A DNA stretch of 56,930 nt from Porticoccaceae bacterium (lineage in GTDB: Bacteria; Pseudomonadota; Gammaproteobacteria; Pseudomonadales; GM7GCV1), in assembly GCA_018662305.1 (NCBI GenBank), contig JABJGI010000131.1, positions 1 through 56,930 on the forward strand, written 5' to 3'. How positions within the stretch are numbered: the stretch's first letter is position 1; each line of letters opens with the position of its first letter. Below are positions 1 through 56,930 of the stretch, piece after piece. A program made the position numbers and the translations under genes. The notes beneath the pieces were generated by a model that was not told the DNA's origin, ran no database searches, and worked only from the letters and a program-made list of their open reading frames with translations.

Positions 1-1
1 C

Positions 2-169
2 AATGACGGCGTAGCAGATGACACAGATAACTGCGTTGATGTATTTAATCCAGATCAAGCCAATGAAGACGGCGACGCTGCAGGCGATGCTTGCGACGGG
101 CTTCCTTCAGCGATTTGGGATCAATTTGAATGGGATGAAGCGGTGTGGCAAGACACCGCTCAATTCTAA
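2..169 (+). CDS. C-terminal end of a thrombospondin type 3 repeat protein (5' truncated)
   Basis: The frame is open from the window start to the TAA at 167-169, giving the last 55 residues. The first half is an Asp/Asn-rich repeat of the form DGVADDTDNC...NPDQANEDGDAAGDACDG, the usual pattern of thrombospondin type 3 calcium-binding repeats found in exported bacterial proteins. A short acidic tail rich in Trp follows. The rest of the gene lies upstream, so size and function cannot be given. It ends 25 bases before the next gene on the same strand, so the two may be co-transcribed. Confidence 0.7.
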   Translation, partial: NDGVADDTDNCVDVFNPDQANEDGDAAGDACDGLPSAIWDQFEWDEAVWQDTAQF

Positions 170-194
170 ATAAAGAATTATTGGAGAATTAAAC

Positions 195-842
195 ATGAAA
201 ACTTTAAAAACAATTTTTGTCGCTGCCGCCGCAATGTTCTTGGGGGCACAAGCTTTGGCTCAGTCTACCGTGCCAAATACCTTTGTGGCAGTAGAGGCTG
301 CAACCGCTGCATCAGTAAATGCAAACTTTAATGCGGTATTGGATCTGATTGATGATCTCTCAGATGAAATAGATGCTTTGCAGGCCGCCGCGCCTACCAA
401 CCTCGTTTCTGGTCGAACCTATGGCCTTATTAATCTAGACATCTTTTTTGAAGATCAGCAGACTGGAGATACCTTCAACGAAGTTGTTTTGACCAATTTA
501 GGCGGCTCTTCGGCGGACTTTACCTTTAACGCCAATGGCACTGTTTCAATTGTCGATATTAGTAATGAAGAAGCCGATTTGTTTGTGGATACTAATGGTA
601 CAGGAGCTGGTGTGAGTGAAATTAGCTCCAATGGCGATGACGACATCACGGCGGATTATGTGCAGGACGGAGGCGTTATTGAGATCCCAGACATAGGCTT
701 TGAACTCTATGCTTCCGCGGATGGTAGTATTCTCATCTATCGCAATATCGGACAAGACTTTTCCGGAGATGACAATGATGAGCGCTTCGATTTGGAGTTC
801 GGCGTTTTAGTCGAGTTGGACCTGGGGACTTCGCCAAACTAA
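195..842 (+). CDS. Secreted protein of unknown function, 215 aa
   Basis: The ATG at 195 follows a GGAGA ribosome site at 183-187. Residues 1-22 form a clear Sec signal peptide with an AQA-like end around ALAQ, so the product should be periplasmic or secreted. The mature part is acidic and rich in Asp, Asn, Gly and Thr. It begins with a short stretch (about residues 35-65) containing a NANFNAVLDLIDDL-type segment that may form a coiled helix, and continues as a probable beta-rich domain. It has no cysteines and no catalytic motif that I recognise. A strong terminator follows directly, so it closes the transcription unit that includes the upstream calcium-repeat gene. Confidence 0.75.
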   Translation: MKTLKTIFVAAAAMFLGAQALAQSTVPNTFVAVEAATAASVNANFNAVLDLIDDLSDEIDALQAAAPTNLVSGRTYGLINLDIFFEDQQTGDTFNEVVLTNLGGSSADFTFNANGTVSIVDISNEEADLFVDTNGTGAGVSEISSNGDDDITADYVQDGGVIEIPDIGFELYASADGSILIYRNIGQDFSGDDNDERFDLEFGVLVELDLGTSPN

Positions 843-869
843 AGAAAAGTACTTTCGAGAAAGTCATGA

Positions 870-891
870 GGAGGCTTCGGCCTCCTTTTTT
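870..891 (+). terminator. Rho-independent terminator after the secreted-protein gene
   Basis: GGAGGC (870-875) pairs with GCCTCC (880-885) around a TTCG tetraloop, followed by six T (886-891). Confidence 0.9.
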
Positions 892-953
892 ATGCGCCAT
901 TTTGCGAAGCTTCCTTCCAGATTACCAATTCGGAAATTAGCCCGCAGATCACA

Positions 954-982
954 TAGAGTTTTGTTAAGCCCTTGGTTATAAT
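954..982 (+). promoter_or_regulatory. Candidate promoter of the cox cluster
   Basis: A perfect TATAAT lies at 977-982 in the 226-base gap before coxB. The -35 at 954-959 (TAGAGT) is weak with a 17-base spacer. The predicted leader is about 130 bases and begins with a small GC hairpin at 985-999. I see nothing else recognisable in this gap. Confidence 0.4.
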
Positions 983-1119
983 GCGCGGCGTTTTGCCGCA
1001 GCATAAATACCATCTCGCTGACAGCAGCGCTACATCGATTTCAGATCTAGCCCTAAAATCTGGGTTATCTGAGTTTCGGAAAAATTTAGATTTCAATTGA
1101 GATAACGGAGAAACGGGTG

Positions 1120-2265
1120 ATGTTGAGAAAAGCGCTCCGGCTTTTCAGTCTGACATTTTTGGCTTTGGCTGGCATGCATGTTCATGCAGCTGAGCAAGAG
1201 GTCAGCAGTACAACGGTTCTGAATATGCCTACGGGCGTAAGCACCATCAGCCACCAAATCTACGATCTGCATATGCTGATCTTCTGGGTTTGTGTGGTTA
1301 TCGGTATTGGTGTGTTTGGTGCCATGCTTTGGGCAATGTATTTCCACCGCAAGTCCATTGGACACGAGGCTGAAAATTGGCACGAGCACTTGGGTGTGGA
1401 ATTGGTTTGGACCATTGTCCCCATCTTTATTTTGGTTGCCATGGCCTGGCCTGCTACCACGACTCTTATCGAAATCTACGACACCAGTGATGCCGAGATC
1501 GATATTCGGGTCACCGGGTCTCAGTGGAAGTGGCAGTACGAATACATGGGTGAGGGAGTTCAGTTCCTCAGTCAACTAGCATCTTCGCAGGACGAAATTT
1601 ATAACCTCGACGAGAAAGGCGAGTTTTACCTCCAAGAGGTTGATAACCCCTTGGTGATTCCGGTTGATACCAAAGTACGCTTCCTTCTATCCGCTACTGA
1701 CGTGATCCATTCTTTTTGGGTGCCCGATTTCGCAATTAAAAAGGACGCTATTCCAGGATACATCACGGAAACTTGGGTAGAAGTGACTGAGACAGGCGTA
1801 TACCGTGGATCCTGTACTGAGCTCTGTGGTCAAGGTCATGCCTTTATGCCCGTCGTTTTCAACGTGGTTGAAAAAGATGAGTATGAATTTTGGCTGGCTG
1901 AGAAAATACAAGAAGCCGAAGCGATTGCTGCTCTAACCGAACAGACCTTCACCATGGAAGAGCTGATGGCTCGCGGTGAAGAGGCTTATCTGACATCTTG
2001 CGCACTTTGTCATCAGGCAAACGGTCAGGGTGTTCCACCCGCTTTCCCATCTCTTGTTGGAAGCGCTGTAGTGACCGGACCGATCGACGCCCACCTAGAA
2101 GTGGGAGTAAATGGTGTTCCCGGTACCGTGATGCAAGCATTTGGAAATCTGCTTAACGAAGTTGATCTCGCTGCCATCATGACTTACCAGCGAAACGCTT
2201 GGGGTAATGATATGGGTGACATAGTTCAGCCGATCGATGTTTACAACTACAAACAAGGCCAATAG
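1120..2265 (+). CDS. coxB: Cytochrome c oxidase subunit II with fused C-terminal cytochrome c domain
   Basis: Subunit II accepts electrons from cytochrome c at its CuA centre and passes them to subunit I. The order is signal peptide (1-24), two transmembrane helices (about 50-75 and 92-115), a cupredoxin domain with the CuA motif CTELCGQGHAFM starting at Cys232, and a C-terminal cytochrome c domain with CALCH at 294-298 and a likely Met axial ligand in TVMQAFG. This fused form is typical of caa3-like oxidases. A GTG at 1117 immediately precedes the ATG at 1120. The GGAG at 1107-1110 fits either, and I prefer the ATG. It is the first gene of the oxidase operon, 12 bases before coxA. Confidence 0.96.
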   Translation: MLRKALRLFSLTFLALAGMHVHAAEQEVSSTTVLNMPTGVSTISHQIYDLHMLIFWVCVVIGIGVFGAMLWAMYFHRKSIGHEAENWHEHLGVELVWTIVPIFILVAMAWPATTTLIEIYDTSDAEIDIRVTGSQWKWQYEYMGEGVQFLSQLASSQDEIYNLDEKGEFYLQEVDNPLVIPVDTKVRFLLSATDVIHSFWVPDFAIKKDAIPGYITETWVEVTETGVYRGSCTELCGQGHAFMPVVFNVVEKDEYEFWLAEKIQEAEAIAALTEQTFTMEELMARGEEAYLTSCALCHQANGQGVPPAFPSLVGSAVVTGPIDAHLEVGVNGVPGTVMQAFGNLLNEVDLAAIMTYQRNAWGNDMGDIVQPIDVYNYKQGQ

Positions 2266-2277
2266 GAGGATTAAGTA

Positions 2278-3861
2278 ATGGCACATGGTCCTGCAAAAGG
2301 CGTAACTCGTTGGTTGTTTACCACCAACCACAAAGATATCGGCACGCTCTACCTCTGGTTTAGCTTTGCCATGTTCATCCTTGGCGGTTTCTTCGCCATG
2401 GTTATCCGCGCCGAGCTCTTCGAGCCTGGCATGCAATTGGTACGTCCTGAGTTCTTTAATCAGATGACTACCATGCACGGTCTGGTGATGGTGTTTGGTG
2501 CCATCATGCCGTCCTTCGTGGGGCTGGCAAACTGGATGATTCCAATGATGATTGGCGCGCCAGATATGGCTTTGCCACGAATGAACAACCTCAGCTTCTG
2601 GATATTGCCACCGGCATTCCTGATGCTGGCTTCGACGCTATTTATGGAAGCGGGAGCACCAAACTTCGGTTGGACTTTCTACGCGCCCTTGTCGACAACC
2701 TATGCACCCGAAACGGTGAACTACTTTATTTTTGCCGTACACATAATGGGGGCTTCCTCCATCATGGGCTCCATCAACATTGTCGCCACTGTGCTCAACA
2801 TGAGAGCGCCGGGCATGACCATGATGAAGATGCCTCTGTTCGTATGGACCTGGTTGATTACCGCATTCCTGCTTATCGCTGTTATGCCAGTACTGGCTGG
2901 CGCGGTAACTATGATGCTAATGGACATCAACTTCGGTACAGCCTTCTTTGAAGCTGCCGGTGGTGGTGACCCCGTCTTGTTCCAGCACATCTTCTGGTTC
3001 TTCGGGCACCCTGAGGTATACATCATTATTCTGCCGGCCTTTGGTGTGATTTCTGAAATCATCCCGACCTTTAGCCGCAAACCGCTCTTTGGTTACGCCT
3101 CTATGGTGTATGCGACTTCGGCCATTGCCTTCCTGTCCTTCATTGTTTGGGCTCACCACATGTTCTTGGTGGGAATGCCGGTATCAGGCGAGCTGTACTT
3201 TATGTACGCCACTATGCTGATTGCGGTGCCGACAGGCGTGAAGGTGTTTAACTGGGTTAGCACCATGTTCCGCGGCGCCATCAGCTACGAAACCCCCATG
3301 CTCTTTGCCATCGCCTTTGTGATTCTTTTCACCCTTGGCGGCTTTACTGGATTGATGCTGGCGATTGCGCCAAGTGATATTCAGTACCACGACACCTACT
3401 TTGTAGTAGCGCATTTCCACTATGTGATGGTTGCGGGTGCGGTATTCAGTATGTCGGCGGCAGTGTATTACTGGCTGCCTAAGTGGACTGGCCGTATGTA
3501 TAACGAAGCCATGGGTAAGCTGCATTTCTGGATTTCTTTTATCGGCTTTAACATCACCTTCTTCCCACAGCACTTCTTGGGGCTGGGTGGAATGCCAAGA
3601 CGATACGCAGACTACGCCCTGCAATTTGCTGACTGGAACATGGTTTCAAGTATTGGAGCATTTATTTACGGTGCCTCGCAAATACTCTTCTTGTATAACG
3701 TGATTGCAACCATTGTTGCCGGTAAGAAAGTGAGCGAACCTAAAACTTGGGATGGCGCAAATGGTTTGGAGTGGAGCTTGCCCACACCTCCGCCTTATCA
3801 CACTTTTACTACGCCGCCAGATGCGTCAGTAATCGAAGAAAACAGTACCGTAGCGCACTAA
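2278..3861 (+). CDS. coxA: Cytochrome c oxidase subunit I
   Basis: This is the catalytic subunit holding heme a and the heme a3-CuB oxygen-reduction site, and it pumps protons. At 527 aa it has the usual length with twelve predicted membrane helices. Visible signatures are the heme a ligand region TMHGLVMVFG, the CuB/Tyr motif GHPEVYI, the HH pair in WAHHMF, and HDTYFVVAHFHYVM carrying the heme a3 and second heme a histidines. The GHPEVY glutamate of A-type oxidases is present. An AGGAGG ribosome site at 2265-2270 overlaps the end of coxB and implies coupled, strong translation. ctaG starts two bases after the stop. Confidence 0.98.
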   Translation: MAHGPAKGVTRWLFTTNHKDIGTLYLWFSFAMFILGGFFAMVIRAELFEPGMQLVRPEFFNQMTTMHGLVMVFGAIMPSFVGLANWMIPMMIGAPDMALPRMNNLSFWILPPAFLMLASTLFMEAGAPNFGWTFYAPLSTTYAPETVNYFIFAVHIMGASSIMGSINIVATVLNMRAPGMTMMKMPLFVWTWLITAFLLIAVMPVLAGAVTMMLMDINFGTAFFEAAGGGDPVLFQHIFWFFGHPEVYIIILPAFGVISEIIPTFSRKPLFGYASMVYATSAIAFLSFIVWAHHMFLVGMPVSGELYFMYATMLIAVPTGVKVFNWVSTMFRGAISYETPMLFAIAFVILFTLGGFTGLMLAIAPSDIQYHDTYFVVAHFHYVMVAGAVFSMSAAVYYWLPKWTGRMYNEAMGKLHFWISFIGFNITFFPQHFLGLGGMPRRYADYALQFADWNMVSSIGAFIYGASQILFLYNVIATIVAGKKVSEPKTWDGANGLEWSLPTPPPYHTFTTPPDASVIEENSTVAH

Positions 3862-3863
3862 AT

Positions 3864-4400
3864 ATGCATAAAGCGCTAGTCGCAAAGCTGCTTGGTGGGG
3901 CGATTGTTATGTTCGCCTTTGCAGTCTTTGCGATGCCGCCTCTGTATCGTTTAGCCTGTGATGTTTTGGGCATCGGCCCTCAGCAGTACAGTGCTTACGA
4001 AGAGGCAGCAGCAGCGGTAGATGAGTCGAGAACTGTCAAAGTACAGTTTATGTCGACCAATCAAGGTGCCATGCCCTGGGTATTTGAGCCTGCTCAGTTT
4101 GAGGTGGAAGTCCATCCAGGTGAGCGGGCTGAAGTGGCCTACTACGCCAAGAATACGACCTCCAGAGATATGGTGGCCCAAGCAATTCCAAGCGTAGTAC
4201 CCATCAGTGCAGTGGATTACCTGCACAAAATTGAATGCTTCTGTTTTGAGCGGCAACCTTTGGGTGCTGGTGAAGAGACAGATATGAAATTGGTGTTTTT
4301 CGTGGATCCAGAATTACCGAAAAGCGTGGGCACCTTAACTCTTTCCTACTCGGTTTTTGATATCACTGACCGGGTGGCTAGCGAAGTCTCTTTAAATTAA
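3864..4400 (+). CDS. ctaG: Cytochrome c oxidase assembly protein CtaG/Cox11
   Basis: Cox11 delivers copper to the CuB site of subunit I. The 178-aa product has one N-terminal transmembrane helix (about 8-30) ending in the conserved YRLACDVLGIG segment, then a periplasmic immunoglobulin-like domain with the copper-binding CFCF motif in ECFCFERQPL. The frame is open further upstream into coxA, but the ATG at 3864, two bases after the coxA stop, gives the normal family start (MHKALVAKL). The place between coxA and coxC is the standard one. Confidence 0.95.
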   Translation: MHKALVAKLLGGAIVMFAFAVFAMPPLYRLACDVLGIGPQQYSAYEEAAAAVDESRTVKVQFMSTNQGAMPWVFEPAQFEVEVHPGERAEVAYYAKNTTSRDMVAQAIPSVVPISAVDYLHKIECFCFERQPLGAGEETDMKLVFFVDPELPKSVGTLTLSYSVFDITDRVASEVSLN

Positions 4401-4423
4401 GAGCTTCTTGAATTAACTTGATT

Positions 4424-4447
4424 GCAGATCTTTGGAAACTGATCTGC
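4424..4447 (+). promoter_or_regulatory. Inverted repeat between ctaG and coxC
   Basis: GCAGATC (4424-4430) and GATCTGC (4441-4447) form a 7-bp stem with a 10-base loop. There is no T run, so it is not a standard terminator. It may shape or stabilise the mRNA just ahead of coxC. Confidence 0.4.
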
Positions 4448-4470
4448 GCCGGAATTGATTGGAGATAGAA

Positions 4471-5379
4471 ATGTCAGCTGAAGCAAGCTACTACGTACCC
4501 GAACAGAGCAAGATGCCTATCTTGATGGCTGCCGCTATGGGCCTAGCAGCTTTTGGGGCCGGTCGTTGGATGATTACTGGTGATTCCCTGATGTGCATTC
4601 TGGGTGTCGTTGCCATTGCCACCATGATGTACTTTTGGTTCACCACAGTAATTGATGAAAACCTGCGCGGCTTGCCGAGTGCACAATTGAAGCGCTCTTA
4701 TGTTTGGGGCATTAGCTGGTTTATTTTCTCTGAAGTGATGTTTTTTGCCGGCTTCTTTGGCGCACTTTTCTATCTTCGCAATATTGCTATGCCCTGGTTG
4801 GGAGGCGATGGAGTTGGTGTTCATAATCCCGAGTTGCTTTGGAACGGCTTTGAGGCGGAATGGCCTTTATTGCATACACCAGATCAGGCGCTAAATGGCG
4901 AGAATGCAAAGTTTGTGGGTGCACACGAATCACTTTCTTACCCTGGCTTGAGTGGGCTTCTCCACTGGTTGCCTCTTTACAACACCGTTATTCTTTTGTT
5001 TTCCAGTTATACCGTACATTTAGCGCATCACGCGCTTAAGCATGGTGACAACCGCAAGAAGTTTAATTTCTGGTTGGGATTCACCGTCGTGCTCGGTCTA
5101 ATCTTTTTGTGTTTGCAGGTGATGGAATACCGTGAAGCCTATGGGCATTACGGGATCACACTGACATCCGGAATTTACGGTACGACCTTCTTTATGTTGA
5201 CCGGATTCCACGGTTTTCACGTTGCCATGGGTACTTTGATGCTGGCGATTCAGTTGCTGCGATCATTTAAAGGACAATTCACCGCAGACGACCACTTTGG
5301 TTTTGAGATGTCGTCTTGGTATTGGCACTTTGTTGATGTGGTTTGGGTGATGTTGTTCTTCTTTGTCTACATCATCTAG
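4471..5379 (+). CDS. coxC: Cytochrome c oxidase subunit III
   Basis: Subunit III is the third core membrane subunit and supports proton uptake and stability of subunit I. The 302-aa protein has about seven helices with the family signatures WFIFSEVMFFAGFF, LTGFHGFHVAMG and WYWHFVDVVWVMLFF near the C-terminus. A hydrophilic stretch at about residues 115-155 widens one loop, as in other proteobacterial CoxC. I chose ATG 4471 because GGAGA at 4461-4465 sits at the right distance; an in-frame TTG at 4459 lies upstream of that site. A bidirectional terminator follows, ending the structural cox unit. Confidence 0.97.
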   Translation: MSAEASYYVPEQSKMPILMAAAMGLAAFGAGRWMITGDSLMCILGVVAIATMMYFWFTTVIDENLRGLPSAQLKRSYVWGISWFIFSEVMFFAGFFGALFYLRNIAMPWLGGDGVGVHNPELLWNGFEAEWPLLHTPDQALNGENAKFVGAHESLSYPGLSGLLHWLPLYNTVILLFSSYTVHLAHHALKHGDNRKKFNFWLGFTVVLGLIFLCLQVMEYREAYGHYGITLTSGIYGTTFFMLTGFHGFHVAMGTLMLAIQLLRSFKGQFTADDHFGFEMSSWYWHFVDVVWVMLFFFVYII

Positions 5380-5396
5380 GCAAATAGGGTAGTCAC

Positions 5397-5426
5397 AAAA
5401 AAAGGCCGGGACATCCGGCCTTTTTT
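5397..5426. terminator. Bidirectional terminator between coxC and the DUF2909 gene
   Basis: AAAGGCCGG (5401-5409) pairs with CCGGCCTTT (5415-5423). The left flank is a run of A (5397-5403) and the right flank a run of T (5421-5426), so it can stop transcription from both converging genes. Confidence 0.92.
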
Positions 5427-5443
5427 ACGAGCGAGGTTTGAGT

Positions 5444-5695
5444 TTACTGGTTGGCGGGTATAAGTCGCTCTGGGTGTAGTTCTTGATCCCAGGGTGCTTT
5501 GCTTCCAATCTGCCCGCTAGCAATACCGTAGGCAACCGTCGCCATCAGGGCCATGGCTAAACTGACTCGAATTCCCAGAGCGTAATAGAGGCGTTTTTTC
5601 GAACTTTCTCCCTGGTCTTTGACCAGAAAGTAGAAGCCGGTCGTAAGGCTGGCGATCACGGCAATTAAGAGTACGAAGATGATAACTTTCAGCAT
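5444..5695 (-). CDS. Twin-transmembrane DUF2909-like protein
   Basis: The 83-aa product has two hydrophobic helices (about 4-26 and 41-63) joined by a short basic loop with KKRLYYALGIRVSL. This matches the small twin-TM DUF2909 proteins that sit beside cytochrome oxidase genes in gammaproteobacteria. Its role is unknown; position suggests a link to oxidase assembly. It is transcribed against its neighbours, converging on coxC and diverging from the SURF1 gene 68 bases away. It has no cysteine or histidine-rich motif that would suggest metal binding. Confidence 0.8.
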   Translation of the reverse strand: MLKVIIFVLLIAVIASLTTGFYFLVKDQGESSKKRLYYALGIRVSLAMALMATVAYGIASGQIGSKAPWDQELHPERLIPANQ

Positions 5696-5763
5696 GGAGC
5701 AAGGTTCTCAGATAAACTGCAATGCGCATTTAAACATGTAGGTAAAGATAGGCACATACGGCT

Positions 5764-6522
5764 TTGAACCTCTCAACTAAATTTCACTGGCAATCGAACT
5801 GGAAAATTTTGCTCTTTGTTGCCGTCTTTTTGCCTTTAACCGTGGCTCTGGGATTTTGGCAGCTCGATCGCGCCGGTGAAAAGCGTGAGATTCTGGCAGA
5901 GCAAGAGCGGCAGCAACAACTCGCGCCACTAAACCAGAGCGATTGGCAGGCCAGCAAGGGCAATCATTTACGCAAAGTCAGTCTCGCTGTTGAGTTGGAT
6001 TCCGCTAGACATCTTTTGTTGGCGAATAGAACTCTGGAAGGGCGAGTCGGCTACGAGGTAATGAGCCTAGCGCGAGTTGACGGGTCTTCCACTGACAAAG
6101 CTTTGTTGTTGATCAATCGCGGATGGGTTCCGGCTTCTCTCGACAGAGCAGAGCTACCCGAGATATCCACGCCATCGGGAGTCCAACTGGTTCAGGGCTA
6201 TTATTATTGCCCCGAACCAAACAGCCTGATTCGGCAGTCAACAGAATTTGACGGCAATTGGCCGGCAGTGATCTACAGCCTCGATGAGGCGGCCATGGAG
6301 CTGATATTTGAGTCGGACGAAAAACCACTGGCTTGTGAGATTCGGATCGATCAGTTTTCTCCTTTGGCTTTCGTTGCCGATTGGCAAATTGTTAACCAAT
6401 CAGTACAGAAGCATATTGGTTACGCTGTGCAGTGGTTCTCAATGGCCTTTGCCCTTATCATTCTCGCCCTTTTTTCCAATTCCAACTTGGGATTATTTTT
6501 CCGTCGCGAGAAAGCTGAATGA
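5764..6522 (+). CDS. SURF1-family oxidase assembly protein
   Basis: SURF1 proteins help insert heme a into subunit I. The 252-aa protein shows the family pattern of two helices around a periplasmic domain: an N-terminal helix ending in GFWQLDRAGEKREIL (about 30-45) and a C-terminal helix preceded by HIGYAVQWFSMA (about 215-240). NRGWVP, typical of the central domain, is present at about 118-123. The start is a TTG at 5764 without a clear ribosome site, and no better start exists before the first helix. The stop overlaps the next start by four bases (ATGA), implying coupling. Confidence 0.9.
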   Translation: MNLSTKFHWQSNWKILLFVAVFLPLTVALGFWQLDRAGEKREILAEQERQQQLAPLNQSDWQASKGNHLRKVSLAVELDSARHLLLANRTLEGRVGYEVMSLARVDGSSTDKALLLINRGWVPASLDRAELPEISTPSGVQLVQGYYYCPEPNSLIRQSTEFDGNWPAVIYSLDEAAMELIFESDEKPLACEIRIDQFSPLAFVADWQIVNQSVQKHIGYAVQWFSMAFALIILALFSNSNLGLFFRREKAE

Positions 6523-7127
6523 ATGCAGCGTTAGATCAAAGCACAAACGCCAAGGGGCAAAAGCCTTGGCCCGTTATTATCATGTTAGTCATGCTTTTCT
6601 CCGTGATTATTGCAGGGCTGCTTCTTGTTCCTCGCACCGAAGAGCAAAAGCTCTGGTGGCTCTCTATCTTGGGAACCAATAACTACGGGGAACTCATCAA
6701 TCCGCCGATAGAACTCGCCGGACAGATTCTCGACAGCGAGGGGAATCCTTGGTCAGATGATATGGAGACACCCTGGAAACTTTTGCTGATGAGTCAGGGC
6801 ACCTGTGCCGCGGATTGCCAGCAAATAGCAGAATTTGCCACCCGTGTGCATGCCCGCATGAACAAGTTGGCTCCGGAACTTAAGCGCGGCTATCTTTCTA
6901 TAGGCAGCGGTTCTGGCCCAGATGCGAGCTTGGATTACGAAACACTTCAGGCGCCAAACCTTGATTTCCCAGCCTTGTTGGAAGAAACCAATGTTCCTCC
7001 TTTGTCAGATGGCCCACTGCTCTTTGTCATGAACCCGCTGGAGGTTATTTTCCTTTACTACACGACAGAGCATGAAGGGGTTGGCATGCTTGAAGATATT
7101 GAACATGTCATTGAGCTTTCTCACTAA
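6519..7127 (+). CDS. Membrane-anchored SCO-like protein of the cox cluster
   Basis: The 202-aa product has one N-terminal helix (about 22-42) and a periplasmic domain. The domain contains Cys96-x3-Cys100 in SQGTCAADCQQ, the same CxxxC spacing as the copper-binding motif of SCO proteins. The later part reads SDGPLLFVMNP, which lines up by eye with the SCO stretch DHSGNIILINP, but the copper-binding His is replaced. I infer a degenerate thioredoxin/SCO fold. Similar hypothetical proteins sit between surf1 and ctaA in related bacteria, and the function is not known. It overlaps the SURF1 gene by four bases and is 28 bases before ctaA. Confidence 0.65.
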   Translation: MNAALDQSTNAKGQKPWPVIIMLVMLFSVIIAGLLLVPRTEEQKLWWLSILGTNNYGELINPPIELAGQILDSEGNPWSDDMETPWKLLLMSQGTCAADCQQIAEFATRVHARMNKLAPELKRGYLSIGSGSGPDASLDYETLQAPNLDFPALLEETNVPPLSDGPLLFVMNPLEVIFLYYTTEHEGVGMLEDIEHVIELSH

Positions 7128-7155
7128 GCTTAATTGGCCATCCCTGAGTACTTAG

Positions 7156-8187
7156 ATGAAAACAAAAAAAGGCTTCTATCTTGCTCTTGCTGCTCTGATC
7201 TTAGCGGTTGGGGTCGTAACGCTGGGCTCCTTTACTCGCCTGGTTGACGCTGGCCTAGGTTGCCCGGATTGGCCGGGATGTTATGGCCACCTCACTTGGC
7301 CCGATGAGGCGCACGAAATAGTCGCCGCAAATCAAGCTTATCCCGATATGCCTGTATTGAAGGGCAAGACCTGGCCGGAGATGGTGCACCGCTACTTTGC
7401 TGGGACCTTGGGTTTGTTGGTTTTAGGCTTGGCGATATATGCCTTCAAAAACCGGCAGGAAGAGGGCTATCCATTTCGTATGCCCATGATTATGTTGGTA
7501 CTCATTATTTGGCAAGCTATGTTTGGTATGTGGACGGTCACGCTCAAACTATGGCCCCAAGTAGTAACGATTCATTTGATGGGCGGAGTAACGACCTTTA
7601 GCTTGCTCGCCGTTCTGGTATTTCGACTCAACGATTCCTGGCGTTTCAGCGATCAGACATCTGCGGCTCTCAGATCTTTGCGAGGCTGGATTATCGGTGG
7701 ATTTGTCGTTGTATTTCTGCAGGTGTTTTTAGGAGGCTGGGTGGCTTCAAATTATGCGGCGGTGGCTTGTCCAGATTTTCCACAGTGTCAGCTACAATGG
7801 ATCCCGGAAATGGATTTTCGACAAGGCTTTAATTTTACCCAGCATGTTGGCCCCAATTATCTCGGCGGACGACTGGACGGCGACGCTCGAACAGCGATTC
7901 ATTTCAGTCATCGAGTGGGGGCGATAATCACCATGCTCTATCTAATCGCTTTGTCTTTGATGATGTTGGCAAAGAAATCGAAGCCAATCTCCATCCTGGC
8001 CGGCACCATTCTAGTAGCCCTTGTGGTTCAGATCGGCTTGGGCATCACAAACGTGATTATGTCGATTCCACTGGCGGTTGCTGTTGCCCACAACTTTGTT
8101 GGGGCGCTACTGGTTGCGTTACTGGCCGTTGTTTGGATGCAAACCTATCCCATACTTCGTGATCGTCGCTCGCAGGAGAGACCGTGA
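7156..8187 (+). CDS. ctaA: Heme A synthase (CtaA/COX15)
   Basis: CtaA oxidises the C8 methyl of heme O to a formyl group, making heme A for the oxidase. The 343-aa protein has eight predicted helices in two repeats. The motifs are [21 protein letters not shown] near the N-terminus, [16 protein letters not shown], then IHFSHRVGA and VAHNFVGAL, giving the four heme-ligand histidines. A second CPDFPQC cysteine pair is present in the second half. The stop overlaps the ctaB GTG start by four bases. Confidence 0.95.
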
Positions 8188-9089
8188 CAAACACTGCTTC
8201 TAGCTCCCGCCCCTTGTGGAAAGACTATCTAGAGCTGACTAAGCCCAGGGTGGTTGCCCTAATGATTCTTACGTCATTAATAGGCATGTTGCTCGCGGTG
8301 CCCGGAATGGTGCCTTTGGATGTGTTGATCTTTGGGAACCTGGGTATCGCCCTGGTGGCCGGGTCTGCTGCGGCAGTGAATCATTACGTTGATCGTCGTA
8401 TCGATGTGCATATGGCTCGCACTCAAAATCGTCCGCTAGCGACGGGGCGATTAAGTTCCGCGGAGGCTCTTGGCTTTGCTGCTGTACTAGGGATTATTGG
8501 AACGGCAATTCTCGTCGTTTTCGCAAATGTTCTGACCGCCTTACTGACCATTGCCGCGTTAGTGGGCTATGCCGTTATTTACACTCTCTATCTCAAACGC
8601 GCCACGCCGCAAAACATTGTTATAGGTGGCTTGGCGGGAGCGGCGCCTCCATTACTGGGATGGGTTGCCGTCACCGGAGAGGTTCATCCCTATTCGCTAT
8701 TGCTGGTGCTTATAATTTTCGCATGGACACCCCCGCATTTCTGGGCCTTGGCCGTCCATCGTCAGGAAGACTATGCCAAGGCGGAGATTCCAATGCTGCC
8801 GGTTACTCACGGAGAGAAATATACGGTTTTCAATATTTTGCTCTACACCCTGCTCTTGCTGGTGGTGTCCTTATTGCCTTATGTCTTTGGGATGTTTGGC
8901 TGGATCTATTTAGTGGGTGCGCTGCTGCTGGGATCGAGATTTCTCTATTGGGCCATAGTGATGATCATGGGGAAAAAGCAGGGCTCTGGAATGAAAACCT
9001 TTCAATATTCCATTTGGTATCTGATGATTCTTTTTGTCGTGATGCTCACCGATCACTATCTCTTGCCAGCAACTGCGATGGGGAGCTAA
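8184..9089 (+). CDS. ctaB: Protoheme IX farnesyltransferase (heme O synthase)
   Basis: This enzyme adds a farnesyl group to heme B, giving heme O, the substrate of CtaA. The 301-aa protein is a UbiA-type prenyltransferase with about nine helices. The diphosphate-binding motif [20 protein letters not shown] (about 65-85) and the second conserved loop [10 protein letters not shown] with EIPMLPV further on are clear. Translation begins at GTG 8184 inside the end of ctaA, so the two heme-modification enzymes are coupled. The SCO gene follows after three bases. Confidence 0.96.
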
Positions 9090-9092
9090 GAA

Positions 9093-9758
9093 ATGATGTA
9101 TTCCTCTTCTGATCCAGAGGTGCAAAAGCGTATTCGCAAGACCTTTGCCATTATCGCGGTCATTGTTGCGGTCTTTTTGGTGCTATTTTTCAATCGATTT
9201 ACGCAGCCGAGAGTACTTTCAAATAACGAGATGTTGCTTAACGGCTTGGTGATGTTTGAGCAGCCGCGTGCTTTTGAAGATTTCAATTTCACAGACCACA
9301 ACGGTAATGTTTTTGATCAGTCCAACCTGGAAGGCAAATGGACCATGATCTTTCCCGGTTTCACTTTTTGCCCAGACATTTGCCCCATCACTTTGTCCAT
9401 CCTGGCTGAGACATGGGGCCTCTTGGACGAGGGCCCCCGTGACGATCTGCAAGTGCTGATGATGTCGGTAGACCCCCATCGAGATACACCAGAGCGGCTT
9501 TCTCAGTATGTGCCCTATTTCAATGAGAATTTTATTGGCATTACCACAGAAATTGGAAAGACCCTCTGGGTCGCCCAGCAGCTCAATATCGCTATGTCAG
9601 TGGTGAATCCCGAAACTGCCGGCGATTTTTACTCGATTGATCACAGCGGCAATATTATTTTGATAAACCCCCGGGGCCACTATGCCGGATATTTCAAGCC
9701 ACCATTTGACGCGCCGAGAATTAAACTGACATTCCAGTCTGCATGGTCGCAATTTTAA
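9093..9758 (+). CDS. SCO1/SenC-family copper chaperone
   Basis: SCO proteins deliver copper to, or reduce, the CuA site of subunit II. The 221-aa protein has one N-terminal helix (about 13-33) and a thioredoxin-like domain with the copper ligands Cys93 and Cys97 in FCPDICP and His184 in DHSGNIILINP. Two ATG codons occur in a row at 9093 and 9096. It is the last gene of the oxidase assembly unit; 60 bases separate it from polA. The full ligand set contrasts with the degenerate SCO-like protein upstream at 6519-7127. Confidence 0.93.
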   Translation: MMYSSSDPEVQKRIRKTFAIIAVIVAVFLVLFFNRFTQPRVLSNNEMLLNGLVMFEQPRAFEDFNFTDHNGNVFDQSNLEGKWTMIFPGFTFCPDICPITLSILAETWGLLDEGPRDDLQVLMMSVDPHRDTPERLSQYVPYFNENFIGITTEIGKTLWVAQQLNIAMSVVNPETAGDFYSIDHSGNIILINPRGHYAGYFKPPFDAPRIKLTFQSAWSQF

Positions 9759-9818
9759 GGTGTCTATCGGACATTCCCGCTAAACTGTCGATACAGTCTA
9801 AAGAAACATCTTGGCACC

Positions 9819-12614
9819 ATGTCTGACGCTCCGCTAATTCTCGTTGATGGCTCTTCTTATCTCTATCGAGCCTTCCATGCTTTACCCGATTTAAGAACCG
9901 CAAAAAATCGTCCCACAGGTGCAGTTCGCGGCGTAATTGCCATGCTTAAGAAGGAGCAGAAGCAATTCCCAGACAGCACTATCGTTGTGGTTTTTGATGC
10001 CAAGGGCAAAACCTTTAGAGACGAGCTTTACGGCGAATATAAGTCCCACCGTCCGCCTATGCCCGACGATTTGAGAGAGCAAATAGAACCTCTACATGCC
10101 TGTGTTCAGGCCATGGGCTTGCCCATGATTATTCATCCAGGCGTTGAAGCGGACGATGTGATCGGCACTCTAGCTCTGGAAGCCTCAGGGCGCGGCAAAG
10201 CTGTACTGATTTCAACTGGCGACAAGGATATGGCGCAGTTGGTTAATGACAATATCGGCATTATCAACACCATGTCGGGCTCACAATATGATGCCGCCGG
10301 TGTTGAGGAAAAGTTTGGAGTTCCGCCTAAGCTAATTATTGATTATCTCGCCCTAATCGGGGACAAGAGTGACAATATCCCGGGAGTACCGGGTGTTGGA
10401 GAAAAGAGTGCCACACCCATCCTTCAAGCCTTGGGTGGCTTAGATGATATTTATGCCAATTTGGATGCAATAGCCGATCTCGAATTTCGCGGCGCCAAAA
10501 AGATGGCCGAGAAACTGATAGAGCACAAAGAGGCAGCCTATCTTTCCTACAAGCTCGCGACCATCAAGCTAGATGTTGAGCTAGAGGTTACGCCAGCCGA
10601 TTTGAAGAACGCTGAGCCGGATACTGAGGCACTTAGGAGCCTCTATACAGAGCTAGAGTTTAAATCCTGGATCCGTGAGCTCGAAAATGGCGGCGGAGGG
10701 TTCAGTCTTTCGCAGGGTTCTGAATCGGTATCCAGTTCGAACTCGGAAGCAGAGCATGGCACGGGATCCGAAACAGCTTCTACTGAGTCGCCCAAATCAT
10801 CAGTCGAGGTTTCTTATGAATTGGTACTTGAACAAGCCAGTCTCGATAACTGGATCGAGAAGCTGACAGCAGCCGATGTTTTTGCCTTTGATACGGAAAC
10901 TACCAGCATCAACTATATGCAGGCTGAAGTTGTTGGACTTTCCTTTGCGGTGGAGCCCAATAAAGCAGCTTATGTTCCTTTTGGGCACGACTACCCGGGG
11001 GCTCCTGACCAGCTGGACGCAGAGATAGTCTTTACTGCGCTCCAGCCGATTCTCAGTGATGAACGCAAAGTGCTTGTGGGGCAGCACATAAAATATGATC
11101 TGAGTGTTTTGGCGCGCAGAGGCATCGAGATTCGCTGCAAACTGCAGGACACCATGTTGGAATCCTATGTGCTCGATTCCGTCGCCGGCCGGCACGATAT
11201 GGATTCGCTGGCCTTGCGCAATCTGGATCGAGAGACTATTCACTTCGAAGATATAGCCGGCAAGGGAGCCAAACAAATTACCTTCAACCAGATTGAGTTA
11301 GAACAGGCTGGCCCCTATGCCTCTGAAGATGCGGACATCACGCTTCAGCTGCATCAGACGCTTCATCCTAAGCTTGAAAACACATCGGAGCTGTTGTCGG
11401 TGTATGAGGAAATTGAAGCACCACTTATTCGCATCTTGTCGCGTATAGAGCGAACCGGCGCATTGATTGACTCAAAAGCCATGCTTAACCAGAGCAGTGA
11501 AATCGCAGTGAAGCTGATCGATCTGGAGAAACAGGTTCACGATTTGGCAGGCCAGCCATTTAATCTGGCGTCTCCCAAGCAGTTGCAACATATCCTCTTT
11601 GAAAAAATGGAATTGCCGGTTTTGAAGAAAACCCCTAAGGGTCAACCGAGCACAGCAGAGGACGTCTTACAGGATCTAGCTGCCGAACATGAGTTGCCTG
11701 CTTTGATCGTGGAATACAGAGGTTTGGCCAAGCTTAAATCTACCTACACAGACAAGCTGCCTCAGATGGTGGACGAAAAAACCGGCCGCTTGCACACCTC
11801 TTATCATCAAGCGGTAGCGGCAACGGGTCGTTTGTCTTCAACCGATCCCAATTTACAAAATATCCCTATCCGCACAGAAGAAGGGCGACGTATTCGCAAG
11901 GCCTTTATCGCGCCAGAGGGAACCAAGCTGCTGGCGGCGGACTACTCCCAAATAGAACTTCGCATAATGGCGCATCTCTCCAAAGACGCTGGGTTACAGA
12001 AAGCCTTTGCCAACAATCTGGATGTGCATGCAGCGACGGCTGCCGAGGTCTTTGGTGCAGAAATTTCAGAAGTAACCTCGGACCAGCGTCGCAGCGCAAA
12101 AGCGATCAATTTTGGATTGATGTATGGCATGAGCGCTTTTGGCTTAGCGAAGCAATTGCATATTGCCCGCAAAGAATCACAGCAATATATCGACCTCTAT
12201 TTCGAACGCTACCCTGGTGTTGCCAGCTTTATGGAAGAAATCAGGGAAGATGCTCGAGAGAAGGGCTATGTAGAGACCCTCTTCGGCCGTCGTCTTTATC
12301 TCCCACAAATCAACGCCAGGAACGGCCAGCTGCGAGCTGCAGCAGAGAGAACCGCCATTAATGCTCCCATGCAGGGCACTGCCGCAGACATTATTAAGCG
12401 CGCCATGCTTTCAGTTGATGCCTGGATGCTGGAGAAAAATCCGCCGGTCAAAATGATCATGCAGGTTCATGATGAGTTGGTGTTTGAGGTGGAAGAAGCC
12501 TATGTCGAGCAAGCCAAAGAAGAAATTATCTTGCTGATGCAATCCGCCGCAGAGCTCTCTGTACCCCTGCTTGTGGAGGCGGGTGTGGGAGATAATTGGG
12601 AGGAAGCGCACTAG
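9819..12614 (+). CDS. polA: DNA polymerase I
   Basis: PolA removes RNA primers and fills gaps in replication and excision repair. The 931-aa protein has all three domains: 5'-3' exonuclease (about 1-290, with VDGSSYLYRAFHALP and GDKSDNIPGVPGVGEKSA), 3'-5' proofreading exonuclease (about 325-515, with the active motif FDTETT intact), and polymerase (about 560-931, with DYSQIELR, RRSAKAINFGLMYG and QVHDELVFEV). A Ser/Glu-rich linker at about 295-325 joins the first two. No clear ribosome site precedes the ATG. A TACAGT at 9792-9797 could be a -10 box giving a very short leader. Confidence 0.98.
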   Translation: MSDAPLILVDGSSYLYRAFHALPDLRTAKNRPTGAVRGVIAMLKKEQKQFPDSTIVVVFDAKGKTFRDELYGEYKSHRPPMPDDLREQIEPLHACVQAMGLPMIIHPGVEADDVIGTLALEASGRGKAVLISTGDKDMAQLVNDNIGIINTMSGSQYDAAGVEEKFGVPPKLIIDYLALIGDKSDNIPGVPGVGEKSATPILQALGGLDDIYANLDAIADLEFRGAKKMAEKLIEHKEAAYLSYKLATIKLDVELEVTPADLKNAEPDTEALRSLYTELEFKSWIRELENGGGGFSLSQGSESVSSSNSEAEHGTGSETASTESPKSSVEVSYELVLEQASLDNWIEKLTAADVFAFDTETTSINYMQAEVVGLSFAVEPNKAAYVPFGHDYPGAPDQLDAEIVFTALQPILSDERKVLVGQHIKYDLSVLARRGIEIRCKLQDTMLESYVLDSVAGRHDMDSLALRNLDRETIHFEDIAGKGAKQITFNQIELEQAGPYASEDADITLQLHQTLHPKLENTSELLSVYEEIEAPLIRILSRIERTGALIDSKAMLNQSSEIAVKLIDLEKQVHDLAGQPFNLASPKQLQHILFEKMELPVLKKTPKGQPSTAEDVLQDLAAEHELPALIVEYRGLAKLKSTYTDKLPQMVDEKTGRLHTSYHQAVAATGRLSSTDPNLQNIPIRTEEGRRIRKAFIAPEGTKLLAADYSQIELRIMAHLSKDAGLQKAFANNLDVHAATAAEVFGAEISEVTSDQRRSAKAINFGLMYGMSAFGLAKQLHIARKESQQYIDLYFERYPGVASFMEEIREDAREKGYVETLFGRRLYLPQINARNGQLRAAAERTAINAPMQGTAADIIKRAMLSVDAWMLEKNPPVKMIMQVHDELVFEVEEAYVEQAKEEIILLMQSAAELSVPLLVEAGVGDNWEEAH

Positions 12615-12682
12615 GGAAAATTTATTTCAAATATTTTTGAACTTATTTGATTTCCTGTTGACCAACTTAGTGTAGAAGTTTT

Positions 12683-12746
12683 CCCTCCTTGTTATTTTCC
12701 TGAGCAAGTCTGCTAACCCCCGGTGTCCGACCGGGGGTTTTTTTTT
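12683..12746 (+). ncRNA. Candidate small RNA 1 (or polA 3' end) in the polA-engB gap
   Basis: The polA-engB gap is where Spot 42 lies in Escherichia coli and ErsA in Pseudomonas. Here a stretch starting with CCCTCCTT (12683-12690), fully complementary to a strong Shine-Dalgarno sequence, runs into a textbook terminator. A possible promoter is TTGATT (12647-12652), 18 bases, TGTAGA (12671-12676), which is weak. The 5' end is a guess. It may instead be only the polA 3' untranslated region and terminator. Confidence 0.35.
12715..12746 (+). terminator. Strong Rho-independent terminator downstream of polA
   Basis: AACCCCCGG (12715-12723) pairs with CCGGGGGTT (12731-12739) around a 7-base loop, within a run of nine T (12738-12746). 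Confidence 0.93.
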
Positions 12747-12779
12747 GAACTTTCGAAACTTACTGACCTCCAAGAAGTG

Positions 12780-12878
12780 GTATTTCATTTTCCCTTTTTT
12801 ATGAATGCACTTACCCCTTGCGGAATTGGTATTTTTGACCGCAATTTATTGGCCCTCCTCTGGAGGGCCTTTTTTTTT
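12780..12878 (+). ncRNA. Candidate small RNA 2 in the polA-engB gap
   Basis: A second complete terminator only about 105 bases after the first implies a separate transcript starting between them. A GAACTT (12747-12752) followed after 16 bases by TCCAAG (12769-12774) resembles an extracytoplasmic sigma (RpoE/AlgU) promoter. ErsA of Pseudomonas at the same location depends on AlgU. The predicted RNA is about 100 bases, U-rich at the 5' side, and ends in a GC hairpin containing CCCUCCUC. The promoter and start are inferred, and no coding frame of note is present. Confidence 0.38.
12851..12878 (+). terminator. Second Rho-independent terminator in the polA-engB gap
   Basis: GGCCCTCC (12851-12858) pairs with GGAGGGCC (12862-12869) around a 3-base loop, followed by nine T (12870-12878). 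Confidence 0.92.
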
Positions 12879-12899
12879 GAGCCTTGAAGGGGCTCACTC

Positions 12900-12996
12900 T
12901 TTTGCCTTGTTGTGGTGTTAAATCTCTGCTCAGTCAGTTACGTACCAAATGTACGCTCCTTTCTTGTGCGGAGATTTGCCTTACAAAAAGGCAAAA
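12900..12996. repeat. Nested inverted-repeat element downstream of engB
   Basis: Three nested arm pairs are visible. TTTTGCCTT (12900-12908) pairs with AAGGCAAAA (12988-12996). AAATCTCTGC (12920-12929) pairs with GCGGAGATTT (12968-12977) with one G-T wobble. CGTAC (12941-12945) pairs with GTACG (12951-12955). A second TTGCCTT copy at 12976-12982 competes for the same AAGGCAA partner. It lies 48 bases past the engB stop. I cannot name the family; it could be an RNA structure or a dispersed repeat. Confidence 0.5.
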
Positions 12997-13043
12997 TAGA
13001 GGCGCCCATCAAATCGCAGATCAAATTAGAGGGCTATTTCCCC

Positions 13044-13676
13044 TCAGCTGGTAGGTGGCAGTTCGAGCCAATTCGTTAGCTGTGCCTTTAGTTCTTCGAG
13101 GCCGGTTTTTTTGGTGGCGGAGAATAGTTGGCCGGAAACCTGCTTAGATATGCCGAGTTTTTTAAGTTCTGCCATCATTTTAAGCAGGTTGGCTGAAGCG
13201 GGGCCTCGTTTGAGCTTGTCAGCCTTGGTGAGCAATAGGTGAACAGGGAGATCAGCCTCATGCGCCCACTGGAAGAAGTTAAGATCAAAGGGTTGCAGAG
13301 GCAGCCGCACATCAGCCAAAAGCACCAAACCCTTGAGACTTTGTCTCTCTTCAAGGTATTGGGAAAGGTTTTCCTGCCACTCCTTTTTAACTTTTTCCGA
13401 TACTTTGGCGTAACCGTAGCCAGGCAAATCCACCAGTCTTCGGTCTTCATCCAGCTGGAAAAAATTCAGCAGTTGTGTGCGCCCAGGTGTTTTACTGGTG
13501 CGGGCCAGCTTACCGTTGCGAGTCAGCGCGTTTATCGCGCTGGACTTGCCAGCATTTGAACGACCGACAAAGGCGACTTCTGCGCCCAGATCATCTGGGC
13601 ACTCCTTTAAACTAGGGGCGCTAAGCAAAAAAGCTGCGCGGTCAAAAGAGATCATAGGTTTCTTGGTTGAATTCAC
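13044..13676 (-). CDS. engB: Ribosome biogenesis GTP-binding protein EngB/YsxC
   Basis: EngB is a small essential GTPase needed for assembly of the 50S subunit. The 210-aa protein carries the G motifs in order: GRSNAGKSS (G1, about 38-46), T in SKTPGRTQ (G2), DLPGYGYAKV (G3, about 80-89), LTKADKL (G4, about 148-154) and SATKKTG (G5). GYGYA after G3 is a hallmark of this family. It faces polA across the terminator-rich gap, the arrangement seen in many gammaproteobacteria. Its start region is about 20 bases from the promoter of the divergent cytochrome c4 gene. Confidence 0.96.
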   Translation of the reverse strand: MNSTKKPMISFDRAAFLLSAPSLKECPDDLGAEVAFVGRSNAGKSSAINALTRNGKLARTSKTPGRTQLLNFFQLDEDRRLVDLPGYGYAKVSEKVKKEWQENLSQYLEERQSLKGLVLLADVRLPLQPFDLNFFQWAHEADLPVHLLLTKADKLKRGPASANLLKMMAELKKLGISKQVSGQLFSATKKTGLEELKAQLTNWLELPPTS

Positions 13677-13697
13677 CAGATTGGCTCACTTGCTCGG

Positions 13698-13726
13698 GTG
13701 ACGATGGAGTATGGCTAGTATATAAT
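13698..13726 (+). promoter_or_regulatory. Predicted sigma-70 promoter of cytochrome c4
   Basis: GTGACG (13698-13703), a 17-base spacer and a perfect TATAAT (13721-13726) lie in the divergent engB-cytochrome c4 region. The leader to the ATG at 13828 would be about 95 bases. Confidence 0.55.
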
Positions 13727-13827
13727 CCGCCGGCTCTGAGGGGCAGCCGGAATAATAGAAGTATCCGGTTATCCAGCGTCCATCAGAGAAACCCAGAGTT
13801 TAAAACAGTTTTCGGTAGCACTTTCAG

Positions 13828-14472
13828 ATGAAGCCAAGTTTTTACAGCCTAATTATTCTAGCCTTAATGGTGGCCAGTCCCCTATGGGCACAATCCGGTG
13901 ACGCCGCTGCTGGCCAAGCCAAATCCGCCACCTGTTCCGCCTGTCACGGCATGGACGGCAAAGGCATTCTCCCTCTCTATCCAAATATTGGTGGTCAGGG
14001 TGAAAACTATATGTACAAGCAAATTGTCGATATTAAAGAAGGCACTCGTACCGTTCTCGAGATGGCCCCTTTTGTCGCCGCTCTATCTGATCAGGATATG
14101 CGCGATCTGGCTGCCTACTACGCATCGCAGCCCTCGCAGCTTGAAGGTGCACAACCTATTGAGAGCGAGCCATACAATCTAAATGCAGAAGAATTTTTAG
14201 CCTTAGGTGAATCCGTATTCCGTGCCGGCAATCTCGCCAATGGCGTTCCAGCCTGTACTGGCTGCCACTCACCATCTGGCATGGGTAATTTTCCAGCGGG
14301 ATTCCCAGCGCTTAGTGGTCAAAAAACTGAGTATGTGGTTAAACAACTTTCAGATTTTCAAAACAATATACGCACCAATGACGGCGAAACCCGAATTATG
14401 CGCGGTGTAGCAGAGCGCATGTCTGCACTGGAAATTGAGGCAGTGGCCAACTTTATCTCGGGCCTCAACTAA
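13828..14472 (+). CDS. Diheme cytochrome c4
   Basis: Cytochrome c4 is a periplasmic electron carrier that can feed terminal oxidases, including those of the kind encoded at 1120-5379. The 214-aa precursor has a signal peptide (1-21, ending LWAQ) and two cytochrome c domains with CSACHGMDGKG (about 35-45) and CTGCHSPSGMG (about 146-156). Methionine ligands are likely in LEMAPFV and RIMRGVA. The length and two-heme layout match the family. It is a single-gene unit with its own promoter and terminator. Confidence 0.93.
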   Translation: MKPSFYSLIILALMVASPLWAQSGDAAAGQAKSATCSACHGMDGKGILPLYPNIGGQGENYMYKQIVDIKEGTRTVLEMAPFVAALSDQDMRDLAAYYASQPSQLEGAQPIESEPYNLNAEEFLALGESVFRAGNLANGVPACTGCHSPSGMGNFPAGFPALSGQKTEYVVKQLSDFQNNIRTNDGETRIMRGVAERMSALEIEAVANFISGLN

Positions 14473-14494
14473 AAATCTGATTAAATTGTGTAAA

Positions 14495-14518
14495 GAGGCG
14501 GCTTGAGCCGCCTTTTTT
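14495..14518 (+). terminator. Rho-independent terminator after cytochrome c4
   Basis: AGGCGGC (14496-14502) pairs with GCCGCCT (14507-14513) around a TTGA loop, followed by T (14513-14518). Confidence 0.92.
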
Positions 14519-14579
14519 GTGGCTTTCCAAGGCTATGATTGGATTAAAGCTATATAAGAGATCTAACTGGAGACAGCTA

Positions 14580-15227
14580 ATGCGTATCTTTTCAAAACTG
14601 GCGATTGCCTTTGTATTTGTCAGCTCAACTCAGGCCTTTGGTCAATCCGACGATTTTCAATATCAGGACGGTGTTGATTTCGAGACCCTGGCGCGGCCGG
14701 TTGCTGTTCAGGACCCCTCCAAAATTGAGGTGGCGGAAGTATTTTGGTACGGCTGTATTCACTGCTTTAACCTTGAACCTCGTCTGGACGAATTTGCATC
14801 CATCCTGCCGGACGACGTAAACCTGGTTAAAGTTCCCGCCATGTGGGCTGGGGCAATGGAGCTGCACGCTAGACTCTATTTTGCATCGGTAGCTTTGGGT
14901 ATCAATGAAGAGGTTCACTGGCCGGTGTTTCAGGCCATGAACGAAGAACGCAATCCCCTGAGCAGCGAAGGCGCTATTCTCGATCTGATAGAAAACTTGG
15001 GCCAAGACAGAGCGGCCTTTCAGCGAGCCCTGAACTCCTTTGGAGTTACTAGCCAAGTGACTCGCGCTAGATCAGCTGCTGCTGCCTATGGAATTCGGGG
15101 TACCCCGGAAATGATCGTGAACGGTAAATACCGCATATCTACCAGCATGACGGGTAGTCAGGAAAAAATGTTGTTGGTTACGGCTGCTCTGGTAGATCGT
15201 GAGCGCCAGATGGCAGAAAACCAGTAA
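14580..15227 (+). CDS. dsbA: DsbA-family thiol:disulfide interchange protein, copy 1
   Basis: DsbA oxidises cysteine pairs in exported proteins. The 215-aa precursor has a signal peptide (1-20, ending AFGQ), the active site Cys59-Ile-His-Cys62 in WYGCIHCFNLEP, and the cis-proline loop RGTPEM. The usual DsbA active site is CPHC, so Ile replaces Pro and may shift the redox potential. The ATG at 14580 follows a GGAGA ribosome site; the frame extends upstream but without one. A second, similar gene follows 30 bases later, so the pair looks like a tandem duplication. Confidence 0.9.
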   Translation: MRIFSKLAIAFVFVSSTQAFGQSDDFQYQDGVDFETLARPVAVQDPSKIEVAEVFWYGCIHCFNLEPRLDEFASILPDDVNLVKVPAMWAGAMELHARLYFASVALGINEEVHWPVFQAMNEERNPLSSEGAILDLIENLGQDRAAFQRALNSFGVTSQVTRARSAAAAYGIRGTPEMIVNGKYRISTSMTGSQEKMLLVTAALVDRERQMAENQ

Positions 15228-15257
15228 CAACGGGCGTTTTTAAGAGGGGAAAGAAGC

Positions 15258-15923
15258 ATGTCGATATATTTTAGGTCACTATTTTTCGTCTTCATTATCT
15301 TGGCGATTGGTTGTAGCTCGGATGGCGAGCCGCAAGGTTCAGAAGACGGCTTTGCCTACCGTGATGGTATCGATTTCCATAGCTTGCCCCAGCCCATTGC
15401 AACGGAAGACCCATCAAAAATTGAGCTGGTTGAAGCCTTTTGGTATGGCTGTATCCACTGCTACAACTTTGAGCCCTACTTAAAAGAATATGCAGCGGAG
15501 CTTCCAGAGTACGTGGACCTGGTAAAGGTTCCAGTCGCCTGGAACGATTATGCCGAGCTGCACGCAAAAATTTACTACGCAGCGGAAGTTCTCGGAATCA
15601 CTGATGAAATTCACGACGAAGTTTTTAGCGCCATGAACAGGGACAAGAAAACCTTAGCCAATGAGCAAGCGGTTCTCAACCTGATTGAAGATCTGGGGCA
15701 GAACAGAACGGCTTTTCAGCGAGCCTTCAACTCCTTTGGCGTTGGCGCTCAGATATCGCAATCCAAGGCGCGTATTACTGCCGCAGGTGTGCGCGGCACA
15801 CCCGAACTGATAGTAAATGGTAAATACCGCGTAGGCTCTTCTGCTGGTAGCCAGCAGCGTATGCTTGAGGTTGCTAATGCGCTTATCGAGCGCGAGCGCG
15901 AGCTACTTTCTAGTCAGCAATAA
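15258..15923 (+). CDS. DsbA-family protein, copy 2, probable lipoprotein
   Basis: The 221-aa product resembles its upstream neighbour closely: DGIDF, DPSKIE, FWYGCIHCYNFEP, LVKVP, AFQRAFNSFGV, RGTPELIVNGKYR. The active site is again CIHC (65-68). The N-terminus differs: residues 1-19 end in LAIGCSS, a plausible lipobox, so this copy is probably tethered to a membrane while copy 1 is soluble. A GAGGGG ribosome site precedes ATG 15258. The stop TAA shares its last A with the argS start, so argS is translationally coupled to it. Confidence 0.87.
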   Translation: MSIYFRSLFFVFIILAIGCSSDGEPQGSEDGFAYRDGIDFHSLPQPIATEDPSKIELVEAFWYGCIHCYNFEPYLKEYAAELPEYVDLVKVPVAWNDYAELHAKIYYAAEVLGITDEIHDEVFSAMNRDKKTLANEQAVLNLIEDLGQNRTAFQRAFNSFGVGAQISQSKARITAAGVRGTPELIVNGKYRVGSSAGSQQRMLEVANALIERERELLSSQQ

Positions 15924-17668
15924 TGGCCCTAAAGAGTCTCATAGAGGAGGCAGCATTTCGGGCTTTCTCTGAGGCCGGTCTGCCCCGCGAAACACCTACA
16001 GGTTTGAAATGGTCGGCTCGCCCCGAATTTGGTGACCTCCAAATCAACGGCGTAATGGGTGCCGCCAAACAGCTAAAACAAAATCCTAGAGAGCTTGCCG
16101 AAAAAGTCTTACAAAACCTTCCAATAGGGGAAGGCTTGATTGCCAAGGCAGAAGTGGCAGGCCCGGGATTTATCAATCTTCACCTTGACTCACAAGCTAT
16201 ATCGGAAGATTGCCAAAAACTGCTCTCTGACCCCCGTCTCGGTGTTGAACAGCCTACCAAGCAGCAGCGTGTCGTTGTTGACTATTCCTCGCCAAACCTT
16301 GCAAAAGAAATGCACGTTGGCCATCTACGCGGCACCATTCTTGGGGATGCAGTTTGTCGTGCTCTGGAATTCAAAGGCCACAAAGTAGTTCGGCAAAACC
16401 ATATCGGCGACTGGGGTACCCAGTTTGGCATGCTGATCGCTGAGCTTCAGGCGACCCAAACTCAAGAACAAATTTCTGCGGGAATTGCCCTCAGTGATCT
16501 TGAAGTGTTTTACCGTCAGGCAAAAGAACACTTTGACGCCGATCCTGAATTTGCGGATCTCGCCAGAAACAACGTAGTCAAGCTACAAGCTGGAGATGGG
16601 GAGTGTTTGGCTCTTTGGCAGCACTTTATTGACGAATCCCTCAATCACGCTGAAGACAATTATCACAAGCTTGGAGTCTCTCTAACTCGGGAAGACGTGC
16701 GCGGTGAAAGCGCTTACAACGCAGATCTTGAGCCCCTGGTATCTGAGCTGATCGAGCGCGGAATTGCTGTCGAAGACCAAGGAGCCCAGGTTGTCTATCT
16801 GGAGGAGCTGGCGGACAAGGAAGGCAATCCTTCGGTTGCCATCGTGCAAAAAGCTGATGGTGGATACCTCTACGCAACCAGCGATTTAGCGGCTATCCGC
16901 TACCGAGTGAATGAGTTGCAGGCGGACAGATGCCTCTACTTTATTGACGCTCGTCAAAGCCTACATATGAAACAGGTTTATGCCGTCGCCAGAAAAGCCG
17001 GTTGGGCGCCAGAGAGTGTGCAGCTCGAGCATTGTTCTTACGGCACCATAATGGGAGAGGACGGTAAGCCCTTTAAAACCCGCAGCGGTGATACGGTTAA
17101 ATTGGCCGATCTTCTGAATGAGGCGGTGGAGCGGGCCAATGAGATTGTCGCTGAAAAGAACCCCAGTCTCAGCCAGCAAGACAGAGACACAATTTCTCTA
17201 GCCGTAGGTATTGGCGCCGTGAAATATGCGGATCTCAGTAAGGCTCGAACCACAGACTATCGATTCGATTGGGAGTCTATGTTGAGTTTCGATGGCAATA
17301 CCGCGCCTTACTTGCAGTATGCAGGTACTCGTATCCACAGCCTTTTTGAAAAGGCGGGTGAAGAGCTGGCAAGTTTTGAGGCCAATATTGGTGTTGAGCA
17401 AACTGCAGAGCGGGCGCTCGCCCTCTCGCTAATGCGTTTCGCAGAATCCTTGGATCAACTGGCAGAATCGGCGATGCCTCACGATTTGTGTAGTTATCTT
17501 TTTGATCTGGCCGGTAAATTTGCAACCTTTTATGAAGCCTGCCCGATCCTAAAATCTGAGGTAGATGCAACCACGCGAGCGAGCCGGTTGGCACTGGCTG
17601 CCTTGACTTCAAAAACGCTGGAATGTGGTTTTGAAATATTGGGGATTCAAAGCCTGAAGCGAATGTAG
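15923..17668 (+). CDS. argS: Arginyl-tRNA synthetase
   Basis: ArgS charges tRNA-Arg. The 581-aa protein has the N-terminal Arg-tRNA-synthetase domain (about 1-85), the class I catalytic core with HVGHLRGTI (about 131) as the HIGH motif, HIGDWGTQFGML, the GTIMGEDGKPFKTRSGDTVK stretch in place of KMSKS, and the DALR anticodon-binding domain ending SLKRM. In Pseudomonas and relatives argS commonly sits between priA and the SPOR gene. Here it follows two dsbA-like genes instead and overlaps the second by one base. Confidence 0.97.
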   Translation: MALKSLIEEAAFRAFSEAGLPRETPTGLKWSARPEFGDLQINGVMGAAKQLKQNPRELAEKVLQNLPIGEGLIAKAEVAGPGFINLHLDSQAISEDCQKLLSDPRLGVEQPTKQQRVVVDYSSPNLAKEMHVGHLRGTILGDAVCRALEFKGHKVVRQNHIGDWGTQFGMLIAELQATQTQEQISAGIALSDLEVFYRQAKEHFDADPEFADLARNNVVKLQAGDGECLALWQHFIDESLNHAEDNYHKLGVSLTREDVRGESAYNADLEPLVSELIERGIAVEDQGAQVVYLEELADKEGNPSVAIVQKADGGYLYATSDLAAIRYRVNELQADRCLYFIDARQSLHMKQVYAVARKAGWAPESVQLEHCSYGTIMGEDGKPFKTRSGDTVKLADLLNEAVERANEIVAEKNPSLSQQDRDTISLAVGIGAVKYADLSKARTTDYRFDWESMLSFDGNTAPYLQYAGTRIHSLFEKAGEELASFEANIGVEQTAERALALSLMRFAESLDQLAESAMPHDLCSYLFDLAGKFATFYEACPILKSEVDATTRASRLALAALTSKTLECGFEILGIQSLKRM

Positions 17669-17708
17669 GCTAAGCGTTCTACTAAAATTAGAGGGAATTT
17701 TCTGCAAT

Positions 17709-19667
17709 ATGCGACCAGTCGGATCGAAATCAAATCCTCTGTGGAATCCCTCCATGCGCCAAAAGCAGCGGACTGCTATGTGGCGCTATGCCGAATTTAC
17801 CGCTGAGTATCATGGTGGTTCGCCCGAGGATTACCGGACACTGCATGAATGGTCCATCCGCAGCCCGGAAGAGTTCCATTCGTCACTTTGGGATTTTCTG
17901 GATATTCTTGGTGAAAAGGGTGAGCGTGCCTATCTTGGCAATGACAAGATGCGTGATGTGCAGTTTTATCCCGGCGCAAGACTCAACTATGCTGAAAACC
18001 TGCTGCAAAATGCGGATGAGAGAATTGCCATCATTGCGCACCGAGACGATGGTACCCGCCGCACCCTGACTCGGGCAGAGCTCTATGCTCAAGTTTCCCA
18101 GCTGGTACAGGCCTTGCGAGCAGAAGGTGTCAATGTCGGGGATCGCGTCGCCGCGATTGTGACCAACGACATGGAAGCAATAGTAGGTTACCTGGCGACA
18201 GCGGCGATAGGCGCAATTTGGTCTTCCTGCTCTCCCGACTTTGGTCCCACCGCTGCGAGTGATCGACTCTGTCAAATCGACCCAGATGTTCTATTGGCGG
18301 TGCCTAGCTACTCCTATGCTGGAAAATCTATTGATGTTAGCCCGACCATCAAGGCAGTGGCTGAAGGCTGTGACCTCAAGCGAATTATCTTAATAGGAGA
18401 AGAGGTTGATCCCGCTCTAGATCACCTGCCCTGTGTCAGTCTTGGTGACTACCTGGAACCTTGGGACGCGGGGACAATCCAATTTGAACGATTACCCTAT
18501 GATGCGCCTTTAGCGATCCTGTTTTCGTCTGGCACCACTGGAAAACCCAAATGTATTGTGCATTCCGCGATGGGGCTCTTGATTCAACACAAAAAAGAAT
18601 TGCTGCTTCATTGCGATATCGATAGGGAAACACGATTTTTCTACTTCACCACCTGTGGCTGGATGATGTGGAACTGGTTGGTGTCTGGACTGGCTCAAGA
18701 GGCAATCCTCATCACCTACGATGGGAATCCCTTTTATCCTGGGCGAGATCGACTGCTGGATTTGATTGACGAGGAAGACATTGAAGTATTCGGCACCTCG
18801 GCCAAATTTATTGATGCCTGCAGCAATTTTGGGATTCAACCAGGCACTTCTCACAAACTAGAATCCTTGCGCGAGATCCTTTCAACGGGCTCTCCTCTAG
18901 TGCCTGCAAGTTTTGAATATCTCTATGAAGAGTGGAAGTCGGATATTCAGGTGGCATCCATCTCTGGAGGCACAGACATCTGCGCATGTTTTCTAGGGGG
19001 CTGCCCATTGCTTCCCGTTTATTCGGGGGAGCTTCAGTGCAGTCTATTGGGGATGGATATCGATACTCTGGATGAGGATGGCAATTCGATTGAGGGCAGC
19101 CCTGGCGAATTGGTATGCAATAACGCCCAACTATCCATGCCTCTCAGCTTTTGGAATGACGACCAGGGCGAGAAATATCATCAGGCCTATTTCAGTCGAT
19201 TTGAGGGCATCTGGGCTCACGGTGACTATGTTGAAAAGAGGTCGTCCGGCGGATTTGTTATCCACGGAAGATCGGATACCACCTTGAATCCCGGTGGAGT
19301 TCGAATTGGCACAGCTGAAATCTACCGGCAGGTAGATAAGGTTCCAGAGGTGGAAGAGAGCGTGGCTGTGGGACAGGACTGGCAGGGAGATCAGCGCGTC
19401 ATACTCTTTGTGAAGCTTAAGGCTGGAGTCGGTCTGGATGACGAGCTGAAAACCGAGATTAAACAAAGGATTCGTGCTGGAGCAACGCCTCGACACGTAC
19501 CCGCCAAGATTATTGCTGTAGAAGCAATTCCGCGAACTCGATCTGGAAAGACTTCCGAGGTCGCCGTCAGAGATACCATTCATGGTAGATCTCTCAAAAA
19601 CACGGAATCCCTCGCAAATCCCGAGAGCGTAGAGCTCTACCAGAAGATTGAAGAACTTGGTCACTGA
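17709..19667 (+). CDS. aacS: Acetoacetyl-CoA synthetase (acetoacetate-CoA ligase)
   Basis: The enzyme activates acetoacetate with ATP and CoA. The 652-aa protein has the acetyl-CoA synthetase N-terminal region (YPGARLNYAENLL), the ATP loop SSGTTGKPKC at about 273, TTCGWMMWN, the adenylate motif HGRSDTTLNPGGVRIGTAEIYR, and the C-terminal catalytic lysine region PRTRSGKTSEVAVR. The GTTGKPKCIVH followed by LLIQHKKELLLHCD is characteristic of acetoacetate-CoA ligases rather than acetate ligases. The thiolase 107 bases downstream would cleave the product to two acetyl-CoA. Confidence 0.92.
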   Translation: MRPVGSKSNPLWNPSMRQKQRTAMWRYAEFTAEYHGGSPEDYRTLHEWSIRSPEEFHSSLWDFLDILGEKGERAYLGNDKMRDVQFYPGARLNYAENLLQNADERIAIIAHRDDGTRRTLTRAELYAQVSQLVQALRAEGVNVGDRVAAIVTNDMEAIVGYLATAAIGAIWSSCSPDFGPTAASDRLCQIDPDVLLAVPSYSYAGKSIDVSPTIKAVAEGCDLKRIILIGEEVDPALDHLPCVSLGDYLEPWDAGTIQFERLPYDAPLAILFSSGTTGKPKCIVHSAMGLLIQHKKELLLHCDIDRETRFFYFTTCGWMMWNWLVSGLAQEAILITYDGNPFYPGRDRLLDLIDEEDIEVFGTSAKFIDACSNFGIQPGTSHKLESLREILSTGSPLVPASFEYLYEEWKSDIQVASISGGTDICACFLGGCPLLPVYSGELQCSLLGMDIDTLDEDGNSIEGSPGELVCNNAQLSMPLSFWNDDQGEKYHQAYFSRFEGIWAHGDYVEKRSSGGFVIHGRSDTTLNPGGVRIGTAEIYRQVDKVPEVEESVAVGQDWQGDQRVILFVKLKAGVGLDDELKTEIKQRIRAGATPRHVPAKIIAVEAIPRTRSGKTSEVAVRDTIHGRSLKNTESLANPESVELYQKIEELGH

Positions 19668-19728
19668 TCTGTTTATTTGATCGCTTTCGCAAGTACTCTT
19701 TTTTTTACATATATGCTCTAATGATGCA

Positions 19729-19743
19729 CCGCCCAACGGGCGG
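19729..19743 (+). promoter_or_regulatory. GC-rich hairpin in the thiolase leader
   Basis: CCGCCC (19729-19734) pairs with GGGCGG (19738-19743) around AAC. There is no T run, so it is not a terminator. It lies 31 bases before the thiolase ATG and could be an operator or an mRNA stability element. Confidence 0.35.
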
Positions 19744-19774
19744 CGTTGTACTTTTAAAACGGGAGTTTTAGTTC

Positions 19775-20959
19775 ATGGGTTCCGAAGATTCTATTGTCAT
19801 TATTGACGGTGCACGTACTCCAATGGGGAGTTTCGGCGGCGTTTTTAGTTCTATGACTGCGGTTGAATTAGGCAGTATTGCCATCCAGGCAGCGGTAAAG
19901 AAGGCCGGTGTTAGCCCCAAAGATGTCGATGAAGTTTATATGGGCTGCGTACTGCAAGCTGGCTTGGGTCAGGCTCCCGCGCGACAGGCAGCTATTGCTG
20001 CTGACGTGCCGCATCGGGCTGGTGCGGTTACGGTAAATAAAGTCTGTGGCTCGGGAATGCAGGCGGCTATTTTTGCCCACGATCAGATTATGCTCGGCAG
20101 CGCCAAGATAGCGGTTGCCGGAGGCATGGAAAGCATGACCAATGCGCCTCACCTACTGATGAATGCCCGCTCGGGAATAGGCACGGGTCACAAAGAGATG
20201 CTGGATTGCATGTTTCTTGACGGACTTGAAGACGCCTACACTGCTAATTCCATGGGGAAATTTGCTCAGGAAACTGCAGATGCCCATGGTCTTACCCGTG
20301 AGGAGATGGATGTATTTGCCATCGAATCTTTAAACCGGGCAAACCAAGCCATCGATGAGGATATCCTCGGAGATGAAATCGTTCCGGTAAGCGTCAAGAC
20401 TCGGCGAGAGGAATATGTGGTTCGCCACGATGAGCAGCCACAGATTGCCAAGGTCAACAAAATACCCTCCCTAAAACCCGCCTTCACCAGAGACGGCACG
20501 ATAACGGCGGCTAACTCCAGTTCCATCTCTGACGGCGCATCTGCATTGGTCTTGGCTGGCGCAAATCACGCTGAGGAATTGGGTCTCAAGCCGATGGCGA
20601 AGATAGTGGCCTATGGGCGTCACTCGCTGGCGCCGCAGCTTTTCACTACTGCGCCTATAGGTGCAATACAGAAAATATTTGAGCTCACTGGTTGGGATAA
20701 GGAATCGACCGATCTTTTTGAAGTTAATGAGGCATTTGCCATGGTGGCTCAGCTAACGATAAGAGAGCTCGGCCTAGATCCCACCAAAGTAAATGTCCAC
20801 GGTGGTGCCTGCGCGCAAGGCCATCCTCTGGGCTCAACCGCCAGTCGTGTAATCGTCAGTTTGATGTATGCCTTGAAGCGTTACGGTAAAAAACGCGGGA
20901 TTGCATCCATGTGTATTGGAGGAGGGGAAGCGCTCGCCATGGCCATAGAAATGTTGTGA
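19775..20959 (+). CDS. Acetyl-CoA C-acetyltransferase (thiolase)
   Basis: This enzyme interconverts two acetyl-CoA and acetoacetyl-CoA plus CoA. The 394-aa length is typical of biosynthetic-type thiolases. Catalytic residues are visible: Cys91 in KVCGSGM, His350 in QGHPLGS, and Cys380 in SMCIGGGEALA. GACAQGHPLG replaces the more common GAIALGHPLG, a modest variation. With the acetoacetyl-CoA synthetase upstream it forms an acetoacetate degradation pair. It could serve polyhydroxybutyrate metabolism as PhaA or AtoB, but no phaB or phaC is nearby. Confidence 0.93.
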   Translation: MGSEDSIVIIDGARTPMGSFGGVFSSMTAVELGSIAIQAAVKKAGVSPKDVDEVYMGCVLQAGLGQAPARQAAIAADVPHRAGAVTVNKVCGSGMQAAIFAHDQIMLGSAKIAVAGGMESMTNAPHLLMNARSGIGTGHKEMLDCMFLDGLEDAYTANSMGKFAQETADAHGLTREEMDVFAIESLNRANQAIDEDILGDEIVPVSVKTRREEYVVRHDEQPQIAKVNKIPSLKPAFTRDGTITAANSSSISDGASALVLAGANHAEELGLKPMAKIVAYGRHSLAPQLFTTAPIGAIQKIFELTGWDKESTDLFEVNEAFAMVAQLTIRELGLDPTKVNVHGGACAQGHPLGSTASRVIVSLMYALKRYGKKRGIASMCIGGGEALAMAIEML

Positions 20960-20989
20960 CGCAACTTGCCTATTGGCGAGGAACTTTAA

Positions 20990-22768
20990 TTAGATTTTTT
21001 CATCTTGAGTAAATAGGCTCTCAAGCTCTTTGCGGCCTTCCTTTGCGAGCTCTGTGAGTTTCTGAAAATCTTCTTTGTACTCTACTGCCTCTCGCAGTAG
21101 CTTTTCGTCGTGCTCTCGAAATATTTCAACCTTATCGATGGCTTGTGCTTCGGTGTAGCCTAGCGAAGCCAAGGTTTCTTGAGCCGCCTCGAGGCCGCTG
21201 GCGAAATATTCCCGGAAAACATGATCGACGTTCAGCGCATGCAGTTGATAGGCGTGATTTCGATTTACTGCGCGGGCAATAATGCGCAAGTCAGGGTATT
21301 TCTTTTTTACGGTTTCAATAATGGCGATGGAGTCTTCCGAGTTCACACAGACCACCATGAGCTGTGCATGGCCAATACCCGCAGCTTCTAAAACATCTAT
21401 TCGAGAGCCATCCCCGTAAAAAATCTTGTTGCCAAAGCGGCGAACAAAATCTACATGGGATGAGCTTTTATCCAAGGCCGTGAAGGGAATATCGTTTGCC
21501 GCCAGCATTCTGCCAATAATTTGTCCAAAACGGCCGAAGCCAGCGATGATCACCTCGGGTTCGTGAGATTCTGGGCTGGTGTCATAATCATCGCCCGCAT
21601 CTGTATGTCCTTTGGTATCGGAGACCTTTGACCAAAGGGAGACAAGCGGAGAGGTGAGCGCCATAGAAAGCCCAACGGTCAGTACAATCTGATTGACCAG
21701 TGCCACTTCCATAAAACCCAAACTGAGGGATTGGCTGAGTACCACAAAGGCAAATTCACCGCCTTGGGAAAGCATAAGACCTAGGCTAACGCTGTCGCGC
21801 CAGTTTTGTCCTGTTAGCCTCACTAGGCCGGCGATTACCGAAGTTTTTAGAACCAGGAGTATCAGAGCGCCACCAAAGATCAGTAGCGGATCACTCAACA
21901 TTAGGCTCAGATCCAGAGTCATTCCCACGGCAATAAAGAATAGCCCCAGCAACAGTCCTTTGAATGGCTCAATATCGGTCTGAAGCTGATGTCGAAAACT
22001 GGAATTGGCCAGCATGATGCCGGCGGTAAAGGCTCCAAGGCCCATGGAGAGACCGACCCATTCCACCAGAACAGCGGTCCCCAGCACGATAAGCAGTGCG
22101 GCTGCTGTCATGATTTCGCGGCTGCCGTACTGTGCAACTAAATGGAGGCAGGGGTTGAGAAGATAGCGGCTGGCAACCAGTAGACCAGCGATTGAGCCCA
22201 ATGAAATTAAGCCGTCGACAAAGTTGCCGGGATTTTCAGATGCAGCCTGGCCGGCCCAGATCGAAACCAGAACCAAAATAGGGATAACGGCAATATCCTG
22301 CAGCAGCAGAATGGAAAAACCTTTGCGCCCCAGTGCACTGGCGATAATGCCTCGCTCTGCCATAAGTTGTAGAGCAAAGGCGGTTGAGGAAAGCCCAAGG
22401 GTCAGGCCAAGTGCAATCGAAATCTTGCCAGTGGTTCCCGCGACAAAATAGAAAAGCAGGCAAAGCAAAATTGCGCTGATCACTAGCTGCCCACCGCCAA
22501 GCATGAGAATTTGAGATCTCATGCGCCAAAGTTTATCTGGCGCGAGTTCCAGCCCTATCACGAAGAGCAGCATCACCACGCCGAACTCGGCAAAATGCAA
22601 GGCAGCACTGGGGTCTTCAACCAGATGCAGGGTGCTTGGGCCAATCAATGCGCCTGCGGTAAGGTAGCCAAGAATTGAACCCAGACCAATTCGGCGAAAT
22701 ATGGGCACAGCAATTACGCTAGCCAGAAGGTAAAAGAGCACACTTTCCAGCAAATGATGTTCTTCCAT
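20990..22768 (-). CDS. Kef-type (CPA2) cation:proton antiporter with RCK/TrkA-N domain
   Basis: The 592-aa protein has an Na+/H+ exchanger membrane domain with about twelve helices (1-385), including the conserved GLELAPDKLWRMR and LSQGGEFAFV segments, then a cytoplasmic NAD-binding TrkA-N domain (about 408-525) with the Rossmann motif IAGFGRFGQIIGRML and the acidic D in DKSSSHVD. A coiled C-terminal tail follows. This is the KefB/KefC/YbaL architecture. Without the glutathione-specific features I cannot verify, I call it only Kef-like. It probably exports K+ or Na+ in exchange for protons. It is transcribed convergently to the thiolase and divergently from the kinase gene. Confidence 0.88.
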   Translation of the reverse strand: MEEHHLLESVLFYLLASVIAVPIFRRIGLGSILGYLTAGALIGPSTLHLVEDPSAALHFAEFGVVMLLFVIGLELAPDKLWRMRSQILMLGGGQLVISAILLCLLFYFVAGTTGKISIALGLTLGLSSTAFALQLMAERGIIASALGRKGFSILLLQDIAVIPILVLVSIWAGQAASENPGNFVDGLISLGSIAGLLVASRYLLNPCLHLVAQYGSREIMTAAALLIVLGTAVLVEWVGLSMGLGAFTAGIMLANSSFRHQLQTDIEPFKGLLLGLFFIAVGMTLDLSLMLSDPLLIFGGALILLVLKTSVIAGLVRLTGQNWRDSVSLGLMLSQGGEFAFVVLSQSLSLGFMEVALVNQIVLTVGLSMALTSPLVSLWSKVSDTKGHTDAGDDYDTSPESHEPEVIIAGFGRFGQIIGRMLAANDIPFTALDKSSSHVDFVRRFGNKIFYGDGSRIDVLEAAGIGHAQLMVVCVNSEDSIAIIETVKKKYPDLRIIARAVNRNHAYQLHALNVDHVFREYFASGLEAAQETLASLGYTEAQAIDKVEIFREHDEKLLREAVEYKEDFQKLTELAKEGRKELESLFTQDEKI

Positions 22769-22869
22769 TGTTTACGCCTTTTGATTTGAATCCAAATTAG
22801 GTTTTGTCGGCCCCAAAAAGATCAAGGGCTGAGTTGATTTTACTCTGGTATATATCGGACGGCGATTCG

Positions 22870-22899
22870 TGGACTTAATTAGAGTTAACCAAGTATGAT
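22870..22899 (+). promoter_or_regulatory. Candidate promoter of the kinase-phosphatase-FHA unit
   Basis: TGGACT (22870-22875), an 18-base spacer and TATGAT (22894-22899) lie 28 bases before the ATG at 22927. Confidence 0.35.
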
Positions 22900-22926
22900 C
22901 TGGGATAGATAAGCGGGGCCTAGCGA

Positions 22927-24144
22927 ATGAAAAAGTCGAATATCGCCATCTGGAAACGGGATTGGTTCTTGGCGCTGATTCTATCAGCGTTATTCTTGGT
23001 ATTTTCCCAATCTGCACTTCTGCAGAGCATTGAAAGATTTGCCTACGATTGGGGTTTGCGCGCTTCTTCTGGACAACCCAGTGACCGAGTTGCGGTTATT
23101 GCCATCGACGACGAGAGCATAAGCAATATTGGCCGTTGGCCTTGGTCCCGTGAAATTCACGCAGAAATGATTGATGTGCTTTCCGAGGCCGGCGCCAAGG
23201 TAATAGGACATACCTCCTTCTTTTTCGAACCGCAACGGGATCCCGGGCTGGATATCGTTGAGAGCATCGGTATCTATTTGGAAGATTTTGGCCTTGCTGC
23301 TACCGATTTCGACGCGGACGGTTTTCCCGTATCAGTTCCAGGTTATGGTTTTGAAGAGCTGCGAGCCGTTATTAACGATGAATGGCCCTTATTAGAGCCG
23401 GGTGAAGATGAAGACCCTGAGGCCTTTGCTGAGCGGCAGGCAGCCAGTATCGAAAATCTCTCATTCGCTATTGAGGCGCTAGAGCTGCCCGCAGCGGAGC
23501 TTCATACACAGGTGTTCGCTGCCGTCGAAGCATTAGATGTAGATCAGATTCTTGCTAACAGTGTCGCTGAAGCAGGGAATGTGGTTTTGCCAATGTTTTT
23601 CTATGTGGGCCAACCACTGGGCAACCCGGATATGGCGATGCCCTCTTTTATTTCTGATACCAGCGCGCTGTTTAATATTCAGGATAACGTGCAAGCTGCG
23701 CAAAATGGTTTGTACCCTCTTGAATCACTCGGATTTGAAACGCCTATAGATGTTTTAGGCAGTTGGGCAGCTGGGGTTGGACATTTAAATGCGCTGCTCG
23801 ATGTCGATGGCGGTATTCGTTCAGAGCCTTTGGTGCTGGACTATTTCGGTGAGTCCTATCCCTCTCTGTCTCTTTTACTAGCGGCTCAGAGCTTAAACCT
23901 CAGCGTAGACGATGTTGTAGTGAAGCTCGGCGAAGGTGTTGATGTTGGTGGGCTGAGCATCGGCACAGATGACACCTTGCAAATGAATACCTTCTTTTAC
24001 ACGGAGCAAAATGGTCTTCCGCCTTTTCAGGTGGACTCCTTTTATGACGTGATATCTGGAGCCATTCCCGCGAGTAAATATCAGGACAAAATTGTTTTGA
24101 TTGGTTCCACTGCGGTCGGGTCGGGTTGGGTGCCACTCAGGTAA
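22927..24144 (+). CDS. CHASE2 sensor part of a Ser/Thr kinase, ended by a frameshift
   Basis: The 405-aa frame has one N-terminal helix (about 12-33) followed by a periplasmic CHASE2 domain with FAYDWGLRASS, VAVIAIDDESI, IGRWPWSR and, near the end, DKIVLIGSTAVG. CHASE2 domains normally continue through a few residues such as LGATQVTPV into membrane helices. Here the frame instead runs into GSGWVPLR and stops, while the expected continuation is present in the -1 frame from 24126. Removing one of two TCGGG copies at 24116-24125 restores a single frame of 906 aa through the kinase. The fragment alone would be an anchored sensor domain without output. Confidence 0.85.
   Translation: MKKSNIAIWKRDWFLALILSALFLVFSQSALLQSIERFAYDWGLRASSGQPSDRVAVIAIDDESISNIGRWPWSREIHAEMIDVLSEAGAKVIGHTSFFFEPQRDPGLDIVESIGIYLEDFGLAATDFDADGFPVSVPGYGFEELRAVINDEWPLLEPGEDEDPEAFAERQAASIENLSFAIEALELPAAELHTQVFAAVEALDVDQILANSVAEAGNVVLPMFFYVGQPLGNPDMAMPSFISDTSALFNIQDNVQAAQNGLYPLESLGFETPIDVLGSWAAGVGHLNALLDVDGGIRSEPLVLDYFGESYPSLSLLLAAQSLNLSVDDVVVKLGEGVDVGGLSIGTDDTLQMNTFFYTEQNGLPPFQVDSFYDVISGAIPASKYQDKIVLIGSTAVGSGWVPLR
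24116..24130 (+). repeat. TCGGG tandem repeat at the kinase frameshift
   Basis: TCGGG at 24116-24120 and 24121-24125 is followed by the near-copy TTGGG at 24126-24130. Loss of one 5-base unit gives codons for A-V-G-L-G-A-T-Q-V, the expected CHASE2 ending, and fuses the two frames. Confidence 0.85.
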
Positions 24145-25652
24145 CACCGGTTGATCCCGCTATGGCGCCAGTAGTGACCCTTGCGCATTCGGTGTCCAGC
24201 ATCCTCAATGAAGATTTCTTCACTAGCCCCAGTTGGAGTGTTTACGCCAGTCTTGGAGCCTTGTTGCTTGTTGCGCTCTATTTAATGCTGCTTTTGCCAC
24301 GCCTGAACGGCCGTGGTGGAGCTGTCCTTACTGTCGGCCTATTTGCTCTATTGGTAGTTGCGCACTATGTTTTGATGACCCAGCAATCCATGTGGGTGCC
24401 CTTGATGATTCCCGCAGCTTTATTGCTTGTCGGCTATACCCTCTTGTCGACGAAACAATTTCTGGTGGCAGAAGCCGGCAAGCGTATGTCGGATATGGAG
24501 TCTTCTGAAAGTAACCGCATGCTGGGTCTGGCATTTCAAAGCCAGGGTCAACTGGATATGGCCTTTGAGAAGTTTCGCAAGTGCCCCAAAGACGAGCAGA
24601 TTGCCGAGCCGGTTTACAACCTCGCGCTGGATTTTGAACGAAAACGCCAATTCGCCAAAGCCGGTGCTGCTTATCAATATGTTTATGATTTTGCGCCGGA
24701 CTTTAAAGACGTTAAAGAACGCATCGAACGCAGCAAGAAAATGGAAGACACCGTTATTCTCGGCGGTAGTGGTCATGCCGGTGCGGAACTCAGCTTGGAT
24801 ACTGCTGAGAAGCCCATGCTTGGTCGATATCAAGTTCAGAAGGAGCTGGGCAAAGGAGCCATGGGTATTGTTTATTTGGGCGAAGATCCGAAGATTAACC
24901 GCACCGTGGCCATTAAAACCATGGCGCTTTCACAGGAGTTTGAGGAAGACGAACTCGAGGATGTTAAGGAACGGTTTTTCCGAGAAGCGGAGACCGCAGG
25001 TCGCCTAAACCATCCCAATATCGTGACAATTTATGATGCCGGTGAGGAGCATGATCTGGCCTATATCGCCATGGAGTTTCTCAAAGGTAAAGATTTAGCG
25101 CCGCAGACCAAAAAGGACAATTTGCTTTCTCTCGGTAAGTCGATTGAGCTGACCCTAAAGTGTGCTTCGGCCCTCGATTATGCTCACAAGCAAAATGTAG
25201 TGCATCGAGATATCAAGCCGGCAAACGTGATGTATGACCCGGAATCTGGTGAGATCAAGATTACTGACTTTGGTATTGCCCGAATCACCGATTCAAGTAA
25301 AACCAAAACCGGTATGGTTCTGGGAACTCCTAGCTATATGTCGCCTGAGCAACTGGCGGGCAAGAAGGTTGACGGTCGATCCGATCTCTTTTCCCTTGCC
25401 GTGATGCTCTACCAGCTGTTGACAGGAAGCCTGCCCTTTCAGGCGGAGTCTATGGCAACCCTGATGTACAAGATAACTAATGATCCTCATCCGCGTGTGC
25501 GTGAGATGAATGCCAGCTTGCCTGAAGAGTTCGAAGCATTCTTTGAAAAAGCCCTGGCCAAGGAAGCCGATGAGAGATTTCAGAGCGGTGCAGAGTTGTC
25601 GCGCGCACTGAAAGACACGGTTAGAAAAATAAAAGAAAGACAAAAAGGTTAA
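24126..25652 (+). CDS. Membrane Ser/Thr protein kinase part of the split CHASE2 kinase
   Basis: The frame (up to 508 aa from TTG 24126) encodes the end of CHASE2 (GATQVTPV), three helices (about 38-58, 63-82 and 88-108), a tetratricopeptide-like stretch (about 120-200, with MLGLAFQSQGQLDMAFEKF) and a eukaryotic-type kinase domain (about 235-505). Kinase motifs are complete: GKGAMGIVYLG (P-loop), VAIKTM (catalytic Lys), FREAE (helix C Glu), HRDIKPANV (catalytic Asp), TDFGIAR (metal Asp) and GTPSYMSPEQL. So the output domain looks active, but it is out of frame with its sensor. Whether the TTG serves as a start is unknown. The phosphatase gene begins two bases after its stop. Confidence 0.88.
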   Translation: MGATQVTPVDPAMAPVVTLAHSVSSILNEDFFTSPSWSVYASLGALLLVALYLMLLLPRLNGRGGAVLTVGLFALLVVAHYVLMTQQSMWVPLMIPAALLLVGYTLLSTKQFLVAEAGKRMSDMESSESNRMLGLAFQSQGQLDMAFEKFRKCPKDEQIAEPVYNLALDFERKRQFAKAGAAYQYVYDFAPDFKDVKERIERSKKMEDTVILGGSGHAGAELSLDTAEKPMLGRYQVQKELGKGAMGIVYLGEDPKINRTVAIKTMALSQEFEEDELEDVKERFFREAETAGRLNHPNIVTIYDAGEEHDLAYIAMEFLKGKDLAPQTKKDNLLSLGKSIELTLKCASALDYAHKQNVVHRDIKPANVMYDPESGEIKITDFGIARITDSSKTKTGMVLGTPSYMSPEQLAGKKVDGRSDLFSLAVMLYQLLTGSLPFQAESMATLMYKITNDPHPRVREMNASLPEEFEAFFEKALAKEADERFQSGAELSRALKDTVRKIKERQKG

Positions 25653-25654
25653 TC

Positions 25655-26488
25655 ATGGACCTGACCGAAAGCATTGAGATAGTTTGCCGCACGGATACGG
25701 GACAAAAAAGAGAACACAATGAAGACGCGGTGGGCTCTGACAATAGCTTGGGCCTAGTTGTATTGGCCGATGGTATGGGTGGGTATCAGGCCGGAGAAGT
25801 CGCTAGCGAAATGGCGGTTAATATCGTTTTGTCTGATATTCAGGACAACTATCAGGAAGCGATGACAGAAGAGGTGGACGATTTCACCGGCATGTCCCCA
25901 GCCAGCACCCTGATTGAAAATGCCATTGTGAAAGCCAATTCCGCCATTCACTCTTCGGCGCAGCAAAAGAGTCAATATCAGGGAATGGGGACGACTATCG
26001 TCGTCGCCCTGATGCACGAAAACATTGTTTCCATTGGGCATGTTGGAGATTCGCGACTCTACCGGTTGCGGGACGAGAAACTGGAATTGATCACCGAAGA
26101 TCACTCGCTAGTGCGTGAGCTGGTGCGCAAGGGCTATTACACAGAGGCCGAAGCTCGAGAAGCGACCAACAAAAATGTGGTTACTCGGGCCCTTGGCGTT
26201 GATTCAGAAGTTGAGCCTGAGGTACAGGAAGACATGGCGCTTTTGGACGACCTCTATTTGCTTTGTTCTGATGGCCTCAACGACATGATTGAAGATCGGG
26301 AAATCGAGGATATTTTGCTTCGCTATGGCGCTGATCTCGAGCAAACGGCAGATCAGTTAATTCAACTTGCTAATCAGATGGGAGGAAAAGACAATATATC
26401 CGCTATACTTTTGAGACCGGTTAGGCCCTTCGTCACCAAGCTGACACTGTTTGGACGCGTGGGACGCTGGTTTACCGCTAAAAAATAG
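25655..26488 (+). CDS. PP2C-family Ser/Thr protein phosphatase
   Basis: PP2C phosphatases reverse phosphorylation by the neighbouring kinase. The 277-aa protein has the PPM motifs with metal-binding aspartates: REHNEDAVG, ADGMGGYQAGEVAS, GMGTTIVVAL, HVGDSRLYRLRD, EDHSLVRELV, LCSDGLNDMI and GGKDNISAILL. The C-terminus ends in a basic stretch with no membrane anchor. It lies two bases after the kinase stop and 18 bases before the FHA gene, so the three form one signalling unit. Confidence 0.94.
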   Translation: MDLTESIEIVCRTDTGQKREHNEDAVGSDNSLGLVVLADGMGGYQAGEVASEMAVNIVLSDIQDNYQEAMTEEVDDFTGMSPASTLIENAIVKANSAIHSSAQQKSQYQGMGTTIVVALMHENIVSIGHVGDSRLYRLRDEKLELITEDHSLVRELVRKGYYTEAEAREATNKNVVTRALGVDSEVEPEVQEDMALLDDLYLLCSDGLNDMIEDREIEDILLRYGADLEQTADQLIQLANQMGGKDNISAILLRPVRPFVTKLTLFGRVGRWFTAKK

Positions 26489-26506
26489 GCTGATCAATAA
26501 AGCACC

Positions 26507-27214
26507 ATGCAAGCTAAACTGCTGATAACTCTCAACAATACTCTGGTTTCCGAGCACAGTTTGGAAGGCGAAGTTACCAGTATTGGTCGCAAATCTGACA
26601 GCGATATCCACATCGATAATCCAGCTGTTAGCGGCAAACACGCACGGGTTCTATATATCGGTGGCGAAGCGTTTTTGGAAGATTTGGAAAGCACCAATGG
26701 TACTTTCGTAAATAGTGAACGAATTACCAAGCACCTTCTTAAAAACGGTGATCTGATTTCCATTGGTCAGCACCAGCTGAAATTTGAGGGTGCGGCGGAA
26801 GAAGAAGGTGATCTAGATAAAACCCTTGTTATAAAACCATACGCGCCCGGCATGGAGGGAACCGCTGCATTTGAGGCGGCGGCTCTCGAAAAAGAGAAGC
26901 AACAGAAAGAGGCAGAGGCTAGGGCAGCGGATGTTTCAGATGAAGAACGTCCGGCGCTTCTGCAATTGCTGTCTGGCCCCAATAACGGCAAAAAAATGGC
27001 GCTCACCAAATCGATTACGCGTCTCGGAAAACCTGGAGAGCAGGTTGCTGCCATCGCCAAGCGTCCAGCGGGCTATTTTGTTATGCATCTTGGAGGCAAT
27101 ACGCCTCAGCCCATTGTGAATGGCGCTAATGTCGGTACTCAGGCTACGGAGTTAAAGCACGGAGACATTATCGAAGTGGGCAAGATTCGAATGAAGATAT
27201 TGATCCCTAGCTAG
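26507..27214 (+). CDS. FHA-domain protein with a second, degenerate FHA-like domain
   Basis: FHA domains bind phosphothreonine, so this is a likely substrate or reader of the adjacent kinase. The 235-aa protein has a classical N-terminal FHA domain (about 5-90) with SIGRKSDSDI, SGKHARV and STNGTFVN, all the phosphopeptide-contact motifs. A linker (about 95-145) rich in Glu, Lys and Ala, probably helical, contains DKTLVIKPY, whose Thr could be a phosphorylation site. The C-terminal region (about 150-235) has the shape of an FHA domain (SITRLGK, PIVNGANVG, LKHGDIIEVG) but lacks the SxxH motif. No type VI secretion genes are nearby. Confidence 0.88.
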   Translation: MQAKLLITLNNTLVSEHSLEGEVTSIGRKSDSDIHIDNPAVSGKHARVLYIGGEAFLEDLESTNGTFVNSERITKHLLKNGDLISIGQHQLKFEGAAEEEGDLDKTLVIKPYAPGMEGTAAFEAAALEKEKQQKEAEARAADVSDEERPALLQLLSGPNNGKKMALTKSITRLGKPGEQVAAIAKRPAGYFVMHLGGNTPQPIVNGANVGTQATELKHGDIIEVGKIRMKILIPS

Positions 27215-27258
27215 GCCTCCGATAGCTCGAACCAAAATCCAGACCCCTTGGTCACTCC

Positions 27259-28503
27259 ATGAATAACGATCCAGTAGAAACCTATCTAGTCGGCGGCGCT
27301 GTGCGCGATGAACTGCTGGGTATTCCAGTGAAAGAGAAGGATTGGGTGGTGGTAGGTAGTACGCCAGAAGCTATGGTGGACAAAGGATTTCGTCCCGTTG
27401 GCCAATCTTTTCCGGTCTTTATTCATAGTCAAAGCGGCGAAGAATATGCACTGGCCCGCACGGAAAGAAAGACGGGCAGAGGCTATAAAGGCTTTAGTTT
27501 CTTCACCGACCCCAGTGTGACATTGGAGCAGGATCTTCTGCGCAGAGATCTCAGTATCAATGCTATTGCGATGAGAGATAACGGCGAACTGATTGACCCT
27601 CTGGGCGGCAGAGGGGATATTGAAAGACGAGTGCTGAGACATGTTTCTGATGCATTTTTGGAAGACCCTCTCCGAGTACTCCGCGTGGCTCGTTTTGTGG
27701 CTCAACTGGCAGAATTCGATTTTACTATTGCGTCTGAAACCTTGGAGCTGATGGAAAAAATGGTTGAGTCTGGCGAGCTCGAAGATTTGACCGCAGAACG
27801 TGTTTGGATTGAAACCGAAAAAGCATTGCAGACAGTTCGTCCGCGCCTTTACTTTGAGACCCTAAGAAAGATGGGTGCTTTAAAGGTTCTTTTTCCGGAA
27901 ATTGACCGCCTGTTTGGCGTCCCGCAGAACCCCAAATATCATCCGGAAATCGATACGGGACTGCATATCCTGTTGAGCCTGGATCAGATATGCGCAGAGT
28001 CAAATGTGCTTAGGCTTCGATTCTCTGTACTGGTTCATGATCTCGGAAAAGGCACCACGCCTAGAGACCAGTGGCCCAGCCACAATGGTCACGAAGAGCG
28101 AGGTGTGAAGCAGATTGAGAATCTGGCGAAGCGACTGCGAATACCGAATGATTGCCGAGATCTTGCCATCAAGGTTTCCCGCTGGCATTTGCACTGTCAC
28201 AGGGCCTTGGAGCTCAAAGCAGCCACTATAGAAAAGCTTTTTAGTGGATTAGATTTATGGAGAAACCCGCAATTGTTACCTGAGTTTTTATCCTGCTGCC
28301 AGGCGGATATCAGAGGCCGAACCGGTATGGAAAACAACGATTATCCTCAAGCCGCATATCTAACGGACTGTTTTCAGGCAGCCTTGACCGTTGATTCACA
28401 AAAAATACGGGAAGCCGGTTTTGAAGGTGAGGCAATTGGGAAAAAGATGCGCGAGGCACGGATAGCCGCTATACAAGATGCCAAAGAGCGTCGAGCCAGC
28501 TAG
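27259..28503 (+). CDS. cca: CCA tRNA nucleotidyltransferase with HD domain
   Basis: Cca adds or repairs the 3' CCA end of tRNAs. The 414-aa protein matches the gammaproteobacterial form: nucleotidyltransferase head with YLVGGAVRDELLG and the catalytic DWV motif (EKDWVVVG), RRDLSINAIA, EDPLRVLRVARF, and a C-terminal HD phosphohydrolase domain with VHDLGKG and HNGHEERG. The HD domain gives the Escherichia coli type extra phosphatase and phosphodiesterase activities. It is convergent with aroB, 13 bases apart, and no terminator is visible between them. Confidence 0.96.
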   Translation: MNNDPVETYLVGGAVRDELLGIPVKEKDWVVVGSTPEAMVDKGFRPVGQSFPVFIHSQSGEEYALARTERKTGRGYKGFSFFTDPSVTLEQDLLRRDLSINAIAMRDNGELIDPLGGRGDIERRVLRHVSDAFLEDPLRVLRVARFVAQLAEFDFTIASETLELMEKMVESGELEDLTAERVWIETEKALQTVRPRLYFETLRKMGALKVLFPEIDRLFGVPQNPKYHPEIDTGLHILLSLDQICAESNVLRLRFSVLVHDLGKGTTPRDQWPSHNGHEERGVKQIENLAKRLRIPNDCRDLAIKVSRWHLHCHRALELKAATIEKLFSGLDLWRNPQLLPEFLSCCQADIRGRTGMENNDYPQAAYLTDCFQAALTVDSQKIREAGFEGEAIGKKMREARIAAIQDAKERRAS

Positions 28504-28516
28504 AAAGCTTTAGAGG

Positions 28517-29587
28517 CTAGCCTTGTTCAATGGTTTTGATTAATAACGACTCTTCAAAATCAGAAAATATTTCCGCATGGCCAATCTGTTTTAGCAGTAT
28601 CAGCCTGAGCTGACCCAGCTGCACCTTCTTATCGTGTGACATAAGGTCTCGTAATTTTGAGGGCTCTATGTCATCAGGCGCCTTGATAGGTAGATTTGCC
28701 GCTTGCAACAGGTTTTCAATTTGTTCGACTTCAGCTGAGTCCAACCATCCTAGGCTTTCGGACATGCGCGCAGCCATCGCCATACCGGCACCAACAGCCT
28801 CACCATGCAGCCAGTCTCTATAATTTTGCGCTGACTCAATTGCATGTCCAAAGGTATGCCCTAGATTGAGTAAGGCCCTCTGTCCCTGTTCTGTTTCGTC
28901 CGCAGCGACTATTTCCGCCTTGGTCTTGCAAGAAATTAGGATGGCTTCGACCATGGCTTCTGAATCGCGTGCCATTAGCCGATCAATGTTTGACTCGAGC
29001 CAATCGAAAAAGTCTCGATCGCGAATGAGTCCGTACTTAATTACCTCAGCCATACCTGCAGAAAACTCTCGGTCGGGCAAAGTGTCCAGTGTGCGGGGAT
29101 CAATAAGCACTGCTTTGGGTTGGTGAAAAGCACCAATCATGTTTTTGCCGAGAGGATGATTGACGGCCGTTTTTCCGCCGACAGATGAATCCACCTGAGC
29201 TAAGAGTGTGGTTGGAACTTGGATAAAATCGATGCCGCGCTGATAGGTCGCAGCGGCAAAACCAGCCATGTCACCTATAACACCACCACCTAAGGCGATG
29301 ACTACAGAAGAACGATCAAATTGGCCCGTCAAAAGCCGGTCATAAATTTTTTCCAGTGTGTCTAGGGTTTTGAAGCGTTCGCCATCTTCGAGAATGAGCT
29401 GCTCGGCATCTGCATCACCAAGAGATTGCAGAAGGGTTTCCATGTAAAGAGGTGCCAAGGTCTGATTAGAAATGACAAGAACTTTCTTGTTTCGAGTAAG
29501 GCTATGTAGGATCGGATCTGACCAGGACTGATCACCGATCAGTATCGGATAGGATCGTTCCGCTAGTTCCAGCTGGAGCTTCTTCAC
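28517..29587 (-). CDS. aroB: 3-dehydroquinate synthase
   Basis: AroB makes 3-dehydroquinate from DAHP, the second step of the shikimate pathway, using NAD and Zn. The 356-aa protein shows LEDGERFKTLDT, the glycine-rich GGGVIGDMAGFAAATYQRG, PTTLLAQVDSSVGGKTAVN, and the zinc-binding LNLGHTFGHAIE and HGEAVGAGM histidines. It follows aroK by 11 bases on the minus strand, so the two shikimate genes close the pilM-Q operon, a widely conserved order. Confidence 0.97.
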   Translation of the reverse strand: MKKLQLELAERSYPILIGDQSWSDPILHSLTRNKKVLVISNQTLAPLYMETLLQSLGDADAEQLILEDGERFKTLDTLEKIYDRLLTGQFDRSSVVIALGGGVIGDMAGFAAATYQRGIDFIQVPTTLLAQVDSSVGGKTAVNHPLGKNMIGAFHQPKAVLIDPRTLDTLPDREFSAGMAEVIKYGLIRDRDFFDWLESNIDRLMARDSEAMVEAILISCKTKAEIVAADETEQGQRALLNLGHTFGHAIESAQNYRDWLHGEAVGAGMAMAARMSESLGWLDSAEVEQIENLLQAANLPIKAPDDIEPSKLRDLMSHDKKVQLGQLRLILLKQIGHAEIFSDFEESLLIKTIEQG

Positions 29588-29598
29588 TTAGAGATTCC

Positions 29599-30141
29599 TT
29601 AGAGTCCAAATACTTCGGGACAACGATTTTTTAGCTCTTCCATGACAGCTGCTGCCATGGAGTTTGGCGACTCCCTATCGGAAGACTTCAACACGATATC
29701 TGCGACATCGAGGTATAGTGGGCCGCGTTTATCCAGTATATCGGTTATAGCCCTTTGAGGGTTCTCCACCTGCAGCAGAGGTCGATTGGTATCGTGTTTA
29801 ACGCGTTGATAAATTTGTTCTGCCGTTGCGGACAGATAAACCACCACACCAGCTTTTCGCAGAATTTGGCGGTTTTTCTCGGAGATGACTGCACCGCCGC
29901 CCGTGGCCAACAATATTCCGGTCTGATTACAAAGTTCCGTAAGGATTTCGGTTTCTCTGGCGCGAAAACCGGCTTCCCCTTCAATATCGAAGATCCAGGG
30001 GATGTCGGCGCCACATCGAGCTTCTAGCTCATGATCGGAATCAATAAATTGCAGATCCAGGCGGCTGGCAAGGAGTTTACCGACAGAGGTCTTGCCGGCA
30101 CCCATGGGACCAACAAGGACCAGATTGGCCCTTGCTGTCAT
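29599..30141 (-). CDS. aroK: Shikimate kinase
   Basis: AroK phosphorylates shikimate at O3. The 180-aa protein has the P-loop GPMGAGKTSVG (about 11-21), the shikimate-binding DSD and FRARE motifs (IDSDHELE, GFRARETE), GGGAV and the lid region HDTNRPLL. The start ATGA overlaps the pilQ stop, so its translation is coupled to the pilus operon. Confidence 0.95.
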   Translation of the reverse strand: MTARANLVLVGPMGAGKTSVGKLLASRLDLQFIDSDHELEARCGADIPWIFDIEGEAGFRARETEILTELCNQTGILLATGGGAVISEKNRQILRKAGVVVYLSATAEQIYQRVKHDTNRPLLQVENPQRAITDILDKRGPLYLDVADIVLKSSDRESPNSMAAAVMEELKNRCPEVFGL

Positions 30142-32282
30142 TGAGTCGTGATATTGTCGTTTAAGATTTTAGGAGTAATGAACATCAGGATTTCGCGTTT
30201 TTCTTGGCTCGTTACTTCGCTTCTGAAAGCTTGGCCAAGGAACGGTAGGCTGCCTAAGACTGGGACACGAGTTTCTTCGTCGATGGATGTCATTTGGAAG
30301 ATTCCTCCCAACACCAGAGTTTCCCCGTTGTCGACCAAGACCTGAGTCTCGAGTGATGTCACATCAATTGTGGGCTCGCCTCCAAAGACGAGGTCACCGA
30401 TAGAGTCTTGCGAGATAATCAGATCCAGAATGACTCGATCATCGGGCGTAATTTGAGGTGTTACTTGCAGCGAAAGAACGGCCTCTTTGAACGAGGTCGT
30501 CGTTGCTCCACTAGCCGCCGCTTCTTGATAAGCCACTTCCTGACCCGAGCGAATAAGCGCTGTTTGTTTGTCGCCGGTAATCACTTTGGGCTGAGAAACG
30601 ATTTCGCCGTGTCCCTCACTCTCTAGCGCAGACAATTCTAGATCTACCCATGCCGAGTCACTTAGGAAAGCGACACCGAGACTGGCTGCTGGAGAGGCTA
30701 CACCTAGATCCACTGCTAATGCGTCTTCTAAAGTGAGGGTGTTCTCATTGTTGAAAAATCCGAGCGGCCCACCATCAGAAAATATCTCCCGAGAGCCACC
30801 AAATTGCAGCGCAGAGTCTCCCCCTTCCAAGGTACGAACTCCGGCATTACCCCAGCGAACGCCCAGTTCGTTGCGGAAATCGGTATTTGCGATAACTAAA
30901 CGAGCCTCAATAAGCACTTGTCGGATGGGTACGTCGATCTGCTCTACTAGCGCAAGAAAAGCACTAATCTTGGCGTCAGTGTCTGTCAATATGATGGTAT
31001 TGGTTCTGGCGTCCACAATAGCCGAGCCACGTTCAGATAGAGCGCTTGCCGTAGTGCCACTAGCCGTGCTTTCGGCATCAGCTGCAGCATCGGTTTCGGG
31101 TCCTATGAGCAATGACGCAATGGTGGTTGCATCAGCATATCGAATACGTACAAATTCAGTTCTCAGTGGTGCCAACTCCTCGAGTTGACGATTGGCTTGC
31201 ACTTCCAGTCGCTCTCGCTCAGCTATTTCAGCGATAGGGGCGACAAGCAGTACGTTGCCGTCCATGCGTTGATCCAGACCTTTCGCCTTGAGAATAATAT
31301 CCAGAGCCTGATCCCAAGGAACGTTTTCTAGTCTCAAAGTAATGCTGCCGTTGACCGTATCGCTGGCAACCAGATTTAAGCCGATTAAATCTGCAATAAG
31401 TTGCAGCACCGCTCTAACCTCGATGCTTTGAAAATTGAAAGAGAATGTCTCGCCGATAAATTGAGATTGCGCTAGCAGCTCTGCCTCTGCAACTGCAGAC
31501 AGCGGCTTCACACTTAATACAAAGGAGCTATCCGCTTGATAGGCCAGGTAGTCAAAACCGGCTAGGGTGGTGATACTTACCTGCACCTCGTTGTCGACCT
31601 GATCAACGGTAATGTCTCTGATGGGTGTCGCAAAATCTACAACATCAAATATGCGTTCATACTGAGTCGGTATATCAGTTCCGAAAAAGCGTAACAAAAT
31701 CTGGCTGCCGCTCTGTTCAACATCAGAACTAATTTGGTTGCCAGTAAATTCAAACTGGATATTACCCTCACCCTGTTCGCCGCGATTAAACTGAAAATCC
31801 GTAATGCGAGAGCTCGTGGTGCTGGAGAAATTGCTTGCTGGAGCTGCATTGACTGCAGATGGCATCGCTACGGGAGCAGAAGGCGCTCCCGCTGCACTTG
31901 AGCCAACTTGAAGAAAGATACGATTACCAGACTGTCGAGCCTCGTACTCCGCGGAGGTTCCAAGGTTGAGCACCAATCGAGTGCGATCGTTTGTACCCAA
32001 TAGCAACGCTTCGGAAGCATTAGCAAATGAGAGAGAAAATTCGCGTTCCACTACCTCATTTGTTACCTGAGGTAAGTCCAAGACAATACGCGCAGGCTCT
32101 TCGATCACATAAACCTGAGTCTCGATTTGTTCGAAGTCAGATAAAACGAGTTCGACCTCAAAGGCGTCCTGACCTAGGGCAGAAAAATTAATTGACTGCA
32201 CCGAAGTGGCTTGGACATGGCTTGCCATCAATAGCAGCACGAAGCTAATCGTCTGTTTCATGGAAATACCCTTAAAGTTCAT
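30138..32282 (-). CDS. pilQ: Type IV pilus secretin PilQ
   Basis: PilQ forms the outer-membrane channel for the pilus fibre. The protein (up to 714 aa) has a signal peptide, two AMIN domains (about 30-110 and 160-270), an STN/N0 domain (about 285-350, QLIADLIGLNLVASDTVNG), the N1 domain (about 370-450) and the C-terminal secretin domain with IRQVLIEARLVIAN, GEIVSQPKVITGDKQ and VPVLGSLPFLGQAFR. Two starts are possible: 32282 (AGGA upstream) or MKQT at 32261 (AAGGG upstream), the latter giving a more usual signal peptide. It is the fifth gene of pilMNOPQ. Confidence 0.95.
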   Translation of the reverse strand: MNFKGISMKQTISFVLLLMASHVQATSVQSINFSALGQDAFEVELVLSDFEQIETQVYVIEEPARIVLDLPQVTNEVVEREFSLSFANASEALLLGTNDRTRLVLNLGTSAEYEARQSGNRIFLQVGSSAAGAPSAPVAMPSAVNAAPASNFSSTTSSRITDFQFNRGEQGEGNIQFEFTGNQISSDVEQSGSQILLRFFGTDIPTQYERIFDVVDFATPIRDITVDQVDNEVQVSITTLAGFDYLAYQADSSFVLSVKPLSAVAEAELLAQSQFIGETFSFNFQSIEVRAVLQLIADLIGLNLVASDTVNGSITLRLENVPWDQALDIILKAKGLDQRMDGNVLLVAPIAEIAERERLEVQANRQLEELAPLRTEFVRIRYADATTIASLLIGPETDAAADAESTASGTTASALSERGSAIVDARTNTIILTDTDAKISAFLALVEQIDVPIRQVLIEARLVIANTDFRNELGVRWGNAGVRTLEGGDSALQFGGSREIFSDGGPLGFFNNENTLTLEDALAVDLGVASPAASLGVAFLSDSAWVDLELSALESEGHGEIVSQPKVITGDKQTALIRSGQEVAYQEAAASGATTTSFKEAVLSLQVTPQITPDDRVILDLIISQDSIGDLVFGGEPTIDVTSLETQVLVDNGETLVLGGIFQMTSIDEETRVPVLGSLPFLGQAFRSEVTSQEKREILMFITPKILNDNITTQ

Positions 32283-32296
32283 GGCTCAGTCCTGAA

Positions 32297-32815
32297 TTAA
32301 TTTTGTACTTTTACTGATCGAGGTCGCTCTATCCAGCCGCCCTGCCCGTCTGGAACAATCTCGATCACGCTTACTTCGGTGTCGTTAATACTAACAATCT
32401 TACCGTGGTTCTGCCCAAGGAAATTACCTGCTCGCACTCGATGAACCGTGCCGTTCGACTCGCTAATAAGTGCCCATGAAGTCCCATTCATCGCAATGCT
32501 GCCAACTACGCTGAGTTCGGCAAAATTAAAGCGTTCTAGATACTCTTGCGGTCGATTTGTATCTGGTGGGGCTGAAGGGGTTCCGGTTTCTTGGCGCGTC
32601 ACAACATTGCGCGGTATCTCGAAAGGTGCTCGCAAGCCGGCAGCAGAATATATGACTGACACGTAGGGCGGGGATGCAGGTAGAGGGTCGATGCGACCAC
32701 CGCGCTGTGCCTTTTCTTGCTCCATAAAGGAGTACAGATCTTCATTTGAGCTGGATTGGCAACCCATAATCAGTGCGGACAGAGAAAGCGTAATAAAGAG
32801 TTTAAAAGTCTTCAT
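32297..32815 (-). CDS. pilP: Type IV pilus assembly lipoprotein PilP
   Basis: PilP is an inner-membrane lipoprotein that links the PilMNO platform to PilQ. The 172-aa product has a lipoprotein signal ending LIMGCQSS, a flexible region with AQRGGRIDPLP, and a beta domain (about 90-170) with FNFAELSVVGSI and VHRVRAGNFLGQNHGKI, the conserved PilP core. It is 10 bases after pilO and 14 before pilQ. Confidence 0.94.
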   Translation of the reverse strand: MKTFKLFITLSLSALIMGCQSSSNEDLYSFMEQEKAQRGGRIDPLPASPPYVSVIYSAAGLRAPFEIPRNVVTRQETGTPSAPPDTNRPQEYLERFNFAELSVVGSIAMNGTSWALISESNGTVHRVRAGNFLGQNHGKIVSINDTEVSVIEIVPDGQGGWIERPRSVKVQN

Positions 32816-32825
32816 CGGCCTAAAC

Positions 32826-33437
32826 CTACTCTCCAGAGTCCCGATATCTGTATGTCTTAGCGTCGATGTTCATAGTCAACAACACTTCGTTATCTCCAGA
32901 TATTGAAAAGTCGTGTAGCGTGACGATTCTTGGTAAGCCCGCGACACCGCTTACAAAAGTTGCAAAGTCATGATAGCCGCCTGTGGCAACGATATTAATA
33001 GGTAGCTCGACGTAATAATCGTGAGCGATCTCTGGCTCGAGAATAATATTTTCAATAGTTAATCCGCTACCCAGACCGGTTTCAGTAACATCTTCCAGGA
33101 GGCCAGGCACCTCTGTGTCAGTAGGTAGTTGGCCGATCAAAGTCTCTAGGCGTAACTCCAACTCTTCAAGCTGAAGTCGATAAGCTTCGAGGTTTGCCGC
33201 CTGAAATGCTCGCTGAGAAAATTGTTCTCGCAGCTGAGTTTCCGAAGCAACGGCATTGGAAAAAGTGGTATTTAACGCATTTATACGAAAATACCAATAA
33301 CCACCTATAGCAAGAACAAGTGTCAAAATACAGGCCAAAATTCTAACAATGAGAGGCCAGCTGCCGACGTTGTCGAGACGAATCTCGGTGAAATCGATAT
33401 TCTGAAGTTCGTCTATTATTCCGCGAAAATCAATCAT
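32826..33437 (-). CDS. pilO: Type IV pilus inner-membrane protein PilO
   Basis: PilO pairs with PilN in the inner-membrane alignment complex. The 203-aa protein has a short cytoplasmic N-terminus containing DFRGIIDELQNIDF, one helix (about 30-50), a coiled-coil (about 55-100, rich in Glu, Leu and Gln) and a ferredoxin-like periplasmic domain with LPTDTEVPGLLEDVT and NIVATGGYHDFATFVSGVA. It lies five bases after pilN. Confidence 0.94.
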   Translation of the reverse strand: MIDFRGIIDELQNIDFTEIRLDNVGSWPLIVRILACILTLVLAIGGYWYFRINALNTTFSNAVASETQLREQFSQRAFQAANLEAYRLQLEELELRLETLIGQLPTDTEVPGLLEDVTETGLGSGLTIENIILEPEIAHDYYVELPINIVATGGYHDFATFVSGVAGLPRIVTLHDFSISGDNEVLLTMNIDAKTYRYRDSGE

Positions 33438-33442
33438 GGCAG

Positions 33443-34012
33443 CTAGGCATCAGGGGAATCTTCCCCTTCCTCTTCGTTGTCTACCTGAATAACCATAGTG
33501 AAACTAGAACCCTGGTCACCAAGGGTTGGATCTGCATCTACGCGTGTGAGATTTGGAGCAGAGAATTTCTCTGAATTGTCAAGTTGGCGCATAAAGGCGG
33601 AAACGCGATTATTGGATTCTGCTTTACCTTCGAGAGAGAGGCTGTTCCCCACAACGGCGAGCTCTTCAATATAAGTTCCATCGGGAATTGAGCGAGCAAA
33701 TTCATCAAACAGCCGCACAATCTCTGGGCGGTTAGTTTGCAGGCCTTTTATAACTGCCATTCGATCAATCATATCGGCTTTGCTATCACGCAAGGCGCGA
33801 ATCTCGGCAACCTGGGTTTCAAGGTCATCGATTCCTGTTTGTAGAACCGAGTTTCTCGCTTCCTGAGCATTGATCTTACTGGAAATATTTACTTCCCATG
33901 CATAGCCGATCAGCAAGCCCAGTATGAAGACCCCCGAAACAACAACGGTAAACTGTCTTTTTCGTTCCTCTCGGAGCTCTTCGCGCCAGGGTAATAAATT
34001 AATATCCGGCAT
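33443..34012 (-). CDS. pilN: Type IV pilus inner-membrane protein PilN
   Basis: PilN binds PilM through its cytoplasmic N-terminus, and the conserved INLLPWREELR motif is at residues 4-14. One helix (about 24-43), a coiled-coil (about 45-85) and a periplasmic domain follow (189 aa). The acidic C-terminal tail NEEEGEDSPDA is a small oddity. The ATG overlaps the pilM stop (TAATG). Confidence 0.95.
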   Translation of the reverse strand: MPDINLLPWREELREERKRQFTVVVSGVFILGLLIGYAWEVNISSKINAQEARNSVLQTGIDDLETQVAEIRALRDSKADMIDRMAVIKGLQTNRPEIVRLFDEFARSIPDGTYIEELAVVGNSLSLEGKAESNNRVSAFMRQLDNSEKFSAPNLTRVDADPTLGDQGSSFTMVIQVDNEEEGEDSPDA

Positions 34013-35076
34013 TAGCTCACCCCTCTCATTGCTAGACCAGTAGCGATCAGCAAGCTGGGTGAGATTTTGCTGAGCTGTTTTTGATCAGTGCGCGCACCGC
34101 AAGGCATATGTTTAAAAGGATTTGCAGCGACAACGGGCAGCTCGATTTTAGATTCTGTCATCTCTACCAGCTCTGGGCTGCTGACGATACCGCCGGACAG
34201 AATCAGACAGTCTAAATTGGTATAGGAGGTCGACGAATAGAAGAACTGCAATGAACGAGATATTTGCTGTATCAGAGAATCGCGGAAGGGCGCCAAAACT
34301 TCCTGCTCGTAGTCGCCGGGCAAATCGCCCTCTCTTTCTGCTGCGATTGCCTCTTCCTCTGAAAGGCCATAGCGGCGCTGAATTTCTTCACTTAATTGTT
34401 TGGTACCGAAGGCTTCCTCCCGACTATAAACCGTGGATCCTCTGTCCAGTACGTTTATTCGTAGGTTGGTCGCACCGCAATCGACCACCGCAATCAAGCC
34501 GTCGTTGTCTTCTTCCAATTGGTCAGCTAATAACGGATAGACTCGCTCGAGACAAAAGGGCTCAACATCGACAATTTTTGATTCTAGGTCAGCCTGCTCG
34601 ACCATTTCCGTAAGGGCATCGATACCTTCCTTTCGGCAAGCAGCGAGTAATACTTTTACCTGCTCGGTTCCTTCCTCTCCCTCGGCAATGATAGTGAAAT
34701 CTACGGCGACTTCTTCCAGTGAGTAGGGGATGTACTGTTCAGCTTCCATAAGCAGCTGAGTTTCCAGCTCGTCTTCTGTAAGGTCTCCGGGCATATCCAA
34801 AACACGAGTAATTACTGCTGATCCTGGAACGGCTAGTGCAACATGCTTGGCTTTGGTTCGCATTAAGGCAACAGCTTTTCTCAGGGTTTGTGCGAGCGTA
34901 GGAATATCGGCAATTTTTCCTTCGACGATGGTATTCGAAGGGATAGGGAAGACCCCGGCATTTTGTACGGTGGTGGTGCGGCCTGAGCGAGAAAGCTCAA
35001 CAATTTTTAAACTCGTCGAGCCAATATCAATCCCCAATAGAGGCTCGCTTTTTTTTGCTAACAGAGGTATCTGCAT
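34012..35076 (-). CDS. pilM: Type IV pilus assembly ATPase-fold protein PilM
   Basis: PilM is a cytoplasmic actin-like protein that anchors the PilNO complex. The 354-aa protein carries LLGIDIGSTSLKIVEL (phosphate 1), VDCGATNLRINVLDRG (phosphate 2) and LILSGGIVSSPEL (adenosine motif) of the FtsA/PilM family. It is the first gene of the pilMNOPQ-aroKB unit and is divergent from mrcA across 115 bases. Promoter-like elements on the minus strand there are weak. Confidence 0.96.
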   Translation of the reverse strand: MQIPLLAKKSEPLLGIDIGSTSLKIVELSRSGRTTTVQNAGVFPIPSNTIVEGKIADIPTLAQTLRKAVALMRTKAKHVALAVPGSAVITRVLDMPGDLTEDELETQLLMEAEQYIPYSLEEVAVDFTIIAEGEEGTEQVKVLLAACRKEGIDALTEMVEQADLESKIVDVEPFCLERVYPLLADQLEEDNDGLIAVVDCGATNLRINVLDRGSTVYSREEAFGTKQLSEEIQRRYGLSEEEAIAAEREGDLPGDYEQEVLAPFRDSLIQQISRSLQFFYSSTSYTNLDCLILSGGIVSSPELVEMTESKIELPVVAANPFKHMPCGARTDQKQLSKISPSLLIATGLAMRGVS

Positions 35077-35142
35077 CAGTTTCTGCCCATTAGGCCATTA
35101 TTAAAGACCGGCGATTCAACGCCAACCTCTGGATACGTCCGA

Positions 35143-35148
35143 TATAAT
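35143..35148 (+). promoter_or_regulatory. Candidate -10 box for mrcA
   Basis: A perfect TATAAT lies in the divergent pilM-mrcA region, about 44 bases before the TTG start of mrcA. No convincing -35 is seen at 16-18 bases upstream. Confidence 0.35.
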
Positions 35149-35191
35149 GTAGGTCTAATTTTGCCATCTGGCGTCGGATCTCCCAAGTAAA

Positions 35192-37642
35192 TTGAAGATT
35201 TTCAACAAACAAATTTTCACCATCCTGCTGAAACTGGCAGCGACTGGAGTTGCAGGAGGCATTTTGATTGCCGCCGCTGCACTAATGTACTTGGTGCCTG
35301 GCCTTCCATCTGTCGATCAATTGCGAGATGTGCACTTGCAAACTCCACTTAAGGTCTACGCCAGCAATGGCGAGCTGATTGGCGAATTTGGTGAACAACG
35401 CCGATCTCCAGTCAGTTTTGAGCATATACCGGATCATTTCATCAACGCCATAATTTCCGCGGAAGATGACAACTTTTTTGCCCACGGTGGGGTGGATTTA
35501 ATGGGATTGTTGCGCGCTGCGTCACAAATTGTGACAACTGGCGGAATACAATCTGGCGGCAGTACTATAACCATGCAGGTTGCTCGTAACTTTTTCCTCA
35601 GCCTGGAGCAGACTTTTACTAGAAAATTCAATGAGATTCTGCTCGCTCTTGAGATAGAGCATGAACTATCTAAGGAAGAAATACTAGAGCTTTATGCGAA
35701 TAAGATCTATCTCGGGAAAAGTGCTTACGGAGTGCAGGCGGCAGCAAATGTTTATTACGGCAAAGATATTGGTGATTTAAGCCTGGCTCAGCTGGCCATG
35801 ATTGCGGGATTGCCCAAAGCACCAAGCTCGTCAAACCCCATCAATGACCCAGATCGCGCTGTTGAGCGCAGGGACTGGATTTTGGGACGGATGCTTCTTT
35901 TGGGACATATAGAGGAGCCCGAGTACGCGAGCGCGATTGCAGAACCGATTTCGGCTAGCTATCACGGATCTACCATTACACTAGACGCGCCTTATGTCGC
36001 TGAAATGGTCCGTGTGGAGATGTTGGATCGTTTTGGCACAGACGCTTACGAAGCGGGCTTTGAGGTCTATACGACCATAGATCCTGAGCTGCAGCGTGCG
36101 TCAGATGATTCTGTAAGTAAGGGAGCCTTCACTTACGATTTTCGCCATGGATATAGAGGGCCCGAGGGTAGATTTACTGAGGTCGAGATGGCTGATATGT
36201 ATTGGGTGCAGCAATATATCGACCAATTACCCGTGATTTCTGGACTCCTTCCTGCAGTAGTGACAGAGGTTGGCGAGAAGTCGGCATCGGTTCTGGGCCC
36301 CAATGGACTTGAGGTAGAGCTTGGGTGGGAGAATGAGCTGTCGAATTTCCGCCGCTATCGCACTGAAAGTTGGCAAAGTGAATACGGCGCCATCGATGAA
36401 ATGCTCCGCGTGGGAGATCTCGTGCGATTGCGTGAGACCAATGGCTATTGGGGCCTATCACAGGTTCCAGATGTGCAGGCGGGGCTGGTGGCTGTCGACC
36501 CGCAAAATGGTGCTATTCGAGCGCTAACGGGGGGTTTTGACTTCTATCAGAGCCGCTTTAACCGAATGGTAAATGCCAATCGTCAGCCCGGTTCGAACAT
36601 CAAGCCCTTTCTTTACGCTGCGGCGCTGGAAAACGGCTATACCGCGGCTACTTTGATTAATGATGCGCCCATTATTTTTCAGGACGCGGCACTGGAAGAT
36701 TATTGGCGCCCCGAGAATGACTCTGGTGTCTTTTATGGACCCACAAGATTAAGAAAAGCCCTTTACCTGTCTCGTAACCTCGTTTCCGTACGAATATTGC
36801 GGGGCTTGGGTATCGATGCGGCTCGCGAGAGCATTATTGGCTATGGCTTTGAGCAAGAAGACCTTCCCTATAACTTAACTTTGGCTCTAGGTAGCCAGGG
36901 GCTGGAGGCGGTGAAGCTCGCTAATGGATATTCTCTTTTTGCGAATGGCGGCTATCGAGTTGAGTCTCATCTCATATCAGAAATTCTTGATCGAGATGGT
37001 GAGGTTATTTATCAGGCGAACGCTCCAGTCGCGTGCTCATACTGTTTGATGACCACAGAAGACCAGCCCTCGCAGTCTGAGCTTGAACCATCAATTTTCG
37101 AGCAGCAATTCAGCTTTTACTCTGCAGAGCAGGAAAAACCGAAAATCGATATTGCTGAGCAGGTTATGGATCCGAGAGTTTCCTACATCATGGACTCGAT
37201 ACTGAGAGATGTGATTGTTCAGGGCACTGGTACGCGAGCTCAGGTGCTGGGTCGTCAGGATATCGCCGGTAAAACCGGCACTAGTAATGGACCAAGGGAT
37301 TCGTGGTTTTCAGGTTATAGCCCTGATCTGGTTGCAACATCCTGGGTGGGGTTTGATGACAATGGTTTACTCGGAGTAAATGAATTTGGTGGAACCGCGG
37401 CCTTGCCTATATGGATTGACTTTATGGATGTGGCGCTGGAGGATTTGCCCGAGAATCCCCGGCCTCAGCCGGAGGGCTTGGTGACTGTCCTAATTGATCC
37501 AGAGACCGGTGAAAGAGCTCCGCCCGGCGCAGAAGGTGCTATTTTTGAGTTGTTTCTGGCGGAGAGTGCACCCGAGCTTTTGACTCAGCAACAGCTAGAG
37601 CCCAGAGAAGAGGCCGGGAATATCACCGACTCTCTATTCTAG
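35192..37642 (+). CDS. mrcA: Penicillin-binding protein 1A (class A, bifunctional)
   Basis: This enzyme polymerises glycan strands and crosslinks peptidoglycan. The 816-aa protein has an N-terminal helix (about 12-34), a glycosyltransferase domain (about 55-230) with catalytic Glu91 in SAEDDNFFAHGG and GGSTITMQVARN, an OB-like insert (about 310-425), and a transpeptidase domain with the SxxK serine at 468 (GSNIKPF), SRN in YLSRNLV, and KTGTS at 694. The start is a TTG at 35192 with no strong ribosome site; the next ATG falls inside the membrane helix, so the TTG is preferred. The divergent placement beside pilM is conserved in gammaproteobacteria. Confidence 0.95.
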   Translation: MKIFNKQIFTILLKLAATGVAGGILIAAAALMYLVPGLPSVDQLRDVHLQTPLKVYASNGELIGEFGEQRRSPVSFEHIPDHFINAIISAEDDNFFAHGGVDLMGLLRAASQIVTTGGIQSGGSTITMQVARNFFLSLEQTFTRKFNEILLALEIEHELSKEEILELYANKIYLGKSAYGVQAAANVYYGKDIGDLSLAQLAMIAGLPKAPSSSNPINDPDRAVERRDWILGRMLLLGHIEEPEYASAIAEPISASYHGSTITLDAPYVAEMVRVEMLDRFGTDAYEAGFEVYTTIDPELQRASDDSVSKGAFTYDFRHGYRGPEGRFTEVEMADMYWVQQYIDQLPVISGLLPAVVTEVGEKSASVLGPNGLEVELGWENELSNFRRYRTESWQSEYGAIDEMLRVGDLVRLRETNGYWGLSQVPDVQAGLVAVDPQNGAIRALTGGFDFYQSRFNRMVNANRQPGSNIKPFLYAAALENGYTAATLINDAPIIFQDAALEDYWRPENDSGVFYGPTRLRKALYLSRNLVSVRILRGLGIDAARESIIGYGFEQEDLPYNLTLALGSQGLEAVKLANGYSLFANGGYRVESHLISEILDRDGEVIYQANAPVACSYCLMTTEDQPSQSELEPSIFEQQFSFYSAEQEKPKIDIAEQVMDPRVSYIMDSILRDVIVQGTGTRAQVLGRQDIAGKTGTSNGPRDSWFSGYSPDLVATSWVGFDDNGLLGVNEFGGTAALPIWIDFMDVALEDLPENPRPQPEGLVTVLIDPETGERAPPGAEGAIFELFLAESAPELLTQQQLEPREEAGNITDSLF

Positions 37643-37682
37643 GTGTACCTGAGTCCCGCAAAAGGGGGTAGAGGGATCAACC

Positions 37683-37705
37683 CGAGACCAAAATCTTTGG
37701 TCTCG
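37683..37705. terminator. Perfect inverted repeat between convergent mrcA and rpmE
   Basis: CGAGACCAAA (37683-37692) pairs exactly with TTTGGTCTCG (37696-37705) around a 3-base loop. It has no T run on either side, so intrinsic termination would be weak. It could block 3' exonucleases or work with Rho. Confidence 0.5.
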
Positions 37706-37714
37706 AAGCGCAGA

Positions 37715-37933
37715 TTAAGATTTGCTGCTGATGCGACCGCTAAAGCGCTTGTTAAACTTGTCAATACGCCCACCGGTATCCATAACTTTCTGTTTGCCGG
37801 TATAGAAGGGATGACAGGTCGAGCAAACATCAATGTGAATGTCTCCGCCGCGGGTAGACTTTGTCACAATAACGTTGCCACAGCTGCATGTGGCTTTCAG
37901 CTCTTCGTATTTTGGATGAATATCTGTTTGCAT
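37715..37933 (-). CDS. rpmE: 50S ribosomal protein L31, zinc-binding form
   Basis: The 72-aa protein is L31 of the zinc-containing type: [18 protein letters not shown], then [15 protein letters not shown]. The four cysteines (16, 18, 37, 40) form the zinc site, so this is the C+ paralogue normally replaced by the C- form under zinc limitation. It converges with mrcA and diverges from priA. Confidence 0.97.
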
Positions 37934-38022
37934 AATCTTCGCCTTAATGTTGTCGTGCCGCCGTCCCTCTCAGCCCTTATGGCTTCTGGGTACGGCACAG
38001 TAGCGTGCAGAAAAGAGCGCGC

Positions 38023-38050
38023 ATACTAGCAGAATAAATTCCGATGACAA
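38023..38050 (-). promoter_or_regulatory. Predicted rpmE promoter
   Basis: On the minus strand TTGTCA (complement of 38045-38050), a 16-base spacer and TAGTAT (complement of 38023-38028) give a leader of about 80 bases for rpmE. The -35 overlaps the priA start codon. Confidence 0.45.
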
Positions 38051-40209
38051 GCACATCCTACTTACACGTCGCCCTTCCCTGTCCGCTGCGAAAGCTCTTT
38101 ACCTATTCCTGTTCTGTACCCCATTCCGTAGAAGCAGGAGACTGGGTCATGGTTCCCTTTGGCAATCGTCAAGTTGTTGGCTTGGTTGTGGAAGTGGCAG
38201 AGCAGGTGCAAACAGAGTTTGAAATAAAGTCTGTAGAGAAGGTGGTCCGAGAATCATCAAGGATCCCGACGGAATTATTGGAGCTTATAAACTGGTGCTG
38301 TCGCTACTATCACGCAGTTCCCTGGGATTTGATTTCAGCTTTCCTGCCTTCGCGAGTACAAGCAGGAAAATCTCCAAGAATGGTGACTCGATGGCAAATA
38401 AATGCTGAAGCTAGTGCTCAGATAAGCGCTAAAGCGAAGAGGCAAAAACAGTTGTTCGAGTGGCTTTCCGAGAAGGGCGCGAGCGAAGAGCTCGCAATCT
38501 CGGAAGCCGGCTTTTCTAAAGCATTGCTCGCACAGCTAAAAAAGGCCGGTGCTGTAGAACCGTCCTATGTAGATCCCAAATCGCAACACATTCGGGAAGA
38601 TATCGATCTGATCGAGCCGACTGCCGATCAGGCTGAGGTGCTAACTAAGATTGATAAAGAAGGAGCGACAACCTTTCTTCTTGAAGGCATTACTGGCAGT
38701 GGAAAAACCCTGATCTATCTCCACTTAGCGCAAAAGCTGCTTGCGCAGGGCAAACAAGTATTGATTCTGGTTCCGGAAATTGGGCTGGTTCCACAAATGG
38801 TTACCCAGTTTGAAGCATTGGTGGCCGAGCCAGTCAGTTACCATAGTGGTTTGACGGATTCGCGGCGCGCCGAGATTTGGCACGATTGTCTAAAGGGTCG
38901 ATCTCTAATCGTGATTGGCACACGCTCGTCGCTGTTTTTGCCATTCAAGAACCTTGGACTAATCGTTGTCGACGAGGAGCATGATCATTCCTATAAGCAG
39001 CAGGAAGGGCCAAGATACCAGGCGCGAGATGTTGCCGTGGTTCGAGCGTCGAACCTAAAGATCCCTATTGTTCTCGGATCAGCCACACCTTCGTTAGAAA
39101 GCATAGAAAACGCCAATCAGGGAAGCTTTCAAAGGTTAGAGCTTAAGCAACGAGTCGGTGACGGAGCACTCCCAGCTTGGAAATTACTGGAAGGTGTTGC
39201 CTCTTCCGAAGATGCAGGTCTGCTTCCGGATTCTCTCATGGCAATTCGCGAGCAGCTGAAATTGGGAAACCAAGTTCTTATTTTCATTAACCGACGCGGA
39301 TACTCCCCTTGCCTGAGGTGCAGTCAATGTGGCTGGCAAGCCCGGTGTGACCAATGTGATTCACGCTACACCTATCACAAAGCGGCCAATCAACTGCGGT
39401 GTCATCGCTGTGATTTGCAGCACCCCACTCCGATGGAATGCCCGGTGTGTGCCAGTCGGCAGCTTAGTTTTTTGGGGCAGGGCACGGAGCGCATCGCCCA
39501 AAAGTTGGCGGAGATATTTTCTGAGGTTCCTCTGATTCGAATAGATCGTGATGCCACGCGCGGAAAAGATGGGATTCAGAGGAAGTTGGACGAGGTGCAT
39601 GCCTCTGGACCAGCAATCTTGGTTGGCACGCAGATGTTGGCAAAGGGGCACCATTTCCCCAGGTTGGCTTTGGCATTGATTCTAGATATTGACTATGGAT
39701 TGATGAGTTCTGATTTCCGCGCCTCTGAACACTTAGTGCAGTTGCTGACGCAAATTGCAGGGCGAACCGGACGGAGTTCGATTGAGGGCCAAGTGCTTTT
39801 GCAAACAGAGTTTCCCGGACACCCAGTATTGCAGGATTTAATAACCCATAACTATTCACATTTCGCCAACGAGCTACTGCAAACACGTAGACAGTGGTCA
39901 TTGCCCCCATGCACCTTTATGGCAGTTTTGCGCACTGAATCCGAAGATATTTCTATGTCACAAAAGCTTTTGTCCGAACTAGTGCAGGTAGCTGAGAATA
40001 GCGAGCTAGACGACTGTGAAATTATTGGTCCGGTGCCCTCTCCTACTGAAAAACGTAATGGTCGCTATCGATTCCAGCTGCAGATTTCCTCAGCAACCCG
40101 GTCCAAACTCCATGAACAGTTAAGTGTGTTAGTTGCATACCTTGATCAGCGCCGGCTAAACAAGAATTTGCGCTGGCATTTAGATGTAGATCCTGCGAGC
40201 TTGGATTAA
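38044..40209 (+). CDS. priA: Primosomal replication helicase PriA
   Basis: PriA recognises stalled forks and reloads the replisome. The 721-aa protein has the N-terminal 3' DNA-binding domain (about 1-105), a winged-helix region, Walker A GITGSGKT (about 215), DEEH in VVDEEHDHSYKQQ, and the zinc module with paired cysteines (CLRCSQCGW, CDQCDSRY, CHRCD, CPVC) between the helicase lobes. GTQMLAKGHHFP and QIAGRTGRS are helicase motifs V and VI. No ribosome site precedes the ATG. Confidence 0.97.
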   Translation: MTSTSYLHVALPCPLRKLFTYSCSVPHSVEAGDWVMVPFGNRQVVGLVVEVAEQVQTEFEIKSVEKVVRESSRIPTELLELINWCCRYYHAVPWDLISAFLPSRVQAGKSPRMVTRWQINAEASAQISAKAKRQKQLFEWLSEKGASEELAISEAGFSKALLAQLKKAGAVEPSYVDPKSQHIREDIDLIEPTADQAEVLTKIDKEGATTFLLEGITGSGKTLIYLHLAQKLLAQGKQVLILVPEIGLVPQMVTQFEALVAEPVSYHSGLTDSRRAEIWHDCLKGRSLIVIGTRSSLFLPFKNLGLIVVDEEHDHSYKQQEGPRYQARDVAVVRASNLKIPIVLGSATPSLESIENANQGSFQRLELKQRVGDGALPAWKLLEGVASSEDAGLLPDSLMAIREQLKLGNQVLIFINRRGYSPCLRCSQCGWQARCDQCDSRYTYHKAANQLRCHRCDLQHPTPMECPVCASRQLSFLGQGTERIAQKLAEIFSEVPLIRIDRDATRGKDGIQRKLDEVHASGPAILVGTQMLAKGHHFPRLALALILDIDYGLMSSDFRASEHLVQLLTQIAGRTGRSSIEGQVLLQTEFPGHPVLQDLITHNYSHFANELLQTRRQWSLPPCTFMAVLRTESEDISMSQKLLSELVQVAENSELDDCEIIGPVPSPTEKRNGRYRFQLQISSATRSKLHEQLSVLVAYLDQRRLNKNLRWHLDVDPASLD

Positions 40210-40305
40210 ATCCCTTCAGTCCAAAATGACAGCCTGGAGCAAACTCTTGTTTAGCTGACCGGGCTGAAGCGCTAGAATGAGCTTGTCCCACTTGCAGTGA
40301 TTTTT

Positions 40306-40821
40306 ATGGCCAAGTCTGCCTCTCGCGGAGCATCAAAAAATTCTTCTTCCAGCCCGGCAACAAGCTTTGGCTCTGGCTGGCTGATAACCGGATTCATGCT
40401 TGGGGTTTTTGCAACTCTTGGGGGGCAGTGGTTGTTGGACTATGGTTTTGGCAATAATGCCATTCCGGAAAACAGTTCTTCAGCACAAGAGTCGAATACG
40501 GACTTTGAGTTCTACACCCTACTAGGTGATATTGAGGTCGATGTTTCCGATGTCGAGGTTGTGAACCCTGAAGAGGACAATCTTATCTACTGGCTGCAAG
40601 CAGCATCTTATCGGGATCTTGCCGATGCAGAAGATATGCGAGTCAGTTTATTGCTGCAGAATATGGAGGCCAACGTAAAACCCTTCAGTCATGAGGGTGT
40701 TCTTTGGCATCGAGTCATTGTCGGTCCCTATCAAACCCGCACGCAGATGAATAATGCAAGACAAATTCTGATTAGCGCTGGAGTTTCTCCATTGTTGATA
40801 CCTGAATATCTTAGCCAATAG
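40306..40821 (+). CDS. SPOR-domain membrane protein
   Basis: The 171-aa protein has a short cytoplasmic tail rich in Ser and Ala, one helix (about 27-46), a Ser/Glu linker and a C-terminal SPOR domain (about 90-170) with WLQAASYRDLADAEDMRVSL and HRVIVGPYQTRTQMNNA. SPOR domains bind denuded glycan strands at the septum, so it is probably a cell-division accessory. The ATG at 40306 gives the usual MAKS start; an in-frame GTG at 40297 is possible. In relatives argS lies between priA and this gene; here only 96 bases do. Confidence 0.88.
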   Translation: MAKSASRGASKNSSSSPATSFGSGWLITGFMLGVFATLGGQWLLDYGFGNNAIPENSSSAQESNTDFEFYTLLGDIEVDVSDVEVVNPEEDNLIYWLQAASYRDLADAEDMRVSLLLQNMEANVKPFSHEGVLWHRVIVGPYQTRTQMNNARQILISAGVSPLLIPEYLSQ

Positions 40822-40840
40822 TCATATTTCCTGCGGCACG

Positions 40841-40868
40841 CTTGAAATAACAGCATTTCACCCTATTA
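40841..40868 (+). promoter_or_regulatory. Predicted heat-shock (sigma-32) promoter of hslVU
   Basis: CTTGAAA (40841-40847), a 13-base spacer and CCCTATTA (40861-40868) match the RpoH consensus CTTGAAA / CCCCATnT well. hslVU is a classical heat-shock operon, which supports the call. The leader would be about 65 bases. Confidence 0.6.
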
Positions 40869-40938
40869 AAGTAGATTCTTGCCGCGTTTTTTTGAGCGGT
40901 ATCCCCTATATGCATACCCATGATCTTGGAGAAAGTTG

Positions 40939-41472
40939 ATGGAACAGTATCGTGGTACAACTATTGTGTCGGTTCGCCGTGGAGACAAAGTCTGCATTGG
41001 TGGAGATGGGCAGGTAAGCCTCGGCAATACCGTAATGAAAGGCAATGCCCGCAAAGTCAGACGCTTATATAAGGATCAGGTGATAGCCGGTTTTGCCGGG
41101 GGAACTGCTGATGCTTTCACCCTGTTTGAACGCTTTGAAGCTAAGTTAGAAGCCCATCAGGGTAATCTGGTGAGGTCGGCTGTAGAGCTGGCAAAGGACT
41201 GGCGCACAGACCGTATCCTGCGTCGATTGGAAGCCCTACTGGCTGTTGCTGATGCGGAATCTTCACTCATTATTACGGGCAACGGTGACGTTATTGAGCC
41301 GGAAGATGATTTGATTGCTATCGGATCTGGCGGGCCCTTCGCGCAATCTGCGGCGCGGGCACTATTAAACAATACTGACTTGGAAGCGCGCGAGATTGTA
41401 GAAAAGTCTCTTGAGATCGCTGCGGATATTTGTATTTACACCAACCACAATCGAACCATTGAGGAGCTTTAG
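40939..41472 (+). CDS. hslV: ATP-dependent protease peptidase subunit HslV
   Basis: HslV is the proteolytic core of the HslVU complex. The 177-aa protein contains the threonine-protease start TTIVSVRRG, then [36 protein letters not shown] and [13 protein letters not shown]. In Escherichia coli only Met precedes the catalytic Thr; here six residues (MEQYRG) come first, so a short propeptide must be removed to expose Thr7. ATG 40939 with GGAG at 40928-40931 is preferred over the TTG just upstream. hslU starts three bases after the stop. Confidence 0.96.
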
Positions 41473-41475
41473 TCG

Positions 41476-42798
41476 ATGTCCCAAATGACACCTCGTGAAA
41501 TTGTTCATGAGCTCAATCGCCATATCGTTGGACAGGATCAGGCCAAGCGTGCGGTAGCAATAGCTCTGCGGAATCGCTGGCGCCGTATGCAGATTGAAGA
41601 ACCGATGCGCAGTGAAATTAGCCCCAAGAATATTTTGATGATTGGCCCTACAGGTGTGGGTAAAACCGAAATCGCTCGGCGCCTGGCAAAATTAGCTAAT
41701 GCGCCGTTTATCAAGGTAGAGGCTACAAAATTTACTGAAGTCGGTTACGTTGGCAAGGATGTTGAATCAATCATTCGTGACCTGACAGATATGGCGATTA
41801 AGATGCAGCGCGAACAGGAAGTTGAGCGCGTAAGTTATCGCGCACAGGATGCGGCGGAAGAGCGTTTGTTGGATATTCTTTTGCCGCCAGCCAGGGGTGG
41901 GGAATCAGGCGAGTCTCCCGACAGCAATACCCGCCAAATCTTTAGGAAAAAGATTCGCGAGGGAGAGTTAGACGACAAAGAAATCGAACTCGCAGTGGCC
42001 AGTCAAAAACTGGGAATGGAAATTATGACCCCGCCTGGCATGGAAGAAATGGCGAATCAGCTGCAGGATATGTTTTCCAATATGGGCAATGCTCAGAAGC
42101 AGAATCGAAAGATGCCGCTCAAGCAAGCCAAGAAGCTTCTAGAGGAAGAGGAAGCGCAAAAACTTATCGATCAGGAATCGATTAAAACTTCAGCGCTTCA
42201 AATGGTCGAGCAAAATGGCATTGTCTTTATCGATGAAATTGACAAGGTTGCGAAGCGTGGTGAAGTCAGTGGAACTGACGTGTCGCGTGAAGGAGTTCAG
42301 AGAGATCTGCTTCCTTTGATTGAAGGTTCAACCGTCTCCACCAAGCACGGTATGGTGAAGACTGATCACATTCTCTTCATTGCTTCTGGAGCATTTCACC
42401 TGAGCAAACCCTCCGATTTGATTCCAGAATTACAGGGTCGATTGCCAATACGAGTCGAGCTAGATGCGCTTTCCGCAGGTGACTTTGAACGAATTTTGCA
42501 GGAGCCGGATGCGTCACTCACCAATCAGTATCAGCAGTTGCTGCAGACAGAAGCGGTACAACTAGATTTTGCCAGTGATGGTATTGAGCGTATTGCGCAA
42601 ACTGCCTGGGCGGTCAATGAGAGAACTGAGAATATTGGTGCTCGACGGCTGCATACCTTGATGGAAAAGCTGCTCGAGAATGTGTCCTTTGACTCGGCAG
42701 ATCTTGAAGGAAAGGCATTGGTTATAGACGCCGCTTACGTCGATCAGCAGCTCGAGGAGCTCGCTGCAGACGAAGACCTCTCTAGATACATACTTTAG
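41476..42798 (+). CDS. hslU: HslU ATPase subunit
   Basis: HslU is the AAA+ unfoldase that feeds HslV. The 440-aa protein has Walker A GPTGVGKT (57-64), the pore motif GYVGKD, the intermediate domain (about 110-240), Walker [12 protein letters not shown], the sensor region and the C-terminal SRYIL tail that docks into HslV. It follows hslV by three bases and shares its heat-shock promoter. Confidence 0.98.
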
Positions 42799-42811
42799 GT
42801 TGTGATTAATA

Positions 42812-43222
42812 GTGACTGAAGATACTTCCCCTAAAATTCCAGCCAAAATTGCCGTCCGCGATGAGGGTCGCAATATGGTGCTGGAATATGACGCCGGTGA
42901 AACTGCGGAATTGCGGGCAGAGTATTTGCGGGCAGAAAGCCCGAGCGCAGAAGTAAAAGGCCATGCTGGAGTCGGCGGCGAGCTGCCCACAGGTAAGCGT
43001 CATGTAAAAATTACAGCGGTCAAACCTGTAGGGCATTATGCAGTCGCCATTCACTTTGACGATGGCCATGATTCAGGGATTTACACTTGGGAATACCTGC
43101 GCCACTTGTATCGGCAGGAAAAGCGCCTTTGGCCGGAGTACCAGAAAAAACTACAGGAGTTAGGCAAAGGGCGAGAACCTGATGTTCAGGTAATTAGATT
43201 GGTGGATCCTTCTGCGAGTTAG
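42812..43222 (+). CDS. DUF971 (gamma-butyrobetaine hydroxylase N-terminal-like) protein
   Basis: The 136-aa protein starts at GTG 42812, 13 bases after hslU. It has the DUF971 features LEYDAGETAELRAEYLR, VKITAVKPVGHYAVAIHFDDGHDSGIYTW and WEYLRHL. This fold is shared with the zinc-binding N-terminal domain of gamma-butyrobetaine hydroxylase, but the cysteine ligands are absent. The position after hslVU is widely conserved in gammaproteobacteria. Function is unknown. Confidence 0.88.
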   Translation: MTEDTSPKIPAKIAVRDEGRNMVLEYDAGETAELRAEYLRAESPSAEVKGHAGVGGELPTGKRHVKITAVKPVGHYAVAIHFDDGHDSGIYTWEYLRHLYRQEKRLWPEYQKKLQELGKGREPDVQVIRLVDPSAS

Positions 43223-43234
43223 ATTTTTTTGCTG

Positions 43235-43792
43235 CTAGTAGCCAAGTAAACTTAGCGAGAGGATGGCAAAGCCTGTGCCAAGGAACGCCCCAGCGATCAC
43301 GTCAGAGACAAAGTGCACTCGTAAAAATATTCTTGAGAGCCCGATGGCGCTGGCCCAGATATACATAGGAAGGGCAGCCGCCGGAATAAAGTGACTGACG
43401 ATGCAAGCCATAAGAAATCCACCCGCTGTGTGGCCAGAGGGGAAGCTAAACTCGTCAGAAGGATTGTGAATTCGTTCCAGTCGGTCGACCACCAGATAGG
43501 GTCGGCGGCGTTTAAAAGTTTTCTTTAGCACCGAGTAGGCAGGCAGCTCAAAGGCAAATGCGAGAAAACCACTCAGGGTTACGGCCAGTCCAACCTCACG
43601 GGAAACTACCAGCAGTAAAGCTGCAAGAACTAGGTATGCGTAACCGTCTCCGGTAAAAGAAATAGCCCGCGCCGCTTTATATAGGTGCAGTTTTTGCTCA
43701 GTTAATCCCAGAAATACGTAGAGCCGCGCATCTATTTCAGCGAGTAGTCTCATTAAGGGGTTTCTGGGTTGGCTCATGCTTATATGATTCAA
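43235..43792 (-). CDS. PAP2-family phosphatase
   Basis: The 185-aa membrane protein carries the PAP2 signature: KKTFKRRRPY (motif 1), SFPSGHTAGG (motif 2) and SRIFLRVHFVSDVIAG (motif 3), with the catalytic histidines intact and about five helices. Likely substrates are lipid phosphates such as undecaprenyl pyrophosphate or phosphatidylglycerophosphate. The start may be TTG 43792 or ATG 43777 (MSQPRNP), and neither has a clear ribosome site. Confidence 0.88.
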   Translation of the reverse strand: MNHISMSQPRNPLMRLLAEIDARLYVFLGLTEQKLHLYKAARAISFTGDGYAYLVLAALLLVVSREVGLAVTLSGFLAFAFELPAYSVLKKTFKRRRPYLVVDRLERIHNPSDEFSFPSGHTAGGFLMACIVSHFIPAAALPMYIWASAIGLSRIFLRVHFVSDVIAGAFLGTGFAILSLSLLGY

Positions 43793-43947
43793 TTTTTACC
43801 AGGCAGGGTTCGTTGCACATGGCAGAGATAGTATGGCACTCTTTTGACACTAATTTTACAGGATCATAGCGGCCTATTATCTCGGTAACACTTGCCAGAG
43901 GCGGCATTTTCACAAATCTTGTCATTCTTTAACTGCGGTCAACTGCC

Positions 43948-44619
43948 TTGAAAGATTTTTCTCAGCTATATGAGCTGTTTCTAGAGCGTCATGGTAACGA
44001 TGAAGCTACGGCATTAGCTTCCCTACCATCTGCTGCCGGAGTCAGAACCCTTCGAGCGCTTGGCGACGATCGCTACTTGTCGCAAATTGCAGTTTGTATC
44101 TTCCAGGCAGGATTTGTCTGGCGGGTTGTGGTGAACAAGTGGGATGGGTTCGAGTTGGCCTTTAGCAAGTTCAAACCCTCAGCAGTAGCTCATTTTTCAG
44201 ATGAGCGCGTGGACGAACTTATGCAAGATGAGAGCATCATTCGCAATCGCCAAAAAATACTGGCGGTTCGAGAAAATGCCGCCTTTGTCTACTTGCAAAG
44301 TCAGAAAACAGAAGGCTTTGGTCGGTGGGTGAGTGATTGGCCTGCTGAGGATGTGGTTGGGCTTTGGCAAGAACTGAAGAAGCGCGGTTCTCGGCTTGGT
44401 GGAAATACCGGCCCGCGGGTATTGCGCCTAGTCGGAAAGGATACCTTCCTTCTCACCGAGGATGTTTGCCGCGCTTTGCTCCGTCATGGCCTTGTATCCG
44501 ATCTCAGTCCTAATTCCCTTGGCGGTCAGCGCAAAGCTGAAAAGGCCTTTCTTGACCTGCAACAGCAATCCGGTTGGTCGCTCTGCATGCTGAGTCGTAT
44601 GTTGTCTTTTACCGTATAG
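43948..44619 (+). CDS. Divergent 3-methyladenine DNA glycosylase I (Tag) family protein
   Basis: The 223-aa product resembles Tag in its helical core: FQAGFVWRVVVNKWDGFELAFSKF, then SIIRNRQKILAVRENA and LKKRGSRLGGNTG. Compared with Escherichia coli Tag, the stretch CLEGQQAGLSW reads AVCIFQAGFVW, so the catalytic Glu position appears to be Cys. The N-terminal Cys/His and C-terminal His/Cys zinc ligands are missing. It starts at TTG 43948 without a ribosome site. It may bind a different lesion or have lost catalysis. Confidence 0.72.
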   Translation: MKDFSQLYELFLERHGNDEATALASLPSAAGVRTLRALGDDRYLSQIAVCIFQAGFVWRVVVNKWDGFELAFSKFKPSAVAHFSDERVDELMQDESIIRNRQKILAVRENAAFVYLQSQKTEGFGRWVSDWPAEDVVGLWQELKKRGSRLGGNTGPRVLRLVGKDTFLLTEDVCRALLRHGLVSDLSPNSLGGQRKAEKAFLDLQQQSGWSLCMLSRMLSFTV

Positions 44620-44690
44620 AGAGCCGGTATCAGCGGTATAACTAGCATTCAAAAATCCCCTTAAATCGCTGAATAACTTGCGAATTCGGG

Positions 44691-44718
44691 TTAAGCTGCG
44701 CATCCTTTTTTCTACAAT
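44691..44718 (+). promoter_or_regulatory. Candidate promoter giving a leaderless ubiE mRNA
   Basis: TTAAGC (44691-44696), a 16-base spacer and TACAAT (44713-44718) put the transcription start at about 44725, the A of the ubiE ATG. No ribosome site precedes that ATG. Confidence 0.38.
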
Positions 44719-44724
44719 GCGTCC

Positions 44725-45480
44725 ATGACAGAAGAAAAAACCACTCATTTCGGCTTTACCGAAGTTCCTGAGAGCGAAAAAGTGAATCGCGTTGCCGGCG
44801 TATTTCATTCGGTTGCTGCCCAGTACGATTTGATGAATGACCTAATGTCCTTTGGAATTCATCGCGTATGGAAACAAATCACTATCGAATCTTCGGGAGT
44901 TCGGCGCGGAGCTAGAGTCCTTGATCTAGCGGGTGGAACGGGTGATCTAGCGGCGGCATTTGCCAAACGGGTTGGCGATGAGGGCCAAGTGGTTTTGGCG
45001 GATATTAATGATGCAATGCTGTCCGTTGGACGCGACAAGCTGGCAGATACCGGAAGCTACAATCGCATTCGTTGGGTTCAGGCAGATGCGGAAAAGCTTC
45101 CCTTCGAAGATAAGAGCTTTGACTGCGTCACTATTGCTTTTGGGTTACGTAACGTCACACGAAAAGAAGCGGCTTTAGAGTCTATTTACCGCGTCCTAAA
45201 GCCAGGCGGTAGATTGTTAGTGCTGGAATTTTCAAAGCCCCTAAGCCCAGCTTTGGAAATGATCTATGATCGCTATTCCTTTGATTTACTTCCAAAAATG
45301 GGGCAATGGGTAACTGGAGACGCAGAGAGCTACCGTTATTTAGCGGAGTCTATTCGCAAGCACCCGGATCAAGATACTTTGCGGTCGATGATGGAGACTG
45401 CGGGGTTTAATAGCGTGAGCTATACCAACTTGACGGGTGGGGTCGTTGCGCTGCACAAGGGGTTTCGGTTTGATTCCTGA
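44725..45480 (+). CDS. ubiE: Ubiquinone/menaquinone C-methyltransferase UbiE
   Basis: UbiE methylates the ring carbon of demethylmenaquinol and the ubiquinone precursor DDMQ. The 251-aa protein has the N-terminal signature [22 protein letters not shown], the SAM motif [18 protein letters not shown], and [17 protein letters not shown] and [14 protein letters not shown]. It starts the ubiE-ubiJ-ubiB unit and overlaps ubiJ by 11 bases. Confidence 0.97.
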
Positions 45481-46087
45481 GCAGTTACTGCGGCTGGCCG
45501 AATCTGGCATAAACAAAGCGCTAGAGACTGATTCGCTTGCATCTTCAGAGCTGTCCTCTTTAAAGGGCAAAACATTTGCAGTGGAGTGTCAAAGCCCACC
45601 GGTGCCCCTTAGTCTCAGAGCTGGGGCTTCCGGAGTCTGCCTAAGCAACGGCGTTGATGAAGATGCTAGCGTGGTTTTGGCGGGCACTTTACCCGCTTTG
45701 ATGAGTCTCGCTCTGTCAATTGCCAAAGATGAATCAGATTTTTCTTCTTCCGGTGTAGAGATACGTGGTGATGTGGGTGCCCTTTTGCAGCTCAGCCGAT
45801 CATTGTCGAAACTAGACGTCGACTGGGAGGACATCCTGGGTGATTTTATTGGAGAAATTCCGGCCCGGCTGTTTTTTCTTGGACTAGAACGATCAAAAGA
45901 TAGAGCTCCAGTGATAAAGGAAAAAGTATCAGAAGTAAGCGCTAGCTTTTTAACTGAAAATATGGGCGTAGCTCGATCCGAACAAACCATTGAAATTCGT
46001 GAGAACCTGCGTCAGCTCCAGTATCGCCTCGACCGCATTCAGGCGCGAATTGGGGAGCTAAATTCTAATGTGGAGGTAACGGACTAA
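45470..46087 (+). CDS. ubiJ: Ubiquinone biosynthesis accessory factor UbiJ (SCP2 domain)
   Basis: UbiJ is a lipid-binding scaffold of the aerobic ubiquinone complex. The 205-aa protein has an N-terminal SCP2-like domain (about 1-110, with [12 protein letters not shown] and [29 protein letters not shown]) and a C-terminal coiled coil (about 165-200, [18 protein letters not shown]). Sequence is diverged but order and architecture are decisive. I place the start at TTG 45470 (IPEQLL) after AAGGGG at 45459-45464. The stop shares bases with the ubiB ATG. Confidence 0.88.
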
Positions 46088-47694
46088 TGCGTGCATTAAG
46101 TCGATTAATCTCTATTTGGTGGCTTGCTTGTCGCTATCGCCTGGATGAATTAATTCCCTCTTCCGCGCCCTTAGTCACCAAGTTGATCTTTTGGCCCGCC
46201 CCTCTCATTGGTGCCGGAAATAAAAATGTACCTCGAGCAGAGCGGTTAGGCAGCTTTCTTCAGTCTCAGGGGCCCATTTACGTCAAATTCGGCCAATTGC
46301 TCTCTACTCGCCCCGATCTCTTGCCTAACGACATCGCAAAAGAACTGCAAAAACTACAGGATCAGGTTCCACCCTTTGATCCACATCTGTTTAAGCAAAT
46401 AGTTGAAGCCGATTTAGGCGCACCAATAGACGAACTTTTCGCCCAATTTGAATCTGAACCCTTGGCATCGGCCTCTCTGGCCCAGGTGCACGGGGCGGTT
46501 TTGGAGAATGGTGACCGAGTTGTGATCAAGGTATTGCGACCCGGAGTGCATCAGCAGGTACAGAAAGACCTGCGATTAATGCGGGTATTAGCTAGCCTGG
46601 TTGATAGGGCCGGTTCGGATGGCAAGAGACTGCATGCTCCGGAAGTAGTTGCCGACTATGAAGCGACAATCTTACGAGAGCTGGATTTGCAGCATGAAGC
46701 CGCTAATACGCAGATTCTCAGAGACAATTTTAACTGTGATACAGATCCTCACCCGGCCAACTATACGCCAAAGGTTTACTGGGACTTTGTGCGAACCAAT
46801 ATATTGGTTTGTGAGCGAATTCAGGGTATCCCGGTAAACAACCGAGCCGCCGTGCTTGAGCAGGGCACCGATTTAAAGCGCTTAGCAGAGATCGGAGTGG
46901 AGATATTCTTCACACAGGTGTTTGACCACAATTTCTTTCATGCCGACATGCATCCGGGCAACATATTTATCGCCTCGGAAAATATCGATAAACCTCAATA
47001 TATCTCAGTGGATTGTGCCATTGTCGGCACGTTGACAGATGCAGAGCGTAAATCTCTGGCGAGCATGCTTATTGCCGTCTTTAAACGCGATTATCGGCGC
47101 GTGGCCGAAGTACAGATAAACTATGGCTGGGTGGCGCCGGATACCTCGGTTCATGAGTTTTCGGCTGAAATCAGAAAAGTCTGCGAACCGATATTCGCCA
47201 GACCTCTTAGTGAAATCTCTTTCGCCGATATGCTGGTCAGTCTCTTCAGTACGGCGCGTAAATTCGATATGCAGGTTATGCCCTCGTTGGTGTTGCTGGA
47301 AAAAACCATTATTAATATCGAGGGGTTGGGACGGCAGCTCTATCCAGAGCTCGACCTTTGGGCAACTGCAGCACCTTTTTTAGAGAAATGGTGGAAGAGG
47401 CAACACTCGCCACGGCAGTTGCTGCGGGATCTTAAAGAAAAGGCGCCCGACTATATTGAAGACTTGGCGCGGCTTCCCGCTCTTACGCGAGAAATATTAG
47501 AGCAACAAACAAAGCAGCAAGTCGCAGCAGAGGGGCGTTCAAAGCGGCTGAGCTTTGCGGTGATCGGCGCGGCTTTTGTGGGTATTGCTGCGGGATTACT
47601 TTTGGGCGCGACTGAGGCTCTGCCGCAGATCTCTTCAATTGCGCCAGCAATTCTCGGCTTAACTGGGCTTTATTTGCTTGTTCGTGCCGCCTGA
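46087..47694 (+). CDS. ubiB: Ubiquinone biosynthesis kinase-like protein UbiB
   Basis: UbiB is an atypical ABC1/ADCK kinase-like ATPase needed for ubiquinone synthesis. The 535-aa protein has the family KxGQ motif in YVKFGQLLSTRPDLLP, LASASLAQVHGAVL with the Ala-rich loop in place of a normal P-loop, VIKVLRPG, ELDLQHEAAN, and HADMHPGNIFI with the catalytic Asp. In the DFG position it reads VDCAIVG. Two C-terminal helices (about 490-530) anchor it in the membrane. Confidence 0.96.
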   Translation: MRALSRLISIWWLACRYRLDELIPSSAPLVTKLIFWPAPLIGAGNKNVPRAERLGSFLQSQGPIYVKFGQLLSTRPDLLPNDIAKELQKLQDQVPPFDPHLFKQIVEADLGAPIDELFAQFESEPLASASLAQVHGAVLENGDRVVIKVLRPGVHQQVQKDLRLMRVLASLVDRAGSDGKRLHAPEVVADYEATILRELDLQHEAANTQILRDNFNCDTDPHPANYTPKVYWDFVRTNILVCERIQGIPVNNRAAVLEQGTDLKRLAEIGVEIFFTQVFDHNFFHADMHPGNIFIASENIDKPQYISVDCAIVGTLTDAERKSLASMLIAVFKRDYRRVAEVQINYGWVAPDTSVHEFSAEIRKVCEPIFARPLSEISFADMLVSLFSTARKFDMQVMPSLVLLEKTIINIEGLGRQLYPELDLWATAAPFLEKWWKRQHSPRQLLRDLKEKAPDYIEDLARLPALTREILEQQTKQQVAAEGRSKRLSFAVIGAAFVGIAAGLLLGATEALPQISSIAPAILGLTGLYLLVRAA

Positions 47695-47728
47695 GGCGCC
47701 GATAATGCCCGGCCATTGGTAAACACAC

Positions 47729-48130
47729 GTGTCAAAGTCTTTAACTACTATGCTTGATCAAGTTAGCTGGAACGAAAATGGGTTGGTTGCTGCAATTGCG
47801 CAGGAAGCCAGCACTGGTCGCGTGTTAATGATGGCCTGGATGAACTCCGATGCCCTTGCCGAGAGCCTGGAATCCGGTTATGCCACATACTGGTCTCGCT
47901 CGCGCGCGCAAATCTGGCGCAAAGGAGAAAGCTCCGGTAATCGGCAAAAAATTCAGGCGGTCGAGTTGGATTGTGATGGCGATACGGTATTGCTAAAGGT
48001 AGAACAGCAGGGCGGCATCGCCTGTCACACTGGTCGAAACTCCTGTTTTTATCGGCGAGCGGAGGATGGCAATTGGATAGAGACAGAGCCAGTACTAAAG
48101 TCTCCTGAGGAGATCTACGGCAATGAGTAG
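47729..48130 (+). CDS. hisI: Phosphoribosyl-AMP cyclohydrolase
   Basis: HisI opens the adenine ring of PR-AMP in histidine synthesis. The 133-aa single-domain enzyme has [32 protein letters not shown], the metal-binding [13 protein letters not shown] and [16 protein letters not shown] 47729 is the longest start; ATG 47750 (MLDQVSWN) matches the length of some relatives. It overlaps hisE by eight bases. As in Pseudomonas, hisI and hisE are separate genes next to tatABC. Confidence 0.95.
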
Positions 48131-48443
48131 CGACATATTATTGGAACTGCAAAGAGTTCTCGAGCAGCGTAAATCTGCTGATGCAGAAGATTCTTATGTC
48201 GCGAGTCTATACAGTCAGGGGCTCAATAAGATTCTGGAAAAAGTTGGTGAAGAGGCTACCGAAACTGTATTGGCAGCCAAAGATGGAAACCGAGAAGAGC
48301 TGGTCAAAGAAACGGCCGATCTCTGGTTTCATACAATGGTTATGTTGGCGGATCAGGGTTTGTCTGCCGAAGATGTGATTAACGAATTAGCGCGACGTTT
48401 TGGACTATCCGGACTGGATGAGAAAGCGTCTCGCACATCATGA
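48123..48443 (+). CDS. hisE: Phosphoribosyl-ATP pyrophosphohydrolase
   Basis: HisE hydrolyses PR-ATP to PR-AMP, the step before HisI. The 106-aa protein is an all-helical MazG-like enzyme with [24 protein letters not shown] and [14 protein letters not shown], the metal-binding ExxE and ExxxD pattern intact. It starts within the end of hisI. Confidence 0.95.
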
Positions 48444-48454
48444 GGTAAGTGAAA

Positions 48455-48700
48455 ATGGGACTAGGTGGAATCAGTATTTGGCAGCTATTAATCATTTTGG
48501 TGATTGTGTTGTTGTTATTTGGTACGAAAAAACTGAAGGGCATTGGCTCAGATCTTGGTGGCGCGGTCAAAGGGTTTAAAGACTCGATGGCAGATGATGA
48601 AAAAACCGCTCAGGAAAATACTCAAGAGCAGGTTTCTGCTGAAGAGGCTGAGAGTGCGACCGCTGAGGAAGAAACCCAAAAACAGGATAGTCCTCAGTAA
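48455..48700 (+). CDS. tatA: Sec-independent translocase subunit TatA
   Basis: TatA oligomerises to form the path for folded proteins. The 81-aa protein has the short N-terminal helix (about 4-20), the hinge [21 protein letters not shown] amphipathic helix, and an acidic Glu/Gln-rich tail. A GAGGT site lies ahead of ATG 48455; a GTG six bases earlier is less likely. Confidence 0.95.
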
Positions 48701-48736
48701 ATCCTTAGATACGATACTTCATAGCTGAGCATCTAG

Positions 48737-49198
48737 ATGTTCTCCATCGGCTTTGCCGAACTGCTGGTTATTGCTGTTATCACCTTGTTGGTGGTCGGCC
48801 CAGAGCGCCTGCCCGAAACCATAAGATTTGTCACCCTCAATCTCGCCAAGTTTAAGCGCTACTGGCAGAGCACGCGGCGCGATATAGAAAAAGATTTAGG
48901 CCTCGCCGACATTCGTCGCGAAATTCATAACGCTGCCGTGATGGAGCACCTTGAAGAAACCAAGAAGAAGCTCAACAAGCCGCTCGAATCGCTTACTGAG
49001 ACGGAAGCCGCTGAATCCAGCAAAAAAGAATCTGACTTGGTCGAGGAAGTACTGGCGGAAGATAAGAAAGAGCTCCCAGCCGACGGAGAACCATCAATAG
49101 CGCCAGCGGTTGATAAAGAGGGTGAGCCTTCAGCGGATAGAGAGCCCTCAGCCAAAGATAATATAGAGCCCACCGAAAACAGTATTGCCCCCAAATGA
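48737..49198 (+). CDS. tatB: Sec-independent translocase subunit TatB
   Basis: TatB joins TatC in the twin-arginine receptor. The 153-aa protein begins MFSIGFAELLVIAVITLLVVGPERLP, with the conserved Glu8 and the GPERLP hinge, followed by a long amphipathic helix and a low-complexity tail rich in Glu, Pro, Ser and Ala that contains a repeated EPSA unit. The stop overlaps the tatC start by four bases. Confidence 0.95.
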   Translation: MFSIGFAELLVIAVITLLVVGPERLPETIRFVTLNLAKFKRYWQSTRRDIEKDLGLADIRREIHNAAVMEHLEETKKKLNKPLESLTETEAAESSKKESDLVEEVLAEDKKELPADGEPSIAPAVDKEGEPSADREPSAKDNIEPTENSIAPK

Positions 49199-50109
49199 GC
49201 GGATCAACAAAAAGAACCGAGCAGTCCTCAACTACTGAAAATGGCGAGGAGCAACAACAGACGTTAATCGAGCATTTGCTCGAGTTGCGCACCCGAATTA
49301 TTCGCGCAGGCATCTGCATAATAGTGCTGTTCCTAATGCTCTTTGCCGTTGCAAATCCGCTCTATGAAATTCTTTCCGAGCCACTTCGAGCCATGATGCC
49401 GGAAGGCACCTCGATGATCGCAACCGATGTGGCTTCACCCTTTTTAGCACCACTCAAGTTAGCGCTTATGCTGGCGGTATTTCTGGCGATGCCCTACGTT
49501 TTATATCAGGTTTGGGCCTTTGTTGCCCCCGGCCTATATAAGAACGAAAAAGCGGTGGCCATGCCGATTTTTATCAGCAGTGTCGTCCTATTTTATTGTG
49601 GTATCGCATTTGCTTACTTTGTGGTTTTTCCACTGGTCTTTGGTTTCTTTACCAGCGTGGCACCCGAATCCGTTTCAGTGATGACAGATATCAACAGCTA
49701 TCTCACTTTCGTGATGAAGCTGTTTTTTGCCTTCGGTCTCGCATTTGAAATTCCCGTTGCCACCTTCCTGCTAATTCGTGCGGGCATTGTGAGTGCGAAG
49801 GATTTGGGCGCCAAGCGACCTTATGTGCTGATCTTCTGTTTTGTTATCGGCATGTTTATGACGCCGCCGGACATCTTTTCTCAAACACTGCTTGCCTTCC
49901 CAATGTATGCCCTGTTTGAACTGGGTCTGCTGTTCAGTAAGATTTTTGTGCCAGTGCAGGAAGAGAACGAAGAAAAAGAAGAAGCTGGGGAAGCTGAAGA
50001 GTCGGGAGGAAGCTCAAAAGGCGATAAGGTTTATGAAACCGATGCTGAGCGAGTTGCCAGGCTAGAAGAGGAAGACGCCTGGATTCCGAACAAAGACAAT
50101 CAGAGCTAG
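49195..50109 (+). CDS. tatC: Sec-independent translocase subunit TatC
   Basis: TatC recognises the twin-arginine signal. The 304-aa protein has six helices with LIEHLLELRTRIIRAGI at the N-terminus, the conserved PLYEIL, APFLAPLKLAL-type loop, FVAPGLYKNEK and MTPPDIFSQ. The C-terminal tail (about 255-304) is unusually long and acidic. It converges on slyX with a four-base overlap and no terminator between them. Confidence 0.96.
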   Translation: MSGSTKRTEQSSTTENGEEQQQTLIEHLLELRTRIIRAGICIIVLFLMLFAVANPLYEILSEPLRAMMPEGTSMIATDVASPFLAPLKLALMLAVFLAMPYVLYQVWAFVAPGLYKNEKAVAMPIFISSVVLFYCGIAFAYFVVFPLVFGFFTSVAPESVSVMTDINSYLTFVMKLFFAFGLAFEIPVATFLLIRAGIVSAKDLGAKRPYVLIFCFVIGMFMTPPDIFSQTLLAFPMYALFELGLLFSKIFVPVQEENEEKEEAGEAEESGGSSKGDKVYETDAERVARLEEEDAWIPNKDNQS

Positions 50110-50324
50110 TAGTGAGGCGGCTTTTCTTGACCGGCGGTGGCTCCGTCTGGGGTTTGATCCGCTAATTCCTCGTACTGTTCGCTGAGCTGCTCTAGCTTCT
50201 GCTCAAGAGCATCCATGCGTAACTGTTGTTTATAGAGTGCATCATTCATTTTTTCCAACTCATCCTCCTGAAACGCGAGTTTTGACTGCAAGTCGGCAAT
50301 ATCTTCTGGTTTGAGCTGAGTCAA
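50106..50324 (-). CDS. slyX: SlyX family protein
   Basis: The 72-aa protein is a coiled coil (about 8-55) with SKLAFQEDELEKMNDALYKQQ and ends in the conserved PPHY. This matches SlyX, a small gammaproteobacterial protein of unknown function. It overlaps the end of tatC on the opposite strand. Confidence 0.92.
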   Translation of the reverse strand: MTQLKPEDIADLQSKLAFQEDELEKMNDALYKQQLRMDALEQKLEQLSEQYEELADQTPDGATAGQEKPPHY

Positions 50325-50435
50325 TTGGATGGCCTTAATGGTTGGAGCGAATAGAGTGAAATGATCTAGTGGAGTATTCTATTCCATCCAAAAGGAATTA
50401 GAAGACACTGGCGCGATTACTCGATCTGAATATCC

Positions 50436-51314
50436 ATGAAGTTTTTCAATTCAAAATCAAAACCAAAGTTGGCCGAAACTAAAATAGGCTTAGCGCTCGG
50501 CGGTGGCGGCGCCAGAGGCTTTAGCCATATCCCTATACTGCAAACTCTGGATGATCTCGGGGTAAAGCCCGCACACATTTCTGGTACTAGTATGGGGGCC
50601 ATTATCGGCGCCATTTATGCTGCCGGGAAAACTCCGCAGGACATTCGTGACATTGTCGACAGCATGGTTATCTATAAAGGTGAAGGCCTGAAGGATATTT
50701 TGCAAAAACGCGGTTTGCGCAAATGGTTTGAGCTCATCGACCCCAATTTTTTTAAGAAGGGTGGGGTAATCAAGGGCGACAAAATCCTTGAATTTCTGCG
50801 CGAAATTATTGGTGTCGAAACCTTTGAAGAACTTCAAATTCCGCTGACTATTGTCGCCACGGACTTTCATACTGGTGAAGAAGTGGTATTTGAGTCGGGG
50901 CCACTGATGCCCGCAGTTCGTGCCAGCATGTCATTGCCCGGATTGTTTGAACCAGTCAGGCATGAGGGCCGCATGTTAATCGATGGTGGCGTGGTTAATC
51001 CGGTACCTCACGACCTGCTACTGGATATGGAATTTGTAATTGCAGTAGATGTCAGCGACTTACCTCAGGCGACGGGGCAAGTGCCCGGAGTAACGGATGC
51101 GCTTATGGGCGCGGTGGAAATAATGGGGCGGCAAATAGGAAGCACGCGCAGAGCCAGCAATCCTCCGGATATTTTTCTTCGTCCCGAATTTGGTGGAATA
51201 GAAATGACTGACTTCCATAAAGCGGAAAAGATTTTTGCTGATGCTGAGCCGATTTGTGAACGGCTTAGAGAAGAGTTCTCCGAGAAATTTGGGATCGAGA
51301 CTAGGGAATGTTGA
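50436..51314 (+). CDS. Patatin-like phospholipase (RssA/YchK type)
   Basis: The 292-aa protein has the patatin oxyanion loop LGGGGARGFSHI (about 18-29), the nucleophile elbow GTSMG (about 47-51) and the catalytic Asp motif DGGVVNPVP. It has no signal peptide or membrane helix, so it is probably a cytoplasmic or membrane-associated lipid acyl hydrolase. The real substrate is unknown. It is divergent from slyX and 28 bases before the GNAT gene. Confidence 0.9.
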   Translation: MKFFNSKSKPKLAETKIGLALGGGGARGFSHIPILQTLDDLGVKPAHISGTSMGAIIGAIYAAGKTPQDIRDIVDSMVIYKGEGLKDILQKRGLRKWFELIDPNFFKKGGVIKGDKILEFLREIIGVETFEELQIPLTIVATDFHTGEEVVFESGPLMPAVRASMSLPGLFEPVRHEGRMLIDGGVVNPVPHDLLLDMEFVIAVDVSDLPQATGQVPGVTDALMGAVEIMGRQIGSTRRASNPPDIFLRPEFGGIEMTDFHKAEKIFADAEPICERLREEFSEKFGIETREC

Positions 51315-51341
51315 CACACAAATTAACCGACTCCTGAAAAC

Positions 51342-51758
51342 ATGACCATCGAATACAAAATCAATGAACCCATCAGCGCCGATCAGTTTCTCGATTTGTT
51401 AGAAAGCTCAACTTTGGCAGAACGGCGCCCAGTTGAAGACAGGCAATGTCTGGAAGGTATGATTGCTAACAGCAATCTTGTTGTGAGTGCCTGGGTTGGT
51501 GGTGAGTTAGTAGGGATCGCGCGAAGCCTGACAGACTTTCACTATGCCTGTTATCTCTCCGATCTGGCTGTCAGCAAAAGTCATCAGAATGTTGGCATTG
51601 GCAAGAAGCTGCAGGCCATCACCCAAGAGCAGCTTGGTCCACGCTGTAAGCTGATATTGATAGCCGCGCCAGACGCAAACCACTACTACGAGAAAATTGG
51701 ATTTAGCAGTAATCCGCGTTGCTGGGTGCTTGAACCGGATTCAACTATTCGGCAATAG
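51342..51758 (+). CDS. GNAT-family N-acetyltransferase
   Basis: The 138-aa protein has the acetyl-CoA-binding motif A in LSDLAVSKSHQNVGIGKKLQ (Q-x-x-G-x-G) and the C-terminal ANHYYEKIGFSS motif. The substrate cannot be predicted. It follows the patatin-like gene on the same strand. Confidence 0.88.
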   Translation: MTIEYKINEPISADQFLDLLESSTLAERRPVEDRQCLEGMIANSNLVVSAWVGGELVGIARSLTDFHYACYLSDLAVSKSHQNVGIGKKLQAITQEQLGPRCKLILIAAPDANHYYEKIGFSSNPRCWVLEPDSTIRQ

Positions 51759-51767
51759 CACAAGTCT

Positions 51768-51968
51768 TCAGTCTTCGAGCACTTCCTGTCTCTGTCGCTC
51801 GTACTCTTCGTAATCTGTATCGATTCTGGCAAAGCACTGTTCCTGCTGGCCGGGAGGCTGCATCCGGCATTCTTCTTCCTGATTGGCTTGAATGCTGTTG
51901 TAGAGGCTTTGGTTACTGCATCCCACTAACAGGAGTGGAGCGAGCAGACTGACAGAGGCTATCTTCAT
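51768..51968 (-). CDS. Small putative lipoprotein, 66 aa
   Basis: The product begins MKIASVSLLAPLLLVGCSNQS, a good lipoprotein signal with VGC lipobox. The mature part (about 50 residues) is Glu/Gln-rich with two further cysteines (EECRMQPPG and QEQCFAR) and a charged helix at the end. I do not recognise the family. It is convergent with the GNAT gene. Confidence 0.7.
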   Translation of the reverse strand: MKIASVSLLAPLLLVGCSNQSLYNSIQANQEEECRMQPPGQQEQCFARIDTDYEEYERQRQEVLED

Positions 51969-52066
51969 TGAATACTCGTATTTCTATGGCATCGGGCTTT
52001 AGGATTCTATTGCTGCGATTTGGTTCCCCTATTCTTTGCGGCAAAGTATTCGGGCTGAGTCTCGGG

Positions 52067-52999
52067 CTAAAACTTTGGGAGGGAGGTCACCAGACTTTCG
52101 AGGTTTTGCGTGGCAATAATTTCGATATCGGCAGTTGAGGTTTCAAAGGTATTGAGCACCACCAGTTGGCTGCCCGCAGCCGCAATAGCAGCCTGAATTT
52201 CATCGGAAGGTTCCCACTTATGGATTACCACAGATACTCCGGTATCTGTCAGTACAGCGGTGAGATTTTGGAGATCATCTTCAGTCCAGTGAATGTCCTG
52301 TTTTACAAAGTAACCTTCAACGTAAATACCAAACTCGGTGGTGAGGTAGGCAAATTCATCCGCCAGAGCGTAGATATAGGAATCTGTCTGGGCCAGGGCT
52401 AATTCGTAATCGCGCTTTGCTGCAAGAATGTTTGAAGACAGATTTTGCTCGTTAGTGCGAATGAGTTCAGCATCATTTGGAAAGAGTCGAACCAGGTCGT
52501 TGGAGATATTTTTTGCCGAGCGAATAATATTCGCGGGGCTCAGCCAGAAGTAGGGTGAAGCTTCTCCAGTGGATGGCGAGTTAACCACCGAAACGCCGGT
52601 TAACTCTGAGGAATAGGGCAGTGTGGCGTCGATATTTACTATGCTTATATTTTGTTCGCGCACTGATAGAAAGAGAGGATCGTATGGCCACAGATTGCCC
52701 ATGCTGACCACGGCAGTGGCATTGGCAAAGAGGTCGTAAGAAGATTCGGCTTGTCGTGCAAACCAGCTAGGCTGCGCCGCCATGGAGCGAGCCCGCTCCG
52801 GCACATTGATGACTTCTACATCTGTGTTTTCCAGCAATGCCTGGGTGATACTAAAGACAGGACCCACTGAGGTGAGCACGCTCTTCGTTGGCTCAGATAT
52901 TGATACTGACAGAGCAGAATTTGATTCTTCAAGACTGCCGCAGGCGCCCAGCAGTACCAGAGTTATTAGGCAGCCTGCTCGTCGCAGCTGGTTGATCAA
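52067..52999 (-). CDS. ZnuA/TroA-like lipoprotein lacking the metal-ligand histidines
   Basis: The 310-aa product has a lipoprotein signal ending LLGAC (Cys20) and the general plan of a cluster A-I metal-binding protein, including SPYFWLSPANIIRSAKNI (148-165), which matches the DPHxWLDP region of ZnuA, and a long backbone helix (about 165-205). The usual His ligands are replaced: Tyr in SPYFW, and ALADEFAYL where the partner protein has TMHGAYGYL. The only histidines, in DIHWTEDD and VIHKWEP, lie elsewhere. It is the last gene of the operon and overlaps the permease gene by four bases. It may bind a chelated metal, a siderophore or the partner protein rather than a free ion. Confidence 0.78.
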   Translation of the reverse strand: MINQLRRAGCLITLVLLGACGSLEESNSALSVSISEPTKSVLTSVGPVFSITQALLENTDVEVINVPERARSMAAQPSWFARQAESSYDLFANATAVVSMGNLWPYDPLFLSVREQNISIVNIDATLPYSSELTGVSVVNSPSTGEASPYFWLSPANIIRSAKNISNDLVRLFPNDAELIRTNEQNLSSNILAAKRDYELALAQTDSYIYALADEFAYLTTEFGIYVEGYFVKQDIHWTEDDLQNLTAVLTDTGVSVVIHKWEPSDEIQAAIAAAGSQLVVLNTFETSTADIEIIATQNLESLVTSLPKF

Positions 53000-53898
53000 A
53001 TTCGAGCCTCTTTAAACTGAGGCATAAAGCCACGCATCAGACTGGTGATCAGGAAGAAGCAGGCTGCCGAAAGAATAATGGCTCCGCCCGATGGGATGGG
53101 AATATCAAATTGCATGGGAATAATGATGCCCATCAGACAGCTCGATACAGAAAAGATCACACTCCAGAGCATAAAACCGCCCAGAGAACGGTTTAGGTTC
53201 CTGGCTGCGGCTGCTGGTATTAGCAGCAGAGCTTCCACCAGTACCGCACCTATGATTTTTACGCAGGCCACAGTGACCAGGGTAATCATCAGAACAAAAA
53301 TATATTCCATCAGCTGAACTCGTACCCCTCGAACATGTGCAAGAGCGGGGTTGAGGCTGGAAAGTAGCATGCGGTTGAAAAGCCAGTAGCCGGTTCCCAC
53401 CACTAATACCGAGACGACAAATAGCACTGCGATATCGGTCTGGTTCACGGTCAGAATCGAACCAAAAAGAATGCTCTCAAGAATATGGGTATTAACTCTG
53501 GCAGAAATGAAGAGCAGTAGTGAAGCGCCCATGGCTAGCGAGATGGAAAGGAACACACCGATCAAGGTATCCGAAGACATCTTGGTGTGATTGCGGGTGA
53601 AGTTCAGCAGCAAGGCGAAGAGGATGCAGAAGGAAAACATGGAGACATAGGGCGAGGTGTAGGATTCACCAATCAACACCCCAATAGCGACGCCGGTCAA
53701 TGCGGCATTGCCCACGGCTTGGGAGAAGAAGGCCATACGTTTGGCAACTACCATAGTACCCAGAGCGCCGAGCACGGGCCCGATGATTAAGGCACAGAGA
53801 ATGGCATTGATCACAAACTCGTAATAGAGCGCGAAGGGCAATTTGCCCGCCGACACCATGGCCTGAACTTCTTGCTGCAAGAACTCTAATCCAAACAT
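52996..53898 (-). CDS. Metal ABC transporter permease (ZnuB/ABC-3 family)
   Basis: The 300-aa membrane protein has eight to nine helices and ABC-3 family features: GPVLGALGTMVVAKRMAFFSQAVGNAALTGVAIGVL near the N-terminus, and VRVQLMEYIFVLMITLVTVACVKIIGAVLVEALLLIPAAAARN. It forms the inner-membrane channel for the ATPase encoded just upstream; their stop and start overlap by one base. Confidence 0.93.
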   Translation of the reverse strand: MFGLEFLQQEVQAMVSAGKLPFALYYEFVINAILCALIIGPVLGALGTMVVAKRMAFFSQAVGNAALTGVAIGVLIGESYTSPYVSMFSFCILFALLLNFTRNHTKMSSDTLIGVFLSISLAMGASLLLFISARVNTHILESILFGSILTVNQTDIAVLFVVSVLVVGTGYWLFNRMLLSSLNPALAHVRGVRVQLMEYIFVLMITLVTVACVKIIGAVLVEALLLIPAAAARNLNRSLGGFMLWSVIFSVSSCLMGIIIPMQFDIPIPSGGAIILSAACFFLITSLMRGFMPQFKEARI

Positions 53899-54671
53899 CA
53901 GGAAGCTCCCTCCACTGCTGTTTCTTCTATTAAATCAGTGGAAGAATCAGTGGAAGAATCGGTGAGCTCCGACTTAGCGCGGAAATTCCCGCGCATCATA
54001 GGTTCAGTTAGAACTTCAGATGTGAGCCCGCTAACCACTGTTGTTGTATCAATGACTGTCATCTTGTCAGAGGCACGCTTAACTTGGGTCATATCGTGGT
54101 TGACCCAGAGCAGGGTTTTGTCGTTTGCCGAAAGTTCCTGTATCAGGCCTTCAAATATTTCCATGCCCGCCTCGTCGAGACTGGTCATGGGTTCGTCTAG
54201 CACAACCAGAGAGGGCTCTGGCACCAAAGCCTGAGCGAAGAGCAGACGCTGACGTTCGCCGCCGGATAGGTTGCCAATCATGGTCTTTTCTTTGTCGACA
54301 AGCTGTACGCGGTTCAAGGCTTTTTCGATACTCTCTTTGTAAGCTTTACGCAGCCCGAAGAATGCCGGCGTTTGCTGGCATACCATGGACATAAAGTTTT
54401 TTACGGTAACGGGAAGAGTTTTGTCGAAGTCGAGAAATTGCGGCACGTAGCCAATAGTGCGCGTCTGGTCGTCCGGAGCCCATTCAAATCGGATATCGCC
54501 GCTATGAGGCATTTGTCCCAAGATACAGCGCAGGGTAGAGGTTTTGCCCCCGCCGTTGGGCCCTACAATGCATTGAACCTGCCCAGGTTCTGCTGTGAGA
54601 TTGATGTTCTTGAGAATCTCGACGTTCCCGAGAGACAGGCTCAGGTTCGTTACTTGAATCTTAGGCCCCAT
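53898..54671 (-). CDS. Metal ABC transporter ATP-binding protein (ZnuC-like)
   Basis: The 257-aa ATPase has Walker A GPNGGGKTS (about 37-45), the Q-loop GYVPQFLDFD, signature LSGGERQRLLFAQAL and Walker B LVVLDEPMTSLD, with the switch His in WVNHDMTQV. This is the pattern of Zn/Mn/Fe ABC importers of the ZnuC family. The C-terminal tail contains a duplicated SSTD unit from a 12-base tandem repeat. One-base overlaps join it to both neighbours. Confidence 0.94.
   Translation of the reverse strand: MGPKIQVTNLSLSLGNVEILKNINLTAEPGQVQCIVGPNGGGKTSTLRCILGQMPHSGDIRFEWAPDDQTRTIGYVPQFLDFDKTLPVTVKNFMSMVCQQTPAFFGLRKAYKESIEKALNRVQLVDKEKTMIGNLSGGERQRLLFAQALVPEPSLVVLDEPMTSLDEAGMEIFEGLIQELSANDKTLLWVNHDMTQVKRASDKMTVIDTTTVVSGLTSEVLTEPMMRGNFRAKSELTDSSTDSSTDLIEETAVEGAS
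53935..53958. repeat. 12-base tandem duplication in the ATPase tail
   Basis: TCAGTGGAAGAA occurs twice in a row (53935-53946, 53947-53958), adding one SSTD unit in frame near the C-terminus. Confidence 0.85.
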
Positions 54672-55579
54672 TAGATGTCCTGTTGTTGATCAAAAGAGGC
54701 GCTAAATTCTAAAGCGCGTATGAGTTCTTCGATATTTTTGCGCATATCTTCTTCGAAGTGATCGGCTGAGTATTCGCCATCGGAAATATGCGAGAAGGAA
54801 AAAATCTTAACCTCTGTTTCGTTTTCGATGGTGTCTGCTAATTTGCTGGCAAAGTATTGTTCAGCAAAGAGCACGTTGACACCGCTCGAGTTAATCTCGT
54901 CGATGGTTTCCGCCAACTGCCGGGCGGTGGGTTCAACACCATGGCGGGGTTCCACCACAGCGGAAATCTGCAGGCCAAATTCCTGCATCAGATATCCGTA
55001 GGCGCCATGCATGGTGGCCGCTCGAAAGTTGCTTGAATCCAGATCGGCAACCGAAGACATATAATCTGCCTTAATACGCCGTAAGTGAGTTGCGTATTGG
55101 CGGGCGTTGGATCGATAGAAAGCCGCGTTATCTGGGTCGAGATCTCCCAAGCGTCGTGCGATTTCATAAATCTGTGCAATGGCCGCCGTAGTTGAGATAA
55201 AGGTATGAGCGTTCACCGACTGGTCTTTACCTGAAACCGGCATCAGAGCTACTGAGTCGTTTGCGTAGATCTTTGGCAGGTCGTCGTCTCGTCCAGCCGC
55301 CTGAAGAATCTCAAAGGCCCATTCATCGTGGCCTATGCCATTCAGCACCACGACATCGAGTTCAATGGCGCGCTGCATATCGGCGGCCTGTGGTGAATAT
55401 CCGTGTGGGTTGTAGCCAGCTTCAATCAGAGGTGTCACCTCTGCCCTATCTTGAACAATGTTGGCAACAAAGCTGAAATAGGGGTGAAGGGTGACACCAA
55501 TATTGAGACGTGCATGAGCCAAGGCAGGAAGGGCCAAAGCTACTAAAGTCAGAAGTGTGATAAAGGTCTTTTTATACAT
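54671..55579 (-). CDS. Periplasmic metal-binding protein (ZnuA/TroA-like)
   Basis: This is the solute-binding protein of the ABC importer. The 302-aa precursor has a signal peptide (1-23, ALAHA) and a complete set of likely metal ligands: His59 in NPHGYSP, His125 in NAHTFIS, His191 in TMHGAYGYL and Glu240 in LFAEQYF. The long His-rich loop of ZnuA is absent. I start at 55579 (MYKKTF); the frame extends upstream but into the previous gene, and this start has AAGAAAGG before it. Zinc, manganese or iron could be the ligand; sequence alone does not decide. Confidence 0.9.
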   Translation of the reverse strand: MYKKTFITLLTLVALALPALAHARLNIGVTLHPYFSFVANIVQDRAEVTPLIEAGYNPHGYSPQAADMQRAIELDVVVLNGIGHDEWAFEILQAAGRDDDLPKIYANDSVALMPVSGKDQSVNAHTFISTTAAIAQIYEIARRLGDLDPDNAAFYRSNARQYATHLRRIKADYMSSVADLDSSNFRAATMHGAYGYLMQEFGLQISAVVEPRHGVEPTARQLAETIDEINSSGVNVLFAEQYFASKLADTIENETEVKIFSFSHISDGEYSADHFEEDMRKNIEELIRALEFSASFDQQQDI

Positions 55580-55595
55580 GCCTTTCTTGTCCCAA

Positions 55596-56216
55596 TTAAA
55601 TATCACTGCCCTTGAGGCGCTCAAGTTCATCGCGCCCGGAATAAGGCACTACGTTCATCCAGCCCTCCAGCACTAAGGACTGAATTTTTGAGGTCTGAGG
55701 CAGCGGCTGGTTTGGGTTATCGTGAATCCAGATGGTGTTGTGGTTGGTCATTGAGTTTCCGGCGTGCAGGTGACCAATCACCAGAATATAAGCGCTCTGA
55801 TCCTCGGCGATCCCGCCATTGCCGTGGTAGAGGGTATAGCCTTGCATTTCGCCCTCTTGTACAACGTCACGATAGGTCCACTGGACGCGACCATTGTTTT
55901 CCCAGAAGGCGTCTTTGTAAAAGGGTGGAACGAAGTAATCTTCTAGATCCAGAATGCCGGGCCATGGGCCGAGCTCATATTGAATCCAGCCGATGTCGTC
56001 TTGGGCGATAAAAAGGGAGTTATATATCGCCTGATCAGTCTCGCTGAGGCCGTCAAAAGAACTGACTTGCCAGGATTGCAAAACCTGCCCTTCACTATCC
56101 TGCCCCATCTTCATTACATAGAAACCGGTTGCGGCCAATAAACCCACAAGGCCGCCAATCAGCAGGAGAGTTTCCCACTTGCTGGAACTCGGTTTTATGA
56201 CTTGTGAATCACTCAC
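55596..56216 (-). CDS. Single-pass membrane protein of the metal locus (DUF6162-like)
   Basis: The 206-aa product has a short cytoplasmic tail, one helix (about 17-34) and a periplasmic domain rich in Trp, Asp and His, with YHGNGGIAEDQSAYILVIGHLHAGN and MTNHNTIWIHDN. The GHLH and NHN histidines could bind metal. I believe it belongs to the small DUF6162-type family found beside metal ABC transporters, but I am not certain of the number. It overlaps the upstream gene by four bases and sits 16 bases before the binding protein. Confidence 0.6.
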   Translation of the reverse strand: MSDSQVIKPSSSKWETLLLIGGLVGLLAATGFYVMKMGQDSEGQVLQSWQVSSFDGLSETDQAIYNSLFIAQDDIGWIQYELGPWPGILDLEDYFVPPFYKDAFWENNGRVQWTYRDVVQEGEMQGYTLYHGNGGIAEDQSAYILVIGHLHAGNSMTNHNTIWIHDNPNQPLPQTSKIQSLVLEGWMNVVPYSGRDELERLKGSDI

Positions 56217-56930
56217 TGGTTTCTGCCAGCCTCAGTTAAGGGGGCTTCTGTAGCGTAAACCCAAAGAATGGCGTCCTGCGAAAAATACTCTCCTTCCAGG
56301 CTTGTCTCTGGTCCAGTCCCCAGCGCAGCAATTGCCCACCAGCCCGGCGCCGGGATGCCGAAATGGAATTCGCCATTTTCGTTGGCAATCATGGAGATAT
56401 ATTTATAGCTGGGGTGTGAAGGAGCAATAAATGGCTCTTCTCCGAACTGTGCATTTTCGGGATCTACCGCGTAATTAATGTAGTCGATTTCCAAGCGTGC
56501 AAAGGGAACAGGTTCGCCTTCTGATAGCACCACGCCACTGAATGTTTCGCCTACCCAGTTAGCGTAAGGAGTTTTAAGCGGCATGATTTCAGTTGGCAGC
56601 CCAAGAGTGGTGAACCAGTTGCTCTGACCACCACCCACGTTAAGAATAGTTTTTACAAACTGCTGGATATAAAGATTGTCGTTGACGTCAAAGTAGGGCT
56701 CCGTCACAAGTACCAATTGGTGATCACCAATATTGCGAAGCTGGTCTCGCTCAATACTCGCTTTATAGGCCTGCACGCGGTCTTCATTGCCTTCTTCATC
56801 GGTAGAATTTAGCCACTGAACTGGAGTCAGGGTGTCCATCAGATCCCTTTCTTCCATTGAAATGTAGCGTCCCGAATAGTTGCTGAAGGACTGCACTTCC
56901 ATCGGCATAGTTGGTCCACCGTCGGTGGCG
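56213..56930 (-). CDS. DUF4198/NikM-like protein, 5' truncated by the window end
   Basis: The frame is open to the window edge at 56930 (reading ...ATDGGPTMPMEVQSF), so the start lies outside; the internal ATG at 56908 is probably not the real start. The visible part of about 238 residues shows the DUF4198 pattern: a beta domain with QLVLVTEPYFDVND, then GETFSGVVLSEGEPVPFARLEIDYIN and a final NENGEFHFGIPAPGWWAIAAL. This kind of carboxypeptidase-regulatory-like domain is found in periplasmic partners of metal importers. It is the first visible gene of the operon; the promoter lies upstream of the window. Confidence 0.72.
   Translation of the reverse strand, partial: ATDGGPTMPMEVQSFSNYSGRYISMEERDLMDTLTPVQWLNSTDEEGNEDRVQAYKASIERDQLRNIGDHQLVLVTEPYFDVNDNLYIQQFVKTILNVGGGQSNWFTTLGLPTEIMPLKTPYANWVGETFSGVVLSEGEPVPFARLEIDYINYAVDPENAQFGEEPFIAPSHPSYKYISMIANENGEFHFGIPAPGWWAIAALGTGPETSLEGEYFSQDAILWVYATEAPLTEAGRNQ

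Follow-up and report, generated by a model that had tools for sequence, protein, structure and literature searches.

A five-base duplication in a CHASE2-Ser/Thr kinase gene of a Porticoccaceae bacterium and its probable place in the loss of a kinase-PP2C-FHA module

The kinase locus and its neighbours

The DNA analysed here, which we call the window, is a stretch of 56,930 nucleotides that makes up contig C128 of a 170-contig, 2.24-Mb draft genome of a Porticoccaceae bacterium. On its forward strand, a gene for a CHASE2-type sensor kinase lies in two different frames. The 5' part (positions 22,927 to 24,144) codes for 405 aa that comprise an N-terminal transmembrane (TM) segment and a CHASE2 sensor (Pfam CHASE2, E 4e-39), and ends in a premature TAA after the frameshift. 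The 3' part (24,078 to 25,652, forward strand) holds the end of CHASE2, TM segments, a TPR-like linker and a Ser/Thr kinase domain. The kinase frame as listed (24,126 to 25,652) amounts to 508 aa and matches Pfam Pkinase with an E of 3.8e-56; its TTG start at 24,126 is only mechanical, since the frame is already open from 24,078, and the sensor and kinase frames thus overlap by 67 nt (24,078 to 24,144). The catalytic motifs are all present, namely the glycine loop GKGAMG, VAIK, HRDIKPAN and DFG. Re-reading of the sequence and its open reading frames confirmed the coordinates and frames of the split given in a preliminary description of this DNA, as well as its statement that everything downstream of the break is intact, with all kinase motifs and no further stop. 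The succession of CHASE2, TM segments and Pkinase is supported by the Pfam matches in both frames and by an alignment with two orthologues, L033 and L034, that spans the TM segments and the linker. However, sensor and kinase do not share one open reading frame, the two frames being offset by the 5-bp unit described below. Translation from 22,927 stops at 24,144 and so misses the final strands of CHASE2 as well as everything after them, from the TM segments to the kinase; consequently no membrane sensor kinase can result from ordinary reading.

The kinase gene is followed on the same strand by two intact genes of the same module, one for a PP2C-type phosphatase (25,655 to 26,488; Pfam PP2C_2, E 1.2e-16), with orthologues after the kinase in L033, L034 and the sister-genus genome G004, and one for an FHA-domain protein (26,507 to 27,214; Pfam FHA, E 2.5e-25), whose position is shared with the same three. 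The flanking genes code for a KefB-like antiporter (20,990 to 22,768, reverse strand), intact in the window and in the family genomes G002 and G001, and for the tRNA nucleotidyltransferase Cca (27,259 to 28,503, forward strand), intact in the window and in G002. A literature search on the kinase-PP2C-FHA module returned nothing. Elsewhere in the genome to which the window belongs (G000), contigs C97 and C11 carry other Ser/Thr kinase, PP2C and FHA-like genes (L042, L046, L053, L054, L055 and L060), several of them clustered on C97; hence signalling of this type may partly remain. A second CHASE2 protein is encoded in the same genome by an intact frame of 749 aa (L001, C141:16406-17422). Among the other genes of the window are two adjacent, tandem paralogous thioredoxin-fold genes (14,517 to 15,923; DsbA-like by sequence); G002 likewise has two, and each matches the other in tblastn searches.

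The break site and intact orthologues

Read directly, positions 24,112 to 24,131 are GCGGTCGGGTCGGGTTGGG. Within them lies a period-5 tract, GGTCGGGTCGGGT (24,114 to 24,126, forward strand), of 2.6 units, in which the duplicated TCGGG pair occupies 24,116 to 24,125. First-order Markov resampling of the 57-kb window predicts 1.0 period-5 tracts of at least 13 nt, and 1 is observed; tandem 5-mer tracts as a whole number 31 against about 44 expected. The repeat by itself is at chance level; that it falls precisely where a single orthologous protein is broken is not. In G002, a sister species of the same genus, five bases are missing at the aligned site, which there reads IGATAVGLGTTQVTPVDPAM and is translated as AVGLGTTQV; this agrees with the earlier proposal that an extra TCGGG unit constitutes the break. 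The further proposal, that both frames are pieces of a single CHASE2-TM-kinase gene, is borne out by the Pfam matches in the two frames and by more distant orthologues that have both domains in a single frame (L033, 879 aa; L034, 886 aa; G028, an 890-aa frame). In the closer orthologues in which it could be read out in full, the linker motif IGxTAxGxGxxxxTP is of constant length. A TCGGG repeat tract is absent from the orthologues inspected (G002, L033, L034 and G028). Relatives with two units, or with two separate genes, had been named beforehand as speaking against a split of one gene; the relatives compared are without the extra unit and have one gene. Given that G002 does not have the unit, and that the orthologues are single-frame proteins with a linker of fixed length at this site, the extra unit is derived in the window lineage.

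A profile built on the TM segments and the linker was also searched against the class (369 genomes) and the order (391 genomes). Close matches, defined by an E of at most about 4e-60 and counted by hand from the class-survey table with the window itself left out, numbered 57; none of these has an internal stop and 54 of the 57 have an open frame of at least 800 aa. The three shorter matches are those in G268 (a run of N) and G345 (a contig edge) and the second match in G414 (696 aa). L091, the match in G268, was considered as another broken orthologue and dropped, its interruption being the run of N. A search of genome contigs with the sensor yielded only two outgroups. In the genome of the window, a search for a second assembled version of the junction yielded the single version only, and in viral contigs neither an exact match to the 5' flank of the junction nor a relative of the kinase fragment turned up.

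Taken together, these observations make it very probable that the TCGGG duplication put the sensor-kinase gene out of frame. Slippage or microhomology at a GGT...GGT already present in GGTCGGGT would probably have produced the 5-bp tandem duplication within the window lineage; the two GGT triplets, five bases apart, offer a simple route to it. The duplication would have displaced the reading frame of a CHASE2-TM-Ser/Thr kinase gene that was otherwise intact. To judge from the sequence, this lesion is recent: of 285 residues on which all seven outgroups agree, the window gene keeps 273, its deviations are mostly conservative, and it has no stop besides the one caused by the frameshift, which together indicate that it was constrained until recently. 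Any relaxation of constraint is too recent to show, as the residues are still conserved. Synonymous sites are saturated between the window and G002, so that dN/dS is uninformative and offers no dating. A relative-rate comparison in which gene and controls had different outgroups gave 13 changes on the window branch to 41 on that of G002, against 138 to 175 in controls (p 0.007); when the outgroups came from the same seven genomes, the result depended on the threshold (6:19 against 27:29, p 0.05; 14:25 against 33:36, p 0.31). Because significance weakened with matched outgroups, we take this test as supporting only: it does no more than suggest that the window gene has changed less than its G002 counterpart.

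Lesions of the same gene in family relatives

In all three family genomes that can be judged, namely those of the window, G002 and G004, the kinase gene is broken, each time in another way. In G002 the three genes occupy the corresponding position next to the KefB-like gene, but the kinase gene has accumulated at least five separate net frameshifts and one stop, and the PP2C and FHA genes are decayed, partly deleted and fused into one remnant; owing to this deletion, the global alignment with G002 carries no meaning beyond the kinase. The genes around the locus are intact in G002, and poor sequence quality is therefore an unlikely cause of its decay. What the sister genus (G004) retains is a 250-aa frame in which about 60 residues from the N-terminus of the sensor continue, in frame, into the kinase C-lobe; some 2 kb between them have been deleted, and with them the remaining sensor sequence, all TM segments, the linker and the ATP-binding lobe. 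The PP2C and FHA genes of G004 are intact. There is some chance that this junction is an assembly chimera. G001 was kept out of the family count as its contig ends inside the gene; its cca is likewise cut by a contig end, and the remaining part of its kinase gene may lie in an assembly gap. An orthologue of the window CHASE2 kinase was not found in G003. The window has neither the G002 lesions nor the G004 lesion, so that the breaks in the family are independent.

G002 differs from the window at other places as well. The pilM-N-O-P-Q type region of the window (30,138 to 35,076) is intact, and the syntenic place in G002 has a truncated pilM with the rest missing; PilP (PF04351) is present in every searched family genome but G002. 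The hslV- and hslU-like genes of the window (40,936 to 42,798; assigned by sequence) likewise have no counterpart at the syntenic position of G002.

Gene loss and its alternatives

We consider it probable that the window carries a recent inactivating 5-bp duplication, and that this is one instance of the family losing the kinase-PP2C-FHA module repeatedly and independently. The three genomes suggest an order in which the kinase would be lost first and PP2C and FHA later. Since the sister species and the sister genus have different, irreversible lesions in the same gene, the locus looks like ordinary gene loss at an early stage and not like a genetic switch. The intact state of PP2C and FHA in the window means that the module may still be used, and this would also fit a minority-strain or assembly artefact. 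The strongest rival is indeed that the duplication stems from misassembly or a mixture of strains, the real or dominant sequence having a single unit and an intact gene, which we hold to be unlikely. The draft state of the assembly, in 170 contigs, would allow for this, as would the intact and well-conserved remainder of the gene and the intact PP2C and FHA genes. However, of the window genes that have a relative in G002 or G001, this is the only one divided between frames, and indel errors are accordingly not frequent there; moreover, the assembly has one version only, an exact 5-bp duplication is atypical as a consensus error of short or long reads, and two relatives have independent breaks in this gene. 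The preliminary description had called the break recent, reversible or an assembly error, and the intact rest of the gene upholds the first and the last of these; reversibility finds no support, given the chance-level tract and the irreversible lesions in relatives.

Those same lesions weigh on the suggestion that gain and loss of one TCGGG unit act as a reversible phase-variation switch. It owes its appeal to a direct repeat lying exactly at the break, where dropping one unit restores the frame, but slippage-driven phase variation usually involves far more repeats than two (here 2.6) copies of a 5-mer, the tract is at chance level with no longer one in the orthologues inspected, and the gene has decayed irreversibly in relatives, so that we regard such a switch as very improbable; a literature search on slippage gave nothing decisive. 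The specific form of this idea, in which cells alternate between a signalling and a non-signalling CHASE2 kinase by reversible gain or loss of TCGGG while PP2C and FHA stay expressed, deserves still less credence, and the on/off switching in a population that was first proposed is not supported, given a single assembled version and lesions beyond repair in both the sister species and the sister genus. It would be notable if true, and nothing that we found favours it. There is equally little to recommend expression of the gene as it stands, either by -1 ribosomal frameshifting in the overlap (24,078 to 24,144) or through an internal start that yields the kinase as a polypeptide of its own. The frames overlap by 67 nt, and a -1 shift could join them; the strength of ribosome-binding sites does not speak against internal initiation, those of neighbouring genes being weak too. 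Nevertheless, a canonical slippery X_XXY_YYZ heptamer was not found in the overlap, and a -1 shift after the repeat would add two residues to a linker that is of fixed length in the orthologues read out; for internal initiation the sole candidate starts near the break are a TTG and, at 24,162, an ATG with poor support, and the product would be devoid of the sensor.

Loss of the module, the reading that we prefer, would make the window an early-stage example of how a one-component Ser/Thr kinase system is lost, with other and later stages on display in its relatives. The order of loss, from the kinase to the phosphatase and FHA protein, is a question that can be tested by comparing more genomes of the family. 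The case also cautions against taking short chance repeats for genetic switches.

Comparison with known systems

Slippage-based phase-variable (contingency) genes share with the window a tandem repeat inside the coding frame whose unit is not a multiple of three, but the window has only 2.6 units, no tract in the orthologues inspected and a single assembled state. With the intact CHASE2-TM-Ser/Thr kinases (CHASE2, PF05226; Pkinase, PF00069) that are accompanied by PP2C and FHA, as in L033 and L034, it has in common the domain content, the order and the neighbours. In contrast to these, its kinase is split by the 5-bp duplication and yields no one-frame polypeptide, which constitutes a disrupting lesion relative to intact orthologues. 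The gene also resembles a recent frameshift pseudogene in a gene-losing lineage, with one frameshift, conserved residues otherwise and further decayed copies in relatives, although here the PP2C and FHA partners are still intact.
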